NCBI GenBank assembly: GCA_026415675.1
Contig: JAOAGQ010000036.1
Location: 1 to 56,883, forward strand
Origin: Syntrophorhabdaceae bacterium
GTDB taxonomy: Bacteria; Desulfobacterota; Syntrophorhabdia; Syntrophorhabdales; Syntrophorhabdaceae
Length of the DNA stretch: 56,883 nucleotides
Direction of reading: 5' to 3'
In this document: one piece after another, positions 1 to 56,883 of the stretch
Layout of the letters: each line of letters starts with the position of its first letter
Position numbering within the stretch: the first letter of the stretch is position 1
Notes under the pieces: generated by a model
The model's database searches: none
What the model saw: the letters and a program-made list of their open reading frames with translations, nothing else
Told to the model about the DNA's origin: nothing
Program-made: the position numbers and the translations under genes

Positions 1-19
1 AGATGTGTATAAGAGACAG
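1..19. other. Nextera transposon-end adapter remnant
   Basis: The first 19 bases, AGATGTGTATAAGAGACAG, are identical to the Tn5 mosaic-end part of the Nextera sequencing adapter. This is untrimmed library sequence, not genome. A reading frame opening at base 5 would add five false residues (MYKRQ) to the following gene. Confidence 0.96.
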
Positions 20-676
20 CCGTTATACCAGGTGTATGGTTCTACAGAGATAGGCCATGTGGCATATAGCCCCCTCGATAGGGAGCCATCGCCCACCATC
101 ATAGGTAAACCCTTAAAGACGAGGAAATCGATTGTGGCCGATCGGGAGACCCTTGAGAAACTCCCCCCAGGGGAACTGGGGGAACTCCTCGTCACATCCC
201 CCTATACGATAAAGAGATATCTGAACAAAGAGGAGGAGACGGCCCGTTCGTATGTGGAAAAGGACGGGGAGGTATACTACAGGATGGGGGACTATGTGAG
301 GATGACAGAGGCAGGGGAACTCGAGTTTGTGGAGAGGACAGCAGATATCATAAAATACAAGGCCTACAGGGTCTCTGCCTCGGAGGTGGAGGCCGCCCTT
401 CAGGACCACCCCACGGTAATAGGGGCATGCGTCATAGGTATACCTGACTCCAAGGTGGGGGAGAGGATCAAGGCGATCGTTGTCTTGAAAGAGGATGCAA
501 AGGGCATAGGGAGTGCGGAGTTGATAAAATGGTGCAGGGAGAGGCTTGCCCCTTATAAAGTCCCCTCTTATATAGAGTTCAGGGATATGCTTCCCAAATC
601 AAAGGTGGGAAAGCTTTTGAGAAGGGAGATCAGGGACGAGGAGAAAAGGAAGCTGGAAAAGGAGAAGAGAAGATAA
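20..676 (+). CDS. Acyl-CoA / aromatic-CoA ligase, AMP-binding family, C-terminal part (5'-truncated)
   Basis: This is the last 218 residues of an ANL-superfamily adenylating enzyme, which activates a carboxylic acid with ATP and CoA. The A5-type motif (YGSTE) lies just after the contig edge. The A7/A8 hinge region follows (YYRMGDYVRM, then FVERTADIIKYKAYRVSASEVE at about residues 92-125). The A10 lysine region (PKSKVGKLLRREI) is near the C-terminus, so the 3' end is complete. Substrate cannot be read from this part. The nearby benzoyl-CoA pathway genes make an aromatic acid such as benzoate a reasonable guess, but they are on the other strand, with radA converging on this gene. The first residues of any longer call come from adapter. 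Confidence 0.85.
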   Translation, partial: PLYQVYGSTEIGHVAYSPLDREPSPTIIGKPLKTRKSIVADRETLEKLPPGELGELLVTSPYTIKRYLNKEEETARSYVEKDGEVYYRMGDYVRMTEAGELEFVERTADIIKYKAYRVSASEVEAALQDHPTVIGACVIGIPDSKVGERIKAIVVLKEDAKGIGSAELIKWCRERLAPYKVPSYIEFRDMLPKSKVGKLLRREIRDEEKRKLEKEKRR

Positions 677-690
677 GAACATCGTAGAAT

Positions 691-2007
691 TCATAAACGC
701 TCATAGAGGGTTTTCACGTCTTTCACGGAAGAGATCTCCATATTCGAAGTATACTCCACCCCCAGAGGACATAACACCTTTTTTATCCCCATCCTTTCAC
801 ACTCCTTCAGTCTCAGATCCATATTGACGACCTTCCTTACCTCTCCGGTGAGACCAACCTCTCCGAAGATCGCTGTCTGTGACCCTATGATTTTATCCTT
901 ATATGAGGAAATGATGGATGCGGCAACAGCGAGGTCTACCGCGGGCTCGGTGATTTTTAATCCCCCCGTTACGTTTACATAGACATCTCTATCAAAAAAA
1001 GGTCTTCCCGTAACCTTTTCTATGACCGCAACTATCACATAGAGCCTGTTTATGTCGTATCCGAGGGACAACCTCTTGGGCATTGAGAATGTGGTCTTTG
1101 GTGTTATTGCCTGGATTTCAAGGAGTATGGGCCTTGTACCTGTTATATAAGGGAAGATCGTACTCCCTGTGCCCATGTGCTCTCTGTCGGATAAGAAAAA
1201 ACGGGATGGATTATCGACACTTACAAGGCCATCAGGTCTCATCTGGAATATCCCCACCTCATCTACAGGGCCGTATCTATTCTTTGTGACCCTAAGGAGC
1301 CTGTAAGGGAGGGTTTTATCCCCCTCAAAGTAGAGTACCGTATCGACCATATGTTCAAGTATTTTTGGCCCTGCGATAGCCCCCTCTTTTGTTACATGGC
1401 CTATGAAAATATGGGTGATCTCCTTCTTTTTCATCTCCATGATAAGCCTTGAGGAGACATCTTTGATCTGGTTTATGCTTCCGGGGAGCATGGACAGATC
1501 TGAGTTATAGATGGACTGGATGGAATCGACAATGATAAGGTGATATACCTTTTCAGCGATGGCCGAGAGGATATCTTCCAGACGGTTCGTTGTGAGGATT
1601 GAAAATGGGCCTTTTAGGTTGAGCCTTGTCTTTCTCGAGGAGAGCTGACGGAGGGATTCCTCCCCGGAGACATAGAGGACTTCGTATCCCAGTTCAATCA
1701 TCCTCGATGCGATGAGGAAGGAAAGGGTTGTCTTTCCAATACCGGGGTCGCCCCCTATGAGGACGGAGGAACCACAGGTGAGGCCTCCCCCCAGGACCCT
1801 GTCCATCTCGGGGATGTTTAGGATAATCCTCTCTTCAGGGAGGGCATCGTCTGTGATCAAGGTAGGTTTAGTCCTATCCCTTGATATCTCCTTCTCTATC
1901 TTGAATTCTTTCATCGAGTCCCAGGCAAGGCATTTGGGGCATCGACCCATCCATTTTGGCGCCTCATAACCACAGGATTCACAGTAGAAGACGGTCTTCT
2001 TTGTCAT
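691..2007 (-). CDS. radA: DNA repair protein RadA
   Basis: This 438-residue protein is the RadA/Sms recombination ATPase that promotes branch migration of recombination intermediates in the cytoplasm. It has the N-terminal zinc finger (C9, C12, C23, C26), a RecA-type Walker A (GGDPGIGKT, residues 85-93), the RadA-specific KNRYG motif in mid-protein and a C-terminal Lon-protease-like domain. I chose the ATG at 2007, not the longer in-frame start at 2073, because the protein then begins at the zinc finger, has AGGA six bases upstream, and overlaps the preceding gene's stop in an ATGA junction. It is the last gene of a long minus-strand run that begins with the benzoyl-CoA genes. Confidence 0.95.
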   Translation of the reverse strand: MTKKTVFYCESCGYEAPKWMGRCPKCLAWDSMKEFKIEKEISRDRTKPTLITDDALPEERIILNIPEMDRVLGGGLTCGSSVLIGGDPGIGKTTLSFLIASRMIELGYEVLYVSGEESLRQLSSRKTRLNLKGPFSILTTNRLEDILSAIAEKVYHLIIVDSIQSIYNSDLSMLPGSINQIKDVSSRLIMEMKKKEITHIFIGHVTKEGAIAGPKILEHMVDTVLYFEGDKTLPYRLLRVTKNRYGPVDEVGIFQMRPDGLVSVDNPSRFFLSDREHMGTGSTIFPYITGTRPILLEIQAITPKTTFSMPKRLSLGYDINRLYVIVAVIEKVTGRPFFDRDVYVNVTGGLKITEPAVDLAVAASIISSYKDKIIGSQTAIFGEVGLTGEVRKVVNMDLRLKECERMGIKKVLCPLGVEYTSNMEISSVKDVKTLYERL

Positions 2008-2801
2008 AGCCCATCCTTTTTCGTGTGAAAGCATAGAAGGGATGATTGGTGCTTTAAGATTTTTATGACCCATTCCCTTGTTTTAGGTAGTTCCTCGGGG
2101 GAGATCTCAAGGGTCATATTCCCATCATACCCCAGCCTTAGGGCTGTGTTCAACAGTTTTATCAGAGGGAGGTCCCCCTTTTTTATTAAAAGATGGCTTT
2201 TAAATCCGGAGAAATCGCTTATATGGATGTTTACGAGCCTTCCCGTCCGGTAGTACTCTATGAAAACGGAAACAGGGTCGTGACCGAATGTCCCTATATG
2301 GGTTGTGTCAAAGGTGAAGTGGAGGTTTCTCTCAAGGCCAAATCTTATCATTTTCGAGTAATCGTTAAGGTAATAGGAGGGAAAGGGAAACCTTTTTCCG
2401 GTGAGGGGCATGTTTTCAATGCTTAAACGGATATCCCGATCCCCGACCTCCTCCTGGAAATCTTTTACATTTATGAACCATCTAAGAAAACCGATCTCAA
2501 GGGAAAACCATGATGGGGGATGGAAGGTTACATTTTTTGCCCCAAAAATACTTGCCATCTCCACGACCTTCTTTAATGCGTTTCGTTGATTTCCCCACGT
2601 TTTTATTTTTTTATACGGGGCGTGGATAGAGGGCACGGGGAGGATGTCGGTACTTTTCACGACTTTCTTTACATAATAGGGGTCTTGAAATCTGCCGTCT
2701 ATGACGAGTTCTAACCCGTCAAACCCTGCCTCTTTTGCAATTTTAAACAGTTCATCTATGGGAAAGGAAAGGATAGAACCGGTTGATAACAGGATATTCA
2801 T
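2004..2801 (-). CDS. Xylose-isomerase-like TIM-barrel protein (AP endonuclease family 2 fold)
   Basis: The 265 residues match the AP_endonuc_2 / sugar phosphate isomerase-epimerase superfamily: the opening GSILSFPIDELFKIAKEAGFDGLELVI, the HAPY segment, TFHPPSW, SIENMP and TFDTTHIG, with a conserved late HISDF and LEISPEE. These supply His, Glu and Asp metal ligands of the barrel. Family members include endonuclease IV and sugar epimerases; the sequence does not separate these functions. It overlaps both neighbours by four bases (ATGA at 2798-2801 and at 2004-2007), so it is very likely translated together with the M24 peptidase and RadA. RadA next door fits a DNA-repair role, but this is only context. 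Confidence 0.8.
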   Translation of the reverse strand: MNILLSTGSILSFPIDELFKIAKEAGFDGLELVIDGRFQDPYYVKKVVKSTDILPVPSIHAPYKKIKTWGNQRNALKKVVEMASIFGAKNVTFHPPSWFSLEIGFLRWFINVKDFQEEVGDRDIRLSIENMPLTGKRFPFPSYYLNDYSKMIRFGLERNLHFTFDTTHIGTFGHDPVSVFIEYYRTGRLVNIHISDFSGFKSHLLIKKGDLPLIKLLNTALRLGYDGNMTLEISPEELPKTREWVIKILKHQSSLLCFHTKKDGL

Positions 2802-3970
2802 AGGATAAGGATATCTTCATCCCCATCGGTTATGATTCTATAATTCCCTTTTTCTATCAAAACCGTATTCTCGATGCCACAGGCCCCCTTTTTCGGGAAT
2901 ACCATCTTCGGTTCAATGGCAAAGACGGCCCCTTCTTCTATGGGGTACTCGTGGTTTGCCGCTATGAAGGGTAGCTCTGCGAGTTCTATCCCGATACCGT
3001 GGGCGAGAAACCTCACCTTATGAGAACCGTACCCGAGATATACATCGCCATAACCCATCTCATCGGCGAGTCTCTTTGAGTATTCGAAGAGTTCCCTGCT
3101 CTTTTTACCTTCAAGGACTTTATCCAAGACACGGTAAAGGATTTCTCTACAGGCCTCATATGCCCTTACGTATAGCTCCGGCATATTTCCTATCGCGTAC
3201 ATCCTTGTCTGATCCACCTGGTAACCGTGGTAGCAGATACCAAAGTCAATGAGGATGGGTTCCCCCCTCTTGATCCTCTTCATGCTTGCCCCTACAGGGA
3301 AAGCAGGGGATAAACCAAGACCCCCCATCGGCGAGTCCGATTGACTTACAATGCTTCCTGTTTTACCGCTTATGATATGCCATGAGTAGGCCTCATAGTT
3401 TAATGACCTTACCCTTAGAAGCCCTTCGTGACCCAATGTCTTTGCGTAGGCCTCAAGCATCCCCCCGAGTTCAATCTCTGTCATACCCTCCCGTAAAAAC
3501 TCAGGCACCATCTTGTAGACCTTTTTTTGTATATCCGCTGCCTTCTCGATGAGTCCTATCTCGAAAGGGGATTTTACCTTTCTCAGCTCTTTGGTCAACG
3601 GAGAGACGTTTATCAGTTCACAGTCCCCTATAACCTCCCTGAACTTTAAAACATCGTTATAGGGGAGGACATCGAGTTGAAGCCCCACCCTTTTCATGGG
3701 TTTTATCTGTTTTGTGATTTCTTTGGCAGAGCGGACAGGGAGTATAAGATTTAAAGGGGATTCCCTTCTTGCCCTTGTCAGTTCTCTTTTCACAAAGAGG
3801 ATAGGTTCTTCCTGGAGGGGGACAAAGAGAAGGGCATCCTGCATTGTCCCCGAGAGGTAGTAGTAGTCTATCTTATAATGGAAAAAGGCCCCATCCATCG
3901 AGGCCTTTTCCATAAGGGTCTTGAGTTTTTCTATTCTCCTTGATATCTCTTTTTCAGGTGTATAAAGCAT
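2798..3970 (-). CDS. M24-family metallopeptidase (Xaa-Pro aminopeptidase-like)
   Basis: This 390-residue protein has the creatinase N-domain followed by a pita-bread M24 catalytic domain. The metal ligands are visible in order: Asp in LIDFG, Asp in VDQTRMY, His in AHGIGIELAE, Glu in AIEPKM and Glu in GIENTVLIE. Such enzymes remove an N-terminal residue before proline, although some M24 proteins have other substrates. The start at 3970 (MLYTPEKEISRR) gives the usual family N-terminus and avoids a 62-base overlap with the upstream hydratase gene that a start at 4048 would cause; its ribosome site is weak. The gene follows dch closely and is coupled to the TIM-barrel gene. Confidence 0.88.
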   Translation of the reverse strand: MLYTPEKEISRRIEKLKTLMEKASMDGAFFHYKIDYYYLSGTMQDALLFVPLQEEPILFVKRELTRARRESPLNLILPVRSAKEITKQIKPMKRVGLQLDVLPYNDVLKFREVIGDCELINVSPLTKELRKVKSPFEIGLIEKAADIQKKVYKMVPEFLREGMTEIELGGMLEAYAKTLGHEGLLRVRSLNYEAYSWHIISGKTGSIVSQSDSPMGGLGLSPAFPVGASMKRIKRGEPILIDFGICYHGYQVDQTRMYAIGNMPELYVRAYEACREILYRVLDKVLEGKKSRELFEYSKRLADEMGYGDVYLGYGSHKVRFLAHGIGIELAELPFIAANHEYPIEEGAVFAIEPKMVFPKKGACGIENTVLIEKGNYRIITDGDEDILIL

Positions 3971-3986
3971 AAAACGTAAAATCCAA

Positions 3987-4757
3987 CTATCTATCCTTCC
4001 ATACGGCCTTCCTCTTTTCCATAAAGGCGTTGATACCCTCTTTTGCATCCTCTGTGGCCATACAGCCTTTGAGATATAGAATCTCCGATGCCTTTAAAGC
4101 CTGGAGGAAATCGAGGTTTAGACCGGCCTTTATAGCCCTTTTCGTCCAAATGGAGACAGGTTTGCTCTTATTTAGGTACTCCCCGAGATACTTATCGACC
4201 TCTTCTTTAAAATTATCGTTAGGGAACACGGCGGTTACGAGGCCTATGGCCTGGGCCTCTTTTGCACTTATTATCCTTCCTGTCAACAGTAATTCGTATG
4301 TCTTCTGTAGTCCTATGATCTTAGGAAACCATGCCGCGGCCACAGGGGGAAATACACCGACCGCAATCTCGGGTTGACCGATTCTCGATTTTTCCGAAGC
4401 AATAACTATATCACAGAAAGACATGAGTTCGCAGCCACCCCCTAAAGAGCGACCATTTACAACGGCCACTGTAATAATATCCATCTCCGACAGGTTACGG
4501 AACATCCTGTGGAATACATCTATCATCTCGTCGACCTTATCTTCCGTGTGGTCTGCCACATCGACACCGTCACAGAATGCCTTCTCCCCCGCATGGTCGA
4601 AGATCAGCATCTGAATCTTATCGTCCTTCTTCACATCAGAGAGGGCCTCATTTATCTCCTTCATCATAGGGATGGTAAGCCAGTTTGAAGGAGGCACATT
4701 CAGGGTAATCCTGGCGACTTTATCCTTCTTTTCAAATACGATGAATTGGTTACCCAT
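3987..4757 (-). CDS. dch: Cyclohexa-1,5-diene-1-carbonyl-CoA hydratase
   Basis: This 256-residue crotonase-fold protein adds water to cyclohexa-1,5-diene-1-carboxyl-CoA, the product of benzoyl-CoA reductase, giving 6-hydroxycyclohex-1-ene-1-carboxyl-CoA. Visible features are the oxyanion-hole segments (KAFCDGVDVADH and GRSLGGGCELMSFCDIVIA) and the family-like stretch VGVFPPVAAAWFP. The N-terminal text (FEKKDKVARITLNVPPSNWLTIPMM) and the immediate neighbours had and oah make Dch (BamR) a better call than a generic enoyl-CoA hydratase. GGGAG lies eight bases before the ATG. An intrinsic terminator lies between oah and this gene, so its expression may be partly uncoupled from the upstream genes. 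Confidence 0.88.
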   Translation of the reverse strand: MGNQFIVFEKKDKVARITLNVPPSNWLTIPMMKEINEALSDVKKDDKIQMLIFDHAGEKAFCDGVDVADHTEDKVDEMIDVFHRMFRNLSEMDIITVAVVNGRSLGGGCELMSFCDIVIASEKSRIGQPEIAVGVFPPVAAAWFPKIIGLQKTYELLLTGRIISAKEAQAIGLVTAVFPNDNFKEEVDKYLGEYLNKSKPVSIWTKRAIKAGLNLDFLQALKASEILYLKGCMATEDAKEGINAFMEKRKAVWKDR

Positions 4758-4795
4758 TTGGATTCTCCCTTCTTTTTAATCTTCTTGGTGGAACA

Positions 4796-4826
4796 AATAA
4801 AAAAGAGGGGGATTGAACCCCCTCTT
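4796..4826 (-). terminator. Intrinsic terminator or attenuator between oah and dch
   Basis: Bases 4803-4826 form a perfect nine-base-pair stem (AAGAGGGGG with CCCCCTCTT) around a six-base loop. Read on the minus strand, the stem is followed by a run of Ts (TTTTTATTT). It lies 18 bases past the oah stop and about 40 bases before dch, so it would end or reduce transcription inside the aromatic gene cluster. No strong promoter is visible between it and dch. Confidence 0.82.
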
Positions 4827-4843
4827 GATGCCCTGCCATTCAC

Positions 4844-5989
4844 TTACTTCTGGGGCTTGCCCAGCACCTCTTCCATGAACTTCTCGTTGACAATCTTGCC
4901 TTCGGCGATGTTCTGACGGTACTTGATGAAGTCTATGGTGTCTACCCCTGTGATCTTCTTCGTGTTGAATGCGCCGAAGCCCATGAATGCCTCGCCCATC
5001 ATGTTTGCGGCGAGCCAGTGTCTGTGGTCGTTCTTCATGGTATCCCAGAAGAATTTCTTCTTCTGCCTGATGCCGTCGATGGATTTTATCAAGCATCCAG
5101 GGAAGAGGTTTGCGAATGTCCACATGATCCTGTCGATCTCTGCATCGATCAAGGAGAAATCAACTTCGTTGTTCTTCTGTTTTTCCTGTACCCAGGCCCT
5201 TGCCTGTTTGAACTCATCACCAGTCTTATTCTCACCGTATACGATTTCACCGTTTTCGATGAACTTATCTGTAATGACCATCGGGTTTCTCACCCATTTG
5301 CCGTTCTCATCCTTTAAGACAGGGAATGCCTTTGTTATTAGACCCTTCCACCACATCTTATAAGCGCTCCACATCTCGCAGGATACGCAGCTCCACATCG
5401 CATCCTCGATGCTTAGGTATGCCGGGAGGAAGTCGGAGGCACCACCGACTGGGGCTGAGCCGTGACGGGGTCCTGCCTGACCGAAAACAGCGATGTCTGA
5501 GGCAAGGGTTAAGTCGCACGCTGTCCCTATCTCCTGACCACCGGCTACCCTCATACCGTTTACACGGCAGACCACAGGTTTTTTGCACATGAGGATGGAG
5601 TCAACCATGTTGTTGAAGAGTTCCATGTATGCCCCATATTCCTCAGGCCTCATGCTGTAATATTCAGAATACTCTTTTGTATTTCCCCCTGTACAGAAGG
5701 CAAATGGACCTGTGCCTGTAAATACAACACCGACAACTTCTCTGTCTACTGAGGAGTTCTCAAAACCTGCTATAACACCCTTCACCATCTCTGTTGTGTA
5801 AGAGTTGTACTGGGCGGGGTTATTGAGTCTTATCCATGCAACGTAAAGACCGGGGATTACATTACCCTTCGGGTCTTTCAGAGGTCTTTTCTCATAGACA
5901 ACGCATGGAGCCTCTGTCCCCCAGTGCTCTGAACCGAACCTAAAATGGTCCTTTTTTCCGTGTTCCCTTGGCATCCATTCTAAACCCAT
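4844..5989 (-). CDS. oah: 6-oxocyclohex-1-ene-1-carbonyl-CoA hydrolase (ring-opening)
   Basis: This 381-residue crotonase-family enzyme (Oah, also called BamA) adds two waters to 6-oxocyclohex-1-ene-1-carboxyl-CoA and opens the ring to 3-hydroxypimeloyl-CoA. It is a marker of anaerobic aromatic degradation. The long N-terminal extension before the crotonase core, the segment FCTGGNTKEYSEYYSMRPEEYGAYM, the oxyanion segment RVNGMRVAGGQEIGTACD and the tail FGAFNTKKITGVDTIDF are characteristic, and the length fits the family. AGGAGG lies just before the ATG. It sits between had and dch, as expected for this pathway, with a terminator immediately downstream. Confidence 0.95.
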   Translation of the reverse strand: MGLEWMPREHGKKDHFRFGSEHWGTEAPCVVYEKRPLKDPKGNVIPGLYVAWIRLNNPAQYNSYTTEMVKGVIAGFENSSVDREVVGVVFTGTGPFAFCTGGNTKEYSEYYSMRPEEYGAYMELFNNMVDSILMCKKPVVCRVNGMRVAGGQEIGTACDLTLASDIAVFGQAGPRHGSAPVGGASDFLPAYLSIEDAMWSCVSCEMWSAYKMWWKGLITKAFPVLKDENGKWVRNPMVITDKFIENGEIVYGENKTGDEFKQARAWVQEKQKNNEVDFSLIDAEIDRIMWTFANLFPGCLIKSIDGIRQKKKFFWDTMKNDHRHWLAANMMGEAFMGFGAFNTKKITGVDTIDFIKYRQNIAEGKIVNEKFMEEVLGKPQK

Positions 5990-6013
5990 AGAATCCTCCT
6001 TTAATTTAAATTT

Positions 6014-7123
6014 TTAAAAATCTGGTTTTAAGACCACCCTCTTTGCAGGGGAACCAGCCTTATGTATCTCGTCGAATGTTGCGGCTATCGTACTCATGGG
6101 TCTTACCTCAACAAAAGGATCTATCACTATCTTTTTGCTGAGTACCATATCGAGTACTATGGGGTAATATTCCGGTAGACATCCCCATGTCCCTATGATC
6201 TCTGCGTCGAAGGCCATAAGTTTTGAGAACATATACTCGCTCTTTGACATGCCGAATCCGACCATTATGAGTTTTCCAACAAAGGAGAGTAAATCGAGGG
6301 CGAGATCCTGACCTGCCTTTGTGCCTGTCACCTCAAAGATCTTCCATCCTGTATTCGGAAGACCTCCTGATTTGCAGATATTCCTCCATTCACCAACTAT
6401 TGTCTTGTTATCTTTTTCCACCGTACTGATCACGGCATCGCAACCGTATTCGAGGGCCCTTTTCAGTTTTTCAGGATTCCTTGCGATACCTATCACGGTT
6501 TTTGCCCCAAGGGCCTTTGCGGTCTGGGCCATGTAAACCCCTACACCGCCTGTGGCTCCAATTACGACGACATTATCCCCTGGTTGCAAATCTGCCCTTT
6601 TTGCTGCCTGGTATGGTGTTGTGACCGCATCTGCAATAACAGAGAGCTGTTCGAGGGCATAACCTTTTTTGTCGGGAACGGGACAAAGGTCGATTGATGG
6701 TACAGGGATATGGCTTGCAAATCCACCATATACACCGATACTATTGCCAGGCATCTTCTGGGCAAGGCACCTGTTTCCCCTGCCTGTTTTACAGAGGATA
6801 CACTGACGGCATGGCATAACAGCAGGTATGATCACCTCTTTTCCTACCCATGCAGGATCTCCGGCCACAACAGTGCCTGCAATTTCATGACCTAATGCAA
6901 GGGGTGGTTTGCTAACCGTGGGAACCCCGTCATAGAAATATCCCAGGTCTGTGTGGCATACACCGCAACCTGCGATTTCGACGAGGACCTCTCCAGGTTT
7001 CAACTCCGGCACAGGTATCTCAACCATCTCAAGTTTTCCAGGTATTGTTTCTTTTGTCTCCTTGTTGAATGTGGTTGGTTGAACCATCTGCCACTGTTTT
7101 ATCGTTTTTGGTAAATCCGCCAT
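6014..7123 (-). CDS. had: 6-hydroxycyclohex-1-ene-1-carbonyl-CoA dehydrogenase
   Basis: This 369-residue zinc-dependent medium-chain alcohol dehydrogenase oxidises the Dch product to 6-oxocyclohex-1-ene-1-carboxyl-CoA, normally with NAD. It has the catalytic zinc Cys (GCGVCHTD) and GHE, the four-cysteine structural zinc lobe (MPCRQCILCKTGRGNRC), and a Rossmann motif (GATGGVGVYMAQ). The N-terminus (KTIKQWQMVQP) and the neighbours oah and dch support Had (BamQ) over a general alcohol dehydrogenase. The ATG at 7123 is preceded by an excellent AAAGGAGG at ideal spacing; a GTG at 7129 is less likely. It is 24 bases from oah and 58 from the SDR gene. Confidence 0.93.
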   Translation of the reverse strand: MADLPKTIKQWQMVQPTTFNKETKETIPGKLEMVEIPVPELKPGEVLVEIAGCGVCHTDLGYFYDGVPTVSKPPLALGHEIAGTVVAGDPAWVGKEVIIPAVMPCRQCILCKTGRGNRCLAQKMPGNSIGVYGGFASHIPVPSIDLCPVPDKKGYALEQLSVIADAVTTPYQAAKRADLQPGDNVVVIGATGGVGVYMAQTAKALGAKTVIGIARNPEKLKRALEYGCDAVISTVEKDNKTIVGEWRNICKSGGLPNTGWKIFEVTGTKAGQDLALDLLSFVGKLIMVGFGMSKSEYMFSKLMAFDAEIIGTWGCLPEYYPIVLDMVLSKKIVIDPFVEVRPMSTIAATFDEIHKAGSPAKRVVLKPDF

Positions 7124-7181
7124 AAACACCTCCTTTTTTGGTATTTAATTTTTATGATTCCCAACACCTCCTTGAAACATA

Positions 7182-7934
7182 TTACGTCATACCGTAACCA
7201 CCATCCACGCATAAAAGCTGTCCCGTGATGTACCTTGAATCATCAGATGCGAAGAACACAAAGGCCGGGGCCACATCTTCAGGGTCGGCGTATCTACCGA
7301 GGAGAATCCTCCTTACGTAGATCTCCTTTAACTTTTCATCGGTAGAAATCTTTTCTGTCATGTCTGTAGTCACAATACCGAGAGAGATGACGTTTGCCGT
7401 GACATTATATTTTGCGAGTTCCCTTGCCATGGACTTTGTCATGGAGATCACCCCACCCTTTGCCGCACTGTAGTTAATCTGACCTATGGTTCCCACAACG
7501 CCTGCGACAGATGTCACATTTACAATCCTCCCGTAGTTCTGCTCCATAAAATACTTGGATGCGGCCTTTACCATAAGCCAGGGACCTCTCATCTGGATGT
7601 TGACCACCTCGTCCCATGTTGCCACGTCCATCTTATGGAGCATCCCGGGTTTTGAGACGCCTGCATTGTTAACAATGATATGGATTGAACCAAAGGTGTT
7701 AACACAGGTTTCCACTATTTTCTTGGCATCTTCCTCGTTGCTCACATCGCCCTTTACCGCAACGGCGTTTCTCCCCATTGCCTTTATCGTTTCAACAACC
7801 TCATTTGCCGCCTTCTCGTTTCCAGCGTAATTGACAACAACATTTGCCCCCTCTTTGGCAAAGGCTATACTTATTGCCCTGCCAACCCCTCTGCCACCGC
7901 CTGTGACTACAGCGTTCTTTCCTTCTAATTTCAT
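7182..7934 (-). CDS. Short-chain dehydrogenase/reductase (FabG-like; possible 3-hydroxyacyl-CoA dehydrogenase)
   Basis: This 250-residue classical SDR has the cofactor motif TGGGRGVG, NNAG, the catalytic Ser in VTSVAG, Tyr and Lys in YSAAK, and a typical C-terminus (ITGQLLCVDGGYG). SDRs of this type reduce 3-oxoacyl thioesters or oxidise 3-hydroxyacyl thioesters. As first gene of the had-oah-dch run it could oxidise 3-hydroxypimeloyl-CoA or a related beta-oxidation intermediate; that is context, not sequence proof. The ATG at 7934 has AGAGG five bases upstream. A strong promoter lies about 45 bases further upstream. Confidence 0.85.
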   Translation of the reverse strand: MKLEGKNAVVTGGGRGVGRAISIAFAKEGANVVVNYAGNEKAANEVVETIKAMGRNAVAVKGDVSNEEDAKKIVETCVNTFGSIHIIVNNAGVSKPGMLHKMDVATWDEVVNIQMRGPWLMVKAASKYFMEQNYGRIVNVTSVAGVVGTIGQINYSAAKGGVISMTKSMARELAKYNVTANVISLGIVTTDMTEKISTDEKLKEIYVRRILLGRYADPEDVAPAFVFFASDDSRYITGQLLCVDGGYGMT

Positions 7935-7977
7935 AGTCACCTCTCAATAGAGTTTGTGAAAATTTTTATTTGTTTAT

Positions 7978-8005
7978 ATTATATTTTAAAACTGTACTAT
8001 GTCAA
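7978..8005 (-). promoter_or_regulatory. Consensus sigma70 promoter of the aromatic operon
   Basis: On the minus strand the -35 box TTGACA (8000-8005) and the -10 box TATAAT (7978-7983) are both perfect and separated by 16 bases. The predicted start near 7971 leaves a leader of about 37 bases to the SDR gene, which carries a ribosome site. Confidence 0.82.
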
Positions 8006-8041
8006 GTTAAAAAAGCATAATAAAGGCTATTTGTTTCAGTT

Positions 8042-8053
8042 TCTGTATACAGA
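8042..8053. promoter_or_regulatory. Palindrome TCTGTATACAGA, possible regulator site
   Basis: A perfect 12-base palindrome lies about 75 bases upstream of the predicted start of the aromatic operon. A second GTATAC-centred imperfect site (ATTGTATACGA, 8139-8149) lies 96 bases away, next to the rhodanese terminator. TGTATACA cores are typical of GntR-family operators; assignment here is inference. Confidence 0.4.
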
Positions 8054-8147
8054 TAAATTATCAGTAATTATAGGATATTATATATGGTAAAAAACATTTT
8101 GAATGACTTTTAAAAAGCATCAACTTTTCTGTAGAGTATTGTATACG

Positions 8148-8181
8148 AAAAAAAACCAGGGAGGCATTTGATGCCTCCCTG
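8148..8181 (-). terminator. Intrinsic terminator after the cytochrome-rhodanese operon
   Basis: Bases 8157-8181 form a perfect 11-base-pair stem (CAGGGAGGCAT with ATGCCTCCCTG) with a TTG loop. On the minus strand it is followed by GG and a run of eight Ts. It lies 12 bases after the rhodanese stop. Confidence 0.93.
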
Positions 8182-8192
8182 AAAGGCATTGA

Positions 8193-9089
8193 TTACTTCT
8201 CGACGGGGAGGTCAGGGTCTTTCATCCACTCTTCTGAGGAGCCATCGTATACCTTCACATTTTTATATCCAAGGAGCTGTGATGAGATATATGCCCAGAC
8301 GGTGGCGAGCCTCCCTGTATCGCAGTAGAATATCACCTCTTTTGTTACATCTGTCCCCAGTATCGAGTCCGCCATCTTTCCCAGCTCAGGCATGATCTTT
8401 ATATTTCCATCGGGCCTAAATACGCTTGACGACGGGAGGTTAACGGCACCCTTTATACGGCCTTCTTTTGCAACGAAGTCGAGTTTCTTTTCCCCTTTGA
8501 AGAACTCCGCATCCCTTGTGTCAACGATGACCGCATTTCCGAGTCTCGATTTTACATAGTTTTTATCAACAAAAAGATCCTTCTTTACATTGGGCTTAAA
8601 ATTCTTTGCCTTTGGTTTAACAGGCTCAGTGGATACCTCCCTGTTTTCGTTTACCCATCTATTGTACCCACCATCGAGGATCGACACATTTTCAAGACCG
8701 AGGTATTTTAGTGTCCAGGCGACCCTTGTTACATCTACCCTATCTGCCATTGTATCGGTTTTTCCCACAATAACGACGGATGAATCCATGTCTATTCCTG
8801 ATGAACCGACAAGGTCTGTTAGGTCATCTACTGGGGGGAGTTCGTTTCTTAGTCCTGCCTTTGTGGTAACCCACGAACCATAGAACACGTTCACGGCGCC
8901 AGGGATGTGACCTGCCTTATAATCCTCAACCTTTCTTACGTCGATCACTACGAGTCCGGGTTCTTTGAGGTTGTCCTCAAGCCAGCTCGGCGAAACAACG
9001 GGCCAGATGTTGGAAGCAGAGGAGACAAGGGGGAGTAAGATAAAACCACACATCAAAACCAAACAGAAAAACAAACTTCTCTTTACCAT
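8193..9089 (-). CDS. Exported tandem-domain rhodanese (sulfurtransferase)
   Basis: This 298-residue protein begins with a clear signal peptide (MVKRSLFFCLVLMCGFILLPLVSSA) and has two rhodanese domains. The first (about residues 33-150) keeps the fold (VVIDVRKVEDYKAGHIPGAVN) but has no active-site cysteine (VIVGKTDTMADRV). The second (about 165-298) has the active loop CDTGRLA. Rhodaneses move sulfane sulfur, and some move selenium, to thiol acceptors. It starts 16 bases after the multiheme cytochrome stop with a strong AGGAGG, and the operon ends in a terminator, so the pair is probably made together and acts in the periplasm. Natural donor and acceptor are unknown. Confidence 0.9.
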   Translation of the reverse strand: MVKRSLFFCLVLMCGFILLPLVSSASNIWPVVSPSWLEDNLKEPGLVVIDVRKVEDYKAGHIPGAVNVFYGSWVTTKAGLRNELPPVDDLTDLVGSSGIDMDSSVVIVGKTDTMADRVDVTRVAWTLKYLGLENVSILDGGYNRWVNENREVSTEPVKPKAKNFKPNVKKDLFVDKNYVKSRLGNAVIVDTRDAEFFKGEKKLDFVAKEGRIKGAVNLPSSSVFRPDGNIKIMPELGKMADSILGTDVTKEVIFYCDTGRLATVWAYISSQLLGYKNVKVYDGSSEEWMKDPDLPVEK

Positions 9090-9105
9090 AAATACCTCCT
9101 ATAGT

Positions 9106-10362
9106 TTATTTTATGGGCTTCGGTGCATATATCAGCTCTTTATTCGCCTTTGAGCCGTTCTTAATGAGTCCTTCGGCTGTGAGAAAATCTTTCTTCTCTT
9201 GATGGCATACCTCACAGGAACGGGTACGCTCGGTCCGCTTTCTTATATTGTGGGGGGCTGTATCCCAGTAGTTTGGCAGGCGGTCAAACCCTTCCATTTT
9301 TATACCGGCACTCTTAAAAGTATCCCTTACCGTGGGTATAATCCTTAAGGTGGTAACGGTCTTCTTATCCCTCGGGTTTTTGCCGAGGATAAAAGCTGGT
9401 TTTGCCGTTGCCCCGGCCCCTAAATGGCAGTCATAGCAGTTGCGATAGGGACCCCCGGAATGGCAGGCCTGACAACTAAGTCTATCTTTGTGCTGAACAT
9501 GGGCGGATTTTGCCTTTTCAGTGGTTTCCTGGCCGGGTTTATGGCAGTTTATGCATAAAGGCCTATCCTTTATCTCTTTTCTCGATGGGTATATCTTCCC
9601 ATCACCGTGTAATTCCACCTTTTTATGGCAGTCAACACACATCATACCCTTTTGGTAATGAATATCCGCCGTTCCCCCGTATTCCCCTGTGAATTCGGGA
9701 TAGACCCTTCCCCCATGGCATAGGGCACAGGTCTTCCCCTCATCTCTCTTAATAAACCTGTGGCCTTTTATCAACCCTGGGCTTATGCCGCCTATGACAG
9801 GGGATTTAACATGACAATCCCCACAGGAGGCATGGCATGATCTACAGGATTTCTCAAACACCTTTTCCTCGAAGACCTTCATCTCCGATTTTGTAAACCT
9901 CGGGGCAACCCCTTGTTTCAGCCCATGGGTTGTGTAGTGGAGGGATGTTTTATACGTCTTTTCTATATCGTTGTGACACCTTCCACATGTTTTCAAGTCA
10001 TCGGAAGGTCTTTTGATGATGCCCCTATGGGCCGCCTCTCTACTTGTTGCCTTCTCATCGCCTTTATGACAGGGGGTACACCCTTCGAGAAAGTGGGGGT
10101 CATTCCCTATTAAACCCTTATCTACCAGATAACCCCTGTACTGCAGTTCCGCCGGAACTGTCGGAGGTGCCCCTGCTCACCCTTCCCCTTCTGCAGCATC
10201 TATCTTTTTTGGCTTATAGAGGGATTTGAGCAGACTTTCGTCGGTATGACATTTTATGCATCCATTCTCAGCACTATCCACATCTTGAGACAAAAACATG
10301 AAAAAGAGGAAGGTTACTGCTACTGATACAACTAAAGTTCCATATAGATATTTTCTTTTCAT
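9106..10362 (-). CDS. Multiheme cytochrome c with an in-frame TGA (possible selenoprotein, otherwise a nonsense-split gene)
   Basis: One continuous minus-strand frame runs from an ATG at 10362 (AGGTG six bases upstream) to a TAA at 9106, interrupted only by a TGA at 10177-10179, codon 62. The N-terminal piece has a signal peptide and one CXXCH (35-39). The frame after the TGA stays open and adds ten more CXXCH motifs (CTPCH 95-99, CGRCH 126-130, then CRSCH, CGDCH, CALCH, CVDCH, CINCH, CQACH, CYDCH, CEVCH), eleven in all. The larger piece has no signal peptide, yet hemes are attached outside the membrane, so it makes sense only as part of the whole. If TGA is read as selenocysteine the protein is 418 residues. 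A bacterial-SECIS-like hairpin follows the TGA. A nonsense mutation or sequencing error remains possible. The rhodanese lies directly downstream. Confidence 0.78.
10144..10179 (-). promoter_or_regulatory. In-frame TGA plus SECIS-like hairpin
   Basis: On the minus strand the TGA (10179-10177) is followed after 16 bases by a perfect seven-base-pair stem, CAGTTCC with GGAACTG, closing a three-base GGC loop (10160-10144). Bacterial SECIS elements lie just downstream of the UGA with guanine at the start of the apical loop, which this matches. A weaker outer pairing, CCTC with GGGG, may extend it. Whether SelB binds it is unknown. Confidence 0.5.
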
Positions 10363-10815
10363 TTCGTACACCTACCCATATATTTTATTAAGACACATAA
10401 ACGAATGAATAATCAAGGAATATATATACGATTTTTAAAAAATTCTATAAAAATAAACACCATTAATATCAATGAGATATACTACTATTAGGTATTGCTG
10501 AAATAAGATACATGTTTTTTACTGGAATTTTAAAGGGTGGTATTATACAATTTTTGAAAAGAATGATGGTTTTATCCTGGGACAATAAAGTTCTCTTCAG
10601 ATCTGATTTCGTACCTACTGTCATAAAAAGATTTCATAGCCGCAATCAGTATATGATTTCGGTGGAATTGGTAACTCCTTGTGGTATTAATCCGTTTGGA
10701 GATTTTTCCTTTACGTAAAAAATAGACTTTTAATACGGAAAGGTAGACGGCATAAGAAGAGATGTGGTAAGGAATACTAAAGAATTTATATAATTATTCT
10801 GTCCCAAGGTGATTT
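10363..10815. other. Divergent intergenic region, AT-rich
   Basis: About 450 bases separate the cytochrome (minus) from the amidohydrolase (plus). I see no convincing gene; a 68-codon frame at 10512-10718 has no recognisable domain or good ribosome site. A TATAAT at 10789-10794 could be the -10 box of the amidohydrolase, but no good -35 box precedes it. Confidence 0.5.
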
Positions 10816-12492
10816 ATGGAAAGACGGGATTTCATTAAATTCATGGCAACAATTGGTCTTTGTGCCTCATTCTCTGATCTTGTCAATGCCCAGTCTCTGC
10901 AGGAGAGAGATGATGAGGTGAAGGTATTCACCAACGCCACCTTTCAGATCAATCCCTCAAAAAAGGCACGGGCCCTTGTAGTAAAAAATGGCAAGGTCAT
11001 CGGTTACAACCCAGGCCATTATCCCAAAGCACAGATTATCGATTTAAAGGGAGGTTTTGTCTACCCCGGTTTTCACGACAGCCACAACCACCTTATGGAG
11101 ACCTCTCTCGCCTCAGGGGGTATAGACCTCTTAGGTCTATCAACGGCAAAGGATTTTGCGGGAAGGATCAAAGAGTTTATTGAGAAGTCCCCCTCTAATC
11201 TTTCTCCCCGATCCCCTATCCTTGGTCTCAATTTTACCCTTCCGGACTATGACGCCTGGGGATTGGAAGATCTCTCCCTTATCGATGCCGCCTCTGGAGA
11301 AAGGCCTCTCTTTTTGATGGATAACTTAGGGCATAACGGAATAGTGAATACTGCTACCCTTAAATTGGCCAAAATCACACCAGAGACCCCAGTTCCGCTT
11401 GCAGGTGCTGTAGGTATTAAGGAGGGAAGGCTCACAGGCATGTTGCGGGAAACGGCCATGCTTTTGGCCGGAGGGCTTATTATGGATATGGTAGATGATA
11501 ACACCATCAAAACAGGAACGGAAAAATTGGCAAGACTCTGGGCATCTCTGGGATATACCTCCATTAACGATATGATGGGTACACCTATGGGGAGACTTAT
11601 GCGTCCCCATCTGTTTCGGGAACTCGAAAAAGAGGGGAGACTCCCCGTAAGGGTCCATTATGCCTACACCCTTTTCAGTCTTGATGATATTGAAGGTGCC
11701 CGTACCTATATCGGACAGGATACCGATATGGTACGTTTTATGGGGTGCAAGATATTTGTTGACGGTGCATTTGCTGCGGGCCAGGCGTGGACATCGTGGA
11801 AGAATCTACAGGGAGGAAATGGAGTCTCTTATGTTAGAGGTGACGACAGCGCAGGGAAGAAGTATAACCTCAACCGTATAGTTGATCGGATCGATGAACT
11901 GGGCATGAACATCCACTACCACGTCCAGGGTGACCAGGGTGTGGAAACGATCCTTAAGGCTCTTGATGCCGTCTTACAAAAACGGGGAAGGATAAAAAGC
12001 ACCCATACCCTTATTCATCTTGCCTTTCCCCGAAAGGACCAGATAGAGCGCATGAAGCGTTACGGTCGACATCTAAATGTAACGATGCAGCCTGCCCTCT
12101 ATGAAGTAGAGGCCGATGCCACCCGTTACTATGGTGTAGAACGTATGAGAGAGGTCTATCCTATTTCAAGGTTTTTCGATGCAAAGATAGCAACGGGGAT
12201 CAGCACCGACTTCAGTGTCTCCCCTTTGGAGTTGGCCGCCTCCTGGATGGTATTAAAAATGGCGATGCAATCACCTGCCTTTCCTTTACGTTTCGATCAG
12301 GTTTTATGGGGCCTGACACTGGGTAGTGCAGCAACGGTCCCCCAGAAAGACATAGGTTCCCTTGCCATCGGTCGCTGGGCAGACATGGTCGTTTTCAATT
12401 GTGATCTTTCGAGGGTAAGACCTGAACAATTAACGGATAAAAATGTTGTGAGGCTCCTATCCACATGGGTAGGGGGAAGACAGACAGTGTGA
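10816..12492 (+). CDS. Tat-exported amidohydrolase (YtcJ-like, amidohydrolase family 3)
   Basis: This 558-residue protein starts with a twin-arginine signal (ERRDFIKFM then a hydrophobic stretch to about residue 25). The amidohydrolase barrel shows the metal motif FHDSHNHLME (His-x-His), a mid-domain segment (FMGCKIFVDGAFAAG), HYHVQGD, and a late STDFSVSP Asp region, ending in a composite beta domain (IGSLAIGRWADMVVFN). Family members hydrolyse C-N bonds of amides or cyclic amides; the substrate here is unknown. AAGGTG precedes the ATG. Arginine codons include many CGT/CGG, unlike the AGG/AGA-rich genes around it, which hints at a different origin. The lipoprotein esterase follows 26 bases later, probably co-transcribed. 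Confidence 0.85.
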   Translation: MERRDFIKFMATIGLCASFSDLVNAQSLQERDDEVKVFTNATFQINPSKKARALVVKNGKVIGYNPGHYPKAQIIDLKGGFVYPGFHDSHNHLMETSLASGGIDLLGLSTAKDFAGRIKEFIEKSPSNLSPRSPILGLNFTLPDYDAWGLEDLSLIDAASGERPLFLMDNLGHNGIVNTATLKLAKITPETPVPLAGAVGIKEGRLTGMLRETAMLLAGGLIMDMVDDNTIKTGTEKLARLWASLGYTSINDMMGTPMGRLMRPHLFRELEKEGRLPVRVHYAYTLFSLDDIEGARTYIGQDTDMVRFMGCKIFVDGAFAAGQAWTSWKNLQGGNGVSYVRGDDSAGKKYNLNRIVDRIDELGMNIHYHVQGDQGVETILKALDAVLQKRGRIKSTHTLIHLAFPRKDQIERMKRYGRHLNVTMQPALYEVEADATRYYGVERMREVYPISRFFDAKIATGISTDFSVSPLELAASWMVLKMAMQSPAFPLRFDQVLWGLTLGSAATVPQKDIGSLAIGRWADMVVFNCDLSRVRPEQLTDKNVVRLLSTWVGGRQTV

Positions 12493-12518
12493 CTTAGTTT
12501 GTATTCGAGGAAATGAAC

Positions 12519-14216
12519 ATGAAAAAAATATTTAGCTGTATAATGTTATTGGCCTTAGGTATGTTGTACGGATGCTTCGGTAGTTCTTCTTCGCCTCCGG
12601 TGCCTTCTTCCGGGACGACGGAGGATAAACTCACGGCCCTTGCCCGGGCGATAGAGGCCAATCCAGGGATCGCCTTAACCAATCTTTCTATGCACCACTT
12701 GAATCCCCTTGACAACATGCCAAAGAAAAATACGGCCCTGGTTTCTCCCCTAAAGGGTGCCCTTGATGGGGATTCAGGAACCCTGACGATTTCCGTTGCC
12801 GATCTTCAAAACTCCTATGAGATAATGTTCTGCCAGTTAAACGACACCTACCAGGTGACGATGGATGCCCCCGAGTGCCAGGGAAATATCAATTATATCA
12901 AAAGCGAGCAAGGAACAGGCTATTTTGACCTCACCAAAAAACCCATACTCAATAATCCCCTCGGCGTAACGGGCGTTTCCTTTCAGAAGGTAACCTATAC
13001 CACAACGGTGACACTCCCAGGTGGTGATAGGAGCTTTCAGGTTTCTGGGGGCCTCATGATGCCCCAGGGCATAACAGGAGATAAAATCAAAGGGGTAATC
13101 GTCTATTTTCACGGCACCTCCTTCAATAAATCCACGGTAGGTTCCAATTATGTGAGCAATGGGGAAACCAGGCTCAATGCCCAGGTATTCGCCTCCCAGG
13201 GCTATATAGTCGTTCTTCCGGACTACATCGGACAGGGAGACGACTGGCAAAACGTCCACCCTTACGTGCTTTATCCCAAAGCAAGCGCCAAGACGGCCAT
13301 TGATATGCTTTCCGCGGTGGCACCGATTATAAAGACCAGCTACCAGCTTGATGGTTCGAGTGTGTTGAAGCTCTTTTCCGCTGGATATTCCGAGGGAGGG
13401 GCATATTCCCTCTGGTTTGCCATCACCCTAAATCAAAACCCAGGACTATTAAACAGTCTCTATCAGTTCACCCACTCAGTGGGTATGGAAGGGGCCTATA
13501 ACACCTCGAGGGTGACCAAGGGCTTTCTATTTGACAATGTATCCACCTCCGGGGGCAACCCTTATAACATCCAGTGGCTTGTAGTCACCAATCTGGTTAA
13601 ACCCCTTCTAAGTGCGGATGCATTCCTCTCATACGCTACTTACCAGCTAAACGGTGATGTAAATTCGGTCTTTAATCCCGATTTCTACGGAATGAAATGC
13701 AAGGTGTTTGATCAGTCAAAGTGTAATGTGGGAGATAAAAATCTAAACATAGGACAGGCCTTTGCCCTGCCTGATACCATGATTGCCAGCCAGCTTTTCT
13801 ATAGCGCGATGAGGCAGAATGGCAATGGCTCAACCTACCCTGCGGATATTCTCCTTTACTCCCACAACAGTGTAAATTCCCTCGTGAGTTCTACCTTGCT
13901 TACCACCGCCTATCAGACACAACTTGACACTGTTCTTCGCGCTGCAGATGTTGACCTCTCAACCATGCCCGATAAAAGCGTAAGTATTATCAGTCTGGAT
14001 AAGGATTCCATCGTATCGCCCAATAACTATAGTTATCTACTCTCCACCTATCCTTCAAAGATAAAATATTCATTTATGGTTCCGAGCAGTCAAATACAGG
14101 TTGTGTCCCCATTGAGCTACGAGATCGGAAACCAACCGGTGTATGTTAATGTAGACCACATGCAGGCATTTGTATACGAGTTTCTATATGCGCTAAATAT
14201 TTTTAACCAATTTTAG
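12519..14216 (+). CDS. Lipoprotein alpha/beta-hydrolase (secreted esterase/lipase-like)
   Basis: The 565-residue product has a lipoprotein signal peptide with a lipobox ending at Cys (MLYGC) and a Ser/Pro-rich linker. A hydrolase domain follows: VIVYFHGTSF near residue 195, VLPDYIGQGDD, and the nucleophile elbow GYSEGG near residue 290. A late Asp (SIISLDKDSIV) and His (NVDHMQAF) could complete the triad. It resembles bacterial secretory lipases and feruloyl-esterase-like hydrolases, but the substrate cannot be named. I chose the ATG at 12519 because GAGG is eight bases upstream of it but only two from the ATG at 12513. It follows the Tat amidohydrolase, so the two may act in sequence on one extracytoplasmic substrate. 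Confidence 0.82.
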   Translation: MKKIFSCIMLLALGMLYGCFGSSSSPPVPSSGTTEDKLTALARAIEANPGIALTNLSMHHLNPLDNMPKKNTALVSPLKGALDGDSGTLTISVADLQNSYEIMFCQLNDTYQVTMDAPECQGNINYIKSEQGTGYFDLTKKPILNNPLGVTGVSFQKVTYTTTVTLPGGDRSFQVSGGLMMPQGITGDKIKGVIVYFHGTSFNKSTVGSNYVSNGETRLNAQVFASQGYIVVLPDYIGQGDDWQNVHPYVLYPKASAKTAIDMLSAVAPIIKTSYQLDGSSVLKLFSAGYSEGGAYSLWFAITLNQNPGLLNSLYQFTHSVGMEGAYNTSRVTKGFLFDNVSTSGGNPYNIQWLVVTNLVKPLLSADAFLSYATYQLNGDVNSVFNPDFYGMKCKVFDQSKCNVGDKNLNIGQAFALPDTMIASQLFYSAMRQNGNGSTYPADILLYSHNSVNSLVSSTLLTTAYQTQLDTVLRAADVDLSTMPDKSVSIISLDKDSIVSPNNYSYLLSTYPSKIKYSFMVPSSQIQVVSPLSYEIGNQPVYVNVDHMQAFVYEFLYALNIFNQF

Positions 14217-14242
14217 CCGTAAAAACCTTTAACGGTATTTTT
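14217..14242 (+). terminator. Probable weak terminator after the esterase gene
   Basis: CCGTAAA and TTTAACGG can pair with one bulged A around a short loop, followed by TATTTTT. It begins just after the esterase stop. Confidence 0.45.
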
Positions 14243-14460
14243 GAGATTTTATTAAACACATATCCTTATCCGATATTCTTTTTGGGGGTTTAAAAATTTC
14301 TCGAGGAGGTATGTTTTCTCCTTATTGAAATGGGTCTTACCACCCCCTTTATACTAAAAACAGAAACAAAATTGTCGATGTTGTACCCTATTTTCGACAA
14401 AAACGACGGTATAGTTCTATTCGCAGTCAATCATTAAGATAGGTTAGGCCTCTCTATAAA

Positions 14461-14475
14461 CGGTACGGTTATTGC
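14461..14475 (+). promoter_or_regulatory. Possible sigma54 promoter upstream of tolC
   Basis: CGGTACGGTTATTGCA matches the -24/-12 pattern TGGCACG-N4-TTGCA: GG and GC are ten bases apart and TTGCA is exact. The -24 part has two mismatches. No enhancer-binding activator gene is nearby. Confidence 0.35.
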
Positions 14476-14494
14476 AAAAATTTTTTCAAGGATT

Positions 14495-14523
14495 TTGAAA
14501 TTATAAAGGGTTTGTGGTATAAA
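14495..14523 (+). promoter_or_regulatory. Sigma70-type promoter of the efflux operon
   Basis: TTGAAA (14495-14500) and TATAAA (14518-14523) are 17 bases apart. The predicted start falls about 17 bases before the tolC-like ATG, with AAGGTG inside the leader. Confidence 0.5.
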
Positions 14524-14546
14524 AGGCGATTAAGGTGATTTAACTT

Positions 14547-15857
14547 ATGATAAACCATGGGGTCAATCACAGAAGTGTACTGTATATGGTAATCAAAATA
14601 TGGCTTTTGACCTCTTTTTTTGCTCTTTCCCTTCCCCGATACGGGTTATCCATCACCCTTGAGGATGCGGTGAAAAGGGTTCTCGATGTCTCCTATGTTT
14701 TAAAGGAGCAACAGGAGACGATAAAGAGGACGGAATTTTCATATCTCTCTACAATCGACCCATATCTGCCCCAGGCAAATCTTCAGAGTTCTTACACGAG
14801 ATATCTAAACCCCAGGTTGTCAACGGGGGGCCTTATAACAGGTCAGGATGTATTCAGTACATCGGGAAGTATCTCATTGAGGCTCTTCGATGGGGGGTTA
14901 AGGTCTGCCCAGAGGATGGGCTCATATCACCTAATGGGCAGGGAGAAGGAGAAGCTGGAGAGTTTAAAGAACGATATAGTGTATAACGTAAAGACCGCAT
15001 TTTTTACCGCCCTCGGTAAGAAAACGATTGTAGAGAAAAGAAAAGAGGCATATGAGACCGCAAAGAGGGTCTTTGAACTTACAAAGGCAAGGTTCGAGGT
15101 AGGGGTCGCGAAAAAGAGCGATGTCCTTCAGGCCGAGGTGGGTATGACTTCCGCCATGATAGATGTGGTTTCTGCAACATCGGATTACGAGAAGGCCCTT
15201 GAGGATTTAAAATCCTTACTCCTTTTAGAGCCCGAGGCAAAGGAGGAGGTTGAGGGTATCCTTTCAGAACCCACATTTACGGAAGGCTATGAAAGGCTAA
15301 TTGATAGGGCACTTAAGGCAAGACCCGATGTTTCCTACCAGATGAGGGAGATCGAAAGGCTTAAAACGGTCTATAACGAAAAGAGGAGCCTCTGGTTTCC
15401 GAAGATAGACGCCCAGATATTACAGCAGAGACAGGATAGCAGTATGTTCCCGGAAGGTAGGCAGGATATGTTTATGCTCAATTTTACTCTACCCATCTTC
15501 GATGGCATTGGGCGATACTATTCCATGCAGGGGGCTACAAGTGATGTGAATGCAGCAAAATTCAGGCTTGAAGAGATAAAAAGGAACATAAAGCTCGAAA
15601 TTATAAAGGCATATAAAGACTATCTCCTTACCATTGAGAATGTAAAGATGTATAATGAACTCTTAAAACAGGCGACAACGAATTTTGAACAGGCCGTAGG
15701 GGAGTACAGGGTGGGTAAGGGGGATATATTGGCCCTGCTACAGGCAGAGCGGGAACTGGCAAAGGCAAAGGAGAATCTGGTTGTATCCATGTACACTTCA
15801 AACAATGCACTGGCGTACCTTCAGAAGGTATCGTACTGGAATGGGGACTTAAGATGA
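14547..15857 (+). CDS. TolC-family outer-membrane efflux protein
   Basis: This 436-residue protein has an export signal near the N-terminus (VIKIWLLTSFFALSLPRYGLS) and the two repeated coiled-coil/beta units of outer-membrane efflux proteins. The first unit begins ITLEDAVKRVLDVSYVLKEQQE; the second shows RPDVSYQMREIERLKTVYNEKRSLWFPKIDAQ and a long helix ending GEYRVGKGDILALLQAERELAKAKE. It forms the outer-membrane channel of a tripartite exporter. The next gene, a periplasmic adaptor, overlaps its stop by four bases (ATGA), followed by an ABC ATPase and two permeases, so this is the exit duct of a MacAB-TolC-like system. Substrate is unknown. Confidence 0.92.
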   Translation: MINHGVNHRSVLYMVIKIWLLTSFFALSLPRYGLSITLEDAVKRVLDVSYVLKEQQETIKRTEFSYLSTIDPYLPQANLQSSYTRYLNPRLSTGGLITGQDVFSTSGSISLRLFDGGLRSAQRMGSYHLMGREKEKLESLKNDIVYNVKTAFFTALGKKTIVEKRKEAYETAKRVFELTKARFEVGVAKKSDVLQAEVGMTSAMIDVVSATSDYEKALEDLKSLLLLEPEAKEEVEGILSEPTFTEGYERLIDRALKARPDVSYQMREIERLKTVYNEKRSLWFPKIDAQILQQRQDSSMFPEGRQDMFMLNFTLPIFDGIGRYYSMQGATSDVNAAKFRLEEIKRNIKLEIIKAYKDYLLTIENVKMYNELLKQATTNFEQAVGEYRVGKGDILALLQAERELAKAKENLVVSMYTSNNALAYLQKVSYWNGDLR

Positions 15858-17008
15858 AGTTGAGGAAAGGGTATCTCTTTTTTGGGATCTTTATAATCGT
15901 TGTCGCTGCTTTAGCGGCATATTTTTTGTTCTACGGAAGACAGGGAAGGGCAGAGAAGAAGGGAGAGTCCTTTGTTGTGAAAAGGGGGAGTATCACCCAT
16001 TTCACAGAGCAGACAGGGATCATCAAGGCACAGGTTGGGGCAATTGTAAAGGTCGGTACAAGGGCCACGGGGACCTTAACGAGCTTGAGGTATCAGGTCG
16101 GGGACTATGTGAAAAAGGGGGAACTCATAGCGGAGATTGACGACAGGGAAAAAGTGGCAAATAAAAAGAGTATAGAGGCGCAGTTAGAGGAGCAGAAGAA
16201 GGATCTCGAGGCAAAAAGGGCCCAGTATGAATATGCAAGAATAAACTATGAGAGGGAGAAGAGCCTTCTTGAGAGAGAGTTTACCACAAAGGATAATGTG
16301 GATAAGGCAAAAAGGGAGCTCGATGTGGCATTGGCCCAGCTTGAATTATCAAAGGCAAAGATAAAAGAGGCGGAGGAGAGTTTAAATGCCCTCAATGTGT
16401 CTCTAAGCTATCACAAGATCTATGCCCCTATTTCAGGATACGTCTCCCAGGTTACAACCCAGGAGGGGGAGACGATAGTTGCCGGTCTATCCGCGGTAAA
16501 CCTCATCACCATAATAGATACGACGAAGCTGGAGATGTGGATCTACGTTGATGAAACGGATATCGGGAGGACAAAACCGGGGATGAAGGTGGAATACTGG
16601 GTGGATGCATACAGGGATAAAAAGTTCTACGGAAAGATTGACATGATTTATCCCCAGCCGGAGATAAAGGATAATATTGTCTACTACCTTGCCATCGTAA
16701 AGATAGACAGAAAGGATGCGGAGTTTCTAAAACCTGAAATGACAAGTCATGCCCGGATCATCGTACAGGATAAGAAAGATGTAATCGTTGTACCCAATAA
16801 TGCCGTTAGGTTTGAAGAGGGAAAGACCGTTGTTTATGTTAAGGGCAGGGAAGGTGTAGAAAAAAGACCTGTAACCACAGGCATAAGGGATGATAGATTT
16901 ACAGAGGTAATCTCAGGGGTTACAGAAGGTGAAACCATCATGATCCCCGCGGCCCCTTCTAAAAAGGCACAGACAGGGACAACTCCTCCGCCAGGTATAA
17001 GGAAGTGA
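15854..17008 (+). CDS. MacA-type periplasmic adaptor (membrane fusion protein)
   Basis: This 384-residue protein has an N-terminal membrane anchor (about residues 6-28) and a biotinyl-lipoyl-like beta domain (TGTLTSLRYQVGDYVKKGELIAEID). A long coiled-coil hairpin follows (about 95-180, rich in Lys, Glu and Ala), then the second lipoyl half (IYAPISGYVSQVTTQEGETIVAG) and C-terminal barrel domains with VVPNNAVRFEEGK. It links the inner-membrane ABC transporter to the TolC-like channel. Its start overlaps the tolC-like stop (ATGA) and its own stop overlaps the next gene's GTG (GTGA), so the genes are translationally coupled. Confidence 0.92.
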   Translation: MKLRKGYLFFGIFIIVVAALAAYFLFYGRQGRAEKKGESFVVKRGSITHFTEQTGIIKAQVGAIVKVGTRATGTLTSLRYQVGDYVKKGELIAEIDDREKVANKKSIEAQLEEQKKDLEAKRAQYEYARINYEREKSLLEREFTTKDNVDKAKRELDVALAQLELSKAKIKEAEESLNALNVSLSYHKIYAPISGYVSQVTTQEGETIVAGLSAVNLITIIDTTKLEMWIYVDETDIGRTKPGMKVEYWVDAYRDKKFYGKIDMIYPQPEIKDNIVYYLAIVKIDRKDAEFLKPEMTSHARIIVQDKKDVIVVPNNAVRFEEGKTVVYVKGREGVEKRPVTTGIRDDRFTEVISGVTEGETIMIPAAPSKKAQTGTTPPPGIRK

Positions 17009-17679
17009 TCACCTTAAAAAACATAAAGAAGAGTTACTTTATAGGGGAAAGGGAACTCCCTATCCTGAAAGGCATAGACCTTGAGATAGGAAACGGGGAG
17101 TTCGTAATCCTCATGGGTGTTTCCGGTTCCGGAAAGACAACCCTCATGAACATTATAGGCCTCCTCGATAAACAGACGGAAGGGGAATACATTTTTATGG
17201 GCAGGACCATAGACGGCCTCGAAGACGAGGTGCTCGCAAATTTAAGGAACATGCACATAGGCTTTGTATTCCAGCAGTTCTTCCTTTTGCCGTATCTAAA
17301 CGCCCTTGAGAATGTTCTTATCCCTATCGTCTATTCCCAGAAGGAGATAAAGCATCCAAGGGATAAGGCAAGACAGCTTCTCGCAAGGTTCGGCCTTGCG
17401 GATCGGGTTCACAACAAGCCTTCCCAGCTTTCAGGGGGAGAACAGCAGCGTGTTGCCATTGCAAGGGCGTTGATAAATGAGCCGGACTTGATACTCGCCG
17501 ATGAACCGACAGGGGCCCTCGATACGAAAACAGGGGGAGAGATCATGGAACTCTTCAGGATGTTAAACGATGAAGGAAAGACCATAATAGTCGTTACCCA
17601 TGATCCGAAACTCGCCTCGTACGGTAAAAGGTTGATAAGGATTGAGGATGGGACTATTTCTCAAGATAGCAAGGTTTAG
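17005..17679 (+). CDS. MacB-type ABC transporter ATPase
   Basis: The 224 residues contain Walker A (GVSGSGKTT), Q-loop region (FVFQQFFLLPYLNALENV), ABC signature ([15 protein letters not shown]), Walker B with catalytic Glu (LILADEP) and the switch His (VVTHD). The sequence is closest to the MacB/LolD/FtsE group. In classical MacB the ATPase is fused to the permease; here they are separate. It would power export through the adaptor and the TolC-like channel. It starts with GTG in an overlap with the adaptor stop, and its own end overlaps the first permease by 32 bases. Confidence 0.93.
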   Translation: MITLKNIKKSYFIGERELPILKGIDLEIGNGEFVILMGVSGSGKTTLMNIIGLLDKQTEGEYIFMGRTIDGLEDEVLANLRNMHIGFVFQQFFLLPYLNALENVLIPIVYSQKEIKHPRDKARQLLARFGLADRVHNKPSQLSGGEQQRVAIARALINEPDLILADEPTGALDTKTGGEIMELFRMLNDEGKTIIVVTHDPKLASYGKRLIRIEDGTISQDSKV

Positions 17680-18871
17680 AGAGTTTTTTGAGGAGACCTT
17701 AAAAATCCTCTATTATTACCGGGGAAGGGTGATCTTTTCCTTTTCCGGGGTCGCCCTGGGGATTCTCTCCATATGTATCATCATTACAACCATAGAGGGG
17801 GCAAACAAAAAGGCCCGGGATATCTTTGAGGCGTTAGGTCCCGATTCTATAATTGTGTTCAGCGGTGGAGAAAGACAAAGGGCGGCAAGGATAAGGACGG
17901 CAACGCTAACACCGAGGGATGCCGAATCCCTCCAGAGGATAGACGGCATATATGACCTTATGAAGGCATACAACGTGAGAAACGTGACGATGAGATACAG
18001 GGACAGGAAGTGGCAGAGTGTAGTTGTAGGTTCAACACCCAATTATTTCGATTCTATGGCGTGGAAATTTGAAAACGGTACGCCCTTCGGTGAGGACGAT
18101 TACAATAACAGGGAGGCCGTCTGCGTACTCGGTTCAAAGGTGTATGATGAACTCTTTAAGGGGGAGAATCCCATAGGGAAGACGATCCAGGTAGGCAGGC
18201 TTCCCGCAAAGGTACTGGGTACACTCCAGGAAAAAGGGGGTAGTACAGGAGGCCCAAACATAGATGACAGGATCATTATGCCTCTTACCACTGTAACGGA
18301 AAGATTGGCAAACGAGAGGCGATTTCTCCATATGATCAGGGTTAAGACACATAGAAACCCCGACCAAACGGTTGAGGATATAAGGGCTGTTTTAAGGAAG
18401 AACCATGGTTTAGAAGGCTCTGCAGAGGATGATTTTACCATCAGAAGCTCAAAGGATATCATGAATTTTGTGACCGTCATTTCCGGTTCCCTCTTCCTTT
18501 TTCTGGGTACGGCCTCTGTTGTGGCCCTCGTCGTAAGCGGTTTTGTCCTTGCCAATCTCTTCTATCTGACGATAAAGGAGAGGAGAAAGGATCTCGGTAT
18601 AAGAAGGGCCTACGGGGCATCCAGAAGGGGTATCCTTCTATCATTTCTATTCGAGTCCGTGATCATCACCTTTATGGGAGGGGTAGGGGGTATTATACTG
18701 AGTCTCTTGCTGGGAGGTACCTTTGAGAGGCTATTCGACATACCCATGCTCTTCTCGTATAAGGTCGTGGTCTTTGCTCTGACATTCAGTTTTCTCACAG
18801 GCCTTTTTTCAGGTTTGAAGCCTGCCATGCAGGCAAGTAAGATTGAACCCATTGAGGCCATCAGGGGATGA
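17648..18871 (+). CDS. MacB/FtsX-type ABC permease (first of two)
   Basis: This 407-residue membrane protein has one transmembrane segment near the N-terminus (VIFSFSGVALGILSICIIITTIEG), a large periplasmic MacB-PCD domain (about residues 50-265), and three C-terminal transmembrane segments. The FtsX-family cytoplasmic motif (RRKDLGIRRAYGASRRGILLSFLFESV) lies between them, and the end is the usual LKPAMQASKIEPIEAIRG. I chose the ATG at 17648, six bases after AAGGA, over a TTG at 17642. It probably pairs with the next permease as a heterodimer. Confidence 0.92.
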   Translation: MGLFLKIARFREFFEETLKILYYYRGRVIFSFSGVALGILSICIIITTIEGANKKARDIFEALGPDSIIVFSGGERQRAARIRTATLTPRDAESLQRIDGIYDLMKAYNVRNVTMRYRDRKWQSVVVGSTPNYFDSMAWKFENGTPFGEDDYNNREAVCVLGSKVYDELFKGENPIGKTIQVGRLPAKVLGTLQEKGGSTGGPNIDDRIIMPLTTVTERLANERRFLHMIRVKTHRNPDQTVEDIRAVLRKNHGLEGSAEDDFTIRSSKDIMNFVTVISGSLFLFLGTASVVALVVSGFVLANLFYLTIKERRKDLGIRRAYGASRRGILLSFLFESVIITFMGGVGGIILSLLLGGTFERLFDIPMLFSYKVVVFALTFSFLTGLFSGLKPAMQASKIEPIEAIRG

Positions 18872-20091
18872 TATACTCGATCAGTTTCTATCTCAAAATC
18901 GCACTCCAGAACCTCATTGTACATAAAGCGAGGATGATCCTCGCTCTCCTCGGTATCCTTTTTGCGGTTATGAGTCTCGTTGCTTTCGGGAATATAAGCA
19001 GTGGTATGAAAAAAAAGATAGACAACGAGATAAGTAGATTTGGAAAAAACCTCGTGATCATAAGGGGTGGACTCGTTTTTGCCACAGGAAGGGGGGCAAG
19101 ACAGTTTGCCGAATCGAAGACGTTGAAACTCGTTGACGTGAAAAAGATAAAGGAATCGATGCCTGGTGTTGTAGAGGCGGTACCTTTTTTCGATGTGACA
19201 TACAAGGCCCGTTATGAAGATAAGACCCTTTCGGTAAGTATCGTCGGTACCACAGAAGAGTTGTTCAAAATCAGGAATTTAAACCTTGTAATGGGACGTT
19301 TTTTTAGCGGGGAAGATGAGGCAAAGGCAGAAAAAAAGGCCGTTATAGGGTATAAGGTTTACGAAAACCTGTTTCAAAAGGAAGACCCTATCGGAAAGTA
19401 CGTGCTTATCTATCGTGTCCCCACAGAGATCATTGGGGTGATGGAAGAAAAGGGTACCGATTTTACCGGACAGGATCAGGATGTTCAGGTATACATTCCC
19501 CTCGGTACTTTTATGAGACGTTACAGCAATGTGGATTACATAAAAGGGATATACATCCAGGTTGAGGATGGGGTCTCCCTCACACAGATGAAACAGAGAT
19601 TGAGGGGTTTTATAAGAAGGATCCACAATAAGAAAGATGAGGAGAAGGATGATTTTTCCATCTTTACGATGGAGGATGTTTTAAGGACACAGAGTGAAGG
19701 GATAAGGCTTGTCTCCATACTCACGATTATTGCCTCTACCGTCTCTTTTCTCATAGGTGGACTGGGGATTTTTGCGATTATGCTGTTATCTATTTCCGAG
19801 AGAAAACTCGAGATCGGCATAAGGAGGGTTGTAGGTTCAAAGAAGAGGGACATCATCCTCCAGTTTTTAACGGAGTCTGTCATAGTTGCCCTGATAGGGG
19901 GTATATTCGGGGTGGTGGTAGGGTTTATCATAACGGTGATTGTCGATTACTTTGGTGAATTCCCTTTCTCCCTGTATCTGGGAAATATCTTCCTCTCCAT
20001 CGCTATAAGTATGGTGATCGGGATACTCGCCGGTATTTACCCCGCTATGCAGGGGACTAAGTATGAGCCGGTGGAGGTACTAAACACATAA
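18868..20091 (+). CDS. MacB/FtsX-type ABC permease (second of two)
   Basis: This 407-residue protein has the same architecture as the preceding permease. An N-terminal transmembrane helix (MILALLGILFAVMSLVAFGNI) comes first, then a periplasmic domain, three C-terminal helices with the motif RKLEIGIRRVVGSKKRDIILQFLTESV, and the ending YPAMQGTKYEPVEVLNT. The start overlaps the previous stop as ATGA. Equal length and matching motifs suggest that the two permeases came from a duplication and form a heterodimeric transporter. It ends 13 bases from the convergent solute-binding lipoprotein gene, with no clear terminator between. Confidence 0.92.
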   Translation: MIYSISFYLKIALQNLIVHKARMILALLGILFAVMSLVAFGNISSGMKKKIDNEISRFGKNLVIIRGGLVFATGRGARQFAESKTLKLVDVKKIKESMPGVVEAVPFFDVTYKARYEDKTLSVSIVGTTEELFKIRNLNLVMGRFFSGEDEAKAEKKAVIGYKVYENLFQKEDPIGKYVLIYRVPTEIIGVMEEKGTDFTGQDQDVQVYIPLGTFMRRYSNVDYIKGIYIQVEDGVSLTQMKQRLRGFIRRIHNKKDEEKDDFSIFTMEDVLRTQSEGIRLVSILTIIASTVSFLIGGLGIFAIMLLSISERKLEIGIRRVVGSKKRDIILQFLTESVIVALIGGIFGVVVGFIITVIVDYFGEFPFSLYLGNIFLSIAISMVIGILAGIYPAMQGTKYEPVEVLNT

Positions 20092-20104
20092 AATATAAAA
20101 AGCC

Positions 20105-20986
20105 CTACCTTTTCTGGAGGTTCATCTCCCTGTAATACTTTGTCTTTTCTGTTATGAGCTTACCGATTGAGCCCTCTTTTATCATCTCCTCGATCCTTAA
20201 ATTTATATCGGGGAGGAGATTTTTAAATTTTGACCTTTTTGAGACGGCAATATGGACATTATTAGAAGCGATATATTTGGGCAGATACTCTATCCCTTCT
20301 AACATATCAAATCTTTCTGCCTCTGCAAGCCCTAAGTAGAGGGGATAGATGAAATAGTCAGCACCCTCTCCAATTATGGTCTCAAAACATTCTTTCGGTG
20401 TCCCCAACCTTGAGACGGTGAGCCTCTTCACCATAAAATTATCGAATTCGCGGCCATAGCTATCCCCTGCCGTTGTAACACCCTTTTTGTCTATCAGGTC
20501 TTCCCATTTCTCATAGGGAAAGCCGTTTCCCTTCTTCACAAATATAGCGATATGGTCCTGCATATAGGGGATGGAATAGTCAAATAATTTCTCCTGAGCA
20601 GGTCTTTTGTATGTCCCCACTATAAAATCTATGTACCCCCTACCGGTCATATCCTGTGCCTGTTGCCAGGAGTTGATACATCTCGTCTCCACATTTGCCC
20701 TATTATCTTCAATAACGGCCCTTAAAATCTCCAAACCCACCCCTACCAATTCTCCGTCCTGGCACCACATGATGGGGGGATAATCGGGGTGGCCTGTAAA
20801 GATTGCCGTTTCCCCTTCCTTCGGGGCAGAATCGTAACCTGCAAGCCTTTCAAGGGACTCCAATCTCTTCAAGAGGTTATCGGGTACCTCTTCTTTCGCA
20901 AAGGGATTTAAACGTTTTATCGTATCGCAGGAGAAGAGAAAAGGGGCGCATAAAAGGAGGATAAGGAGTATAAGGGGTCTTTTCAT
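20105..20986 (-). CDS. Solute-binding lipoprotein, amino-acid-receptor type (SBP family 3)
   Basis: The 293-residue product has a lipoprotein signal (MKRPLILLILLLCAPFLFSC) and a polar linker, then a type II periplasmic binding domain: FTGHPDYPPIMWCQDGELVGVGLEILRAV, IDFIVGTYKRPAQEKLFDYSIPYM, and a C-terminal lobe with GDSYGREFDNFMVKRL. Such proteins bind amino acids or similar small polar solutes. No matching permease or ATPase is next to it, so it may serve a distant transporter or a sensory role. The start at 20986 is set by the signal peptide; a longer frame to 21022 would spoil it. A consensus promoter places the transcript start at this ATG. Confidence 0.88.
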   Translation of the reverse strand: MKRPLILLILLLCAPFLFSCDTIKRLNPFAKEEVPDNLLKRLESLERLAGYDSAPKEGETAIFTGHPDYPPIMWCQDGELVGVGLEILRAVIEDNRANVETRCINSWQQAQDMTGRGYIDFIVGTYKRPAQEKLFDYSIPYMQDHIAIFVKKGNGFPYEKWEDLIDKKGVTTAGDSYGREFDNFMVKRLTVSRLGTPKECFETIIGEGADYFIYPLYLGLAEAERFDMLEGIEYLPKYIASNNVHIAVSKRSKFKNLLPDINLRIEEMIKEGSIGKLITEKTKYYREMNLQKR

Positions 20987-20992
20987 GGGTTG

Positions 20993-21022
20993 ATTATAAA
21001 GCAACTGTCTCGGGAATGTCAA
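20993..21022 (-). promoter_or_regulatory. Consensus promoter giving a predicted leaderless mRNA
   Basis: On the minus strand TTGACA (21017-21022) and TATAAT (20993-20998) are perfect and 18 bases apart. Only six bases (CAACCC) separate the -10 box from the ATG at 20986, so transcription should begin at or next to the start codon. No Shine-Dalgarno sequence is present. Confidence 0.75.
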
Positions 21023-21104
21023 TCAAACAAAGGTGTAAAGAAAAGGGTTTGCAATAATAGTCCCGATGTGGTAGAAAATGAGAAATAGACCTCTGGGGCG
21101 AACG

Positions 21105-21626
21105 ATGAAGGCCCGAATCTTAATTATATTTGCTGTATCCTTTTTTGGTTTCCTCATGGCAGAGGGATATGCCTTTAAAAAGGCTGACCTTGACAGACTC
21201 ATGGAGACAAACTCATGCGAATGGTGTGATCTAACCAATGCAGACCTATCGAAGTTATACCTTTCCGGGGCGATTCTAAAAAACACAAATCTTTCCGGGG
21301 CAAACCTTTCGAACAGTGACCTCTCAAATGCGGATCTCTCCTGGGCCACCCTCACAGGGGCAAAGCTAACAAACGCCAATCTTTCCGGGGCCACCCTCAA
21401 GGGGGCTACATTAAAGGGGGCCGATTTAACGAGGACGGATCTAACAAAGGCAAAGCTCAATAATGCGAATCTCCTTGATGCGAACCTCTCGGGGGCGAGA
21501 CTCACAGATGCGAACCTCTCAGGGGCAGTGTGGACCATTGGCAAAAAGTGTGAGGAAGGTTCTATCGGGGAATGTATCGGGGATTATTTTAGCCGGGGAA
21601 GTTCTAAAGGGGGCATACCTTTCTGA
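21105..21626 (+). CDS. Exported pentapeptide-repeat protein
   Basis: This 173-residue protein has a signal peptide (MKARILIIFAVSFFGFLMAEGYA) and the conserved start KKADLDRLMETNSCEWCDLTNADLSKLYLSGA. About twenty A(D/N)L-type pentapeptide repeats follow (for example ANLSN, ADLSW, AKLTN, ATLKG) to about residue 150, forming a right-handed quadrilateral beta-helix. The two cysteines before the repeats (CEWC) could form a disulfide outside the membrane. The C-terminal tail has a further Cys pair region (KKCEEGSIGECIGDY). The function of exported members is not established. A start at 21078 is also possible. It is divergent from the solute-binding lipoprotein. Confidence 0.85.
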   Translation: MKARILIIFAVSFFGFLMAEGYAFKKADLDRLMETNSCEWCDLTNADLSKLYLSGAILKNTNLSGANLSNSDLSNADLSWATLTGAKLTNANLSGATLKGATLKGADLTRTDLTKAKLNNANLLDANLSGARLTDANLSGAVWTIGKKCEEGSIGECIGDYFSRGSSKGGIPF

Positions 21627-21678
21627 ATAGGATAGTGATAGTTTTTTTATATATGAAGCGTGAAGGGGGTTAACATCG

Positions 21679-21918
21679 ATGAAGGTTTCTTCAAAGGAAG
21701 GACGGGGGGCAGAGGCGAAGGAATTCAAGGAACTCTTAAAAGAGATGGAAAAACAGGCCTTAAAGATGATAAAAGATGCCAAAGAACCAAATGCAGCGGC
21801 TATGGAGATTATAAGGGAGATAAAAAGGGTGCTGGAGAGGATAGAGGCCGAAGGGAAAATCGGGGAGGTGGCATCGACAGAAGCCCACGTGGTAGGGGTG
21901 GGTGTCGGGGTAATCTGA
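21679..21918 (+). CDS. Small helical protein of unknown function
   Basis: This 79-codon frame is not recognised. It is rich in Lys, Glu and Ala and predicted almost wholly helical (EFKELLKEMEKQALKMIKDAKE, then AAAMEIIREIKRVLERIEAEG), with a short Gly/Val tail (VVGVGVGVI). A GGGGG sequence lies nine bases before the ATG. A longer overlapping frame (21660-22019) is low-complexity and runs into lolD antisense, so I reject that one. It ends two bases from the convergent lolD stop. Existence is moderately supported. Confidence 0.45.
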   Translation: MKVSSKEGRGAEAKEFKELLKEMEKQALKMIKDAKEPNAAAMEIIREIKRVLERIEAEGKIGEVASTEAHVVGVGVGVI

Positions 21919-21920
21919 AC

Positions 21921-22607
21921 TTAATACTCCGTACTGAAAAGTTCTCCGTCCATCATCTTAAACCGTCTTTTCCCGAGAGAGGCTATCTCCGGGTCGTGGG
22001 TGACCATGATCAGGGTTGATGAGACCTCTCTATTCACCTTAAGAAGATAATCGAGGACCTCTTTCCCTGTCTTTCTGTCGAGATTCCCTGTCGGTTCGTC
22101 GGCAAGGATAATCTCCGGTTCGTTTACGAGGGCCCTGGCTATCGCCACCCTCTGCTGTTCCCCCCCTGAGAGTTCCCCTGGTTTGTGGTCTCTTCTGTGG
22201 GTAAGACCTATGATCTCGAGATATTGAGAGGCCCTTTTCTCTGCCTCTTTTGAAGGTAGACGCTTAATGAGCATGGGGACCATGATATTTTCTATAACGG
22301 TAAAATCCTGGAGGAGATGATAGAACTGGAATACAAATCCGAGCTTTTCATTTCTGAACATACACATCTCATTCTCTGGGAAATCCCATATGTTCCTCCC
22401 CTTATAGTATATCTCCCCTTCCGATGGCCTATCGAGGGTGCCCAGGATATGGAGAAAGGTGCTCTTCCCTGCCCCTGAAGGACCCATGATTGTGATAAAG
22501 TCGTTTTCTGATATGTCGAGGTCTATCCCTTTCAGTATCGGGATCTCCGTTCTGTTTCTGTTGAACGATTTCTTTATCCCTTTTGCTGAGAGGATGGTTT
22601 CACTCAT
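21921..22607 (-). CDS. lolD: Lipoprotein-releasing system ATPase LolD
   Basis: This 228-residue ABC ATPase has Walker A (GPSGAGKST), signature ([15 protein letters not shown]), Walker B (IILADEP) and the H-loop (VTHD). With the LolC/E-type permease it extracts mature lipoproteins from the inner membrane for delivery to the outer membrane. The gene overlaps the end of the permease gene by eight bases. Several lipoproteins are encoded in this window, including the SBP and the esterase, consistent with a Gram-negative envelope. Confidence 0.93.
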
Positions 22608-23799
22608 AGCGGAGGGTCTCCACAGGGTCGATGTTTGCGGCCTTGAAAGAAGGGTAAAGGGTTGAAAGGATGGTGAGGAGCAATGTGGTAGATGCTATGA
22701 GGATCACGTCGAGAAGGCTTACCTTCATGGGGAGGTTTGTTATGTAGTACACATCTTGGGCGAGGGAGATGATCTGGAATCTTCTTTGGATTTCACACAA
22801 GAGGTAACCACCAAAGGAGCCTATAGAGGCCCCTGTTACCCCTATCACAAGACCTTCAACGATGAATATCTTCATTATCCCTCTTTTTTTTGCCCCCATC
22901 GCTTTGAGTATCGCGATATCCTTTTTTTTCTCTTTTACCGTCATCACAAGGGAGCTTACTATATTGAAGCTCGCCACAAGGATCACCAGGGCAAGGATGA
23001 TAAACATCGCTATCTTTTCAAGTTTCAATGCGGAGAAGAGGTTCCTGTTCATCTCTATCCATGTTCTCCCGAAATACCTATGGCCGAGTCTTCTTATTGC
23101 CTCCCTCCTCACCTCCTCTGCCCTGTATACGTCTTTTAATTTTACCTCGATTCCCGTCACCCCGGGGCCTATCAAACCTTCCACATCCTTTAAAGACATG
23201 ATCACCATCGTGTTGTCTATCTCATACATACCCGTCTCGAAGATCCCCCCCACTTTTACCCTTACCGTTTCAGGGATTACCCCCATAGGAGAGATACCGC
23301 CGAAGGGGATGATGATAGACAAAGGATCCCCGGAGATTAATCCCAAATGCTTTGCCATCTCCTTCCCTATCAACACATTGCCCTTTTTTTCAAGATTACC
23401 TATGGAGCCATCCCTTAGAAGTTTCTCTAAAAACCCGATGTCCTTTCCATTCACACCCTTCACCATAGCCCCTGTCATCTGATTGCCCCCCTGTATCATG
23501 GCCTGGAAGGTAACAAAGGGATATGCATGGGTTACATCCTTTATATCTTTTAACTGATTGACGATAGAGTCCGGGTCCTTTATGTCCTTGTCGAGATCCA
23601 TGATGAGTATATGGGGGTTGATACCGAGGATCCGTTCCTTTATCTCATCTTGAAAGCCTGTCATTACGGCTATTACGAGTATAAGGGCCATAACACCGAT
23701 TGCGATACCCAGGACAGAAATCCATGTGGTAAGGGAGATAAAGGCATCCTTTCTCTTAGACCTTAAGTATCTTAGCCCTATCGTTGTTTCGTAGTCCAT
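22600..23799 (-). CDS. lolC: Lipoprotein-releasing system permease LolC/LolE
   Basis: This 399-residue permease has the family N-terminus (ETTIGLRYLRSKRKDAFISLTTWISVLGIAIGV) with the first transmembrane segment, a large periplasmic domain, and three C-terminal helices around the FtsX motif (KKDIAILKAMGAKKRGIMKIFIVEGL). The end is [18 protein letters not shown]. Only one such gene is present, so it probably works as a homodimer with LolD. I chose the ATG at 23799 because AAGG lies five bases upstream; a GTG at 23805 would add two residues. It follows lysS by seven bases. Confidence 0.93.
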   Translation of the reverse strand: MDYETTIGLRYLRSKRKDAFISLTTWISVLGIAIGVMALILVIAVMTGFQDEIKERILGINPHILIMDLDKDIKDPDSIVNQLKDIKDVTHAYPFVTFQAMIQGGNQMTGAMVKGVNGKDIGFLEKLLRDGSIGNLEKKGNVLIGKEMAKHLGLISGDPLSIIIPFGGISPMGVIPETVRVKVGGIFETGMYEIDNTMVIMSLKDVEGLIGPGVTGIEVKLKDVYRAEEVRREAIRRLGHRYFGRTWIEMNRNLFSALKLEKIAMFIILALVILVASFNIVSSLVMTVKEKKKDIAILKAMGAKKRGIMKIFIVEGLVIGVTGASIGSFGGYLLCEIQRRFQIISLAQDVYYITNLPMKVSLLDVILIASTTLLLTILSTLYPSFKAANIDPVETLRYE

Positions 23800-23806
23800 A
23801 AACACC

Positions 23807-25270
23807 TTATGGCTTCAAAAGGGGGAAGAGTATAACATCCCTTATGGATGGACTATCCGTTAGAATCATGGTAAGCCTGTCTATGCCTATCCCCTCCCCT
23901 GCTGTAGGGGGTAGACCGTACTCAAGGGCGGTAATATAATCTTCATCCATCATAGCCCCTTCTTCCTTTTTTGATATCTGTTCCTCAAACCTCATCCTCT
24001 GGTCATCGGGATCGTTCAACTCGTTGAAGCCGTTTGCAATCTCCATCCCCGATACATAGAGTTCGAATCTTTCGGTGATATTGGGCTCTTCTTTACTTCT
24101 TTTGGCAAGGGGGGATACCTCAACGGGGTATTCTGTGATAAATGTAGGCTGGATAAGGGATTTTTCGCAGAGTTCTTCAAAGATTTTTGTGATCAGCTTT
24201 CCCTTGCTCTCCTTCTCCGCCCCTTCAATGTTCAATTTCTTTGCCCATGAGATGAGCATATCCATATGCTCTATCACCGAATAGTCGAGACCCCCTATCT
24301 CTTTTAACGCATCCCTCATGGTGATCCTCCTCCACGGAGGGGTAAAATCTATCTCCTGACCGGCGTAAGAGACCGTATATCCTCCTGTCAGTTCTTTTAC
24401 GAGGGATGAGATCATGCCTTCAGTAAAGGCCATCAGGTCGTTATAATTGGCATAGGCCTGGTAGAACTCGAGCATGGTAAATTCAGGGTTATGTCTCACG
24501 GAGATACCTTCGTTTCTAAAATTTCTGTTTATCTCAAAGACCCGTTCAAATCCGCCCACAACAAGCCTTTTTAGGTATAGTTCAGGGGCAATCCTCAAAT
24601 AAAGGTCCATATTTAAGGCGTTGTGGTGTGTGATAAAGGGTTTTGCCACGGCCCCCCCTGAGATTGGATGCATCATAGGTGTCTCGACCTCTATAAAATC
24701 ATGCTTTATAAAGTATCTCCTTATGTAATCGATGATCCAGGCCCTTTTTTTAAAGACCTCCCTCACCTGGGTATTTACGATCAGGTCGAGGTATCTCTTC
24801 CTGTATCTCTCCTCGATATCCTTGAGGCCATGCCACTTCTCCGGTAAAGGTCTCAACGATTTTGTAAGGAGCTTTATTTCTTCCGCAAGGATCGTCAACT
24901 CTTCTGTCTTTGTCCTGAATACCTTGCCAGAAACTCCAATGATATCACATATGTCAAACTTCTTGAATATGTCAAAATCTGGGGTCTTAAGCATATCCTT
25001 CCTCACATAGACCTGAATCCTGCCCTTTCTATCCTGTATATGGATGAAGACGCTCTTTCCGAAGTCCCTGAAGGCCATAATCCTCCCCGCCACGGATACC
25101 TTTTCGTCTCTCTTTTCCAGCTCTTCCTTAGGTATGGCTGAGTATTTTTCCTCTATCTCTTTAGTGGTAACATAGGGTCCGTTGTCCTGGGGATATGTTT
25201 CAATACCTGCCTCCCTCAAAAGCCTCTCCTTTTCCCTTCTGATTGCCATCAGTTCGTTTATCGGTTCCAT
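23807..25270 (-). CDS. lysS: Lysyl-tRNA synthetase, class II
   Basis: At 487 residues this has the full class II LysRS layout. An OB-fold anticodon-binding domain comes first (VAGRIMAFRDFGKSVFIHIQDRKGRIQVYV). The catalytic domain carries motif 1 (IRRYFIKHDFIEVETPMMHPISGGAVAKPF), motif 2 (FRNEGISVRHNPEFTMLEFYQAY) and motif 3 (GEGIGIDRLTMIL). It charges tRNA-Lys in the cytoplasm. The start is standard (MEPINELMAIRREKERLLREAGIETYP). It precedes lolC/E and lolD in the same direction and is probably co-transcribed with them. Confidence 0.97.
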   Translation of the reverse strand: MEPINELMAIRREKERLLREAGIETYPQDNGPYVTTKEIEEKYSAIPKEELEKRDEKVSVAGRIMAFRDFGKSVFIHIQDRKGRIQVYVRKDMLKTPDFDIFKKFDICDIIGVSGKVFRTKTEELTILAEEIKLLTKSLRPLPEKWHGLKDIEERYRKRYLDLIVNTQVREVFKKRAWIIDYIRRYFIKHDFIEVETPMMHPISGGAVAKPFITHHNALNMDLYLRIAPELYLKRLVVGGFERVFEINRNFRNEGISVRHNPEFTMLEFYQAYANYNDLMAFTEGMISSLVKELTGGYTVSYAGQEIDFTPPWRRITMRDALKEIGGLDYSVIEHMDMLISWAKKLNIEGAEKESKGKLITKIFEELCEKSLIQPTFITEYPVEVSPLAKRSKEEPNITERFELYVSGMEIANGFNELNDPDDQRMRFEEQISKKEEGAMMDEDYITALEYGLPPTAGEGIGIDRLTMILTDSPSIRDVILFPLLKP

Positions 25271-25307
25271 AAATACGATTCTCCTTCTTGGTTCTCTGTG
25301 AAGTCTG

Positions 25308-26576
25308 TCATAGCTCTACTATAACATCATAATCGAGGGTTTTCACCACCCTTCCCTCCCTTATCTCTCCTGATGTACAGGGGCCTTTGATAAAGGCCAA
25401 GCCATCGATATCCGGGGCCTGGATTAAAAGTCGTCCTGTCATATATGGTTTACCCTCTTCTTCCACTATCACCTTCATCCTCCTGTTAATGAACCTTTTG
25501 AGCCTCTTTTTTGAGATTTCCCCCTGTAGTGCCATGATTCTCTCATACCTCTTCTGTTTTAAAGGCTTTTTGATTTGGTTCTTTAAACTCGCCGCTACCG
25601 TTTTTTCCTCTTTAGAGTACATAAACGCACCGAGCATATCAAACTGCCATTTCTCTATGGAATCACACAGGGCAAGGAAATCCTCTTCGGTCTCTCCAGG
25701 GAAGCCGACGATCACCGTTGTCCGGAGGACCGCATCGGGTATGGTGTTTCTTATCTTTTCAAGGAGGTCTTCTAAATCCCTTTTTTTATAACCCCTCCCC
25801 ATCGTTGACAGGATATGGTCCTCTGAGTGCTGGATGGGCATATCGATGTATTTTATGATCCGCTCTTCCCGAGCGATGATATCTATGAGCTCATCGGTGA
25901 TCCCCTTAGGGTGGAGGTATAAAAGTCTTATGTGGTAATCCCCTCTGACCTCAAGCAATGCTGATAAAAGCTGTTTTAGACCAACCCCATCCTTTATGCC
26001 ATAGGATGTTATGTCCTGACCTATAATATTTATCTCCCTGAAGCCCTCTTCTATCAGCCACTCGAATTCTTTCTTTATATTTTCTATGGGTCTACTTACA
26101 AGACCTCCCCTTATCATCGGTACGGCACAGTAACTACATCTGTTGTTGCAGCCCTCCTGTATCTTTAGATAGGCCGTGGGTTTTTTTGTCAGGGGTCTTT
26201 TGGGGTATGCCTCTGAAAACAGCCCCTCCCCTTTGTAAAAACCTCTCCCTTCGATCAATGCCTCTATCCTTCCGTATGCGTTTCTGCCAACGAAGAGGTC
26301 GACCTCGGGTAAAAGATTTTTCAATTTTTCGCCAAAACGCTCCACAAGGCAGCCTGTCACTACAACCTTAACGGGTCTTTCCTCTTTGTTACATCCTGCC
26401 TCAATAATCGTCTCTATAGATTCCCTTGCGGCATCTGAAATAAAGGCGCAGGTATTTATAACCACCGTATCCCCTTCCTCTGAAAGGGTATGGCCTGCAT
26501 CCTCGAGTCTTTTTGTAATATACTCGGACTCTACAAGGTTTTTTGGGCATCCCAGACTTATGATCCTGAATTTCAT
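25308..26576 (-). CDS. rimO: Ribosomal protein S12 methylthiotransferase RimO
   Basis: This 422-residue radical-SAM enzyme adds a methylthio group to an aspartate of ribosomal protein S12. Three N-terminal cysteines bind the auxiliary iron-sulfur cluster (SLGCPKN, NTCAFI, TGCLVERF). The radical-SAM motif is CNNRCSYC in mid-protein, followed by a C-terminal TRAM domain. The opening RIISLGCPKNLVESE is typical of RimO, not of MiaB. It lies between cysM and lysS on the same strand; the spacing allows one transcript. Confidence 0.94.
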   Translation of the reverse strand: MKFRIISLGCPKNLVESEYITKRLEDAGHTLSEEGDTVVINTCAFISDAARESIETIIEAGCNKEERPVKVVVTGCLVERFGEKLKNLLPEVDLFVGRNAYGRIEALIEGRGFYKGEGLFSEAYPKRPLTKKPTAYLKIQEGCNNRCSYCAVPMIRGGLVSRPIENIKKEFEWLIEEGFREINIIGQDITSYGIKDGVGLKQLLSALLEVRGDYHIRLLYLHPKGITDELIDIIAREERIIKYIDMPIQHSEDHILSTMGRGYKKRDLEDLLEKIRNTIPDAVLRTTVIVGFPGETEEDFLALCDSIEKWQFDMLGAFMYSKEEKTVAASLKNQIKKPLKQKRYERIMALQGEISKKRLKRFINRRMKVIVEEEGKPYMTGRLLIQAPDIDGLAFIKGPCTSGEIREGRVVKTLDYDVIVEL

Positions 26577-26596
26577 TTATAGTTGTCCGTTAAACA

Positions 26597-27505
26597 TCAA
26601 GGAGGACATTTCGCGCATATGGATCTGAACTGCATGGTGCTTAAGTACCTGTCCCCTCTGTCGGGGAATATGACGACGATATTCCCCTTATCAATCCTCC
26701 TCGCTATCTGCATGGCAGCGGCGAGGGCGGCACCGCTTGAAGTCCCTACAAAAATGCCCTCTCTCTTTGCAAGGTATCTCGTTGCCTCAAAGGCATCTCC
26801 GTCGGTAACCATGATCTTTTCGTCGAGGAGTTGGGGGTAATAAATCTTCGGCACGATAGACTCCGTCATATTTTTCAAACCCTGTATGGTATGGCCCATC
26901 ACAGGTTCTGCCCCGACGATTTTAATGTGAGGTATCTTTTCCTTTAAGAATTTTCCTGTGCCCATCAGTGTTCCCGTTGTTCCCATTCCTGCAACAAAAT
27001 AGTCTATCTCCCCTTTAGTCTGGCTTAATATCTCGGGGCCTGTTGTCTCGTAATGGGCGAGGGTGTTATCCTCGTTGTCATACTGGTTAGGCATGTAGTA
27101 TTTATCGGGTTCCTCTCGGAGGAGTTCGTGGGCCTTTCTTATCGCACCATCTATATTCTCCTTCGGCGATGTTAAAAAGACCTCTGCCCCGAGACCTAAG
27201 AGGATAAGCCTCCTTTCCATACTTACACACTCAGGCATACAGAGTTCTACCCTGTATCCCTTTGCGGCGCCTATCATAGCGATAGCTATACCTGTGTTTC
27301 CTGAGGTGGGCTCGAGGATGGTCTTATCTTTTGTAAGTTCCCCCCTTTCCTCAGCCTTAGTGATCATATAGAGGGCAGGCCTGTCCTTTACCGAACCTCC
27401 GGGGTTACAGCCTTCGAGTTTACAGAGTATGTTTACCCCAGGTTTTGTATCCGCATGTCTCAAACGGACAAGAGGGGTGTTTCCTATAGCCGATAGTATA
27501 TCCAT
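26597..27505 (-). CDS. cysM: Cysteine synthase (CysM/CysK family)
   Basis: The 302-residue protein is a fold-type II PLP enzyme making cysteine from an activated serine and sulfide or thiosulfate. The PLP lysine is in GGSVKDRPA, the substrate loop is TSGNTG, and the phosphate-binding glycines are GTTGTLMGTG. The opening IGNTPLVRL and the basic GDRYLST near the end resemble the CysM group. I chose the ATG at 27505 (MDILSAIGNTP), with GGAGG ten bases upstream, over a longer frame starting at 27574 that would add a non-homologous stretch. Confidence 0.88.
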   Translation of the reverse strand: MDILSAIGNTPLVRLRHADTKPGVNILCKLEGCNPGGSVKDRPALYMITKAEERGELTKDKTILEPTSGNTGIAIAMIGAAKGYRVELCMPECVSMERRLILLGLGAEVFLTSPKENIDGAIRKAHELLREEPDKYYMPNQYDNEDNTLAHYETTGPEILSQTKGEIDYFVAGMGTTGTLMGTGKFLKEKIPHIKIVGAEPVMGHTIQGLKNMTESIVPKIYYPQLLDEKIMVTDGDAFEATRYLAKREGIFVGTSSGAALAAAMQIARRIDKGNIVVIFPDRGDRYLSTMQFRSICAKCPP

Positions 27506-27593
27506 AGTACCGATGCCTCCAAGAGATCTCTCTGTTTTTTTGAAAAGATTAACAGAAAAAAGATTCTGAAACAAGAAGGATAATGAAAAGGGG

Positions 27594-28547
27594 TCACTTT
27601 ATATCACAGACAGAAGAGACCTCCCTATAGATTTCATCAACAATATCAATGTCGAGCCTCTCAAAATCCCTCTTCACAGGGGCGACAAAGAATCCTGCCA
27701 TCTCGAGGACCCCTGGACTTATGAGGATACGGCCATCCCCTTCTTTAAAGAACGCGGATGGTCTATGCCTTGCCCTGGGAAAAATGAGGATCTTTGTAAT
27801 ACCCTCCCTTGATAAACATATGGAGTTCATCAAAGGCTCCCCCTCTATCCCTTGTATGGCCTTTATTTGCCCTATTACATTATTTAGTACCTCCTCGAGG
27901 ATAAGGGGAGCTTTTCCCTCAAGGAGTATCGCATACCTCGATAGACCCTTTGTCTGGTAGACGTTTACCCCTTTTTCCTGTTTTACAAGGGTAAAAGTAA
28001 CCTCCGTCAACTCTCTCTCTATGGGTAGGCAAGAGGAGGGGATGATCTGGAAGTGCATATGTTCCGGGGCCGATGCCCCGCATTTCGCACCGTTATATAG
28101 GACCGTGAAGGAATCCCCCGCATCCCTTGCAAGGGAAAGGAAGATACCTATAGACCCTAATATATATTGTGGACGATGGTCGATGTGGCTCACAGTGAAA
28201 TGGAAGGGAAAGACAGGGGCAGGGTTACAGAGGATCAAGAACTCATCTCTGTATAGTATGCCCTTCTGTAAAGGGGGGAGTCTTTCGGGGCAGAGGAAAC
28301 ACCCTTCCTTTTTAATTCCTCCCTCTGTACCTGCCATGGTACTTCTTATGCGCAGGGGGTTATACTGGATCTTTACGGAAAATCCATTCCCCGTTAGGTC
28401 CCGGATTCTACCCGATGAAAGCATCTCATAGCCTTTTTTCAGTTCAGGCCATATATCCCTCTGTGCTGAAAGGAGTTCAAACAGATTTTCGGATAGAAAA
28501 ACCCCTTTTGTTGTACCATCGAACCTCGAGAGAATCCTATCCTTCAT
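27594..28547 (-). CDS. DUF4922 protein, HIT/GalT-like nucleotidyltransferase or phosphorylase
   Basis: This 317-residue protein has a cysteine pair in GCFLCPERLPP, the segment NPAPVFPFHFTVSHIDHRPQ, and a histidine motif APEHMHFQ. That motif corresponds to the catalytic His-x-His-x-Gln of galactose-1-phosphate uridylyltransferase and GDP-galactose phosphorylase. The DUF4922 family is not biochemically defined as far as I know; transfer or phosphorolysis of a nucleotide-sugar is an inference. The gene overlaps the GT2 gene by 11 bases, so the two are coupled, and they diverge from a SpoIID-MurU-AmgK set. Confidence 0.75.
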   Translation of the reverse strand: MKDRILSRFDGTTKGVFLSENLFELLSAQRDIWPELKKGYEMLSSGRIRDLTGNGFSVKIQYNPLRIRSTMAGTEGGIKKEGCFLCPERLPPLQKGILYRDEFLILCNPAPVFPFHFTVSHIDHRPQYILGSIGIFLSLARDAGDSFTVLYNGAKCGASAPEHMHFQIIPSSCLPIERELTEVTFTLVKQEKGVNVYQTKGLSRYAILLEGKAPLILEEVLNNVIGQIKAIQGIEGEPLMNSICLSREGITKILIFPRARHRPSAFFKEGDGRILISPGVLEMAGFFVAPVKRDFERLDIDIVDEIYREVSSVCDIK

Positions 28548-29982
28548 CGCCTCCCCCTTTTTTGTTAAGTAGAATACGGGCCATAATCTCCTCTGTCCTT
28601 AAACTGTCTTTAAAGGCATCGTTTCTATTTTTCTCATCAACGGTGAGAGAACTGTCGGTATTGCCGGACCAGCGTCGGCAGAGATAGAGGCTATTAAATA
28701 TCCTTCCCACCCTGTACTTACGGCATATCTTGAGGGCAATCCCGTAGTCCTCTCCATAGCTCACGTTTAAAAAGCCTATCCTCCTTAAAAGGGACGTGTC
28801 AAAACCCCTGGGGGCCCCGAAACCGTTTATCCTTAAGGCGTTGTTATGGCCGTTTTCATCCGTCCACTCCCTGTGGTCTACAATCCCCGGGGGTATTTCG
28901 TTAAGATCCATATCTACAAGGGTATATGAACCTACCACCATACCATATCGTCCCTCTTTCAGTTTGTTGACCATTTCTTGGAGGACGTTTTCATCTCGGT
29001 ATAGATCATCGGAATCGAGTTGTACTACATATCTACCGCATGCCTTTGAAAAGATCGCCTCATTCCAGCACCCTCCTATGGCGAGGTCGGTCCTCTCGGG
29101 GATTATATGTAAGATGGTATCATGGGTATCTGCCATCTCTTGCAGAATTTTTGATGTACCATCCGTCGAGTGGTTATCGACGACAATGATGTTATAAGGG
29201 AAATCGGTCTTCTGACAGAGGGCACTCCCTAAAGCCTCCTGGATAGTCTTTCTCCGGTCTTTAACAGGAATTACGACCGAGGCCTCGACGGGGAATTCAT
29301 AAGGGGATTCCTCCACCTGTTTTAATCTATGGGCGGGGATGTAGGCATTAATCCTCTTTAAGTGTTCCGTGAATATCCCCTCCATCTCCTCCTGGATACC
29401 TCTATTTTTAGGGTCAACATAGGCAAAAAGGGACTTTGGTCGGGCCTTTTCTCCATGTTCCTCCACCTCGTATAGAGGCTCCGGTATGTGCACTATCCTG
29501 TGGTCAATTGAGATTTTGAGTCTTATGTCATATAAGGCACCGTATTCCACATCAGGGATAGAACCATAGCTACCAAGGGCCTTTTTTATGGAGCTTGTTG
29601 AGAAGAATAGCGCCCATCCAAAGTCAAAATCGTCCCTAACGCTGCCCAACTGGTAATCGTTTAGGGGGTATAAGACCTTTTTGTTACCTTTTGTAACGTA
29701 ATAATCGGAATAGACCAACCCTACCCCTTCGGAGGAGAATCTTTCTATCACCTTCTCAAGGCCCTCGGGTTTAAAAGTAACGGGGGATTCTGCGGAGACA
29801 AGGAGTAGTAAATCGGTCTTTATGCTTTTGAGGATTGAATTGAGACTCCCTCCGGATGAGGTAATGTCGTAATCGCAGGTGATGATAGGTTCAATTAGGC
29901 CGAGGGAGAGCATCCCCTCTTTAGTGTATTTTTCTATCTCCCTATCTTTGCAGTTATAGATAACCCCGGTCAATCTCCTCAT
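28537..29982 (-). CDS. Family 2 glycosyltransferase with a degenerate N-terminal GT-A-like half
   Basis: At 481 residues this is longer than a simple GT2. The C-terminal half (from about residue 235) is a clear GT-A domain: SVVIPVKDRRKTIQEALGSALCQ, IIVVDNHSTDGTS, the DxD region QLDSDDLY, and GEDYGIALKICRKY. The N-terminal half (about 1-200) also shows a GT-A-like outline (LLLLVSAESPVTF, GVGLVYSDYYV, FGWALFFSTSSIKKALG) but lacks a clear DxD, so it may be a degenerate copy. The acceptor is unknown. The ATG has no Shine-Dalgarno; a TAATAT box ends six bases before it. Confidence 0.82.
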   Translation of the reverse strand: MRRLTGVIYNCKDREIEKYTKEGMLSLGLIEPIITCDYDITSSGGSLNSILKSIKTDLLLLVSAESPVTFKPEGLEKVIERFSSEGVGLVYSDYYVTKGNKKVLYPLNDYQLGSVRDDFDFGWALFFSTSSIKKALGSYGSIPDVEYGALYDIRLKISIDHRIVHIPEPLYEVEEHGEKARPKSLFAYVDPKNRGIQEEMEGIFTEHLKRINAYIPAHRLKQVEESPYEFPVEASVVIPVKDRRKTIQEALGSALCQKTDFPYNIIVVDNHSTDGTSKILQEMADTHDTILHIIPERTDLAIGGCWNEAIFSKACGRYVVQLDSDDLYRDENVLQEMVNKLKEGRYGMVVGSYTLVDMDLNEIPPGIVDHREWTDENGHNNALRINGFGAPRGFDTSLLRRIGFLNVSYGEDYGIALKICRKYRVGRIFNSLYLCRRWSGNTDSSLTVDEKNRNDAFKDSLRTEEIMARILLNKKGGGDEG

Positions 29983-30071
29983 GGAGAGATATTAACATAT
30001 TTTTCCGCTTTAGACACACCCCGGGTATCTTGCCATTGATAAGAGGACAAGAAATCTTGTATGATGAAAGG
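29983..30071. promoter_or_regulatory. Divergent promoter region with two predicted leaderless starts
   Basis: On the plus strand TTGATA (30036-30041) and TATGAT (30060-30065) are 18 bases apart, and six bases then lead to the GTG at 30072. On the minus strand TAATAT (29989-29994) is also six bases before the ATG at 29982, with a poor -35 box. Neither start has a well-placed ribosome site. Confidence 0.5.
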
Positions 30072-31400
30072 GTGAAAAAAAAAGAGCCGGTCATAAACGT
30101 TGGTATTATCGACGGAAAGAGTCCTGTTGAGGCAGAGCTGGAAGGAGAGTTTAAGGTGGGGCCTTCAGTTACCCTTTCAGGCAAAATATCGGTCTTCAAT
30201 AGTTCGGGGGTCATATTTTTAAAGGAGGAAAAAAGCGGTAAAACCTTAAAATCTCCTTTAATAAGACTAAACGGTGGTTCTGCCTCGAAATTTAAACTCT
30301 TCAAGGTGGTGATAGGCAAGGGTTTCCACTGGGAGAGGCATGAGGATCTCTGGTTTAAGGGCAATCTTATTTTTAAGGCGAGGGATGATGGAACGCTGGT
30401 CGCTATAAATGAAATACATGTGGAGGAATATTTAAAGAGTGTTATCTCCTCAGAGATGAACCCCACCGCCCCCTTTGAGTTTCTAAAGGCCCATGCGATA
30501 ATGTCGAGGAGTTGGCTTTTATCAAGCCTTGAAAGGGAAAAAGGGACAAGACAAGGCCAAATGTTTATAAACGACCATCAGGCAGACGAGTTGGTCAGGT
30601 GGTACGAGAGGGAAGACCACGATATATACCAGATCTGTGCCGACGACCACTGCCAGAGGTACCAGGGGATCTCTCAAGTCTTCTCAAAGGATGCCGTTAC
30701 GGCGGTTTTGGAGACCAAAGGGTGTGTGTTGAAATACGGCGGGAATATCTGCGACACAAGGTACTCAAAATGTTGTGGGGGCTATACGGAGGTCTTCTCT
30801 ACGGCCTGGGCCGATAAGGATGTGGCCTATCTTAAGAACATCTATGATGGGGAAAAGGGACCCCCTGTACCCTGTGGGGAAGAGAAGTGGGGGGAATGGT
30901 TTTTATCGAGGCCCGATGTATACTGCAATACAGAGGATGAAAGACTCCTCTCCACCATCCTTAAGGATTATGATAGGGAGACGAAAGGATTTTTCCGATG
31001 GAAGGTGGAATATAGAAGGGAAGAGATCGAGGGGCTCATAGAGGAGAAGACAGGTATAGATATAGGGGAACTCATCGAACTTATCCCTGTAAAACGGGGA
31101 CCTTCAGGCCGTATATACTCCCTTAAGGTCACCGGCTCGAAAAAGGAGATAAAGGTGGGAAAGGAGCTCGAGATAAGAAGGATACTCTCAAAGAGCCATC
31201 TTCTAAGCAGTGCCTTTACGATAAAACACGCATACGACAGAAGGGGTAAACTCGAGAAGGTGACCCTTTTTGGGGGAGGTTGGGGCCACGGCGTTGGCCT
31301 CTGTCAGATTGGGGCCGCGGTGATGGCCAAGAGGGGTTTTAACGCCGAGGAGATCCTCTCCCACTATTTTTCAGGCACCAAAATTGAGAAGTTGTACTGA
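30072..31400 (+). CDS. SpoIID/LytB-domain protein (peptidoglycan lytic transglycosylase family)
   Basis: The frame encodes 442 residues from the GTG at 30072; starts at TTG 30057 or 30030 are possible. The SpoIID core includes HVEEYLKSVISSEMNPTAPFEFLKAHAIMSRSWLL, where the Glu in SSEM matches the catalytic glutamate of SpoIID, plus GGYTEVFSTAW and the C-terminal GWGHGVGLCQIGAAVMAKRGF. Family members cut glycan strands lacking stem peptides. No signal peptide or membrane segment is visible here or in the open frame upstream, which is odd for an enzyme acting on the wall. Genes for a MurU-like and an AmgK-like enzyme follow at once. Confidence 0.83.
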   Translation: MKKKEPVINVGIIDGKSPVEAELEGEFKVGPSVTLSGKISVFNSSGVIFLKEEKSGKTLKSPLIRLNGGSASKFKLFKVVIGKGFHWERHEDLWFKGNLIFKARDDGTLVAINEIHVEEYLKSVISSEMNPTAPFEFLKAHAIMSRSWLLSSLEREKGTRQGQMFINDHQADELVRWYEREDHDIYQICADDHCQRYQGISQVFSKDAVTAVLETKGCVLKYGGNICDTRYSKCCGGYTEVFSTAWADKDVAYLKNIYDGEKGPPVPCGEEKWGEWFLSRPDVYCNTEDERLLSTILKDYDRETKGFFRWKVEYRREEIEGLIEEKTGIDIGELIELIPVKRGPSGRIYSLKVTGSKKEIKVGKELEIRRILSKSHLLSSAFTIKHAYDRRGKLEKVTLFGGGWGHGVGLCQIGAAVMAKRGFNAEEILSHYFSGTKIEKLY

Positions 31401-31412
31401 ACGGAAACGGAG

Positions 31413-32144
31413 ATGAGGAGATTTAAGACAGCCTTTTTACTGGGGGCAGGGTTGGGGACGAGGCTTAAACCCTTGACGGATAAGTGTCCAAAGCCCCTCC
31501 TCCCCGTAGATGGGCGACCTATCATCACATACGGGATGGACCATCTTTTGACAGTAGGGGTGGAGCGATTTATCGTAAATACACACCACCATCCCGATGC
31601 TTACAGGGTGGTCTTTCCCGATGGAAGGTGGCGGGGGAGGGAAATTATCTTTGTCTACGAACCTCAACTCCTCGATACAGGAGGGGGCCTTAAAAATATA
31701 GAACATTTACTCTCAGAAGATGGGGCGATCATCTGTTATAATGGGGATATAATAACGGACCTCCCTTTGAAGAGGCTTTTCGATGGCCATAACGAGAAAA
31801 AGGGAGAGGTCACCCTTGTCTTAAGGAGTAATGGTTCACCCCAAAACGTGAGCCTCGATGAAGAAGGCTACGTCTGCGATTTAAGGCACACCCTGGGTGT
31901 CAGGGGGACAGGGGATTATCTCTTCACCGGGATATATGCGGTTGAGCGATCCTTTCTCGGTCATATACCGAGAGGGCAAAAAGAGTCTATCATAGTATCT
32001 TTTTTAAGACGTATGGCAGAGGTCCCCCGTGTTATAGCAGGGGTTGTGATCGATGGGGGCCAATGGTTTGATTTAGGCTCCCCTGAAGAATACGAGAGGG
32101 CAGAGTTATTGGTGAAAACCCTATGTCTTACGAAGTTCGATTGA
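31413..32144 (+). CDS. Sugar-1-phosphate nucleotidyltransferase (MurU-like)
   Basis: This 243-residue enzyme has the nucleotidyltransferase signature LGAGLGTRLKPLTDKCPKPLLPV, the metal Asp in YNGDI, and a C-terminal FDLGSPEEYERA. These enzymes join a nucleotide to a sugar-1-phosphate. The short single-domain form and the overlap (22 bases) with a kinase of the AmgK type match the pair that converts MurNAc to UDP-MurNAc in cell-wall recycling. A mannose-1-phosphate guanylyltransferase-type activity cannot be excluded. It begins 13 bases after the SpoIID gene. Confidence 0.8.
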   Translation: MRRFKTAFLLGAGLGTRLKPLTDKCPKPLLPVDGRPIITYGMDHLLTVGVERFIVNTHHHPDAYRVVFPDGRWRGREIIFVYEPQLLDTGGGLKNIEHLLSEDGAIICYNGDIITDLPLKRLFDGHNEKKGEVTLVLRSNGSPQNVSLDEEGYVCDLRHTLGVRGTGDYLFTGIYAVERSFLGHIPRGQKESIIVSFLRRMAEVPRVIAGVVIDGGQWFDLGSPEEYERAELLVKTLCLTKFD

Positions 32145-33139
32145 TCTCCTTTGTGAAGGAGAGACTTGGAATTGATAGAGAAAAAGAGATGAGATTATGC
32201 CCTTTATCGTTGAGGGGTTCGGAGAGGAGATTCTACAGGATCATATTGAACGGGGATAACTCTTTTATCCTCATCCACTATAACCCGACGAGGATAGAGA
32301 ACACATATTACGGTGATATCGCCAATTTTCTTTATAGGATAGGGGTTCCTGCGCCCCGGGTCCTGGCCCATGATAGGGATATGTGTCTCATGGTTTTAGA
32401 GGATTTGGGGGATATTGACCTTTATACGTTAAAAGATAGTCCTTGGGATGTAAGAAGAACCCTTTACGAAAAGACCATCGTCGCTATTTATAGGTTGCAC
32501 TCATACCCAAAAGACGGGGTCCATCTTAAAGGACTGACCCTTATGGCCCCCTTCGATGCCCATCTATACAGGTGGGAGCAGAATTACTTTCTGGAAGAAT
32601 TCGTTGAAGGGATATCCGGGGTGGTCCTCGAAGAGGGGCTAAAAAAGGAGCTTGATAGGGAGTTTTTTAAGCTCACAGAAGGTATCATCGCTTCAGGGCT
32701 TTGTTTGATACACAGGGACCTCCAATCTCAGAACGTGATGGTAAGGGAAGGGTCACCTTTTTTTATAGATTTTCAGGGTATCCGTTTCGGTAGTCTCTTC
32801 TATGATCTCGGTTCCTTCCTTTTTGACCCTTATGTATCTTTCAGGAAAGAGGAGTTTGAAAGCCTCCTTCATTTCTCCCTGGAACTATGGAGAGAGAGGT
32901 TTGCAGAGGAGGTGTTTAGAGACCATTTTTTTTCTGCTTCATGCCAGAGGCTGATGCAGGCCCTCGGTGCCTATGGGTATCTGGGATCAAAAAAGGGGTT
33001 GAAGGGCTACCTATCTTATATCCCCCAGGGCATAGAGAATCTTGAAAGGGCTTTATCTGCCACCTTACGTTATCCAAGGCTTTCAGAGGTTGTAACCCGA
33101 TGTAAAGGTATGCTCGATCATAATAGCATTCAAAAATAG
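32123..33139 (+). CDS. Aminoglycoside-phosphotransferase-fold sugar kinase (AmgK-like)
   Basis: This 338-residue protein has the APH kinase fold. The catalytic loop is LIHRDLQSQNVMV (HxDxxxxN) near residue 195 and the metal loop is FIDFQGIRFG. The N-lobe contains RRFYRIIL and VLEDLGDIDLYTL. AmgK-type members phosphorylate MurNAc or GlcNAc at the anomeric carbon, giving the substrate for MurU. Its start lies inside the end of the MurU-like gene, so the two are translated together. Substrate assignment rests on this pairing and is an inference. Confidence 0.8.
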   Translation: MSYEVRLISFVKERLGIDREKEMRLCPLSLRGSERRFYRIILNGDNSFILIHYNPTRIENTYYGDIANFLYRIGVPAPRVLAHDRDMCLMVLEDLGDIDLYTLKDSPWDVRRTLYEKTIVAIYRLHSYPKDGVHLKGLTLMAPFDAHLYRWEQNYFLEEFVEGISGVVLEEGLKKELDREFFKLTEGIIASGLCLIHRDLQSQNVMVREGSPFFIDFQGIRFGSLFYDLGSFLFDPYVSFRKEEFESLLHFSLELWRERFAEEVFRDHFFSASCQRLMQALGAYGYLGSKKGLKGYLSYIPQGIENLERALSATLRYPRLSEVVTRCKGMLDHNSIQK

Positions 33140-33159
33140 ATTCAGGGAAAGGATCCGTT

Positions 33160-34050
33160 ATGGAGAGAAAAAGAATAAGGCTTATGGGTTTTCCCGTTGG
33201 ACTTACGATGGTAATCATCGTATTTATCGGTCTATTCATGATGAACATTTTTTACCCCCTTTATGCCTATGGTTCTGAGGTACCGGAGAAGAGAAGACCT
33301 AAACTCGATGTGCCCTATGAGCCTACATCCTATGAGATTGCCCGGGAGATGTTGAATCTCGCCGAGATCAAGAAGGGAGATATAGTCTACGACTTAGGAT
33401 GTGGGGACGGAAGGCTTGTGATTATGGCCGCCAAGGATCGGGGGGCAAAAGGGATAGGGGTTGACCTCGACCCTCAGAGGATAAGGGAAAGTATTGAGAA
33501 CGCTAAAAGAGAGAAGGTTTTGGATCAGGTGGAGTTTTATGTGAAAGACCTTTTCAAAACGGATATTAGAAGGGCCGATGTTATCCTTCTATACCTTTGG
33601 CCCGAGGTGAATCTGAAGTTAAGACCTAAACTATTGAAAGAACTAAGACCGGGGACTCGGGTTGTCTCCCATAGCCACAGTATGGGGGATTGGGAGGCGG
33701 ATGGGATGAAGGAGGTGGCGAACCACCGTATTTATCTCTGGTATATTCCGGCAGATGTAAAAGGGTTGTGGGAGCTAAACATACCATATAAGAACGAGGA
33801 TAACAGGTTTATGGTAAGGTTTAACCAGCTGTACCAAAAGGTCACAACCGATGCTTCCGGGATAAGAGATATTACCCTCAAAGGGAATGAGTTGCGATTC
33901 ACATTGGATCTGTCTTCGGAGGGTAAAAGGAAAAAAGGCATATGTGAGGGTCATGTGGTAGGGGACCTTATCTCTGGAAAGATGGAGTTATACGGAGAGG
34001 GCCCTCTTAAGGAGGTTTCCAGTTGGAATGGAAGGCGGATAAAAAGGTGA
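33160..34050 (+). CDS. Class I SAM methyltransferase with N-terminal export signal or anchor
   Basis: This 296-residue protein starts with a basic segment and one hydrophobic helix (GFPVGLTMVIIVFIGLFMMNIFY, residues 10-32), then a possible signal-peptidase site (YAYG-SEV). A methyltransferase domain follows, with the SAM motif VYDLGCGDGRLVIMAA (about 79-94) and the acidic VDLDP. A C-terminal domain of about 90 residues follows (from WELNIPYKNEDNRF). By charge, the enzyme domain would lie outside the membrane, where SAM is not expected. The target is unknown. AAAGGA is six bases before the ATG. It sits between the AmgK-like gene and the Mrp operon. Confidence 0.8.
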   Translation: MERKRIRLMGFPVGLTMVIIVFIGLFMMNIFYPLYAYGSEVPEKRRPKLDVPYEPTSYEIAREMLNLAEIKKGDIVYDLGCGDGRLVIMAAKDRGAKGIGVDLDPQRIRESIENAKREKVLDQVEFYVKDLFKTDIRRADVILLYLWPEVNLKLRPKLLKELRPGTRVVSHSHSMGDWEADGMKEVANHRIYLWYIPADVKGLWELNIPYKNEDNRFMVRFNQLYQKVTTDASGIRDITLKGNELRFTLDLSSEGKRKKGICEGHVVGDLISGKMELYGEGPLKEVSSWNGRRIKR

Positions 34051-34067
34051 TTTTTATCATGTTTCTA

Positions 34068-34097
34068 TTGACTTGATTTTGCCTTTTCTATAATAAT
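34068..34097 (+). promoter_or_regulatory. Promoter of the Mbh/Mrp-type operon
   Basis: TTGACT (34068-34073) is followed by TATAAT (34089-34094, spacer 15) or AATAAT (34092-34097, spacer 18). The second choice ends six bases before the ATG at 34104. No ribosome site precedes that ATG, so the first mRNA is predicted leaderless or nearly so. Confidence 0.6.
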
Positions 34098-34103
34098 TAT
34101 GCG

Positions 34104-34595
34104 ATGTCGTACCTTGTGACTTTTTTCATTTTTCTTGGTTTCTGGATATTCATGTCAGGTCTTTTCGACATCTGGCATTTCGGTCTCGGTGTGATCTGCT
34201 GTGCCCTTGTTTCGTATATGTCTTCTGACCTCTTTTTTAAGGAGAAACCCTCTTTTAAAAAGGCCGTCGAGGTCGTAAGGTTTGTCAAATACATCCCCTG
34301 GCTTCTGTATCAGATAGGTCTCGCGAACATATACATCGTAAAGCTCGCCTTTCACCCAAAAATGAAGAGGCAGATATATCCCCATGTGGTAAGGTTCAAA
34401 ACAGTACTCAAGGATGAGCTATCCCTGGTAACCTTTGCAAACTCCATTACCCTTACCCCCGGTACCATTACCCTTTTGATCGATGGTGATGTATTCTATG
34501 TCCACGCCATAGATAAGGTCGTCGCCGATTCCCTCCCCGGGGAGATGGAGAAGAGGGTAGGGCATATATTCGGGGAGGTATTGTGGAAACATTAA
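34104..34595 (+). CDS. Na+/H+ antiporter subunit E (MrpE/MbhA type)
   Basis: This 163-residue protein has two N-terminal membrane helices (VTFFIFLGFWIFMSGLFD and WHFGLGVICCALVSYMSS) and the MrpE signature region IGLANIYIVKLAFHPK. The cytoplasmic domain has SITLTPGTITLLIDGDVFYVHAID. It is first in a coupled cluster whose order E-F-G-D-E'-B-C-D matches the Mrp module of membrane-bound hydrogenases. Mrp complexes exchange cations for protons across the inner membrane. It overlaps the next gene by 13 bases. Confidence 0.93.
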   Translation: MSYLVTFFIFLGFWIFMSGLFDIWHFGLGVICCALVSYMSSDLFFKEKPSFKKAVEVVRFVKYIPWLLYQIGLANIYIVKLAFHPKMKRQIYPHVVRFKTVLKDELSLVTFANSITLTPGTITLLIDGDVFYVHAIDKVVADSLPGEMEKRVGHIFGEVLWKH

Positions 34596-34855
34596 TCCTA
34601 TACTCCGCTTTGGCATTATGCGGTTTGATTTTACTCTGTCTTTATAGGGCGTTATATGGCCCCACGGTCTTTGATAGAATCATAGGGGCCGGTTTTGTCG
34701 GGACAAAGACGGCGATTCTACTTCTTTTAATCGGATTTATCTATAACAGGATAGATATGTTTGTGGATCTCGCCCTCGTTTACTCGATCCTGAACTTTAT
34801 CGGCACGATCATTGTATCTAAGTACTTCATAAAGAAGGGAAGTGGTATAGAATGA
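34583..34855 (+). CDS. Na+/H+ antiporter subunit F (MrpF/MbhB type)
   Basis: The 90 residues form three membrane helices with the MrpF text LYRALYGPTVFDRIIGAGFVGTKTAILLLLIGF and FVDLALVYSILNFIGTIIVSKYF. It starts with GTG preceded by GGGGAGG, inside the end of the subunit E gene, and overlaps subunit G by four bases. Confidence 0.93.
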   Translation: METLILYSALALCGLILLCLYRALYGPTVFDRIIGAGFVGTKTAILLLLIGFIYNRIDMFVDLALVYSILNFIGTIIVSKYFIKKGSGIE

Positions 34856-35208
34856 CATATATAGCAGGGATTTTCATTCTGGCAGGGGTCTTTTTCTTTC
34901 TGGCGGCAACCGTTGGTTTTCTCCGTTTTCCTGATCTTTACACGAGGATGCACGCAACAGGAAAGGGGGATACCCTCGGCCTTCTGTTATGTATTGTAGG
35001 GCTTGCCCTCTATAATGGATGTATAAACCAGAGTTGGAACGGTCTTGTCCAGGGGGTAAAGATCATCTCCATAGCGATCTTCTGGTTTATAGCGAGTCCT
35101 ACCGCCACCCATGCCCTTCTCAGGGCTGCCTTTGAATCGGGGGTGAAACCCTGGACAAAGGACGGTGTAGTTGTGATAGACAAGGGGGAGGATGGAAAAG
35201 AGACATGA
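34852..35208 (+). CDS. Na+/H+ antiporter subunit G (MrpG/MbhC type)
   Basis: The 118 residues have three membrane helices and the MrpG signature GFLRFPDLYTRMHATGKGDTLG, followed by SPTATHALLRAA. Its start and stop both overlap neighbouring genes as ATGA, consistent with tight co-translation of the complex. Confidence 0.94.
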   Translation: MTYIAGIFILAGVFFFLAATVGFLRFPDLYTRMHATGKGDTLGLLLCIVGLALYNGCINQSWNGLVQGVKIISIAIFWFIASPTATHALLRAAFESGVKPWTKDGVVVIDKGEDGKET

Positions 35209-35450
35209 TACAGGAACTGAATTTTATCATACTATTGTTTGCCGTTATCACCGCATTTAGTGCCCTTAAGGTAAAGGACCTCTTGAGCTCTATCGTCCTT
35301 CTGAGCGCCTTTAGTTTTTTTATGTGTCTGATCTGGACAGAGATGGGAGCGGTGGATGTGGCATTTACTGAGGCGGCGGTGGGCGCAGGGGTAAGTACCG
35401 CCTTTTTTATGGCTGCCCTTTACAATACAACGAGGAGAACGAAGGATTGA
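35205..35450 (+). CDS. MbhD-type subunit (DUF4040)
   Basis: This 81-residue protein has three membrane helices and the conserved WTEMGAVDVAFTEAAVGAGVSTAFFMAAL. In many Mrp systems this segment is part of the C-terminus of MrpA; a stand-alone form is typical of Mbh-like clusters. Its ATG overlaps the MrpG stop and its end overlaps the next gene. Confidence 0.9.
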   Translation: MIQELNFIILLFAVITAFSALKVKDLLSSIVLLSAFSFFMCLIWTEMGAVDVAFTEAAVGAGVSTAFFMAALYNTTRRTKD

Positions 35451-35725
35451 ATAGGACCGTTGCCTTTTTTGTAACCATGTTAACAGGCCTTCTCCTTATA
35501 TACAGCACCCTCGATTTCCCCCCCTGGGGGAGCCCGAATCAGCCGGGGAGCCTCCATGTGTCTCCAAGGTATATAGAAAAGACCTTGGAGGAGACAAAGG
35601 TGCCCAATGCGGTCACATCGGTTCTCGCGGACTACAGGGGATACGATACGATGTTCGAAACGAGTGTGATCTTTACCGCAGGGGTGGCCGTTATGATGCT
35701 ACTGAGGAGAAAGAAGGATGGTTAG
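35447..35725 (+). CDS. MbhE-type subunit
   Basis: This 92-residue protein has an N-terminal membrane helix, an exposed loop (SLHVSPRYIEKTLEETKVPNAVTSVLADYRGYDTMFET) and a second helix (SVIFTAGVAVMMLL). The RGYDT-ET segment is the mark of MbhE and of the matching part of MrpA. It starts with TTG in a TTGA overlap with the DUF4040 gene. Confidence 0.88.
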   Translation: MNRTVAFFVTMLTGLLLIYSTLDFPPWGSPNQPGSLHVSPRYIEKTLEETKVPNAVTSVLADYRGYDTMFETSVIFTAGVAVMMLLRRKKDG

Positions 35726-36200
35726 GGATGTAGAGGACGTGATCATCAAGACCATTGCAAGGATCATGGTCCCCATCATGCAGGTCTATAGTCTTTACGT
35801 ATATGTTCACGGCCATATCAGTCCTGGTGGTGGATTCCAAGGGGGCTGTATCATGGCCGCAAGCTTTATCCTCCTTGCGGTGGCCTTTAATTTAGGAGAG
35901 GCGAAAAGACGCCTCAAAGAAAAAGCCATTGCAGTCTTTTGTAGCCTCGGCGTCTTTATTTACGCATGGACAGGGGTGGTACCTCTCTTCTTCGGGGGTA
36001 ACTTCCTCGACTATTCGAAATGGAGCCATATCCTTCCAGGAGGAGAAGTGATGGCAAGGTATTACGGGATGGCTTTCATAGAACTGGGTGTCCAGATAGC
36101 GGTAATGGCCGTTATGGTCTCCATTTTCCTTGACCTTGTAACGGCAGGGAGACACGAGGAGGTACTGGGAAAGGATGATGATGGATTTTATTCTCGCTAA
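35718..36200 (+). CDS. Na+/H+ antiporter subunit B (MrpB/MbhF type)
   Basis: The 160 residues form four membrane helices and carry the MrpB signature YSLYVYVHGHISPGGGFQGGCIMAAS. It overlaps the MbhE-type gene by eight bases and the MrpC-type gene by about twenty. Confidence 0.94.
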   Translation: MVRDVEDVIIKTIARIMVPIMQVYSLYVYVHGHISPGGGFQGGCIMAASFILLAVAFNLGEAKRRLKEKAIAVFCSLGVFIYAWTGVVPLFFGGNFLDYSKWSHILPGGEVMARYYGMAFIELGVQIAVMAVMVSIFLDLVTAGRHEEVLGKDDDGFYSR

Positions 36201-36552
36201 ATTCAATTACTGGGTCTACGTGGTTCTTATCATGATAGGTTTTTACGGCATGATGACGAAGAAGAACCTCATGAAAAAGCTGATAGGGATGAACATATTC
36301 CAGTGGTCTATCATACTCTTCTATATCTCGATAGGCTCAAAGAAAAACGCTACCTTGCCGATCATTATGGACATCCATAGTCATGCCCCCTCTGCGGCAG
36401 ATTATATAAACCCTCTTCCCCATGTTCTTATGCTCACCGCCATCGTGGTCGGTGTGGCGACAACAGGTATTGCCTTGACCCTGCTGGTTCTGATCTATAA
36501 GAGGTATGGAACGATCGAGGAGGATGAGGTGATTGAGGCGTTAAAAAAGTGA
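36181..36552 (+). CDS. Na+/H+ antiporter subunit C (MrpC/NuoK/MbhG type)
   Basis: The 123 residues form three membrane helices of the NuoK family. MrpC-type text includes GFYGMMTKKNLMKKLIGMNIFQWSIILFYIS and DYINPLPHVLMLTAIVVGVATTGIALTLLV. Of three consecutive ATGs I chose 36181, which has AAGG six bases upstream. Its stop overlaps the GTG of the next gene. Confidence 0.93.
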   Translation: MDFILAKFNYWVYVVLIMIGFYGMMTKKNLMKKLIGMNIFQWSIILFYISIGSKKNATLPIIMDIHSHAPSAADYINPLPHVLMLTAIVVGVATTGIALTLLVLIYKRYGTIEEDEVIEALKK

Positions 36553-38060
36553 TTACCCAGCATTTTCCTGCCCTAATAGTTGTCCTTCCCCTTATGGTAT
36601 CGTTTATAGTCTTTGTGGTCGGTATATTTAGGGTTAGGTGGTGTCTGCCGCTGGTTTTGACCACCCTCGGTTTATGTGTATACTTTTCCGTTGATATGTT
36701 GTACAGGGTGATAACCGAGGGGAGCCCCATCCATTACCGTTTAGGAGGCTGGGAGCCACCGTGGGGCATTGAGTATGTCGTAGATTACCTAAACGGGTTC
36801 GTTCTTGTTGGTATCTCCGTTATATCCTTTTTTGCCGGGATGTACCTGAAGGAGAGTATAAGGGATGAGGCCTTAAAATCGAAGATGCCCCAGTTCTATA
36901 CTCTATTTCTCCTACAGGTTACAGGTCTTCTTGGCATCACGGTTACAGGGGATGTCTTCAATCTCTATGTACTTCTCGAGATCGCCTCATTTTCTGCTTA
37001 TGCGATCATCGCCATGGGGAGCAGGGGGGCTGATTTCGCTGCCTTCAGATATATGATCTTCGGGACTATGGGGGCATGTGCCTACCTACTTGGGGTGGGT
37101 TATCTTTATATCGCCACAGGTTCCCTCAATATGGGGGACCTCTCGATGCTGTTGCCTAAGCTTTACAGTTCAAAGACGATCATCGTGGGCTTTGTCTTCC
37201 TCCTCTCCGGCATAGGGATAAAGATGGGGATGTTTCCTGTACACACATGGCTTCCCGATTCTTACTCCCTCGCCCCTCCGGGGGTAAGTGTGCTCCTTGC
37301 CCCTCTGTTTACGAAGGTCGGGGCTTATGTCTTGATCAGGGTGATGTTCACGATTTTTCACCCCTCTTTCTCAACGGACATCTATCCTGTGACGGATACG
37401 CTTTCTTTCATTGCCTCAATAGGTGTGCTCTTTGCAAGTGTACTTGCCCTTGCCCAGAGGGATGTGAGGAGGATGCTCTGTTATCTCATCGTAGCGGAGA
37501 TGGGTTATATCGTCTTCGGTGTTGCCTCTGCGAACCATTATGGTCTGATAGGGGCGATCTTCCATATCGTAAACGATATGTTTATGATGGCATCTCTTTT
37601 TATCGTTGCCGGTGTTGTTTTTAACGAGACAGGGACATCCGACATGGACGGCTTTAAGGGGCTACACAGGAAGATGCCTGTAACCTCTTTTGTTTTATTG
37701 ATAGGGGCCTTCTCTATCGTGGGGGTTCCCCCGACCTGTGGTTTTTTCAGCAAGTGGTATCTTGTCCTCGGTATGATTGAGGCAGGACGGTACTTTTCCC
37801 TGACGGTACTCCTTATAAGTAGCCTCATAAATGCGGTTTTGTTTTTCCGTTTGATAGAAATAACCTATTTTGAGGTAAAAGAAGAGGGGGCGTATAAGAT
37901 AGGGGAAAAAAATACCCCCTTCTCCTTTGATAATCTGAGCCTTTATAGTCTTATCCCGATGGTTTTCTATGCCTCAATGGTGATCCTCCTCGGTATCTTA
38001 AGCGGCACAATTGTGGAACATATCATAATATACGCCCTTCCCCAGGCGTTTAAAGGATAG
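36549..38060 (+). CDS. Proton-conducting antiporter-like subunit 1 (MrpD/MbhH type)
   Basis: At 503 residues with about 14 predicted helices, this is a NuoL/M/N-family channel subunit. The key Glu (LLEIASFSAYAIIAMGS) and key Lys (GIKMGMFPVHTWLPDSYSLAPPGVSVLLAPLFTKVGAYVL) are both present. It starts with GTG overlapping the MrpC-type stop. Its place after the C-type gene equals MbhH, the last antiporter-like subunit of the hydrogenase Mrp module. No hydrogenase or quinone-reducing subunit follows. Confidence 0.92.
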   Translation: MITQHFPALIVVLPLMVSFIVFVVGIFRVRWCLPLVLTTLGLCVYFSVDMLYRVITEGSPIHYRLGGWEPPWGIEYVVDYLNGFVLVGISVISFFAGMYLKESIRDEALKSKMPQFYTLFLLQVTGLLGITVTGDVFNLYVLLEIASFSAYAIIAMGSRGADFAAFRYMIFGTMGACAYLLGVGYLYIATGSLNMGDLSMLLPKLYSSKTIIVGFVFLLSGIGIKMGMFPVHTWLPDSYSLAPPGVSVLLAPLFTKVGAYVLIRVMFTIFHPSFSTDIYPVTDTLSFIASIGVLFASVLALAQRDVRRMLCYLIVAEMGYIVFGVASANHYGLIGAIFHIVNDMFMMASLFIVAGVVFNETGTSDMDGFKGLHRKMPVTSFVLLIGAFSIVGVPPTCGFFSKWYLVLGMIEAGRYFSLTVLLISSLINAVLFFRLIEITYFEVKEEGAYKIGEKNTPFSFDNLSLYSLIPMVFYASMVILLGILSGTIVEHIIIYALPQAFKG

Positions 38061-38064
38061 GAAA

Positions 38065-39552
38065 ATGGAGACGGAAAGCCCTTTTCTCCCCGTATTGACG
38101 TTGATCATACCCTCTTTCGTATCCCTTCTTATCCTTTTTACAGGCAAAAGGAGGCCAAACTTAAGGGAATTCTGGACGCTCGCCGGCTCTTTCGCGATGT
38201 TTTTTTCCGTATGGTCCATGCTGGATTCAGTCTTAAAGGGGAGGTCCCTTGAATACCATCTCGCCTTTATATACCCCGACCTCTCCTTTTCTTTAAAGGT
38301 GGATGTCTTCGGTATGATATTCGCCCTTCTCTCTTCTTTTCTCTGGATGGTCGTATCCGTATATTCGATTGGTTATATGAGGGGGTTAAACGAACAGAAT
38401 CAGACAAGATTTTTTTTCTGCTTTGCCATTGCGATTTTGGGGGCAGCAGGGGTTGCCCTCTCGGGAAATTTGATCACCCTTTATATGTTTTATGAGATCT
38501 TAACCCTCTCCACCTATCCCCTTGTATCCCACAAGGAGAACAGAGAGGCAATAAAGGCAGGAAGGAAATATCTCGTCTACCTCATAGGGAGTTCTGTCTT
38601 TATCCTCCTTGCCATGGGGATTACGTACCATCTTGCCGGCACCCTCGATTTTGTCCCCGGAGGTTTATTCGACAGAGGGGACAATAACGGGGTACTTAGA
38701 TTCCTCTTTTTACTCTTTGTCATAGGCTTTGGGGTGAAGGCAGGGATCATGCCGATCCATGAGTGGCTTCCCTCTGCAATGGTGGCCCCCACCCCGGTCA
38801 GTGCCCTCCTCCATGCGGTGGCCGTGGTTAAGGCAGGGGTCTTCTGCGTATTGAGGGTTATACTGTACGTATTCGGTCCTGAGATGGTCGTGAACCTGGG
38901 GATATGGTTTTTCTTTGCTTTTTTTGTGTCATTAACGGTGATATTCGCCAACATCATTGCGATCAATCAGGATAACCTGAAAAGGAGACTTGCCTTTTCA
39001 ACGATTAACAACCTTGCGATTATTATCCTCGGGGCTACCCTTTTAACCCCCGATGCCATGAAAGGGGCGTATCTCCATATGTTTTTCCACGGTTTTATGA
39101 AGATCACCCTCTTTATGTGTGCAGGGGCCATATATGTGAAGACCCATAAAGAGTTGATAAGCGAGATGGAGGGTATAGGGAGGCAGATGCCTATAACGAT
39201 GGCCGCCTTTACCGTGGGCGCCCTCGGTCTCTTTGGCATCCCCCCTGTATGCGGTTTTATAAGTAAATGGTATCTCTGTATGGGTGCTGCCAAGACGGAG
39301 GGGATTATATTCCTTTTAGTATTTCTCTTAAGCGCCCTCCTCGACGGGGTATACTTTATTCCCATCATCTACAGCGCCTTTTTTAAAGAGGTAAAGGGAG
39401 GAAGAAGCATCAAAGGGGAGGCGGACCTGTCTATTGTAATACCCATTGTGACTACAGGGGTCTTCTCTCTGTTACTCACCTTTTTTCCCGATTTCTTTTT
39501 TAGGGTATATACCCTTTCTGATATGGCGGTAAAAATAGTAAGAGGAGGATAG
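38065..39552 (+). CDS. Proton-conducting antiporter-like subunit 2 (NuoM/MrpD family)
   Basis: This 495-residue polytopic protein of the same superfamily has the glutamate (YEILTLSTYPLVSHKENREAIKAGRKYLVYL) and the lysine plus motif (FGVKAGIMPIHEWLPSAMVAPTPVSALLHAVAVVKAGVF). The text around KENREAIKAGRKYL is typical of MbhH'/MbsH'-like paralogues. It starts five bases after the first antiporter-like gene and is the second of three large subunits, an unusual number for an Mrp set. Confidence 0.9.
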   Translation: METESPFLPVLTLIIPSFVSLLILFTGKRRPNLREFWTLAGSFAMFFSVWSMLDSVLKGRSLEYHLAFIYPDLSFSLKVDVFGMIFALLSSFLWMVVSVYSIGYMRGLNEQNQTRFFFCFAIAILGAAGVALSGNLITLYMFYEILTLSTYPLVSHKENREAIKAGRKYLVYLIGSSVFILLAMGITYHLAGTLDFVPGGLFDRGDNNGVLRFLFLLFVIGFGVKAGIMPIHEWLPSAMVAPTPVSALLHAVAVVKAGVFCVLRVILYVFGPEMVVNLGIWFFFAFFVSLTVIFANIIAINQDNLKRRLAFSTINNLAIIILGATLLTPDAMKGAYLHMFFHGFMKITLFMCAGAIYVKTHKELISEMEGIGRQMPITMAAFTVGALGLFGIPPVCGFISKWYLCMGAAKTEGIIFLLVFLLSALLDGVYFIPIIYSAFFKEVKGGRSIKGEADLSIVIPIVTTGVFSLLLTFFPDFFFRVYTLSDMAVKIVRGG

Positions 39553-39554
39553 AA

Positions 39555-39764
39555 GTGGGGAAGAAGGGGATGTTTCTCTCGGCGGTTATACTGGGGATTT
39601 TATTGAGTCTCATCACCCCGACGGAAGAGGCCCATTTTGCATGGGAGAGGCTATCTTTCTTCAATATAGCCTTCGGTTTTTTAGGGTGCATCGTACTTAT
39701 CGGGCTATCAAAGGCCCTTGGTAAACTCTTCATCCAGAAAAGAGAGGATTACTATGATAGGTAG
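39555..39764 (+). CDS. Small two-helix membrane protein in the antiporter operon
   Basis: This 69-residue protein, not recognised, has two predicted membrane helices (MFLSAVILGILLSLI and FFNIAFGFLGCIVLIGLSKAL) joined by a loop with acidic and aromatic residues. A short charged tail follows (KREDYYDR). It starts with GTG two bases after the preceding gene and overlaps the next gene by 11 bases, so it is part of the operon and probably a small accessory subunit. No cofactor motif is present. Confidence 0.75.
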   Translation: MGKKGMFLSAVILGILLSLITPTEEAHFAWERLSFFNIAFGFLGCIVLIGLSKALGKLFIQKREDYYDR

Positions 39765-41511
39765 TGCCATTCATCCAGGACTTATCTTTATCGTGGGCGG
39801 GATTATCCTCCCTTTTTTGAGGAAAAGGGTCTTTGTTCAGATATGGCAACTCATCCTACCCGTTATTGCCTTTATACAGCTTTTTTATTTAGAGGAAGGG
39901 GTGTACGGTTCATTCAATTTTTTAGGGTATGAACTGATCCTCGGCAGGGTTGACAGGCTGAGTATCTGTTTTGCCTATATCTTTGTGATTATCACCTTAA
40001 TCGGGATGATTTATAGCCTTCATGTAGAGGAATGGGGACAGCACTCCGCTGCCTTTTTATATGCCGGAAGTGCCCTGGGTGTGGTATTTGCAGGGGATTT
40101 TTTCAGCCTCTTTGCATGCTGGGAACTGATGGCCGTCTCCTCTACCTTTTTAATAATGTACGGAAGGGGCGAAAAATCCTTAAGGGCCGGATTCAGATAC
40201 CTCATGGTACACCTTTTCGGAGGGTGTGCCCTTCTGGCAGGTATTGTCATCTATGTTGGGGAGAGCGGTTCTATAGTCTTTTCAGAGATGGAAACAGGAC
40301 ACCTCTCGACGATGCTTATACTCCTCGGTTTTATCGTGAACGGGGCGGTCCCTCCCTTTCACCCCTGGCTACCCGATGCATATCCCGAATCATCTGTAAC
40401 AGGGGGTGTATTTCTCACCGCATTCACCACGAAAAGTGCGGTATACGTGCTTTTGAGGGGTTTTCCCGGGGCAGAAATATTGGTTTGGCTCGGCGCTTTT
40501 ATGGCCCTATACGGCGTTATATACGCCATCCTCGAGAATGACTTAAGGAGGCTCCTTTCCTACCATATAGTCAGTCAGGTGGGTTTCATGGTATGTGGTG
40601 TGGGGTTGGGTAGTGAGCTTTCCATGAACGGCTCCGCAGCCCATGCCATAAGCCATATCCTCTATAAGGCACTACTTTTTATGGGCGCAGGGGCTGTGAT
40701 TGAGGCAACGGGGAGGAGGAAGATATCGGAACTCGAGGGTAAAGGCATATACAAAGAATTGAAAGGGGTCTTTTATCTCTATATGATAGGGGCATTCTCG
40801 ATCTCCGCAGTACCCCTTTTCAACGGATTTATAAGTAAGAACATGATAGTTTTTGCCTCAGGAGAACTCCATAGGCCTGCGATAAATACGATGCTCCATC
40901 TCGCATCTGTAGGTACCTTTTTGTCCCTTGCCCTTAAGTTGCCCTATGGGACATGGTTTGGAAAGAGAAAAGAGGGAGGGAATCGAGACGAGATGGTGAT
41001 AAAAAGTCTGCCGTTTAATATGTATTTAGGGATGGCCATTGCCTCCTTTCTCTGTATCTTTATGGGTATTTACCCGAAGATACTATACGATTTACTCCCC
41101 TTCCCCGTATCCTACCGTCCCTATACACCTTATAATGTCCTTGGCATGGTACAGCTTTTACTCTACACGGCCTTTGCCTACTTTGCGTTTAAGGACAGGT
41201 TAAAGAATAAAGCCGCCCTCAACATAGATACAGACTGGTTTTACAGGAGGGGCGGGAAATATTTCTTCGATTTCTGTAAGATCCTCGACGGAAAGAGAAC
41301 GGAGTTACAGGGCAGGATAGCCCGTCTTGTTGAAAACGCTGTGAGGTTTAGTATAAATCCTATTCAGACGATGAGATATCTGGTGGGTAACAAAAGGATC
41401 TACGTAGTCCCTTATAGTGCCGATAGATATAGGCAGCCTATAGGCATAGGGGTGATGTTCTTCCTCATATTTATCTGCTTGATCTCGATGATTTTCATAA
41501 AACGGTTGTGA
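39754..41511 (+). CDS. Proton-conducting antiporter-like subunit 3 (NuoL/MrpD family)
   Basis: The 585-residue polytopic protein has the superfamily Glu (CWELMAVSSTFLIMYGRGEKSLRAGFRYLMVHL) and PFHPWLPDAYPESSVTGGVFLTAFTTKSAVYVLLRG. The lysine normally just before PxHxWLP is replaced (LGFIVNGAVPPFH), although later Lys residues are present. A hydrophilic stretch and one final helix at the C-terminus recall the NuoL-type extension. I chose the ATG at 39754, with AGAGAGG seven bases upstream. It ends six bases from the convergent histidine-kinase stop. Confidence 0.88.
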   Translation: MIGSAIHPGLIFIVGGIILPFLRKRVFVQIWQLILPVIAFIQLFYLEEGVYGSFNFLGYELILGRVDRLSICFAYIFVIITLIGMIYSLHVEEWGQHSAAFLYAGSALGVVFAGDFFSLFACWELMAVSSTFLIMYGRGEKSLRAGFRYLMVHLFGGCALLAGIVIYVGESGSIVFSEMETGHLSTMLILLGFIVNGAVPPFHPWLPDAYPESSVTGGVFLTAFTTKSAVYVLLRGFPGAEILVWLGAFMALYGVIYAILENDLRRLLSYHIVSQVGFMVCGVGLGSELSMNGSAAHAISHILYKALLFMGAGAVIEATGRRKISELEGKGIYKELKGVFYLYMIGAFSISAVPLFNGFISKNMIVFASGELHRPAINTMLHLASVGTFLSLALKLPYGTWFGKRKEGGNRDEMVIKSLPFNMYLGMAIASFLCIFMGIYPKILYDLLPFPVSYRPYTPYNVLGMVQLLLYTAFAYFAFKDRLKNKAALNIDTDWFYRRGGKYFFDFCKILDGKRTELQGRIARLVENAVRFSINPIQTMRYLVGNKRIYVVPYSADRYRQPIGIGVMFFLIFICLISMIFIKRL

Positions 41512-41517
41512 TATTTA

Positions 41518-43461
41518 TCAGGAGAGCACTTTCTTCACCATCTCTATCACGTCCCTGTCTCTATAGGGCTTGTCAAGGTAGCCGTCTATCTTATACTCTT
41601 TTAAAATCTCCCTCTGCTCTTCGGTCATAAAACCGCTTGAGATGATGACCTTTGTATCGGGCCTTATCCTTTTTATCTCCTGCAAAACCTGATCTCCCTT
41701 CATTCCGGGCATGATCATATCGAGGATGACGAGGTCAATATCGCCATTTTCTTTTTCAAAGACCCTTAACGCATCATACCCGTCCTTCGATGAGATCACG
41801 GTAACTCCGTTATCCGATAAAAGACCGTTTATAAACTCGAGGATTACCTCTTCATCATCTACAACGAGTATCTTATGTTCTTTTATTGAAACATCTTTTT
41901 TCGTCGCTTCATCAGGAGAAACGGTCTCCTCAATATTTGTTAGGGGCAGATATATACTGAATTTCGTGCCTTTACCTACAGTACTGTCGAGTTCTACAAA
42001 ACCGCCGTGTTCCCTTATTACCTTACTCACGATGTAGAGCCCCATCCCGAGATTTTTCCCCGAATCTTTCGTTGAAAAGAAAGGCTCGAAGATCTTTGTT
42101 TTTATCTCATCGTCTATACCCTTACCTGTGTCCTCTATTTCCACAAGGGCATATTCTTTCCCGGGGGATATCCTTAGGCGCTCCGTTCTCACTTTCAAAA
42201 TCCCAACTCCCCCCATCGCATCTTTTGCATTTATGCAAAGATTTAAAAAGACATTCTGGAGCCCTGCTTCGTCTCCCTTTATGGGAGGAAGATATGGACA
42301 GAACGATGTAATCACATCTATATCTCTGAAACTCTCTTTAAGAAGGAAGAGTATGTCCTCGAGGAGGGCATGGAGATCTATTACATTGTTTACCCTCCTC
42401 TGTCTCCTTGAAAAATTGAGGAGGTGCTGGGTGAGTTTGGATGCCCTCTGGGCCGAATTCTCTATTGCCTCGGCATATCTGTACAGTTTTTCCTCTTTTT
42501 TTAAGAAATTTTTTATAAGAGAGGCGTAACCTAAAACCCCGGTTAAGAGGTTGTTGAAGTCATGGGCTATACCTCCGGCAAGGAGGGCGATACTCCCCAT
42601 CTTCTCCTTCACTATCTGCTCTTCGTTTTTGAATTTTTCATCGGCCAAATCTATGAGCATTATAGCTTTATTGTTCCATGCTCCATCGAAGACATTGATG
42701 GAATAGGCATTCATCCTGAAAAACTTGAACTGTTCCCCCGACTGGTATGTGACATTCCCCTGATAGGGAGACTCGGTCCTGTAAAAACCTTCCTCCATCC
42801 CGGATATGATGCGGTCTATCCTTTCCCCTTCTAAGGATTTGTTTATATCTCCGAACTCCTCTTTTGCCTTTTTATTTGCATAACAGATGGTGCAGTTATG
42901 GTCTATAATAAAGAATGGGTTTGGCAGTTCGTTTAAGACCACTTCATAGATAGAATTGTCTGTACCCTTTTTTTCTATATAATACATCCCCCCTTCGATA
43001 AGACTGATTCTATTGAAGATATCGCATACGATCTCGAGTTCTCTGAGTATAGGTTTTTCGAGATTTAGTTGGCTACGCTTTCCGAGGAGGATAATGCCGA
43101 TAATATTCATCCCCTGTCTTAAGGGATAGAGAAAAAGGGTACCGTAGTTAAATACATTGTGGAATGTGGAGGGGGAGAGGGCCCCTGCGTTTAATCGCAA
43201 AACATCCTCGAGAACCAAATTGTCCATATCGTTATGGATACTGAAATAACCCTGTCTTATATTCCCCCTTTCGATTTTAAAGATCTTGCACATATCGAAG
43301 ATAGACTCTTCTACAAAGATCTTAGGGGCTTTTGCCAGTATTTCATCTTTGTCCCGGATGCAATTTAGAAGTTTCAATATTATTGAGTAATTGTTGATAG
43401 ACCTCTCAAAAAAATTCCACTGGTATTTTAACGATTCGTCTTTTAACTCTTCTTTTGTCAT
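41518..43461 (-). CDS. Hybrid sensor histidine kinase with C-terminal receiver domain
   Basis: This 647-residue cytoplasmic kinase has no membrane segment. An N-terminal GAF-like region spans about 40-170. A PAS domain follows (about 175-285; ELPNPFFIIDHNCTICYANKKAKEEFG). The dimerisation domain has the phospho-accepting His (GGIAHDFNNLLTGVLGY, near residue 298), and the ATPase domain shows NLCINAKDA, DTGKGI, FEPFFSTK and GMGLYIV. The receiver domain (about 525-647) has the acceptor Asp in LVILDMIMPG. It overlaps the HDOD gene as ATGA. No separate output regulator is nearby, so the signal path beyond the receiver is unknown. Confidence 0.93.
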   Translation of the reverse strand: MTKEELKDESLKYQWNFFERSINNYSIILKLLNCIRDKDEILAKAPKIFVEESIFDMCKIFKIERGNIRQGYFSIHNDMDNLVLEDVLRLNAGALSPSTFHNVFNYGTLFLYPLRQGMNIIGIILLGKRSQLNLEKPILRELEIVCDIFNRISLIEGGMYYIEKKGTDNSIYEVVLNELPNPFFIIDHNCTICYANKKAKEEFGDINKSLEGERIDRIISGMEEGFYRTESPYQGNVTYQSGEQFKFFRMNAYSINVFDGAWNNKAIMLIDLADEKFKNEEQIVKEKMGSIALLAGGIAHDFNNLLTGVLGYASLIKNFLKKEEKLYRYAEAIENSAQRASKLTQHLLNFSRRQRRVNNVIDLHALLEDILFLLKESFRDIDVITSFCPYLPPIKGDEAGLQNVFLNLCINAKDAMGGVGILKVRTERLRISPGKEYALVEIEDTGKGIDDEIKTKIFEPFFSTKDSGKNLGMGLYIVSKVIREHGGFVELDSTVGKGTKFSIYLPLTNIEETVSPDEATKKDVSIKEHKILVVDDEEVILEFINGLLSDNGVTVISSKDGYDALRVFEKENGDIDLVILDMIMPGMKGDQVLQEIKRIRPDTKVIISSGFMTEEQREILKEYKIDGYLDKPYRDRDVIEMVKKVLS

Positions 43462-44255
43462 CTTTGGCCACCGAATAATGTATAGAATATTTCCATCTCC
43501 TTTATTATATGCTCCTCCTCTTTTTGTAGTATATAATACTCAATATCCGTTCCGTTACGGGAGTGATAAAACCTATCCGCCACGGTTACATATCTCAAAA
43601 GGGGATCGGTATTACCGACCGGTGCCTCGTTATGGTGGTTGCGTATTACGTTTCTAAACCTCTCAGGAAATTTCCATTTTATTGATATAGCATGACCTGT
43701 CTCCTGATGGTCGGTGCCGTAATGCTCCTGTTCGAGCTCTATGAGAGGTTTCCCCGACTCTTTTGAGTATAGCTCCATACCTGAATAATTCCTGTCTTCC
43801 ATATAGAATACCACCTTCCCGATGTCGTGGAACAATGAGGCGGTGTAGACCTTCTGGGGGTCTTCCATTAGGGATTTCTCGGCAAGTCTCTTCGCTGCAC
43901 TGGATACGAAGATGGAGTGCTTCCATAATTTAAAGAGGTCTTCCTCGTCTATATCGAGGGATTTTAGCATATTTTCCATAAACATGATGCAGAGGATTAT
44001 CCTTTTTACCTCTTCGAACCCTATATTCAGCATCGCATGCTGGAGGTTGTAGATTTCTATACCTCTACTGTAATAGGCTGAATTTGCAATGCTTATAATC
44101 TTCGAAGATATGGCCTGGTCGTATTTTAAGACCTCTGCAAGATCATTGAATGATGATTCGTTATTGTTTATTATTTCAAATACTTTTGAGATAACAGTAT
44201 TTAAAGTAGGTATAACCTTTAGGTCGTTAGCCCTTTTTAATATTTCGCTCTTCAT
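43458..44255 (-). CDS. HDOD-domain signalling protein
   Basis: The 265 residues are essentially one HDOD domain: IPTLNTVISKVFEIINN, VLKYDQAISSKIISIANSAYYSR, HAMLNIGFEEVKRIIL, and the HD-type region ASLFHDIGKVVFYME with later GHAISIKWKFPERFRNVIRNHH. HDOD proteins are regulatory relatives of HD phosphohydrolases and often lie next to two-component genes. AAGGGG lies before the ATG. The stop overlaps the kinase start, so the two form a unit. Confidence 0.92.
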   Translation of the reverse strand: MKSEILKRANDLKVIPTLNTVISKVFEIINNNESSFNDLAEVLKYDQAISSKIISIANSAYYSRGIEIYNLQHAMLNIGFEEVKRIILCIMFMENMLKSLDIDEEDLFKLWKHSIFVSSAAKRLAEKSLMEDPQKVYTASLFHDIGKVVFYMEDRNYSGMELYSKESGKPLIELEQEHYGTDHQETGHAISIKWKFPERFRNVIRNHHNEAPVGNTDPLLRYVTVADRFYHSRNGTDIEYYILQKEEEHIIKEMEIFYTLFGGQR

Positions 44256-44562
44256 GAAGGCCCCTTATAAGATACAAGTATTTTCCTCTATTTTATTATC
44301 GTCCTTCATTGCAAATAATTAAGTATATATAATTTTTTTTACCATTTGATATATGAAATTATCAACATAATTTGTGATATGGGTCACACTTTCATCCATT
44401 TATGAACCCCTCTTTTGTATTATAACGGTCTGTATTTAAAATGGATTGCTTATATATTCACAATCTGATATAAAATTAACTCTAATTGAGGGAATGACAA
44501 TTTTATATTTTACACCCCATATAAAAAAGGGACTATATTATTTTATTTCTCTGCTTTAAAGC
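44256..44562. other. AT-rich divergent intergenic region
   Basis: About 300 bases separate the HDOD gene (minus) from queA (plus). I see no gene, stable hairpin or repeat. Several TATAAT-like boxes occur by composition, but none has a convincing -35 partner. Confidence 0.5.
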
Positions 44563-44574
44563 ATGAAAGAGGGT

Positions 44575-45591
44575 ATGAGGATAGAAGAGTTTGACTATAT
44601 ATTGCCGAAGAAGATGATAGCCCAGTATCCCCTTGAGGATAGGGCATCCTCGAGGCTTTTTGTCTATGAAAGGTCTCACAGGAGGATAACCCATCTATTT
44701 TTCAGGGATATCATTAAGTTTTTTAAAAGGGGCGATGTCCTTGTCTTAAATGAGAGTAAGGTTTTTCCTGCAAGGTTAAAGGGGAAAAAAAAGACAGGGG
44801 GCGCCGTTGATATCCTCCTTTTAAAAAAGATTGGAGATAGGAAGTGGAGCTGTCTTATAAAGGGTATGAGGTCAAAGGTCGATGCCCTGGATCTTTTAAT
44901 CGGTGATATCAAAGCGCGGATAATGCGGGAAAAGGACGGCTTTTATATCGAATTTTTTTGTCAGGGAGATGAGTACGATACTATCCGTAAATACGGAGAG
45001 ATGCCATTGCCCCCTTATATAAAGAGGAAGGAGGGGGATGTCCAGGATTTTGAGAGATACCAGACCGTATACGCAAAGACGGAAGGTTCTATAGCCGCCC
45101 CTACCGCGGGGTTTCATTTTACCGATAGCCTCCTCGAAGAAATAGAGGGGATCGGTGTAAACATAGCAAAAATAACGCTCCACATTGGAAAGGGCACGTT
45201 TTCCCTCATCAGGGAAGAAAACATAGAGCACCATGAAATGGAGAGTGAATATTTTACTACAACCCCCGATGTTATAGACCTCATAAAAAGGGCAAAGGCA
45301 GAAGGAAAAAGGGTTGTGGCATGCGGAACAAGCACGGTTAGAACGGTGGAGACGATTTTTTCAAAAAATGGAACGGCTGAATATGAAGGGTATACAGACC
45401 TATTTATCTTTCCCGGATATAGATTCAAGGTGGTTGATGCACTGATCACCAACTTTCATCTCCCGAGGTCTACCCCCCTTCTCCTCGTGTCTGCCTTTAT
45501 GGGAAAGGAAAACCTTATGCTCTGTTACGGAGAAGCAATAGAAAAGGGTTACAGGTTTTATAGCTATGGAGATGCAATGCTCATAATATAG
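44575..45591 (+). CDS. queA: S-adenosylmethionine:tRNA ribosyltransferase-isomerase QueA
   Basis: This 338-residue enzyme transfers the ribose of SAM to preQ1 in tRNA, forming epoxyqueuosine. Family motifs include FDYILPKKMIAQYPLEDRASSRLFVYER, VLNESKVFPARLKGKK, GSIAAPTAGFHFTDSLLEEIE, THIGKGTF-like KITLHIGKGTFSLIREENIEHHEMESEY, and LITNFHLPRSTPLLLVSAF. The start at 44575 (MRIEEFDYILP) matches the usual family N-terminus; an ATG at 44563 would add four residues. tgt, the enzyme that places preQ1, follows eight bases later. Confidence 0.96.
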   Translation: MRIEEFDYILPKKMIAQYPLEDRASSRLFVYERSHRRITHLFFRDIIKFFKRGDVLVLNESKVFPARLKGKKKTGGAVDILLLKKIGDRKWSCLIKGMRSKVDALDLLIGDIKARIMREKDGFYIEFFCQGDEYDTIRKYGEMPLPPYIKRKEGDVQDFERYQTVYAKTEGSIAAPTAGFHFTDSLLEEIEGIGVNIAKITLHIGKGTFSLIREENIEHHEMESEYFTTTPDVIDLIKRAKAEGKRVVACGTSTVRTVETIFSKNGTAEYEGYTDLFIFPGYRFKVVDALITNFHLPRSTPLLLVSAFMGKENLMLCYGEAIEKGYRFYSYGDAMLII

Positions 45592-45598
45592 AGTATTT

Positions 45599-46723
45599 AT
45601 GGTTATGAACGGGTTTGAGATAATAAAAAGGGATGGTGTATCGAGATTGGGTCGCCTAAAGACGAACCACGGGATCATAGAGACCCCTGTCTTTATGCCT
45701 GTAGGTACCCAAGGTACCGTAAAGGCGATAACCCATAAAGATTTGAAGGAAGCGGGTTTCCGTATGATACTGGCAAACGCATATCATCTCTATTTAAGGC
45801 CCGGGGACACTTTGATAAAGGACATGGGGGGTATCCACAGGTTTGCCGGTTGGGACGGTCCTATACTGACGGATAGCGGTGGTTACCAGCTATTCAGCCT
45901 TGGAGTATTGAGGAAGATTACAGAACAAGGAGTTATCTTTCAATCCCACATCGACGGCTCTAAACATTTTCTTACCCCTGAAAGGGTGGTAGAGATACAG
46001 GAGAACATAGGATCCGATATATGCATGACCCTTGATGAATGCGTGAAATACCCTTCAACATACGAATACACGAGAGAATCGACGGAACTCACCACAAACT
46101 GGGCGAGAAGATGCAGGGAATACAAAAAAAATGGAGACTATATGCTCTTTGGTATCATTCAGGGTGGGTTTTATAGAGATTTGAGGATAAAATCCGCTGT
46201 GGAGATAGTGGGTATGGATTTTGATGGTTACGCCATAGGGGGTTTGAGTGTGGGGGAACCAAAAGGGGTGATGTGGGAAATGGTAGATGAGGTGATAGAT
46301 ATCCTCCCCTCTGATAAACCGAGGTACCTTATGGGTCTCGGATTTCCAGAGGATCTGATCGAGGGGGTAAGAAAAGGGATAGATATGTTCGACTGTGTGA
46401 TACCTACAAGACTTGCGAGAAACGGTAATCTTTTTACCTGGAGTGGGAGGATCAATATAAAAAACGCAAAATATACAAAGGATGAAAGGCCTGTGGATGA
46501 GATGTGTTCCTGCTATACCTGCAGGACCTATTCGAGGGCGTATCTGAGACATCTACTTGTCTCCCATGAATTAACGAGTTTCTACCTCAATACACTCCAC
46601 AACATCCACTTTTATGGGGTTTTCATGGAGAAGATAAGGGAATCTATTGAAGAAGGAAGATTTGAAGAGTTTTACAGAGAGTTTAAGATAAGATGGAAAG
46701 GAGGTGAAACAAACGATGATTGA
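45599..46723 (+). CDS. tgt: Queuine/preQ1 tRNA-guanine transglycosylase
   Basis: The 374-residue enzyme exchanges guanine-34 for preQ1 in GUN-anticodon tRNAs. The nucleophile region is FDCVIPTRLARNGNLFTW, the general acid region is LTDSGGYQLFSLG, and the zinc site is CSCYTCRTYSRAYLRHL followed by a His. The early PVFMPVGTQGTVKAI is typical. It follows queA and overlaps yajC by eight bases, so queuosine genes lead this housekeeping operon. Confidence 0.97.
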   Translation: MVMNGFEIIKRDGVSRLGRLKTNHGIIETPVFMPVGTQGTVKAITHKDLKEAGFRMILANAYHLYLRPGDTLIKDMGGIHRFAGWDGPILTDSGGYQLFSLGVLRKITEQGVIFQSHIDGSKHFLTPERVVEIQENIGSDICMTLDECVKYPSTYEYTRESTELTTNWARRCREYKKNGDYMLFGIIQGGFYRDLRIKSAVEIVGMDFDGYAIGGLSVGEPKGVMWEMVDEVIDILPSDKPRYLMGLGFPEDLIEGVRKGIDMFDCVIPTRLARNGNLFTWSGRINIKNAKYTKDERPVDEMCSCYTCRTYSRAYLRHLLVSHELTSFYLNTLHNIHFYGVFMEKIRESIEEGRFEEFYREFKIRWKGGETNDD

Positions 46724-47030
46724 TTTAGCTTATGCAATGGGGAATCAACCTGCCGCAGGACAGGGAGGGGGTCAACAGTGGATGAGTCTTTTGCCTCTTA
46801 TCCTTCTTTTTGCTGTCTTCTATTTTCTCTTGATAAGACCCCAGCAAAAGAGGGCCAAACAGCAGAAGGCATTCCTTGAAAGCCTGAAAAAAGGCGACAG
46901 GGTAATCACAACCGGGGGATTGTATGGTACAATAACAGGTATCACAGAAAACGAGGTTACCCTGGAGATAGCGGAAAAAGTAAGAGTAAAAGTTTTAAAG
47001 GGCGCAATAGCGAGCGCAGTGAAAGAGTGA
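46716..47030 (+). CDS. yajC: Preprotein translocase subunit YajC
   Basis: This 104-residue protein has one membrane helix (SLLPLILLFAVFYFLLIRPQQKRAKQQ, about residues 23-45) and a cytoplasmic beta domain with KKGDRVITTGGLYGTITGI. YajC associates with SecDF and SecYEG. The ATG at 46716 has an excellent AAGGAGGTG nine bases upstream; a GTG four codons earlier is less likely. secD and secF, usual partners after yajC, do not follow; rpsF does. Confidence 0.95.
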   Translation: MIDLAYAMGNQPAAGQGGGQQWMSLLPLILLFAVFYFLLIRPQQKRAKQQKAFLESLKKGDRVITTGGLYGTITGITENEVTLEIAEKVRVKVLKGAIASAVKE

Positions 47031-47042
47031 AAGGAGTTTAGC

Positions 47043-47396
47043 GTGGGAAGATATGAAAACATCATTGTAATCGACCCTGATTGCGCAAAGGAAGAAGAAG
47101 AGGAGTTGACGAAAAAGATCAGGGCCAATTTTGAAAAAATGGGATGCAATATACTGAAGTTTGATGATTGGACAATAAGAAGACTCGCCTACCCTATAAA
47201 GAAGAAGGACAGAGGGCACTACTATTACCTTCTCTTTGATGGAAAAGAGTCCGATGTGGGTAATATCAACAGATATTACAAAAACATAGACCTAATTTTG
47301 AGACATATTATTGTGAAGGTAGAGGATAATGCTGAGGGGTTGTCATCCCCTCCGGAACAGGTGGTGTTCGACGAACTGGAAGGCGAATACTCTTGA
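47043..47396 (+). CDS. rpsF: 30S ribosomal protein S6
   Basis: The 117 residues show the S6 ferredoxin-like fold: YENIIVIDPDCAKEEEEELTKKI, DDWTIRRLAYPIKKKDRGHYYYLLFDG and INRYYKNIDLILRHIIVKVED. It starts with GTG after AAAGGAG. It overlaps the short ssb gene by four bases and heads the rpsF-ssb-rpsR-rplI set. Confidence 0.96.
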   Translation: MGRYENIIVIDPDCAKEEEEELTKKIRANFEKMGCNILKFDDWTIRRLAYPIKKKDRGHYYYLLFDGKESDVGNINRYYKNIDLILRHIIVKVEDNAEGLSSPPEQVVFDELEGEYS

Positions 47397-47665
47397 ACAG
47401 GATCTTTCTTTCGGGTAGGGTAAGGGCAAAACCAGAGGTGATGTATACTTTAAAGGGGGAAAGGGTTATCCAGTTTCCCCTAAAAGTAGAGGAGGGAGGT
47501 CTCGATATCAAGGTTGTATATGTGGATAGAGAGGGATTGAAAGATATCGAGGAGATGGCAGGAAAACAGGCCATGGTGGTTGGAAGCCTTTTAAAGATAA
47601 GTTCTGAGGCCAATAAAGGGCAGGTAAAGGTTAAAGCAAATCAAATAATATGGATGGAGGAATAA
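47393..47665 (+). CDS. Short single-strand DNA-binding-like OB-fold protein
   Basis: This 90-residue protein occupies the place of ssb between rpsF and rpsR. It begins in SSB style (NRIFLSGRVRAKPEVMYTLKGERVIQFPLKVE) and ends in an OB-fold strand (VKVKANQIIWMEE). It is about half the usual Ssb length and lacks the flexible linker and acidic DDIPF-like tail that recruits partner proteins. It may be a PriB-like or otherwise specialised OB protein. The TTG start overlaps the rpsF stop. Confidence 0.8.
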   Translation: MNRIFLSGRVRAKPEVMYTLKGERVIQFPLKVEEGGLDIKVVYVDREGLKDIEEMAGKQAMVVGSLLKISSEANKGQVKVKANQIIWMEE

Positions 47666-47935
47666 ATGGCAAGAGTTACAAAACCAACAAAAACCCAGGA
47701 TATCCAGAAGAAAAGGGTATATACGAGAAAACGGGTTTGCCGGTTCTGTCAGGATTCAAACATTACGATCGACTATAAGAACCCTAAACTATTAAAATAT
47801 TTTATAACGGAGAGGGGGAAGATAATGCCGAGGAGGATGACAGGCACCTGTGCGAACCATCAGAGGAAGCTAAAGGAGGCCATAAATATGGCGAGACATA
47901 TAGCCCTACTCCCCTTTACCACACTTTCGAGATAG
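47666..47935 (+). CDS. rpsR: 30S ribosomal protein S18
   Basis: The 89 residues carry the S18 core [48 protein letters not shown]. Cysteines in VCRFC and TCANH indicate a zinc-binding form. It follows directly on the ssb-like gene. Confidence 0.97.
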
Positions 47936-47946
47936 TGAGGTTCGTT

Positions 47947-48396
47947 ATGAAGGTTATATTAACCCAAGATATGCCTGGCACAGGAAAGAAGGGAGAGACC
48001 GTTGAGGTGAGAGAGGGCTATGGGAGGAATTTTCTCATCCCTAAGGGTTTTGCCCTTCCTGCCACAGAGGGGAACATAAAAAGATTCGAACACATAGTAA
48101 AGAGTATCCAAAATAAGAAGGCAAGGGCGGCAAAGACAGCGGAGGCCACCAGGGAGAAGCTAAAGGAGGTTACGCTGGTGATAAAGAAGAAGGCCGGAAC
48201 CGATGGGAAACTCTTTGGTTCGGTGACGAACAAGGATGTGGCAGAGGCCATATATAAAGTGACGGGCTACGAGATAGACAAAAAGGATATTGAGATTCCA
48301 GAACAGATAAAGTCCATAGGGACACACACTGTAGAGGTACATCTCGATGCAAACATAGATGTATCGGTAAAGGTAGAGGTTGAAAAACTCGAATAA
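47947..48396 (+). CDS. rplI: 50S ribosomal protein L9
   Basis: This 149-residue protein has the L9 N-domain (KVILTQDMPGTGKKGETVEVREGYGRNFLIPKGFALPAT), a long connecting helix, and the C-domain (KLFGSVTNKDVAEAI). I chose the ATG at 47947, six bases after GAGG, over a GTG at 47935. Its stop directly adjoins the dnaB start. Confidence 0.96.
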   Translation: MKVILTQDMPGTGKKGETVEVREGYGRNFLIPKGFALPATEGNIKRFEHIVKSIQNKKARAAKTAEATREKLKEVTLVIKKKAGTDGKLFGSVTNKDVAEAIYKVTGYEIDKKDIEIPEQIKSIGTHTVEVHLDANIDVSVKVEVEKLE

Positions 48397-49770
48397 ATGG
48401 CAAGACCGGTAAAACAACTTCAGATAAAGAAAGAGCACCTTTCCACAAGGGTGCCTCCACAGAATATAGAGGCGGAAGAATCCCTTCTTGGGGGCATCCT
48501 CACCGAGCATGAGGCTATCAACAAGGTAATAGACATCGTAGGGCCTGAGGACTTCTATAAAGAGGCGAACGGTAAAATCTATGAACTGATGATCGGCCTC
48601 TACGAGAAAAACGAACCCATAGATATCGTCACCTTAAGTAGTGCAGCCAGGGACAAAGGCATCATAGATAAGATAGGGGGCATAGCCTATCTTAATACCC
48701 TTGTCGACCGTATGCCGAGTTCTGCCAACATAGTCAACTATGCGAAGATCGTCCGAGAAAAAGGTCTCATGAGGAGCCTCATGAATGCTGCAACGGAGAT
48801 CATAGAGGCCGGATATGAAGTTGACATAGACGTTGATGAATACATAGATAATGCGGAGAAGATGATATTCAATGTGGCGGAGAGAAAGTTTAAGCCCTCC
48901 TTCTTTCCTGTCAGGAATATCGTGATGGAGAGTGTTAAGACCATAGAGCGCCTCTATGAGAAGAAGCAACTGATCACAGGGGTGCCTACAGGTTTTACAG
49001 AACTCGATAGATTGACAAGTGGTCTCCAGCCGTCGGATCTGATAGTTGTTGCCGGTAGACCCAGTATGGGTAAGACCGCCTTCGCGATGAACATCGCACA
49101 GCACGCCTCAATGTTGAAGGAAAACCCTATACCTGTTGGCATATTTTCTATGGAGATGTCCAAGGAGCAGCTTGTTACAAGGCTTTTGAGTTCTGAATCT
49201 GAGGTTGAGCATTCAAAACTGAGGACAGGTACACTATCCAGTGCAGAATGGCCGAAGCTCGCATATGCAGCAGGAAGACTCGCCGAAGCCCAGATCTTTA
49301 TAGACGATTCTCCTGCCATGACTGTTCTTGAACTTCGGGCAAGGGCAAGGAGGTTAAAAAAGGAGCACGGCCTTGGACTTCTCGTGGTCGACTATCTTCA
49401 ACTCATGAGAGGTGGAAAGGCAAGCGTGGAGAGGAGAGAACAGGAGATTTCGGAAATATCCCGTTTTTTAAAGGCCCTCGCAAAGGAACTGAACATACCG
49501 GTCATAGCCATTTCACAGTTGAACAGGATGGTAGAGCAGAGGGAGGATAAGAGGCCCCGTCTATCAGATTTAAGGGAATCGGGGGCAATAGAGCAGGATG
49601 CGGATGTAATAATGTTCATATACAGAGACGAGGTTTACAACAGAGACAGGGAGAATAATAGAGGGATAGCAGAGATCATCATTGGAAAGCAGCGAAACGG
49701 ACCTACCGATACTGTAGAGCTTGCATTTCTCGATAAATTTGCGACATTCAAAAATCTATACAGAGAATGA
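48397..49770 (+). CDS. dnaB: Replicative DNA helicase DnaB
   Basis: The 457-residue helicase has the N-terminal domain (PPQNIEAEESLLGGILTE) and the RecA-like C-domain with Walker A (GRPSMGKTAF), Walker B (LLVVDYLQLM) and ISRFLKALAKELNIPVIAISQLNR. No intein is present. It unwinds DNA ahead of the replication fork. It follows rplI with no gap and overlaps pgsA by four bases. Confidence 0.97.
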   Translation: MARPVKQLQIKKEHLSTRVPPQNIEAEESLLGGILTEHEAINKVIDIVGPEDFYKEANGKIYELMIGLYEKNEPIDIVTLSSAARDKGIIDKIGGIAYLNTLVDRMPSSANIVNYAKIVREKGLMRSLMNAATEIIEAGYEVDIDVDEYIDNAEKMIFNVAERKFKPSFFPVRNIVMESVKTIERLYEKKQLITGVPTGFTELDRLTSGLQPSDLIVVAGRPSMGKTAFAMNIAQHASMLKENPIPVGIFSMEMSKEQLVTRLLSSESEVEHSKLRTGTLSSAEWPKLAYAAGRLAEAQIFIDDSPAMTVLELRARARRLKKEHGLGLLVVDYLQLMRGGKASVERREQEISEISRFLKALAKELNIPVIAISQLNRMVEQREDKRPRLSDLRESGAIEQDADVIMFIYRDEVYNRDRENNRGIAEIIIGKQRNGPTDTVELAFLDKFATFKNLYRE

Positions 49771-50297
49771 ATATTCCTAACCTTCTCTCTCTTCTTCGCC
49801 TTTTACTGACCGTTATTTTCGTCGTTGCGGTGAACAGGGGGAGATTTGACCTCGCTTTGATCTGTTTTCTATTGCAGGCGATAAGCGACCTTCTGGATGG
49901 ACTTCTCGCAAGGCTTATGAGGGCAAAGACTTATCTAGGGGCCGTCCTTGATCCGATGGCAGACAAAATAATGCTTGCCTCATCTTATATTGTCCTCAGC
50001 GTTCACGGCATCATCCCTTTATGGTTGACGGTGATTGTGATAGGAAGGGACTTTTTCATCGCCTCAGGTTTTCTCGTACTATATAAGTTCTCCCATAAAT
50101 TGAGACCAAGACCCAGCATATTAAGTAAGTTCACAACCCTTTTTCAGATGTGCACGGTGGTATATGTTCTCTGGTCCGAGGAGAGGGAATTTTCCCTTCC
50201 TCTATTCTATATTACAGGTGTATTTTCCCTTTCTTCGGGGGTCCACTATATGATAAGGGGTATTGAGACTGTGATTAATAGACCTCGAGAGAGGTAA
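49767..50297 (+). CDS. pgsA: CDP-alcohol phosphatidyltransferase (probable PgsA)
   Basis: The 176-residue membrane enzyme shows the CDP-alcohol transferase motif SDLLDGLLARLMRAKTYLGAVLDPMADK, with all four catalytic aspartates, and several membrane helices. The opening NIPNLLSLLRLLLTVIFV is typical of phosphatidylglycerophosphate synthase, which makes the precursor of phosphatidylglycerol. Its start overlaps the dnaB stop (ATGA). Confidence 0.88.
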   Translation: MNIPNLLSLLRLLLTVIFVVAVNRGRFDLALICFLLQAISDLLDGLLARLMRAKTYLGAVLDPMADKIMLASSYIVLSVHGIIPLWLTVIVIGRDFFIASGFLVLYKFSHKLRPRPSILSKFTTLFQMCTVVYVLWSEEREFSLPLFYITGVFSLSSGVHYMIRGIETVINRPRER

Positions 50298-50312
50298 GGT
50301 ATAAGAAATCGA

Positions 50313-50348
50313 TTGACTTTGAACAGGCGCTATGTTTATGTTTACTAT
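50313..50348 (+). promoter_or_regulatory. Possible promoter before gap
   Basis: TTGACT (50313-50318) and TTGAAC (50319-50324) lie upstream of TACTAT (50343-50348; 18 bases from the second). This is the only gap of note between pgsA and the glycolytic genes. Confidence 0.4.
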
Positions 50349-50350
50349 AA

Positions 50351-51385
<1,035 letters not shown>

Positions 51386-51406
51386 CATGTTAAAGGACGG
51401 TGGAAA

Positions 51407-52597
51407 ATGAGATATATAAATGAGGTTGATATAAGAGATAAAAGGGTTCTGATCCGTGTTGATTTTAATGTGCCCCTTGATGAATACGGAAATATCACCG
51501 ACGATACGAGGATCAGGGCACACCTCCCAACGATAAACTATGCCCTTGACGAAAATGCCAAGATCATCATCGCATCCCACATGGGAAGGCCAAAGGGTAA
51601 AAGGGTTGAAAAGCTATCTTTAAGACCTGTTGCGAAGAGACTTTCCCGCTATCTCCACAAGGATGTAGCCTTTCTCGATGATTGTATTGGGGATGATGTT
51701 GAGAGGGCGATAAACAACATGCAGGGAGGGGATGTCGTACTCCTTGAAAACTTAAGGTACCATATTGGAGAGGAAAAAAACGATCCTGAATTTGCATCAA
51801 AACTTGCCCGACTCTGTGATGTATACATAGACGATGCCTTTGCCGTCTCCCATAGAAAGGCGGCCTCAAACGTTGCGATTACAGAGTATGTTAAGACCTG
51901 TGCCGCTGGTTTTCTTATGAGAAACGAGCTTGAATATTTTAACAGGGCCATGGGAAACCCTGTCCGACCCCTTGTTGCGATTATAGGGGGGGCAAAGGTA
52001 TCCGATAAAATCGGGGTACTTGAAAAACTCGTTGAAAAGGTAGATAAACTGATAGTTGGCGGGGGCATGGCATTCACTTTTCTGAAGGCATTGAACAACG
52101 ATGTGGGAAATTCGATATGCGAGATGGAAATGGTTCCCATTGCAAAGGAGATCATGGAAAAGGCAAAGGCGAGGAATGTAAAATTCTACCTTCCCGTTGA
52201 CTGTGTTGTCGCAGAGAGGGCAGCGGCCGATGCAGAGTACAAGATCTGTCCTGTCCAGGAAATCCCCCAGAGCTGGATGGGGCTCGATATAGGACCTGCA
52301 TCTACCTCTTTGTTTGCAGAGGCGTTGCAGAACGCAAAGACTATAGTATGGAATGGCCCGATGGGGATGTTTGAACTCGACCCGTTCAGTAGAGGCACCT
52401 TTGCCATGGTCACCGCCGTTGCCAACGCCCACGCATTGACCATCGTTGGGGGTGGCGATACCGATGTTGCCGTCCACAGGGCCGGGGAGAGCTTCAAGAT
52501 CTCTTACATATCCACAGGGGGTGGAGCATTCTTAGAGCTTCTTGAAGGAAAGACGATGCCCGCCATTGAGGCCTTAGAGAAGCATGAGGGCAAATAA
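51407..52597 (+). CDS. pgk: Phosphoglycerate kinase
   Basis: The 396-residue kinase has the N-domain signature [24 protein letters not shown], the substrate loop [29 protein letters not shown], and the C-terminal nucleotide loop [11 protein letters not shown]. It makes ATP from 1,3-bisphosphoglycerate. It follows gap by 21 bases, and its stop shares one base with the tpiA start. Confidence 0.97.
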
Positions 52598-53358
52598 TGA
52601 GAAGATGGCTTGTTGCAGGCAACTGGAAGATGAATAATACCATAGAGGAGGCCATAAAACTGGCAACCACTGTCAGAGAAAATACTTATGACATAAAAGG
52701 GGGCGATATAATCCTTGCACCTCCATATACCCTGCTTCACGGTGTAAAAGAGGTGATTGAAGGCTCCAATATTTTCCTTGCCGCCCAGAATATGTTTTAC
52801 GAGGATAAGGGGGCGTATACAGGTGAAATCTCCCCGGCCATGATCAAGGATGCAGGATGTACATATGTGATCATCGGCCACTCGGAGAGGAGAAAGTATT
52901 TTGGCGAGACCGACGAGGTGGTAAACTTAAAGACAAAAAAGGCATTAAAAGAAGGATTGAAACCCATAGTATGTGTAGGAGAGACGGATGTTGAGAGGGA
53001 TAAAGGTATTACCTCCTATGTCGTAGGTATACAGGTCAGAAAGGCCTTATACGGTATAGAATTTTCAGAAGATATAGTAATCGCCTATGAACCTGTCTGG
53101 GCTATAGGAACAGGAAGGAATGCGACCTCTGAGCAGGCCGAAGAAGTCCATCGCTTTATAAGGGGTATCCTAAAGGAACTCTACGGAACACCCTCCGAAA
53201 GAACACGTATATTATACGGAGGAAGCGTTACAGCGGATAACATAGGGGAATTGATAAACATGGAGAACATAGATGGGGCCCTTGTCGGAGGTGCATCCTT
53301 GAAAAGCGATTCGTTTGTTGGTATAATAAGAAAAGTTTCGGAGAATAGAAAATGTTAA
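52597..53358 (+). CDS. tpiA: Triosephosphate isomerase
   Basis: The 253-residue TIM barrel has the substrate Asn and Lys (AGNWKMNN), the catalytic His (IIGHSERRKYFGE), the catalytic Glu (AYEPVWAIGTG) and the phosphate loop (ILYGGSVTADN, GALVGGASL). It interconverts the triose phosphates. Its end overlaps secG by seven bases, continuing the gap-pgk-tpiA-secG order. Confidence 0.97.
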   Translation: MRRWLVAGNWKMNNTIEEAIKLATTVRENTYDIKGGDIILAPPYTLLHGVKEVIEGSNIFLAAQNMFYEDKGAYTGEISPAMIKDAGCTYVIIGHSERRKYFGETDEVVNLKTKKALKEGLKPIVCVGETDVERDKGITSYVVGIQVRKALYGIEFSEDIVIAYEPVWAIGTGRNATSEQAEEVHRFIRGILKELYGTPSERTRILYGGSVTADNIGELINMENIDGALVGGASLKSDSFVGIIRKVSENRKC

Positions 53359-53666
53359 TAGCCATATCGATTATACATGTTGTTGTGACAATAGCGCTTA
53401 TTCTGATTGTTCTTCTTCAGACAGGAAGGGGTTCGGAGATAGGGGCTGCCTTTGGGAGCGGTTCAAGTCAGACATTATTCGGTAGTTCAGGTTCAAGCGG
53501 TTTTATGACAAAATTGACCACAGGGGCTGTGATTGTATTTATGATAACGAGTCTTCTCCTTGCGTATCTTTACAGTAACAGGGAATATGTGGTAAAGACT
53601 ATACCGACAAGTGGGACGAGTGCACCTGTAAAGGGAGAAGAAAAAGCGCCTATACCTGGAAAATGA
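53352..53666 (+). CDS. secG: Preprotein translocase subunit SecG
   Basis: The 104-residue protein has two membrane helices (IIHVVVTIALILIVLLQ and TTGAVIVFMITSLLLAYL) and the SecG loop QTGRGSEIGAAFGSGSSQTLFGSSGSSGF. It supports the SecYE channel. The ATG lies inside the end of tpiA. Confidence 0.95.
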   Translation: MLIAISIIHVVVTIALILIVLLQTGRGSEIGAAFGSGSSQTLFGSSGSSGFMTKLTTGAVIVFMITSLLLAYLYSNREYVVKTIPTSGTSAPVKGEEKAPIPGK

Positions 53667-53680
53667 TCCATATCTTTTGT

Positions 53681-53765
53681 GCCGAAGTGGTGGAATTGGC
53701 AGACACACCATCTTGAGGGGGTGGCGGGGAGACCCGTGCGGGTTCAAATCCCGCCTTCGGCACCA
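53681..53765 (+). tRNA. tRNA-Leu, anticodon GAG
   Basis: The acceptor arms GCCGAAG (53681-53687) and CTTCGGC pair fully, followed by discriminator A and an encoded CCA. The anticodon stem CCATC/GGTGG encloses a seven-base loop TTGAGGG with anticodon GAG. A long variable arm typical of leucine tRNAs (GCGGGGAGACCCGT region) and the T arm GCGGGTTCAAATCCCGC are visible. Total length is 85 bases. Confidence 0.95.
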
Positions 53766-54017
53766 TATAAATTAATTTATAGCCGTTACTCTCTAAAATC
53801 CCTCTAATTTATGGCTCAGGGCGGGCCTCAAACAAAATTAACTGTTGTGTTTAAATAGGGATTGGGGATTTTGAAGTTTAAATGAATATTTGGTCAATTT
53901 TACTTGACTTAGTAGGTTTGAATATATTAATTTAATCAGATTTTTTTGAAATTACCGGGAAGTGAAACCATTTCCAATTTTCACAATTTGATTAAAAGAT
54001 TGAGGTAGGTAATAGAA
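53766..54017. other. Intergenic region with AT palindrome and probable rplM promoter
   Basis: Just after the tRNA lies a perfect 16-base palindrome, TATAAATTAATTTATA (53766-53781), which contains no GC and is a poor terminator by itself. TTGACT at 53904-53909, followed by AT-rich boxes near 53925-53933, is the best promoter candidate for rplM. No gene is visible. GAGGTAGG precedes rplM. Confidence 0.45.
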
Positions 54018-54464
54018 ATGAAAACATACTTTCCAAAGCAAGAAGAGATTGAAAAAAAATGGTATGTTGTGGACGCAGATGGTGCCGTACTGGGCAGGTT
54101 GGCTGCTCGATTGGCAGATATCCTAAGGGGTAAAAACAAACCGACATTTACACCCCATATGGACACAGGGGACTTTGTGATCGTAATAAACGCAGAAAAG
54201 GTAAAATTAACAGGCAACAAACTGAATAAAAAGATGTATGAGAGACATTCGGGTTATCCCGGAGGTCTTAAGGTTATGAATGCCAGAACCATGCTGAGCA
54301 GGAAACCGGAAGAGGTGATATATCTTGCCGTAAAGGGTATGCTCCCAAAGAATATCCTTGGCAGACACATTTTGAAGAAACTCAAAGTTTACAGGGGGAA
54401 CGAACACCCCCATAAGGCACAGATGCCTATACAATTGGAAATAAAGGAGGTTTACGGTGCCTGA
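54018..54464 (+). CDS. rplM: 50S ribosomal protein L13
   Basis: The 148 residues match L13: [63 protein letters not shown] and [24 protein letters not shown]. It overlaps rpsI by eight bases, the usual rplM-rpsI pair. Confidence 0.97.
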
Positions 54465-54849
54465 GAAGAGGTACTACGCTACTGGTAAAAGAAAGACGGC
54501 GGTTGCAAGGGTTTGGATCAAGCAGGGAGAGGGAAATTTTGTTATAAACGGTAGATCCATTGAAGATTACTTCCCCACCGAAGACTTAAGGGTAATGATA
54601 AATAAACCATTTGTAATAACAGGGCATTTGGGTAAATTTGATGTAGTGGCAAATATCTACGGAGGGGGTATTCCTGCCCAGGCATGGGCTTTGGGACACG
54701 GTATAGCAAAGGCCCTCCTCGAATATAACAGCAATTTAAGAACGGTATTAAAAAAGCAGGGTTTAATCACAAGGGACCCGAGGGCAAAAGAGAGAAAGAA
54801 ATACGGGAAAAGGGCTGCGAGGGCAAGCTTCCAGTTCTCAAAGAGATAA
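54457..54849 (+). CDS. rpsI: 30S ribosomal protein S9
   Basis: The 130 residues match S9: [46 protein letters not shown] and the basic tail [25 protein letters not shown] that reaches the P-site tRNA. It starts with GTG after AAAGGAGG. Confidence 0.97.
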
Positions 54850-54853
54850 TCCT

Positions 54854-55876
54854 ATGTGGAAGGTCGGAATTATTGGCGCCACCGGTTATACGGGGGCAAC
54901 CCTTATCTCCCTTCTATTGACACACCCCCATGTCAAAATAACCCTTATGTCATCAAATACCTACAGAGGGAAAGAGATATCCAATATCTTTCCCTGTTTT
55001 AAGGGTTTGGTAGATGAGATATTGGTCCCGACGGATGGCGATTACAAAGGTCAATGCGATGTATTTTTTTTGGGGCTTCCCCACGGCACCTCAATGGAGA
55101 CAGCAAAGAGACTGTTCGATGGGAAAGCCATCATAATAGATTTAAGCGCTGATTTCAGGTTTGAAGAAAAGTCCATCTATGAAAGGATATATGGTAAACA
55201 TTCAGCGCCGGAACTTATTCCTCAATCTATCTTTGGCCTCCCTGAACTGTATAGAGGCAAGATAAAGAATGCTAAATTGATAGGTAATCCCGGCTGTTAC
55301 CCAACATCGGCGATCCTTGCCCTGTATCCCCTTATCAAATATCAGATGCTCGAGGGGGATGTTTTTATAGATTCCAAATCAGGTGTTAGTGGGGCCGGTA
55401 GAGAGGCTAAATTGGGGAGTCTTTTCTGCGAGGTTGCCGAAGGTTTCAGGGCTTATAACGTGGGGATACACCGTCATGAGCCAGAAATAAAAAAAGAGAT
55501 AGAAAAGTATCAGGCTTTAAATATAATGTTCACCCCCCATCTCCTCCCGATGAACAGGGGGATACTCACAACAATCTATGGAAGGCTGAAAAAGACCGAA
55601 AAAACAACCACTATACTTGATATATTCAGGGATGTCTATAAAGATGAACCTTTTATACGCATTATGGAAGAAGGGATTTATCCTGATACACGCTTTGTCA
55701 GATATTCCAATTACTGTGATATAGGCCTTAAAGCCTTCGACGACGGAAGGATAGTGATTATCTCTGCCATTGACAATCTGGTTAAGGGTGCCTCGGGTCA
55801 GGCAGTACAGAATATGAATATAGCCCTTGGACTGGAAGAGAGGGCAGGCCTTAAGACTGTCCCCCAGTATCCTTAA
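54854..55876 (+). CDS. argC: N-acetyl-gamma-glutamyl-phosphate reductase
   Basis: The 340-residue enzyme has the NADP site ([15 protein letters not shown]), the catalytic cysteine in [13 protein letters not shown], and [18 protein letters not shown]. It carries out the third step of arginine synthesis through ornithine. It begins four bases after rpsI, so it is probably read from the ribosomal-protein transcript. No other arg gene is in the window. Confidence 0.96.
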
Positions 55877-55968
55877 AAACCCATGGTTTATTAAATCTTT
55901 ACAGTTCGTATACCCCTCTTTTTGAGGCCACCTACAAAAAATATCCTTTATGTGTTATATTTAATAAC

Positions 55969-56412
55969 ATGAAGACAGTTAGCACAAACAGGAAGGCCTT
56001 CCACGATTACCATATTGAGGAGAAATTCGAAGCAGGCCTTGTTTTGACAGGAACAGAAGTAAAGTCTCTAAGGGAGGGCCGCATAAATCTGAAGGATAGT
56101 TACGCAAAAATCAAGGACGGGGAGCTATTTCTTGTTAACGCCCATATAAGTCCCTATTCCTGTGGAAACATATATAACCACGATCCAAAAAGGGAGAGAA
56201 AGCTCCTCATGCATAAGAATGAGATTTTAAGGTTGTACGGGAAGGTAAAGGAGAGGGGGTATACCCTCGTACCCCTTTCAGTATATTTTAATAAAAGAAA
56301 CATCGCGAAGCTGGAGATAGCCCTTGCAAAAGGCAAGACCCTTTATGACAAGAGGGAAAGCATAAAAAGAAAAGATGAAAAAAGGATCTCTGCAAGGGAA
56401 GACGCCTATTGA
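55969..56412 (+). CDS. smpB: SsrA-binding protein SmpB
   Basis: The 147-residue protein binds tmRNA and brings it to stalled ribosomes. Family text includes [42 protein letters not shown] and the basic C-terminal tail ([19 protein letters not shown]). There is no Shine-Dalgarno; TATATT lies seven bases before the ATG, so the mRNA may be leaderless. Its partner RNA gene ssrA begins ten bases after the stop. Confidence 0.96.
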
Positions 56413-56421
56413 GTAAGGTAA

Positions 56422-56774
56422 GGGGGCGATGTGGCTTCGACAGGGAAGTAAAGGGTCAGGGAGGCATGTCGGGTTACTGCTTACCCGTAATTAAGCGGAA
56501 CTAAACACAACTGCAGACTCTTTTGAGTATGCACTAGCCGCATAAGGCGGCTACATCATCCGGACTTTCCGCCTGCTTCAAGTCCGTGTATGGTGTGATC
56601 CAAGCGGGCTGGTTCTGTTTGATGCCTGTGGGGCAGGACGAGATTAACAGGCTGGGTTGATGTAAAACCTGACAGTGGGGGCTGCATCAACCGAGAATTA
56701 ATACACTGTCTAAGCATGTAGGCTCTCTGGGTCTTCTTTTCTGGACGTGGGTTCGATTCCCACCGCCTCCACCA
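56422..56774 (+). ncRNA. ssrA: Transfer-messenger RNA (tmRNA)
   Basis: The 5' end GGGGGCG (56422-56428) pairs with CGCCTCC (56764-56770), followed by A and an encoded CCA, giving the alanyl-tRNA-like acceptor. The conserved GTGGCTTCGACAGGG region near the start and the T-arm GTGGGTTCGATTCCCAC near the end are present. The internal tag frame lies at 56513-56545. Length is 353 bases. It lies directly downstream of smpB. It tags stalled nascent proteins for proteolysis. Confidence 0.97.
56513..56545 (+). other. tmRNA tag-peptide reading frame
   Basis: From a GCA resume codon the frame reads ADSFEYALAA followed by TAA. The C-terminal YALAA is the typical degradation signal recognised by ClpXP-like proteases. 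The resume codon is inferred from the usual AAACACAACT-type sequence just before GCA. Confidence 0.85.
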
Positions 56775-56883
56775 TAAAAGCATATTAATTTCAGTATTTT
56801 TTGTTGTCATCCTCGGATCACGAAAGAAAAATCTCCCTTTTAGGCGAAGACTTAAGTAATGCTTTTTAATGACTATGTTCCCA
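56775..56883. other. Window end after ssrA
   Basis: About 110 AT-rich bases follow ssrA to the edge. I see no gene and no convincing terminator hairpin; a short T run occurs at 56807-56812. Confidence 0.4.

Follow-up and report, generated by a model that had tools for sequence, protein, structure and literature searches.

In this report, we describe an exported multiheme cytochrome c that carries 11 CXXCH motifs and very likely contains selenocysteine at residue 62, where its gene has an in-frame TGA. The gene lies in a window of 56,883 nucleotides (the whole stretch of DNA that was analyzed) from a Syntrophorhabdaceae bacterium (contig JAOAGQ010000036.1 of GenBank assembly GCA_026415675.1). 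The comparative support for the selenocysteine reading is strong, but it has not been shown on the protein. The larger explanation, that this exported 11-heme selenocytochrome acts with a rhodanese in sulfur or chalcogen redox chemistry, is one toward which we lean by a modest margin.

Results and Discussion

Organization of the Probable Selenocytochrome Gene

The features of the locus are collected in Table 1. The initial annotation, made from the sequence alone, had reported a single TGA at codon 62 of an open frame with a signal peptide and eleven CXXCH motifs, and ten hemes without an export signal in the part 3' of the TGA. Both claims held when the frame was rechecked. Its further inference, that the UGA is read as selenocysteine to give an 11-heme selenoprotein, is supported comparatively, without proof at the protein level.

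Table 1. Positions in the window of the selenocytochrome gene, its parts, and the adjoining rhodanese gene
Feature	Position	Strand	Remarks
Exported double-domain rhodanese	8193-9089	minus	16 bp 3' of the cytochrome; catalytic loop YCDTG in the second domain
Selenocytochrome gene	9106-10362	minus	ATG start; 418 aa read through the TGA; 11 CXXCH; TAA stop at 9108-9106; architecture common to homologues
N-terminal export signal, about residues 1-31	10270-10362	minus	Read from the sequence, with residues 2-25 helical in the model; 5' of the TGA, with no other export signal in the frame
Heme motif 1, CIKCH, residues 35-39	10246-10260	minus	5' of the TGA
TGA very likely read as selenocysteine, residue 62	10177-10179	minus	Context EGEG-U-AGAPP; TGA kept in all clades
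Heme-rich body, motifs 2-11	9109-10140	minus	Residues 87-418 match octaheme tetrathionate reductase in the VIA comparison
Family SECIS-like hairpin	10148-10165	minus	Consensus UCCGCC-GGUNNN-GGCGGA; window UCCGAC-AGUUCC-GGCGGA, with one A.G mismatch; synonymous suppression
Alternative 7-bp hairpin, GGC loop	10144-10160	minus	Window sequence only; might act there instead of the family hairpin or in competition with it

TGA is the stop codon of 19 of the 41 large open reading frames in the window and cleanly separates yajC from rpsF, and we therefore regard it as a normal stop in the source genome. No comparable case turned up elsewhere when the window was scanned for open frames connected by a single TGA, and the TGA at codon 62 is the only one in its frame. 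The parent genome (2.56 Mb in 75 contigs, 99% complete) holds no second copy of the gene. A sequencing error or a pseudogene was also considered as the origin of the TGA and was ruled out by its presence at the identical site in all 38 sequences compared, the window included. Inspection of the raw reads, which had been suggested, is thus unnecessary.

Homologues and the Residue at the TGA Site

A scan of GTDB genomes gave 41 loci. In clade A, the TGA occupies exactly the same site in 38 of 38 sequences, the window among them. The surrounding residues are mostly E-G-E-G-U-A-G-x-P-P-x-V, and the codon after the TGA is always GCN. The TGA is never replaced by TAA or TAG, protein conservation is continuous across the site, and all complete clade A sequences have 11 hemes in the compared stretch. 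The gene was present in 43 of 328 good genomes sampled from the phylum of the window. A profile search found it in 47 of 395 genomes of the phylum, with exactly one TGA in nearly every match, and added two divergent groups, clades B and C, that are 32-37% identical to the window protein. In both groups the TGA is found at the same place, after heme 1, in the contexts EGEG-U-GGxVAPLEP and variants (clade B) and AAVAG-U-GVSAPQVRGRDT (clade C). About 70 distinct sequences with the TGA are known over the three clades. Three of the homologues (L130, L131, and L135) have 10 heme motifs, not 11.

The initial annotation had proposed that the residue at position 62 be compared among homologues. The TGA is kept, and no Cys form was found among the matches from the 395 genomes of the phylum. 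The usual argument from Cys and Sec homologues is consequently missing, and this is not a Cys/Sec pair family. The few members without selenocysteine have Pro at the site (L038 and L115) or neither Cys nor Sec (the fusion L129). The genome that carries L115 also carries a Sec copy (L106), and L136 is truncated before the Sec site. When the tree is divided at its deepest split, selenocysteine is present in both parts, and members that lack it group within or next to those that have it, subject to long-branch caveats.

In Smithella-type loci, the frame runs 5' into a further c7/c3-like heme domain, so that the TGA stands midway in a protein of about 17 hemes. Separate initiation after the TGA is implausible for this reason. 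One genome (G018) has a second copy (L137) that is split over two frames into fragments with 6 and 4 hemes, and this may be a decaying paralogue or an assembly error.

Selenocysteine Machinery

The source genome holds every sel gene that the initial annotation had proposed to look for. The tRNA-Sec gene (selC) was found on contig C41 (72 bits against a cut-off of 47), and selA, selB, and selD were matched with 566, 387, and 369 bits, respectively. The selD gene itself has one TGA, and its product starts MDIELTKYVRGAGUASK. The loop of the SelD hairpin lies at the same distance from its own UGA as that of the selenocytochrome, and the selenocysteine-containing SelD provides a control within the same genome. 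The co-occurrence of selA adds little to the argument, because selA was found in 61 of 64 tested genomes, carriers and non-carriers alike. In two genomes of one genus (G002 and G014), selA lies two genes 5' of the selenocytochrome. The gene order in these loci (L138 and L139) is selA, a pseudouridine-synthase-like gene, the cytochrome, the rhodanese, and a second rhodanese.

Conservation of an RNA Hairpin after the TGA

A bacterial SECIS had been proposed in the form of a 7-bp hairpin with a GGC loop. This hairpin folds as described but is private to the window sequence. The SECIS-like hairpin that is conserved in the family begins five bases closer to the TGA. In the window, the minimum-energy fold is the 7-bp hairpin and not the family hairpin, with energies of -8.7 kcal/mol for the former and -3.4 kcal/mol for the four-pair version of the latter. 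The mismatch in the family hairpin of the window, together with the competing fold that the folding model predicts, is a caveat on the selenocysteine reading.

In clade A, the GU at nucleotides 22-23 of the apical loop, counted from the U of the UGA, is invariant. The arms are nearly frozen at the synonymous level: Ala71 is GCG in 37 of 37 sequences, Pro66 is CCT in 35 of 38, and Pro67 is CCG in 29 of 38. Outside the hairpin arms these codons vary freely, and the gene-wide mean codon entropy for Ala, Pro, and Gly is 1.4-1.8 bits. The extent of pairing was compared with that in codon shuffles that preserve every amino acid and the codon usage of each gene. The observed pairing in clade A was 0.94, against a mean of 0.50 and a maximum of 0.57 in 2000 shuffles. 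For clade B, the observed value was 0.95, against a mean of 0.55 and a maximum of 0.68. Pairing so far above the control in both clades indicates that the hairpin is under selection at the RNA level.

Covariation in clade A is limited to a single compensatory pair, in L013, where a change of CCG to CCT is matched by a change of GCG to GAG that converts Ala to Glu. Since the arms hardly vary, covariation in this clade is weak evidence alone, and the codon shuffles and clade B were therefore used as tests. RNAalifold splits the clade A stem because half of the Smithella-type sequences have a C.C mismatch. In clade B, where it recovers the helix unaided, the helix occurs as GGCUCC-GUU-GGAGCC, in the swapped form GGAGCC-GUU-GGCUCC, and as AACUCC-GUU-GGAGUU. 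The corresponding protein segments are APLEP, the swapped EPLAP, and TPLEL (L108-L126, L130, L131, and L135). Compensatory double changes were found at 4 of 7 pairs, in 13 cells, a result reached by none of 500 shuffles, and controls slid along the sequence were 31-45% paired as compared with 95% at the hairpin. The amino acid changes between APLEP and EPLAP are thus coupled in a way that keeps the RNA helix, a clear effect of RNA structure on protein sequence. Clade C has a shorter stem and a loop that contains GGU or GUU, with too few sequences for a covariation test. An Rfam search around the gene gave only chance matches. As regards the SECIS proposed at the outset, the family has a SECIS-like hairpin that is conserved and that covaries in the sister clade B.

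Association with a Rhodanese

The protein encoded directly behind the window cytochrome matches PF00581 in two stretches (E 4e-36). The initial annotation had suggested that this neighbor could relate to sulfur or selenium chemistry, and the gene association has proved much stronger than the window alone could show. With the window rhodanese as the tblastn query, a rhodanese match was found in all 38 of the clade A loci with the Sec gene (window included). The rhodanese gene lies directly 3' of the cytochrome, typically 10-30 bp from its stop codon, with two exceptions. In L032, the best rhodanese match nearby is on the opposite strand, and clustering of the open reading frames also places one directly behind the cytochrome; in L097, the rhodanese is 5' of the cytochrome. 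The Cys of the catalytic YCD loop is invariant among the clade A partners. Most of the loci examined in clades B and C, the divergent L131 and L135 among them, also have a rhodanese of one or two domains after the cytochrome; L130 has none directly behind it. In L129 (255-2339) and L136 (74-1714), the cytochrome and a double rhodanese form one polypeptide, and from these two gene fusions we infer that the two proteins make physical contact.

In many loci the conserved module consists of these two genes only. Where the operon is longer, it also encodes a large multiheme cytochrome, a second rhodanese, and a cytochrome whose membrane part is b561-like. In Smithella-type loci, genes for NrfD and a 4Fe-4S protein are found upstream. 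In G391, a gene for octaheme tetrathionate reductase precedes the selenocytochrome on the same strand.

Structural Model and Octaheme Tetrathionate Reductase

An AlphaFold model of the protein, built with 59 sequences and without hemes, has a pLDDT of 86 and a pTM of 0.79, and it is least certain at residues 51-70, around Sec62. A Foldseek search of the model against the PDB gave no match under E 0.001. In the VIA comparison, octaheme tetrathionate reductase (1sp3) was matched with a Z score of 9.6 over 263 residues within 87-418 (rmsd 4.6), and the next row scored 4.5. A comparison of profiles gave E of about 1e-15 for the same enzyme, a score that the CXXCH repeats may inflate, and paired hemes 3-9 of the selenocytochrome with hemes 1-7 of the reductase. 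A distant relationship between the two proteins is likely, and their heme wires are probably homologous in part.

Octaheme tetrathionate reductase (TIGR04315) is the best structural match of the window protein, and many of its members in this phylum likewise carry a TGA, which lies between the first two hemes of that family at a site that is otherwise Cys. It differs in having eight hemes rather than 11 motifs and in its conserved Lys motif, VKHGDLD, which is absent from the window protein. No match to TIGR04315 was found in the window genome at E 1e-12 (cut-off 375 bits), and L126 of clade B reached 37.5 bits, below the same cut-off. Homology of Sec62 with the Cys/Sec site of the octaheme enzyme was considered and rejected, since the profile alignment puts that site between hemes 3 and 4 of the selenocytochrome. 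Sec62 is accordingly placed on an added N-terminal part. Nine His residues outside the heme motifs are conserved in clade A (90, 112, 142, 201, 235, 252, 288, 291, and 371), which leaves two of the eleven hemes without a conserved His partner.

In many members of TIGR04315 in this phylum that score over the cut-off, TGA replaces a Cys that is otherwise invariant and lies between the first two hemes (L142, L146, L147, L152, L155, L156, L158, L161, L163-L165, and L167-L169). Octaheme tetrathionate reductase is thus a common Cys/Sec pair within a respiratory enzyme family in this phylum. These members agree with the entry of a Sec form of TIGR04315 in the table of a 2026 review (PMC13188914).

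Comparison with Known Selenocytochromes and Novelty

The closest known selenocytochrome is ExtKL (NF040886), found in Geobacter and others, and it belongs to a family separate from that of the window protein. Like the latter, ExtKL is an exported multiheme cytochrome c with one UGA-encoded selenocysteine and a rhodanese-like protein, ExtH, in its cluster. However, ExtKL has five hemes with the selenocysteine C-terminal of them (in L065, five motifs are followed by RLPDG-U-PSRA), whereas the window protein has 11 hemes, selenocysteine between hemes 1 and 2, and a different neighborhood. The NF040886 model (cut-off 250 bits) did not detect the window gene even when E was relaxed to 1. ExtH (NF040901) is likewise an exported rhodanese that adjoins a selenocytochrome, but the window rhodanese scored 50.5 bits against a cut-off of 200. 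The link to the Geobacter ext clusters that the initial annotation suggested is therefore one of analogy only, as the window genes fall short of both the ExtKL and the ExtH models. The closest chemical precedent is TsdA, whose Cys ligand to the heme becomes covalently bonded to the sulfur of thiosulfate (PMC5146829). The Cys-ligated cytochromes TsdA and SoxXA are known examples of a c-type heme associated with a chalcogen side chain; this is a functional analogy, and no sequence relation is claimed.

NCBIfam (June 2026) has no family for any clade tested. In the literature searched, the only multiheme cytochromes with selenocysteine were ExtKL, the GSU2204 family, and the Sec form of octaheme tetrathionate reductase (from the 2026 review table). 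An inventory of prokaryotic selenoproteins from 2026 (PMC13188914) has three entries of the cytochrome or CXXCH type, none of which is the window family by name. We propose that the window family, with 11 hemes, no Cys form found, and a rhodanese partner, is a new selenoprotein family, with the reservation that a family missing from a library and from open-access papers may still be known to others. Selenoprotein searches lean on a Cys homologue, and the authors of a recent method note that a family lacking such a homologue may be lost in the filtering (PMC12013277). A family with selenocysteine nearly throughout and no Cys form found is liable to such filtering. The gene is probably also widely misannotated, because gene callers that stop at the TGA truncate it.

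Proposed Function and Alternative Explanations

In the mechanism that we propose, SelB, recruited by the hairpin just 3' of the codon, would insert selenocysteine at UGA 62, and the exported selenocytochrome would act with the exported rhodanese whose gene comes next. The reactive group would be the selenolate located between hemes 1 and 2, and it would take a sulfane sulfur, a chalcogen oxyanion, or an S-S substrate, which would be delivered by, or passed to, the persulfide of the rhodanese. The heme wire would supply or remove electrons, to or from the quinone pool, to which the NrfD and 4Fe-4S module would probably join it in Smithella-type operons. The outcome would be a periplasmic redox conversion of sulfur (or selenium or tellurium) species. 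There is no evidence on the substrate. A periplasmic oxidoreductase of sulfur compounds or chalcogen oxyanions that uses selenocysteine together with the rhodanese is the function that we favor, although only at about even odds. Because a rhodanese accompanies the cytochrome at nearly every locus, the idea that selenium takes part in periplasmic sulfur or chalcogen redox chemistry can be tested directly. A bolder reading, which is possible, is that these proteins form a widespread class of selenoenzymes. In them, a selenolate placed at a c-type heme, either as its axial ligand or as a nucleophile, would exchange sulfane sulfur with a rhodanese dedicated to this task. If true, the active site would be one in which nature combines selenium and heme, and an enzyme of sulfur respiration would have gone unnoticed for want of a Cys version.

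It remains possible that Sec62 has a structural or tuning role in a plain periplasmic electron wire, where selenium would ligate a nearby heme or set its potential without turnover. The two hemes that lack a conserved His partner in clade A would fit this view, as would the Pro in paralogues L038 and L115 and the absence of both Cys and Sec from fusion L129. However, these same non-Sec paralogues suggest that an electron wire needs no selenocysteine, and the presence of a rhodanese partner at almost every locus argues for chemistry. Selenocysteine comes at a high cost, and proteins that keep it usually do so for its reactivity. A component of extracellular electron transfer like Geobacter ExtHIJKL, mainly for the reduction of selenite and tellurite or of metals, appears unlikely. 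In its favor, ExtKL is a multiheme selenocytochrome from a cluster with a rhodanese-like protein, in which loss of the porin ExtI impairs the reduction of selenite and tellurite (PMC5877670), and the longer operons described here hold large cytochromes, a second rhodanese, and a cytochrome b-like protein. Against it, the ExtKL, ExtH, ExtM, and ExtN models all score far below their cut-offs, the module is only two genes in many loci, and no gene resembling an outer-membrane porin or conduit was noticed directly in the module in the loci examined, although no dedicated search was made.

That the TGA is a true stop, giving a short peptide and a separately started cytochrome, or is read through with another residue, is all but excluded. 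The use of TGA as a stop by nearly half of the large window frames and the imperfect family hairpin of the window would speak for this explanation. The part after the TGA, however, has neither a conserved start codon nor an export signal, and the attachment of c-type heme requires export. The other arguments against it are that the codon is never TAA or TAG, that a covarying hairpin at SECIS distance is accompanied by a full sel system, and that an extra heme domain is fused 5' of the TGA in Smithella-type loci.

Other Genes of the Window

The selenocytochrome is adjoined at 4844-7940 (minus strand) by matches to TIGR03200 and TIGR03201 above their cut-offs, which identify genes for 6-oxocyclohex-1-ene-1-carbonyl-CoA hydratase and 6-hydroxycyclohex-1-ene-1-carbonyl-CoA dehydrogenase. 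From these two genes, anaerobic degradation of benzoyl-CoA by the source organism is likely. A pentapeptide-repeat-like protein encoded at 21023-21626 (plus strand) is overlapped by an open frame on the minus strand.
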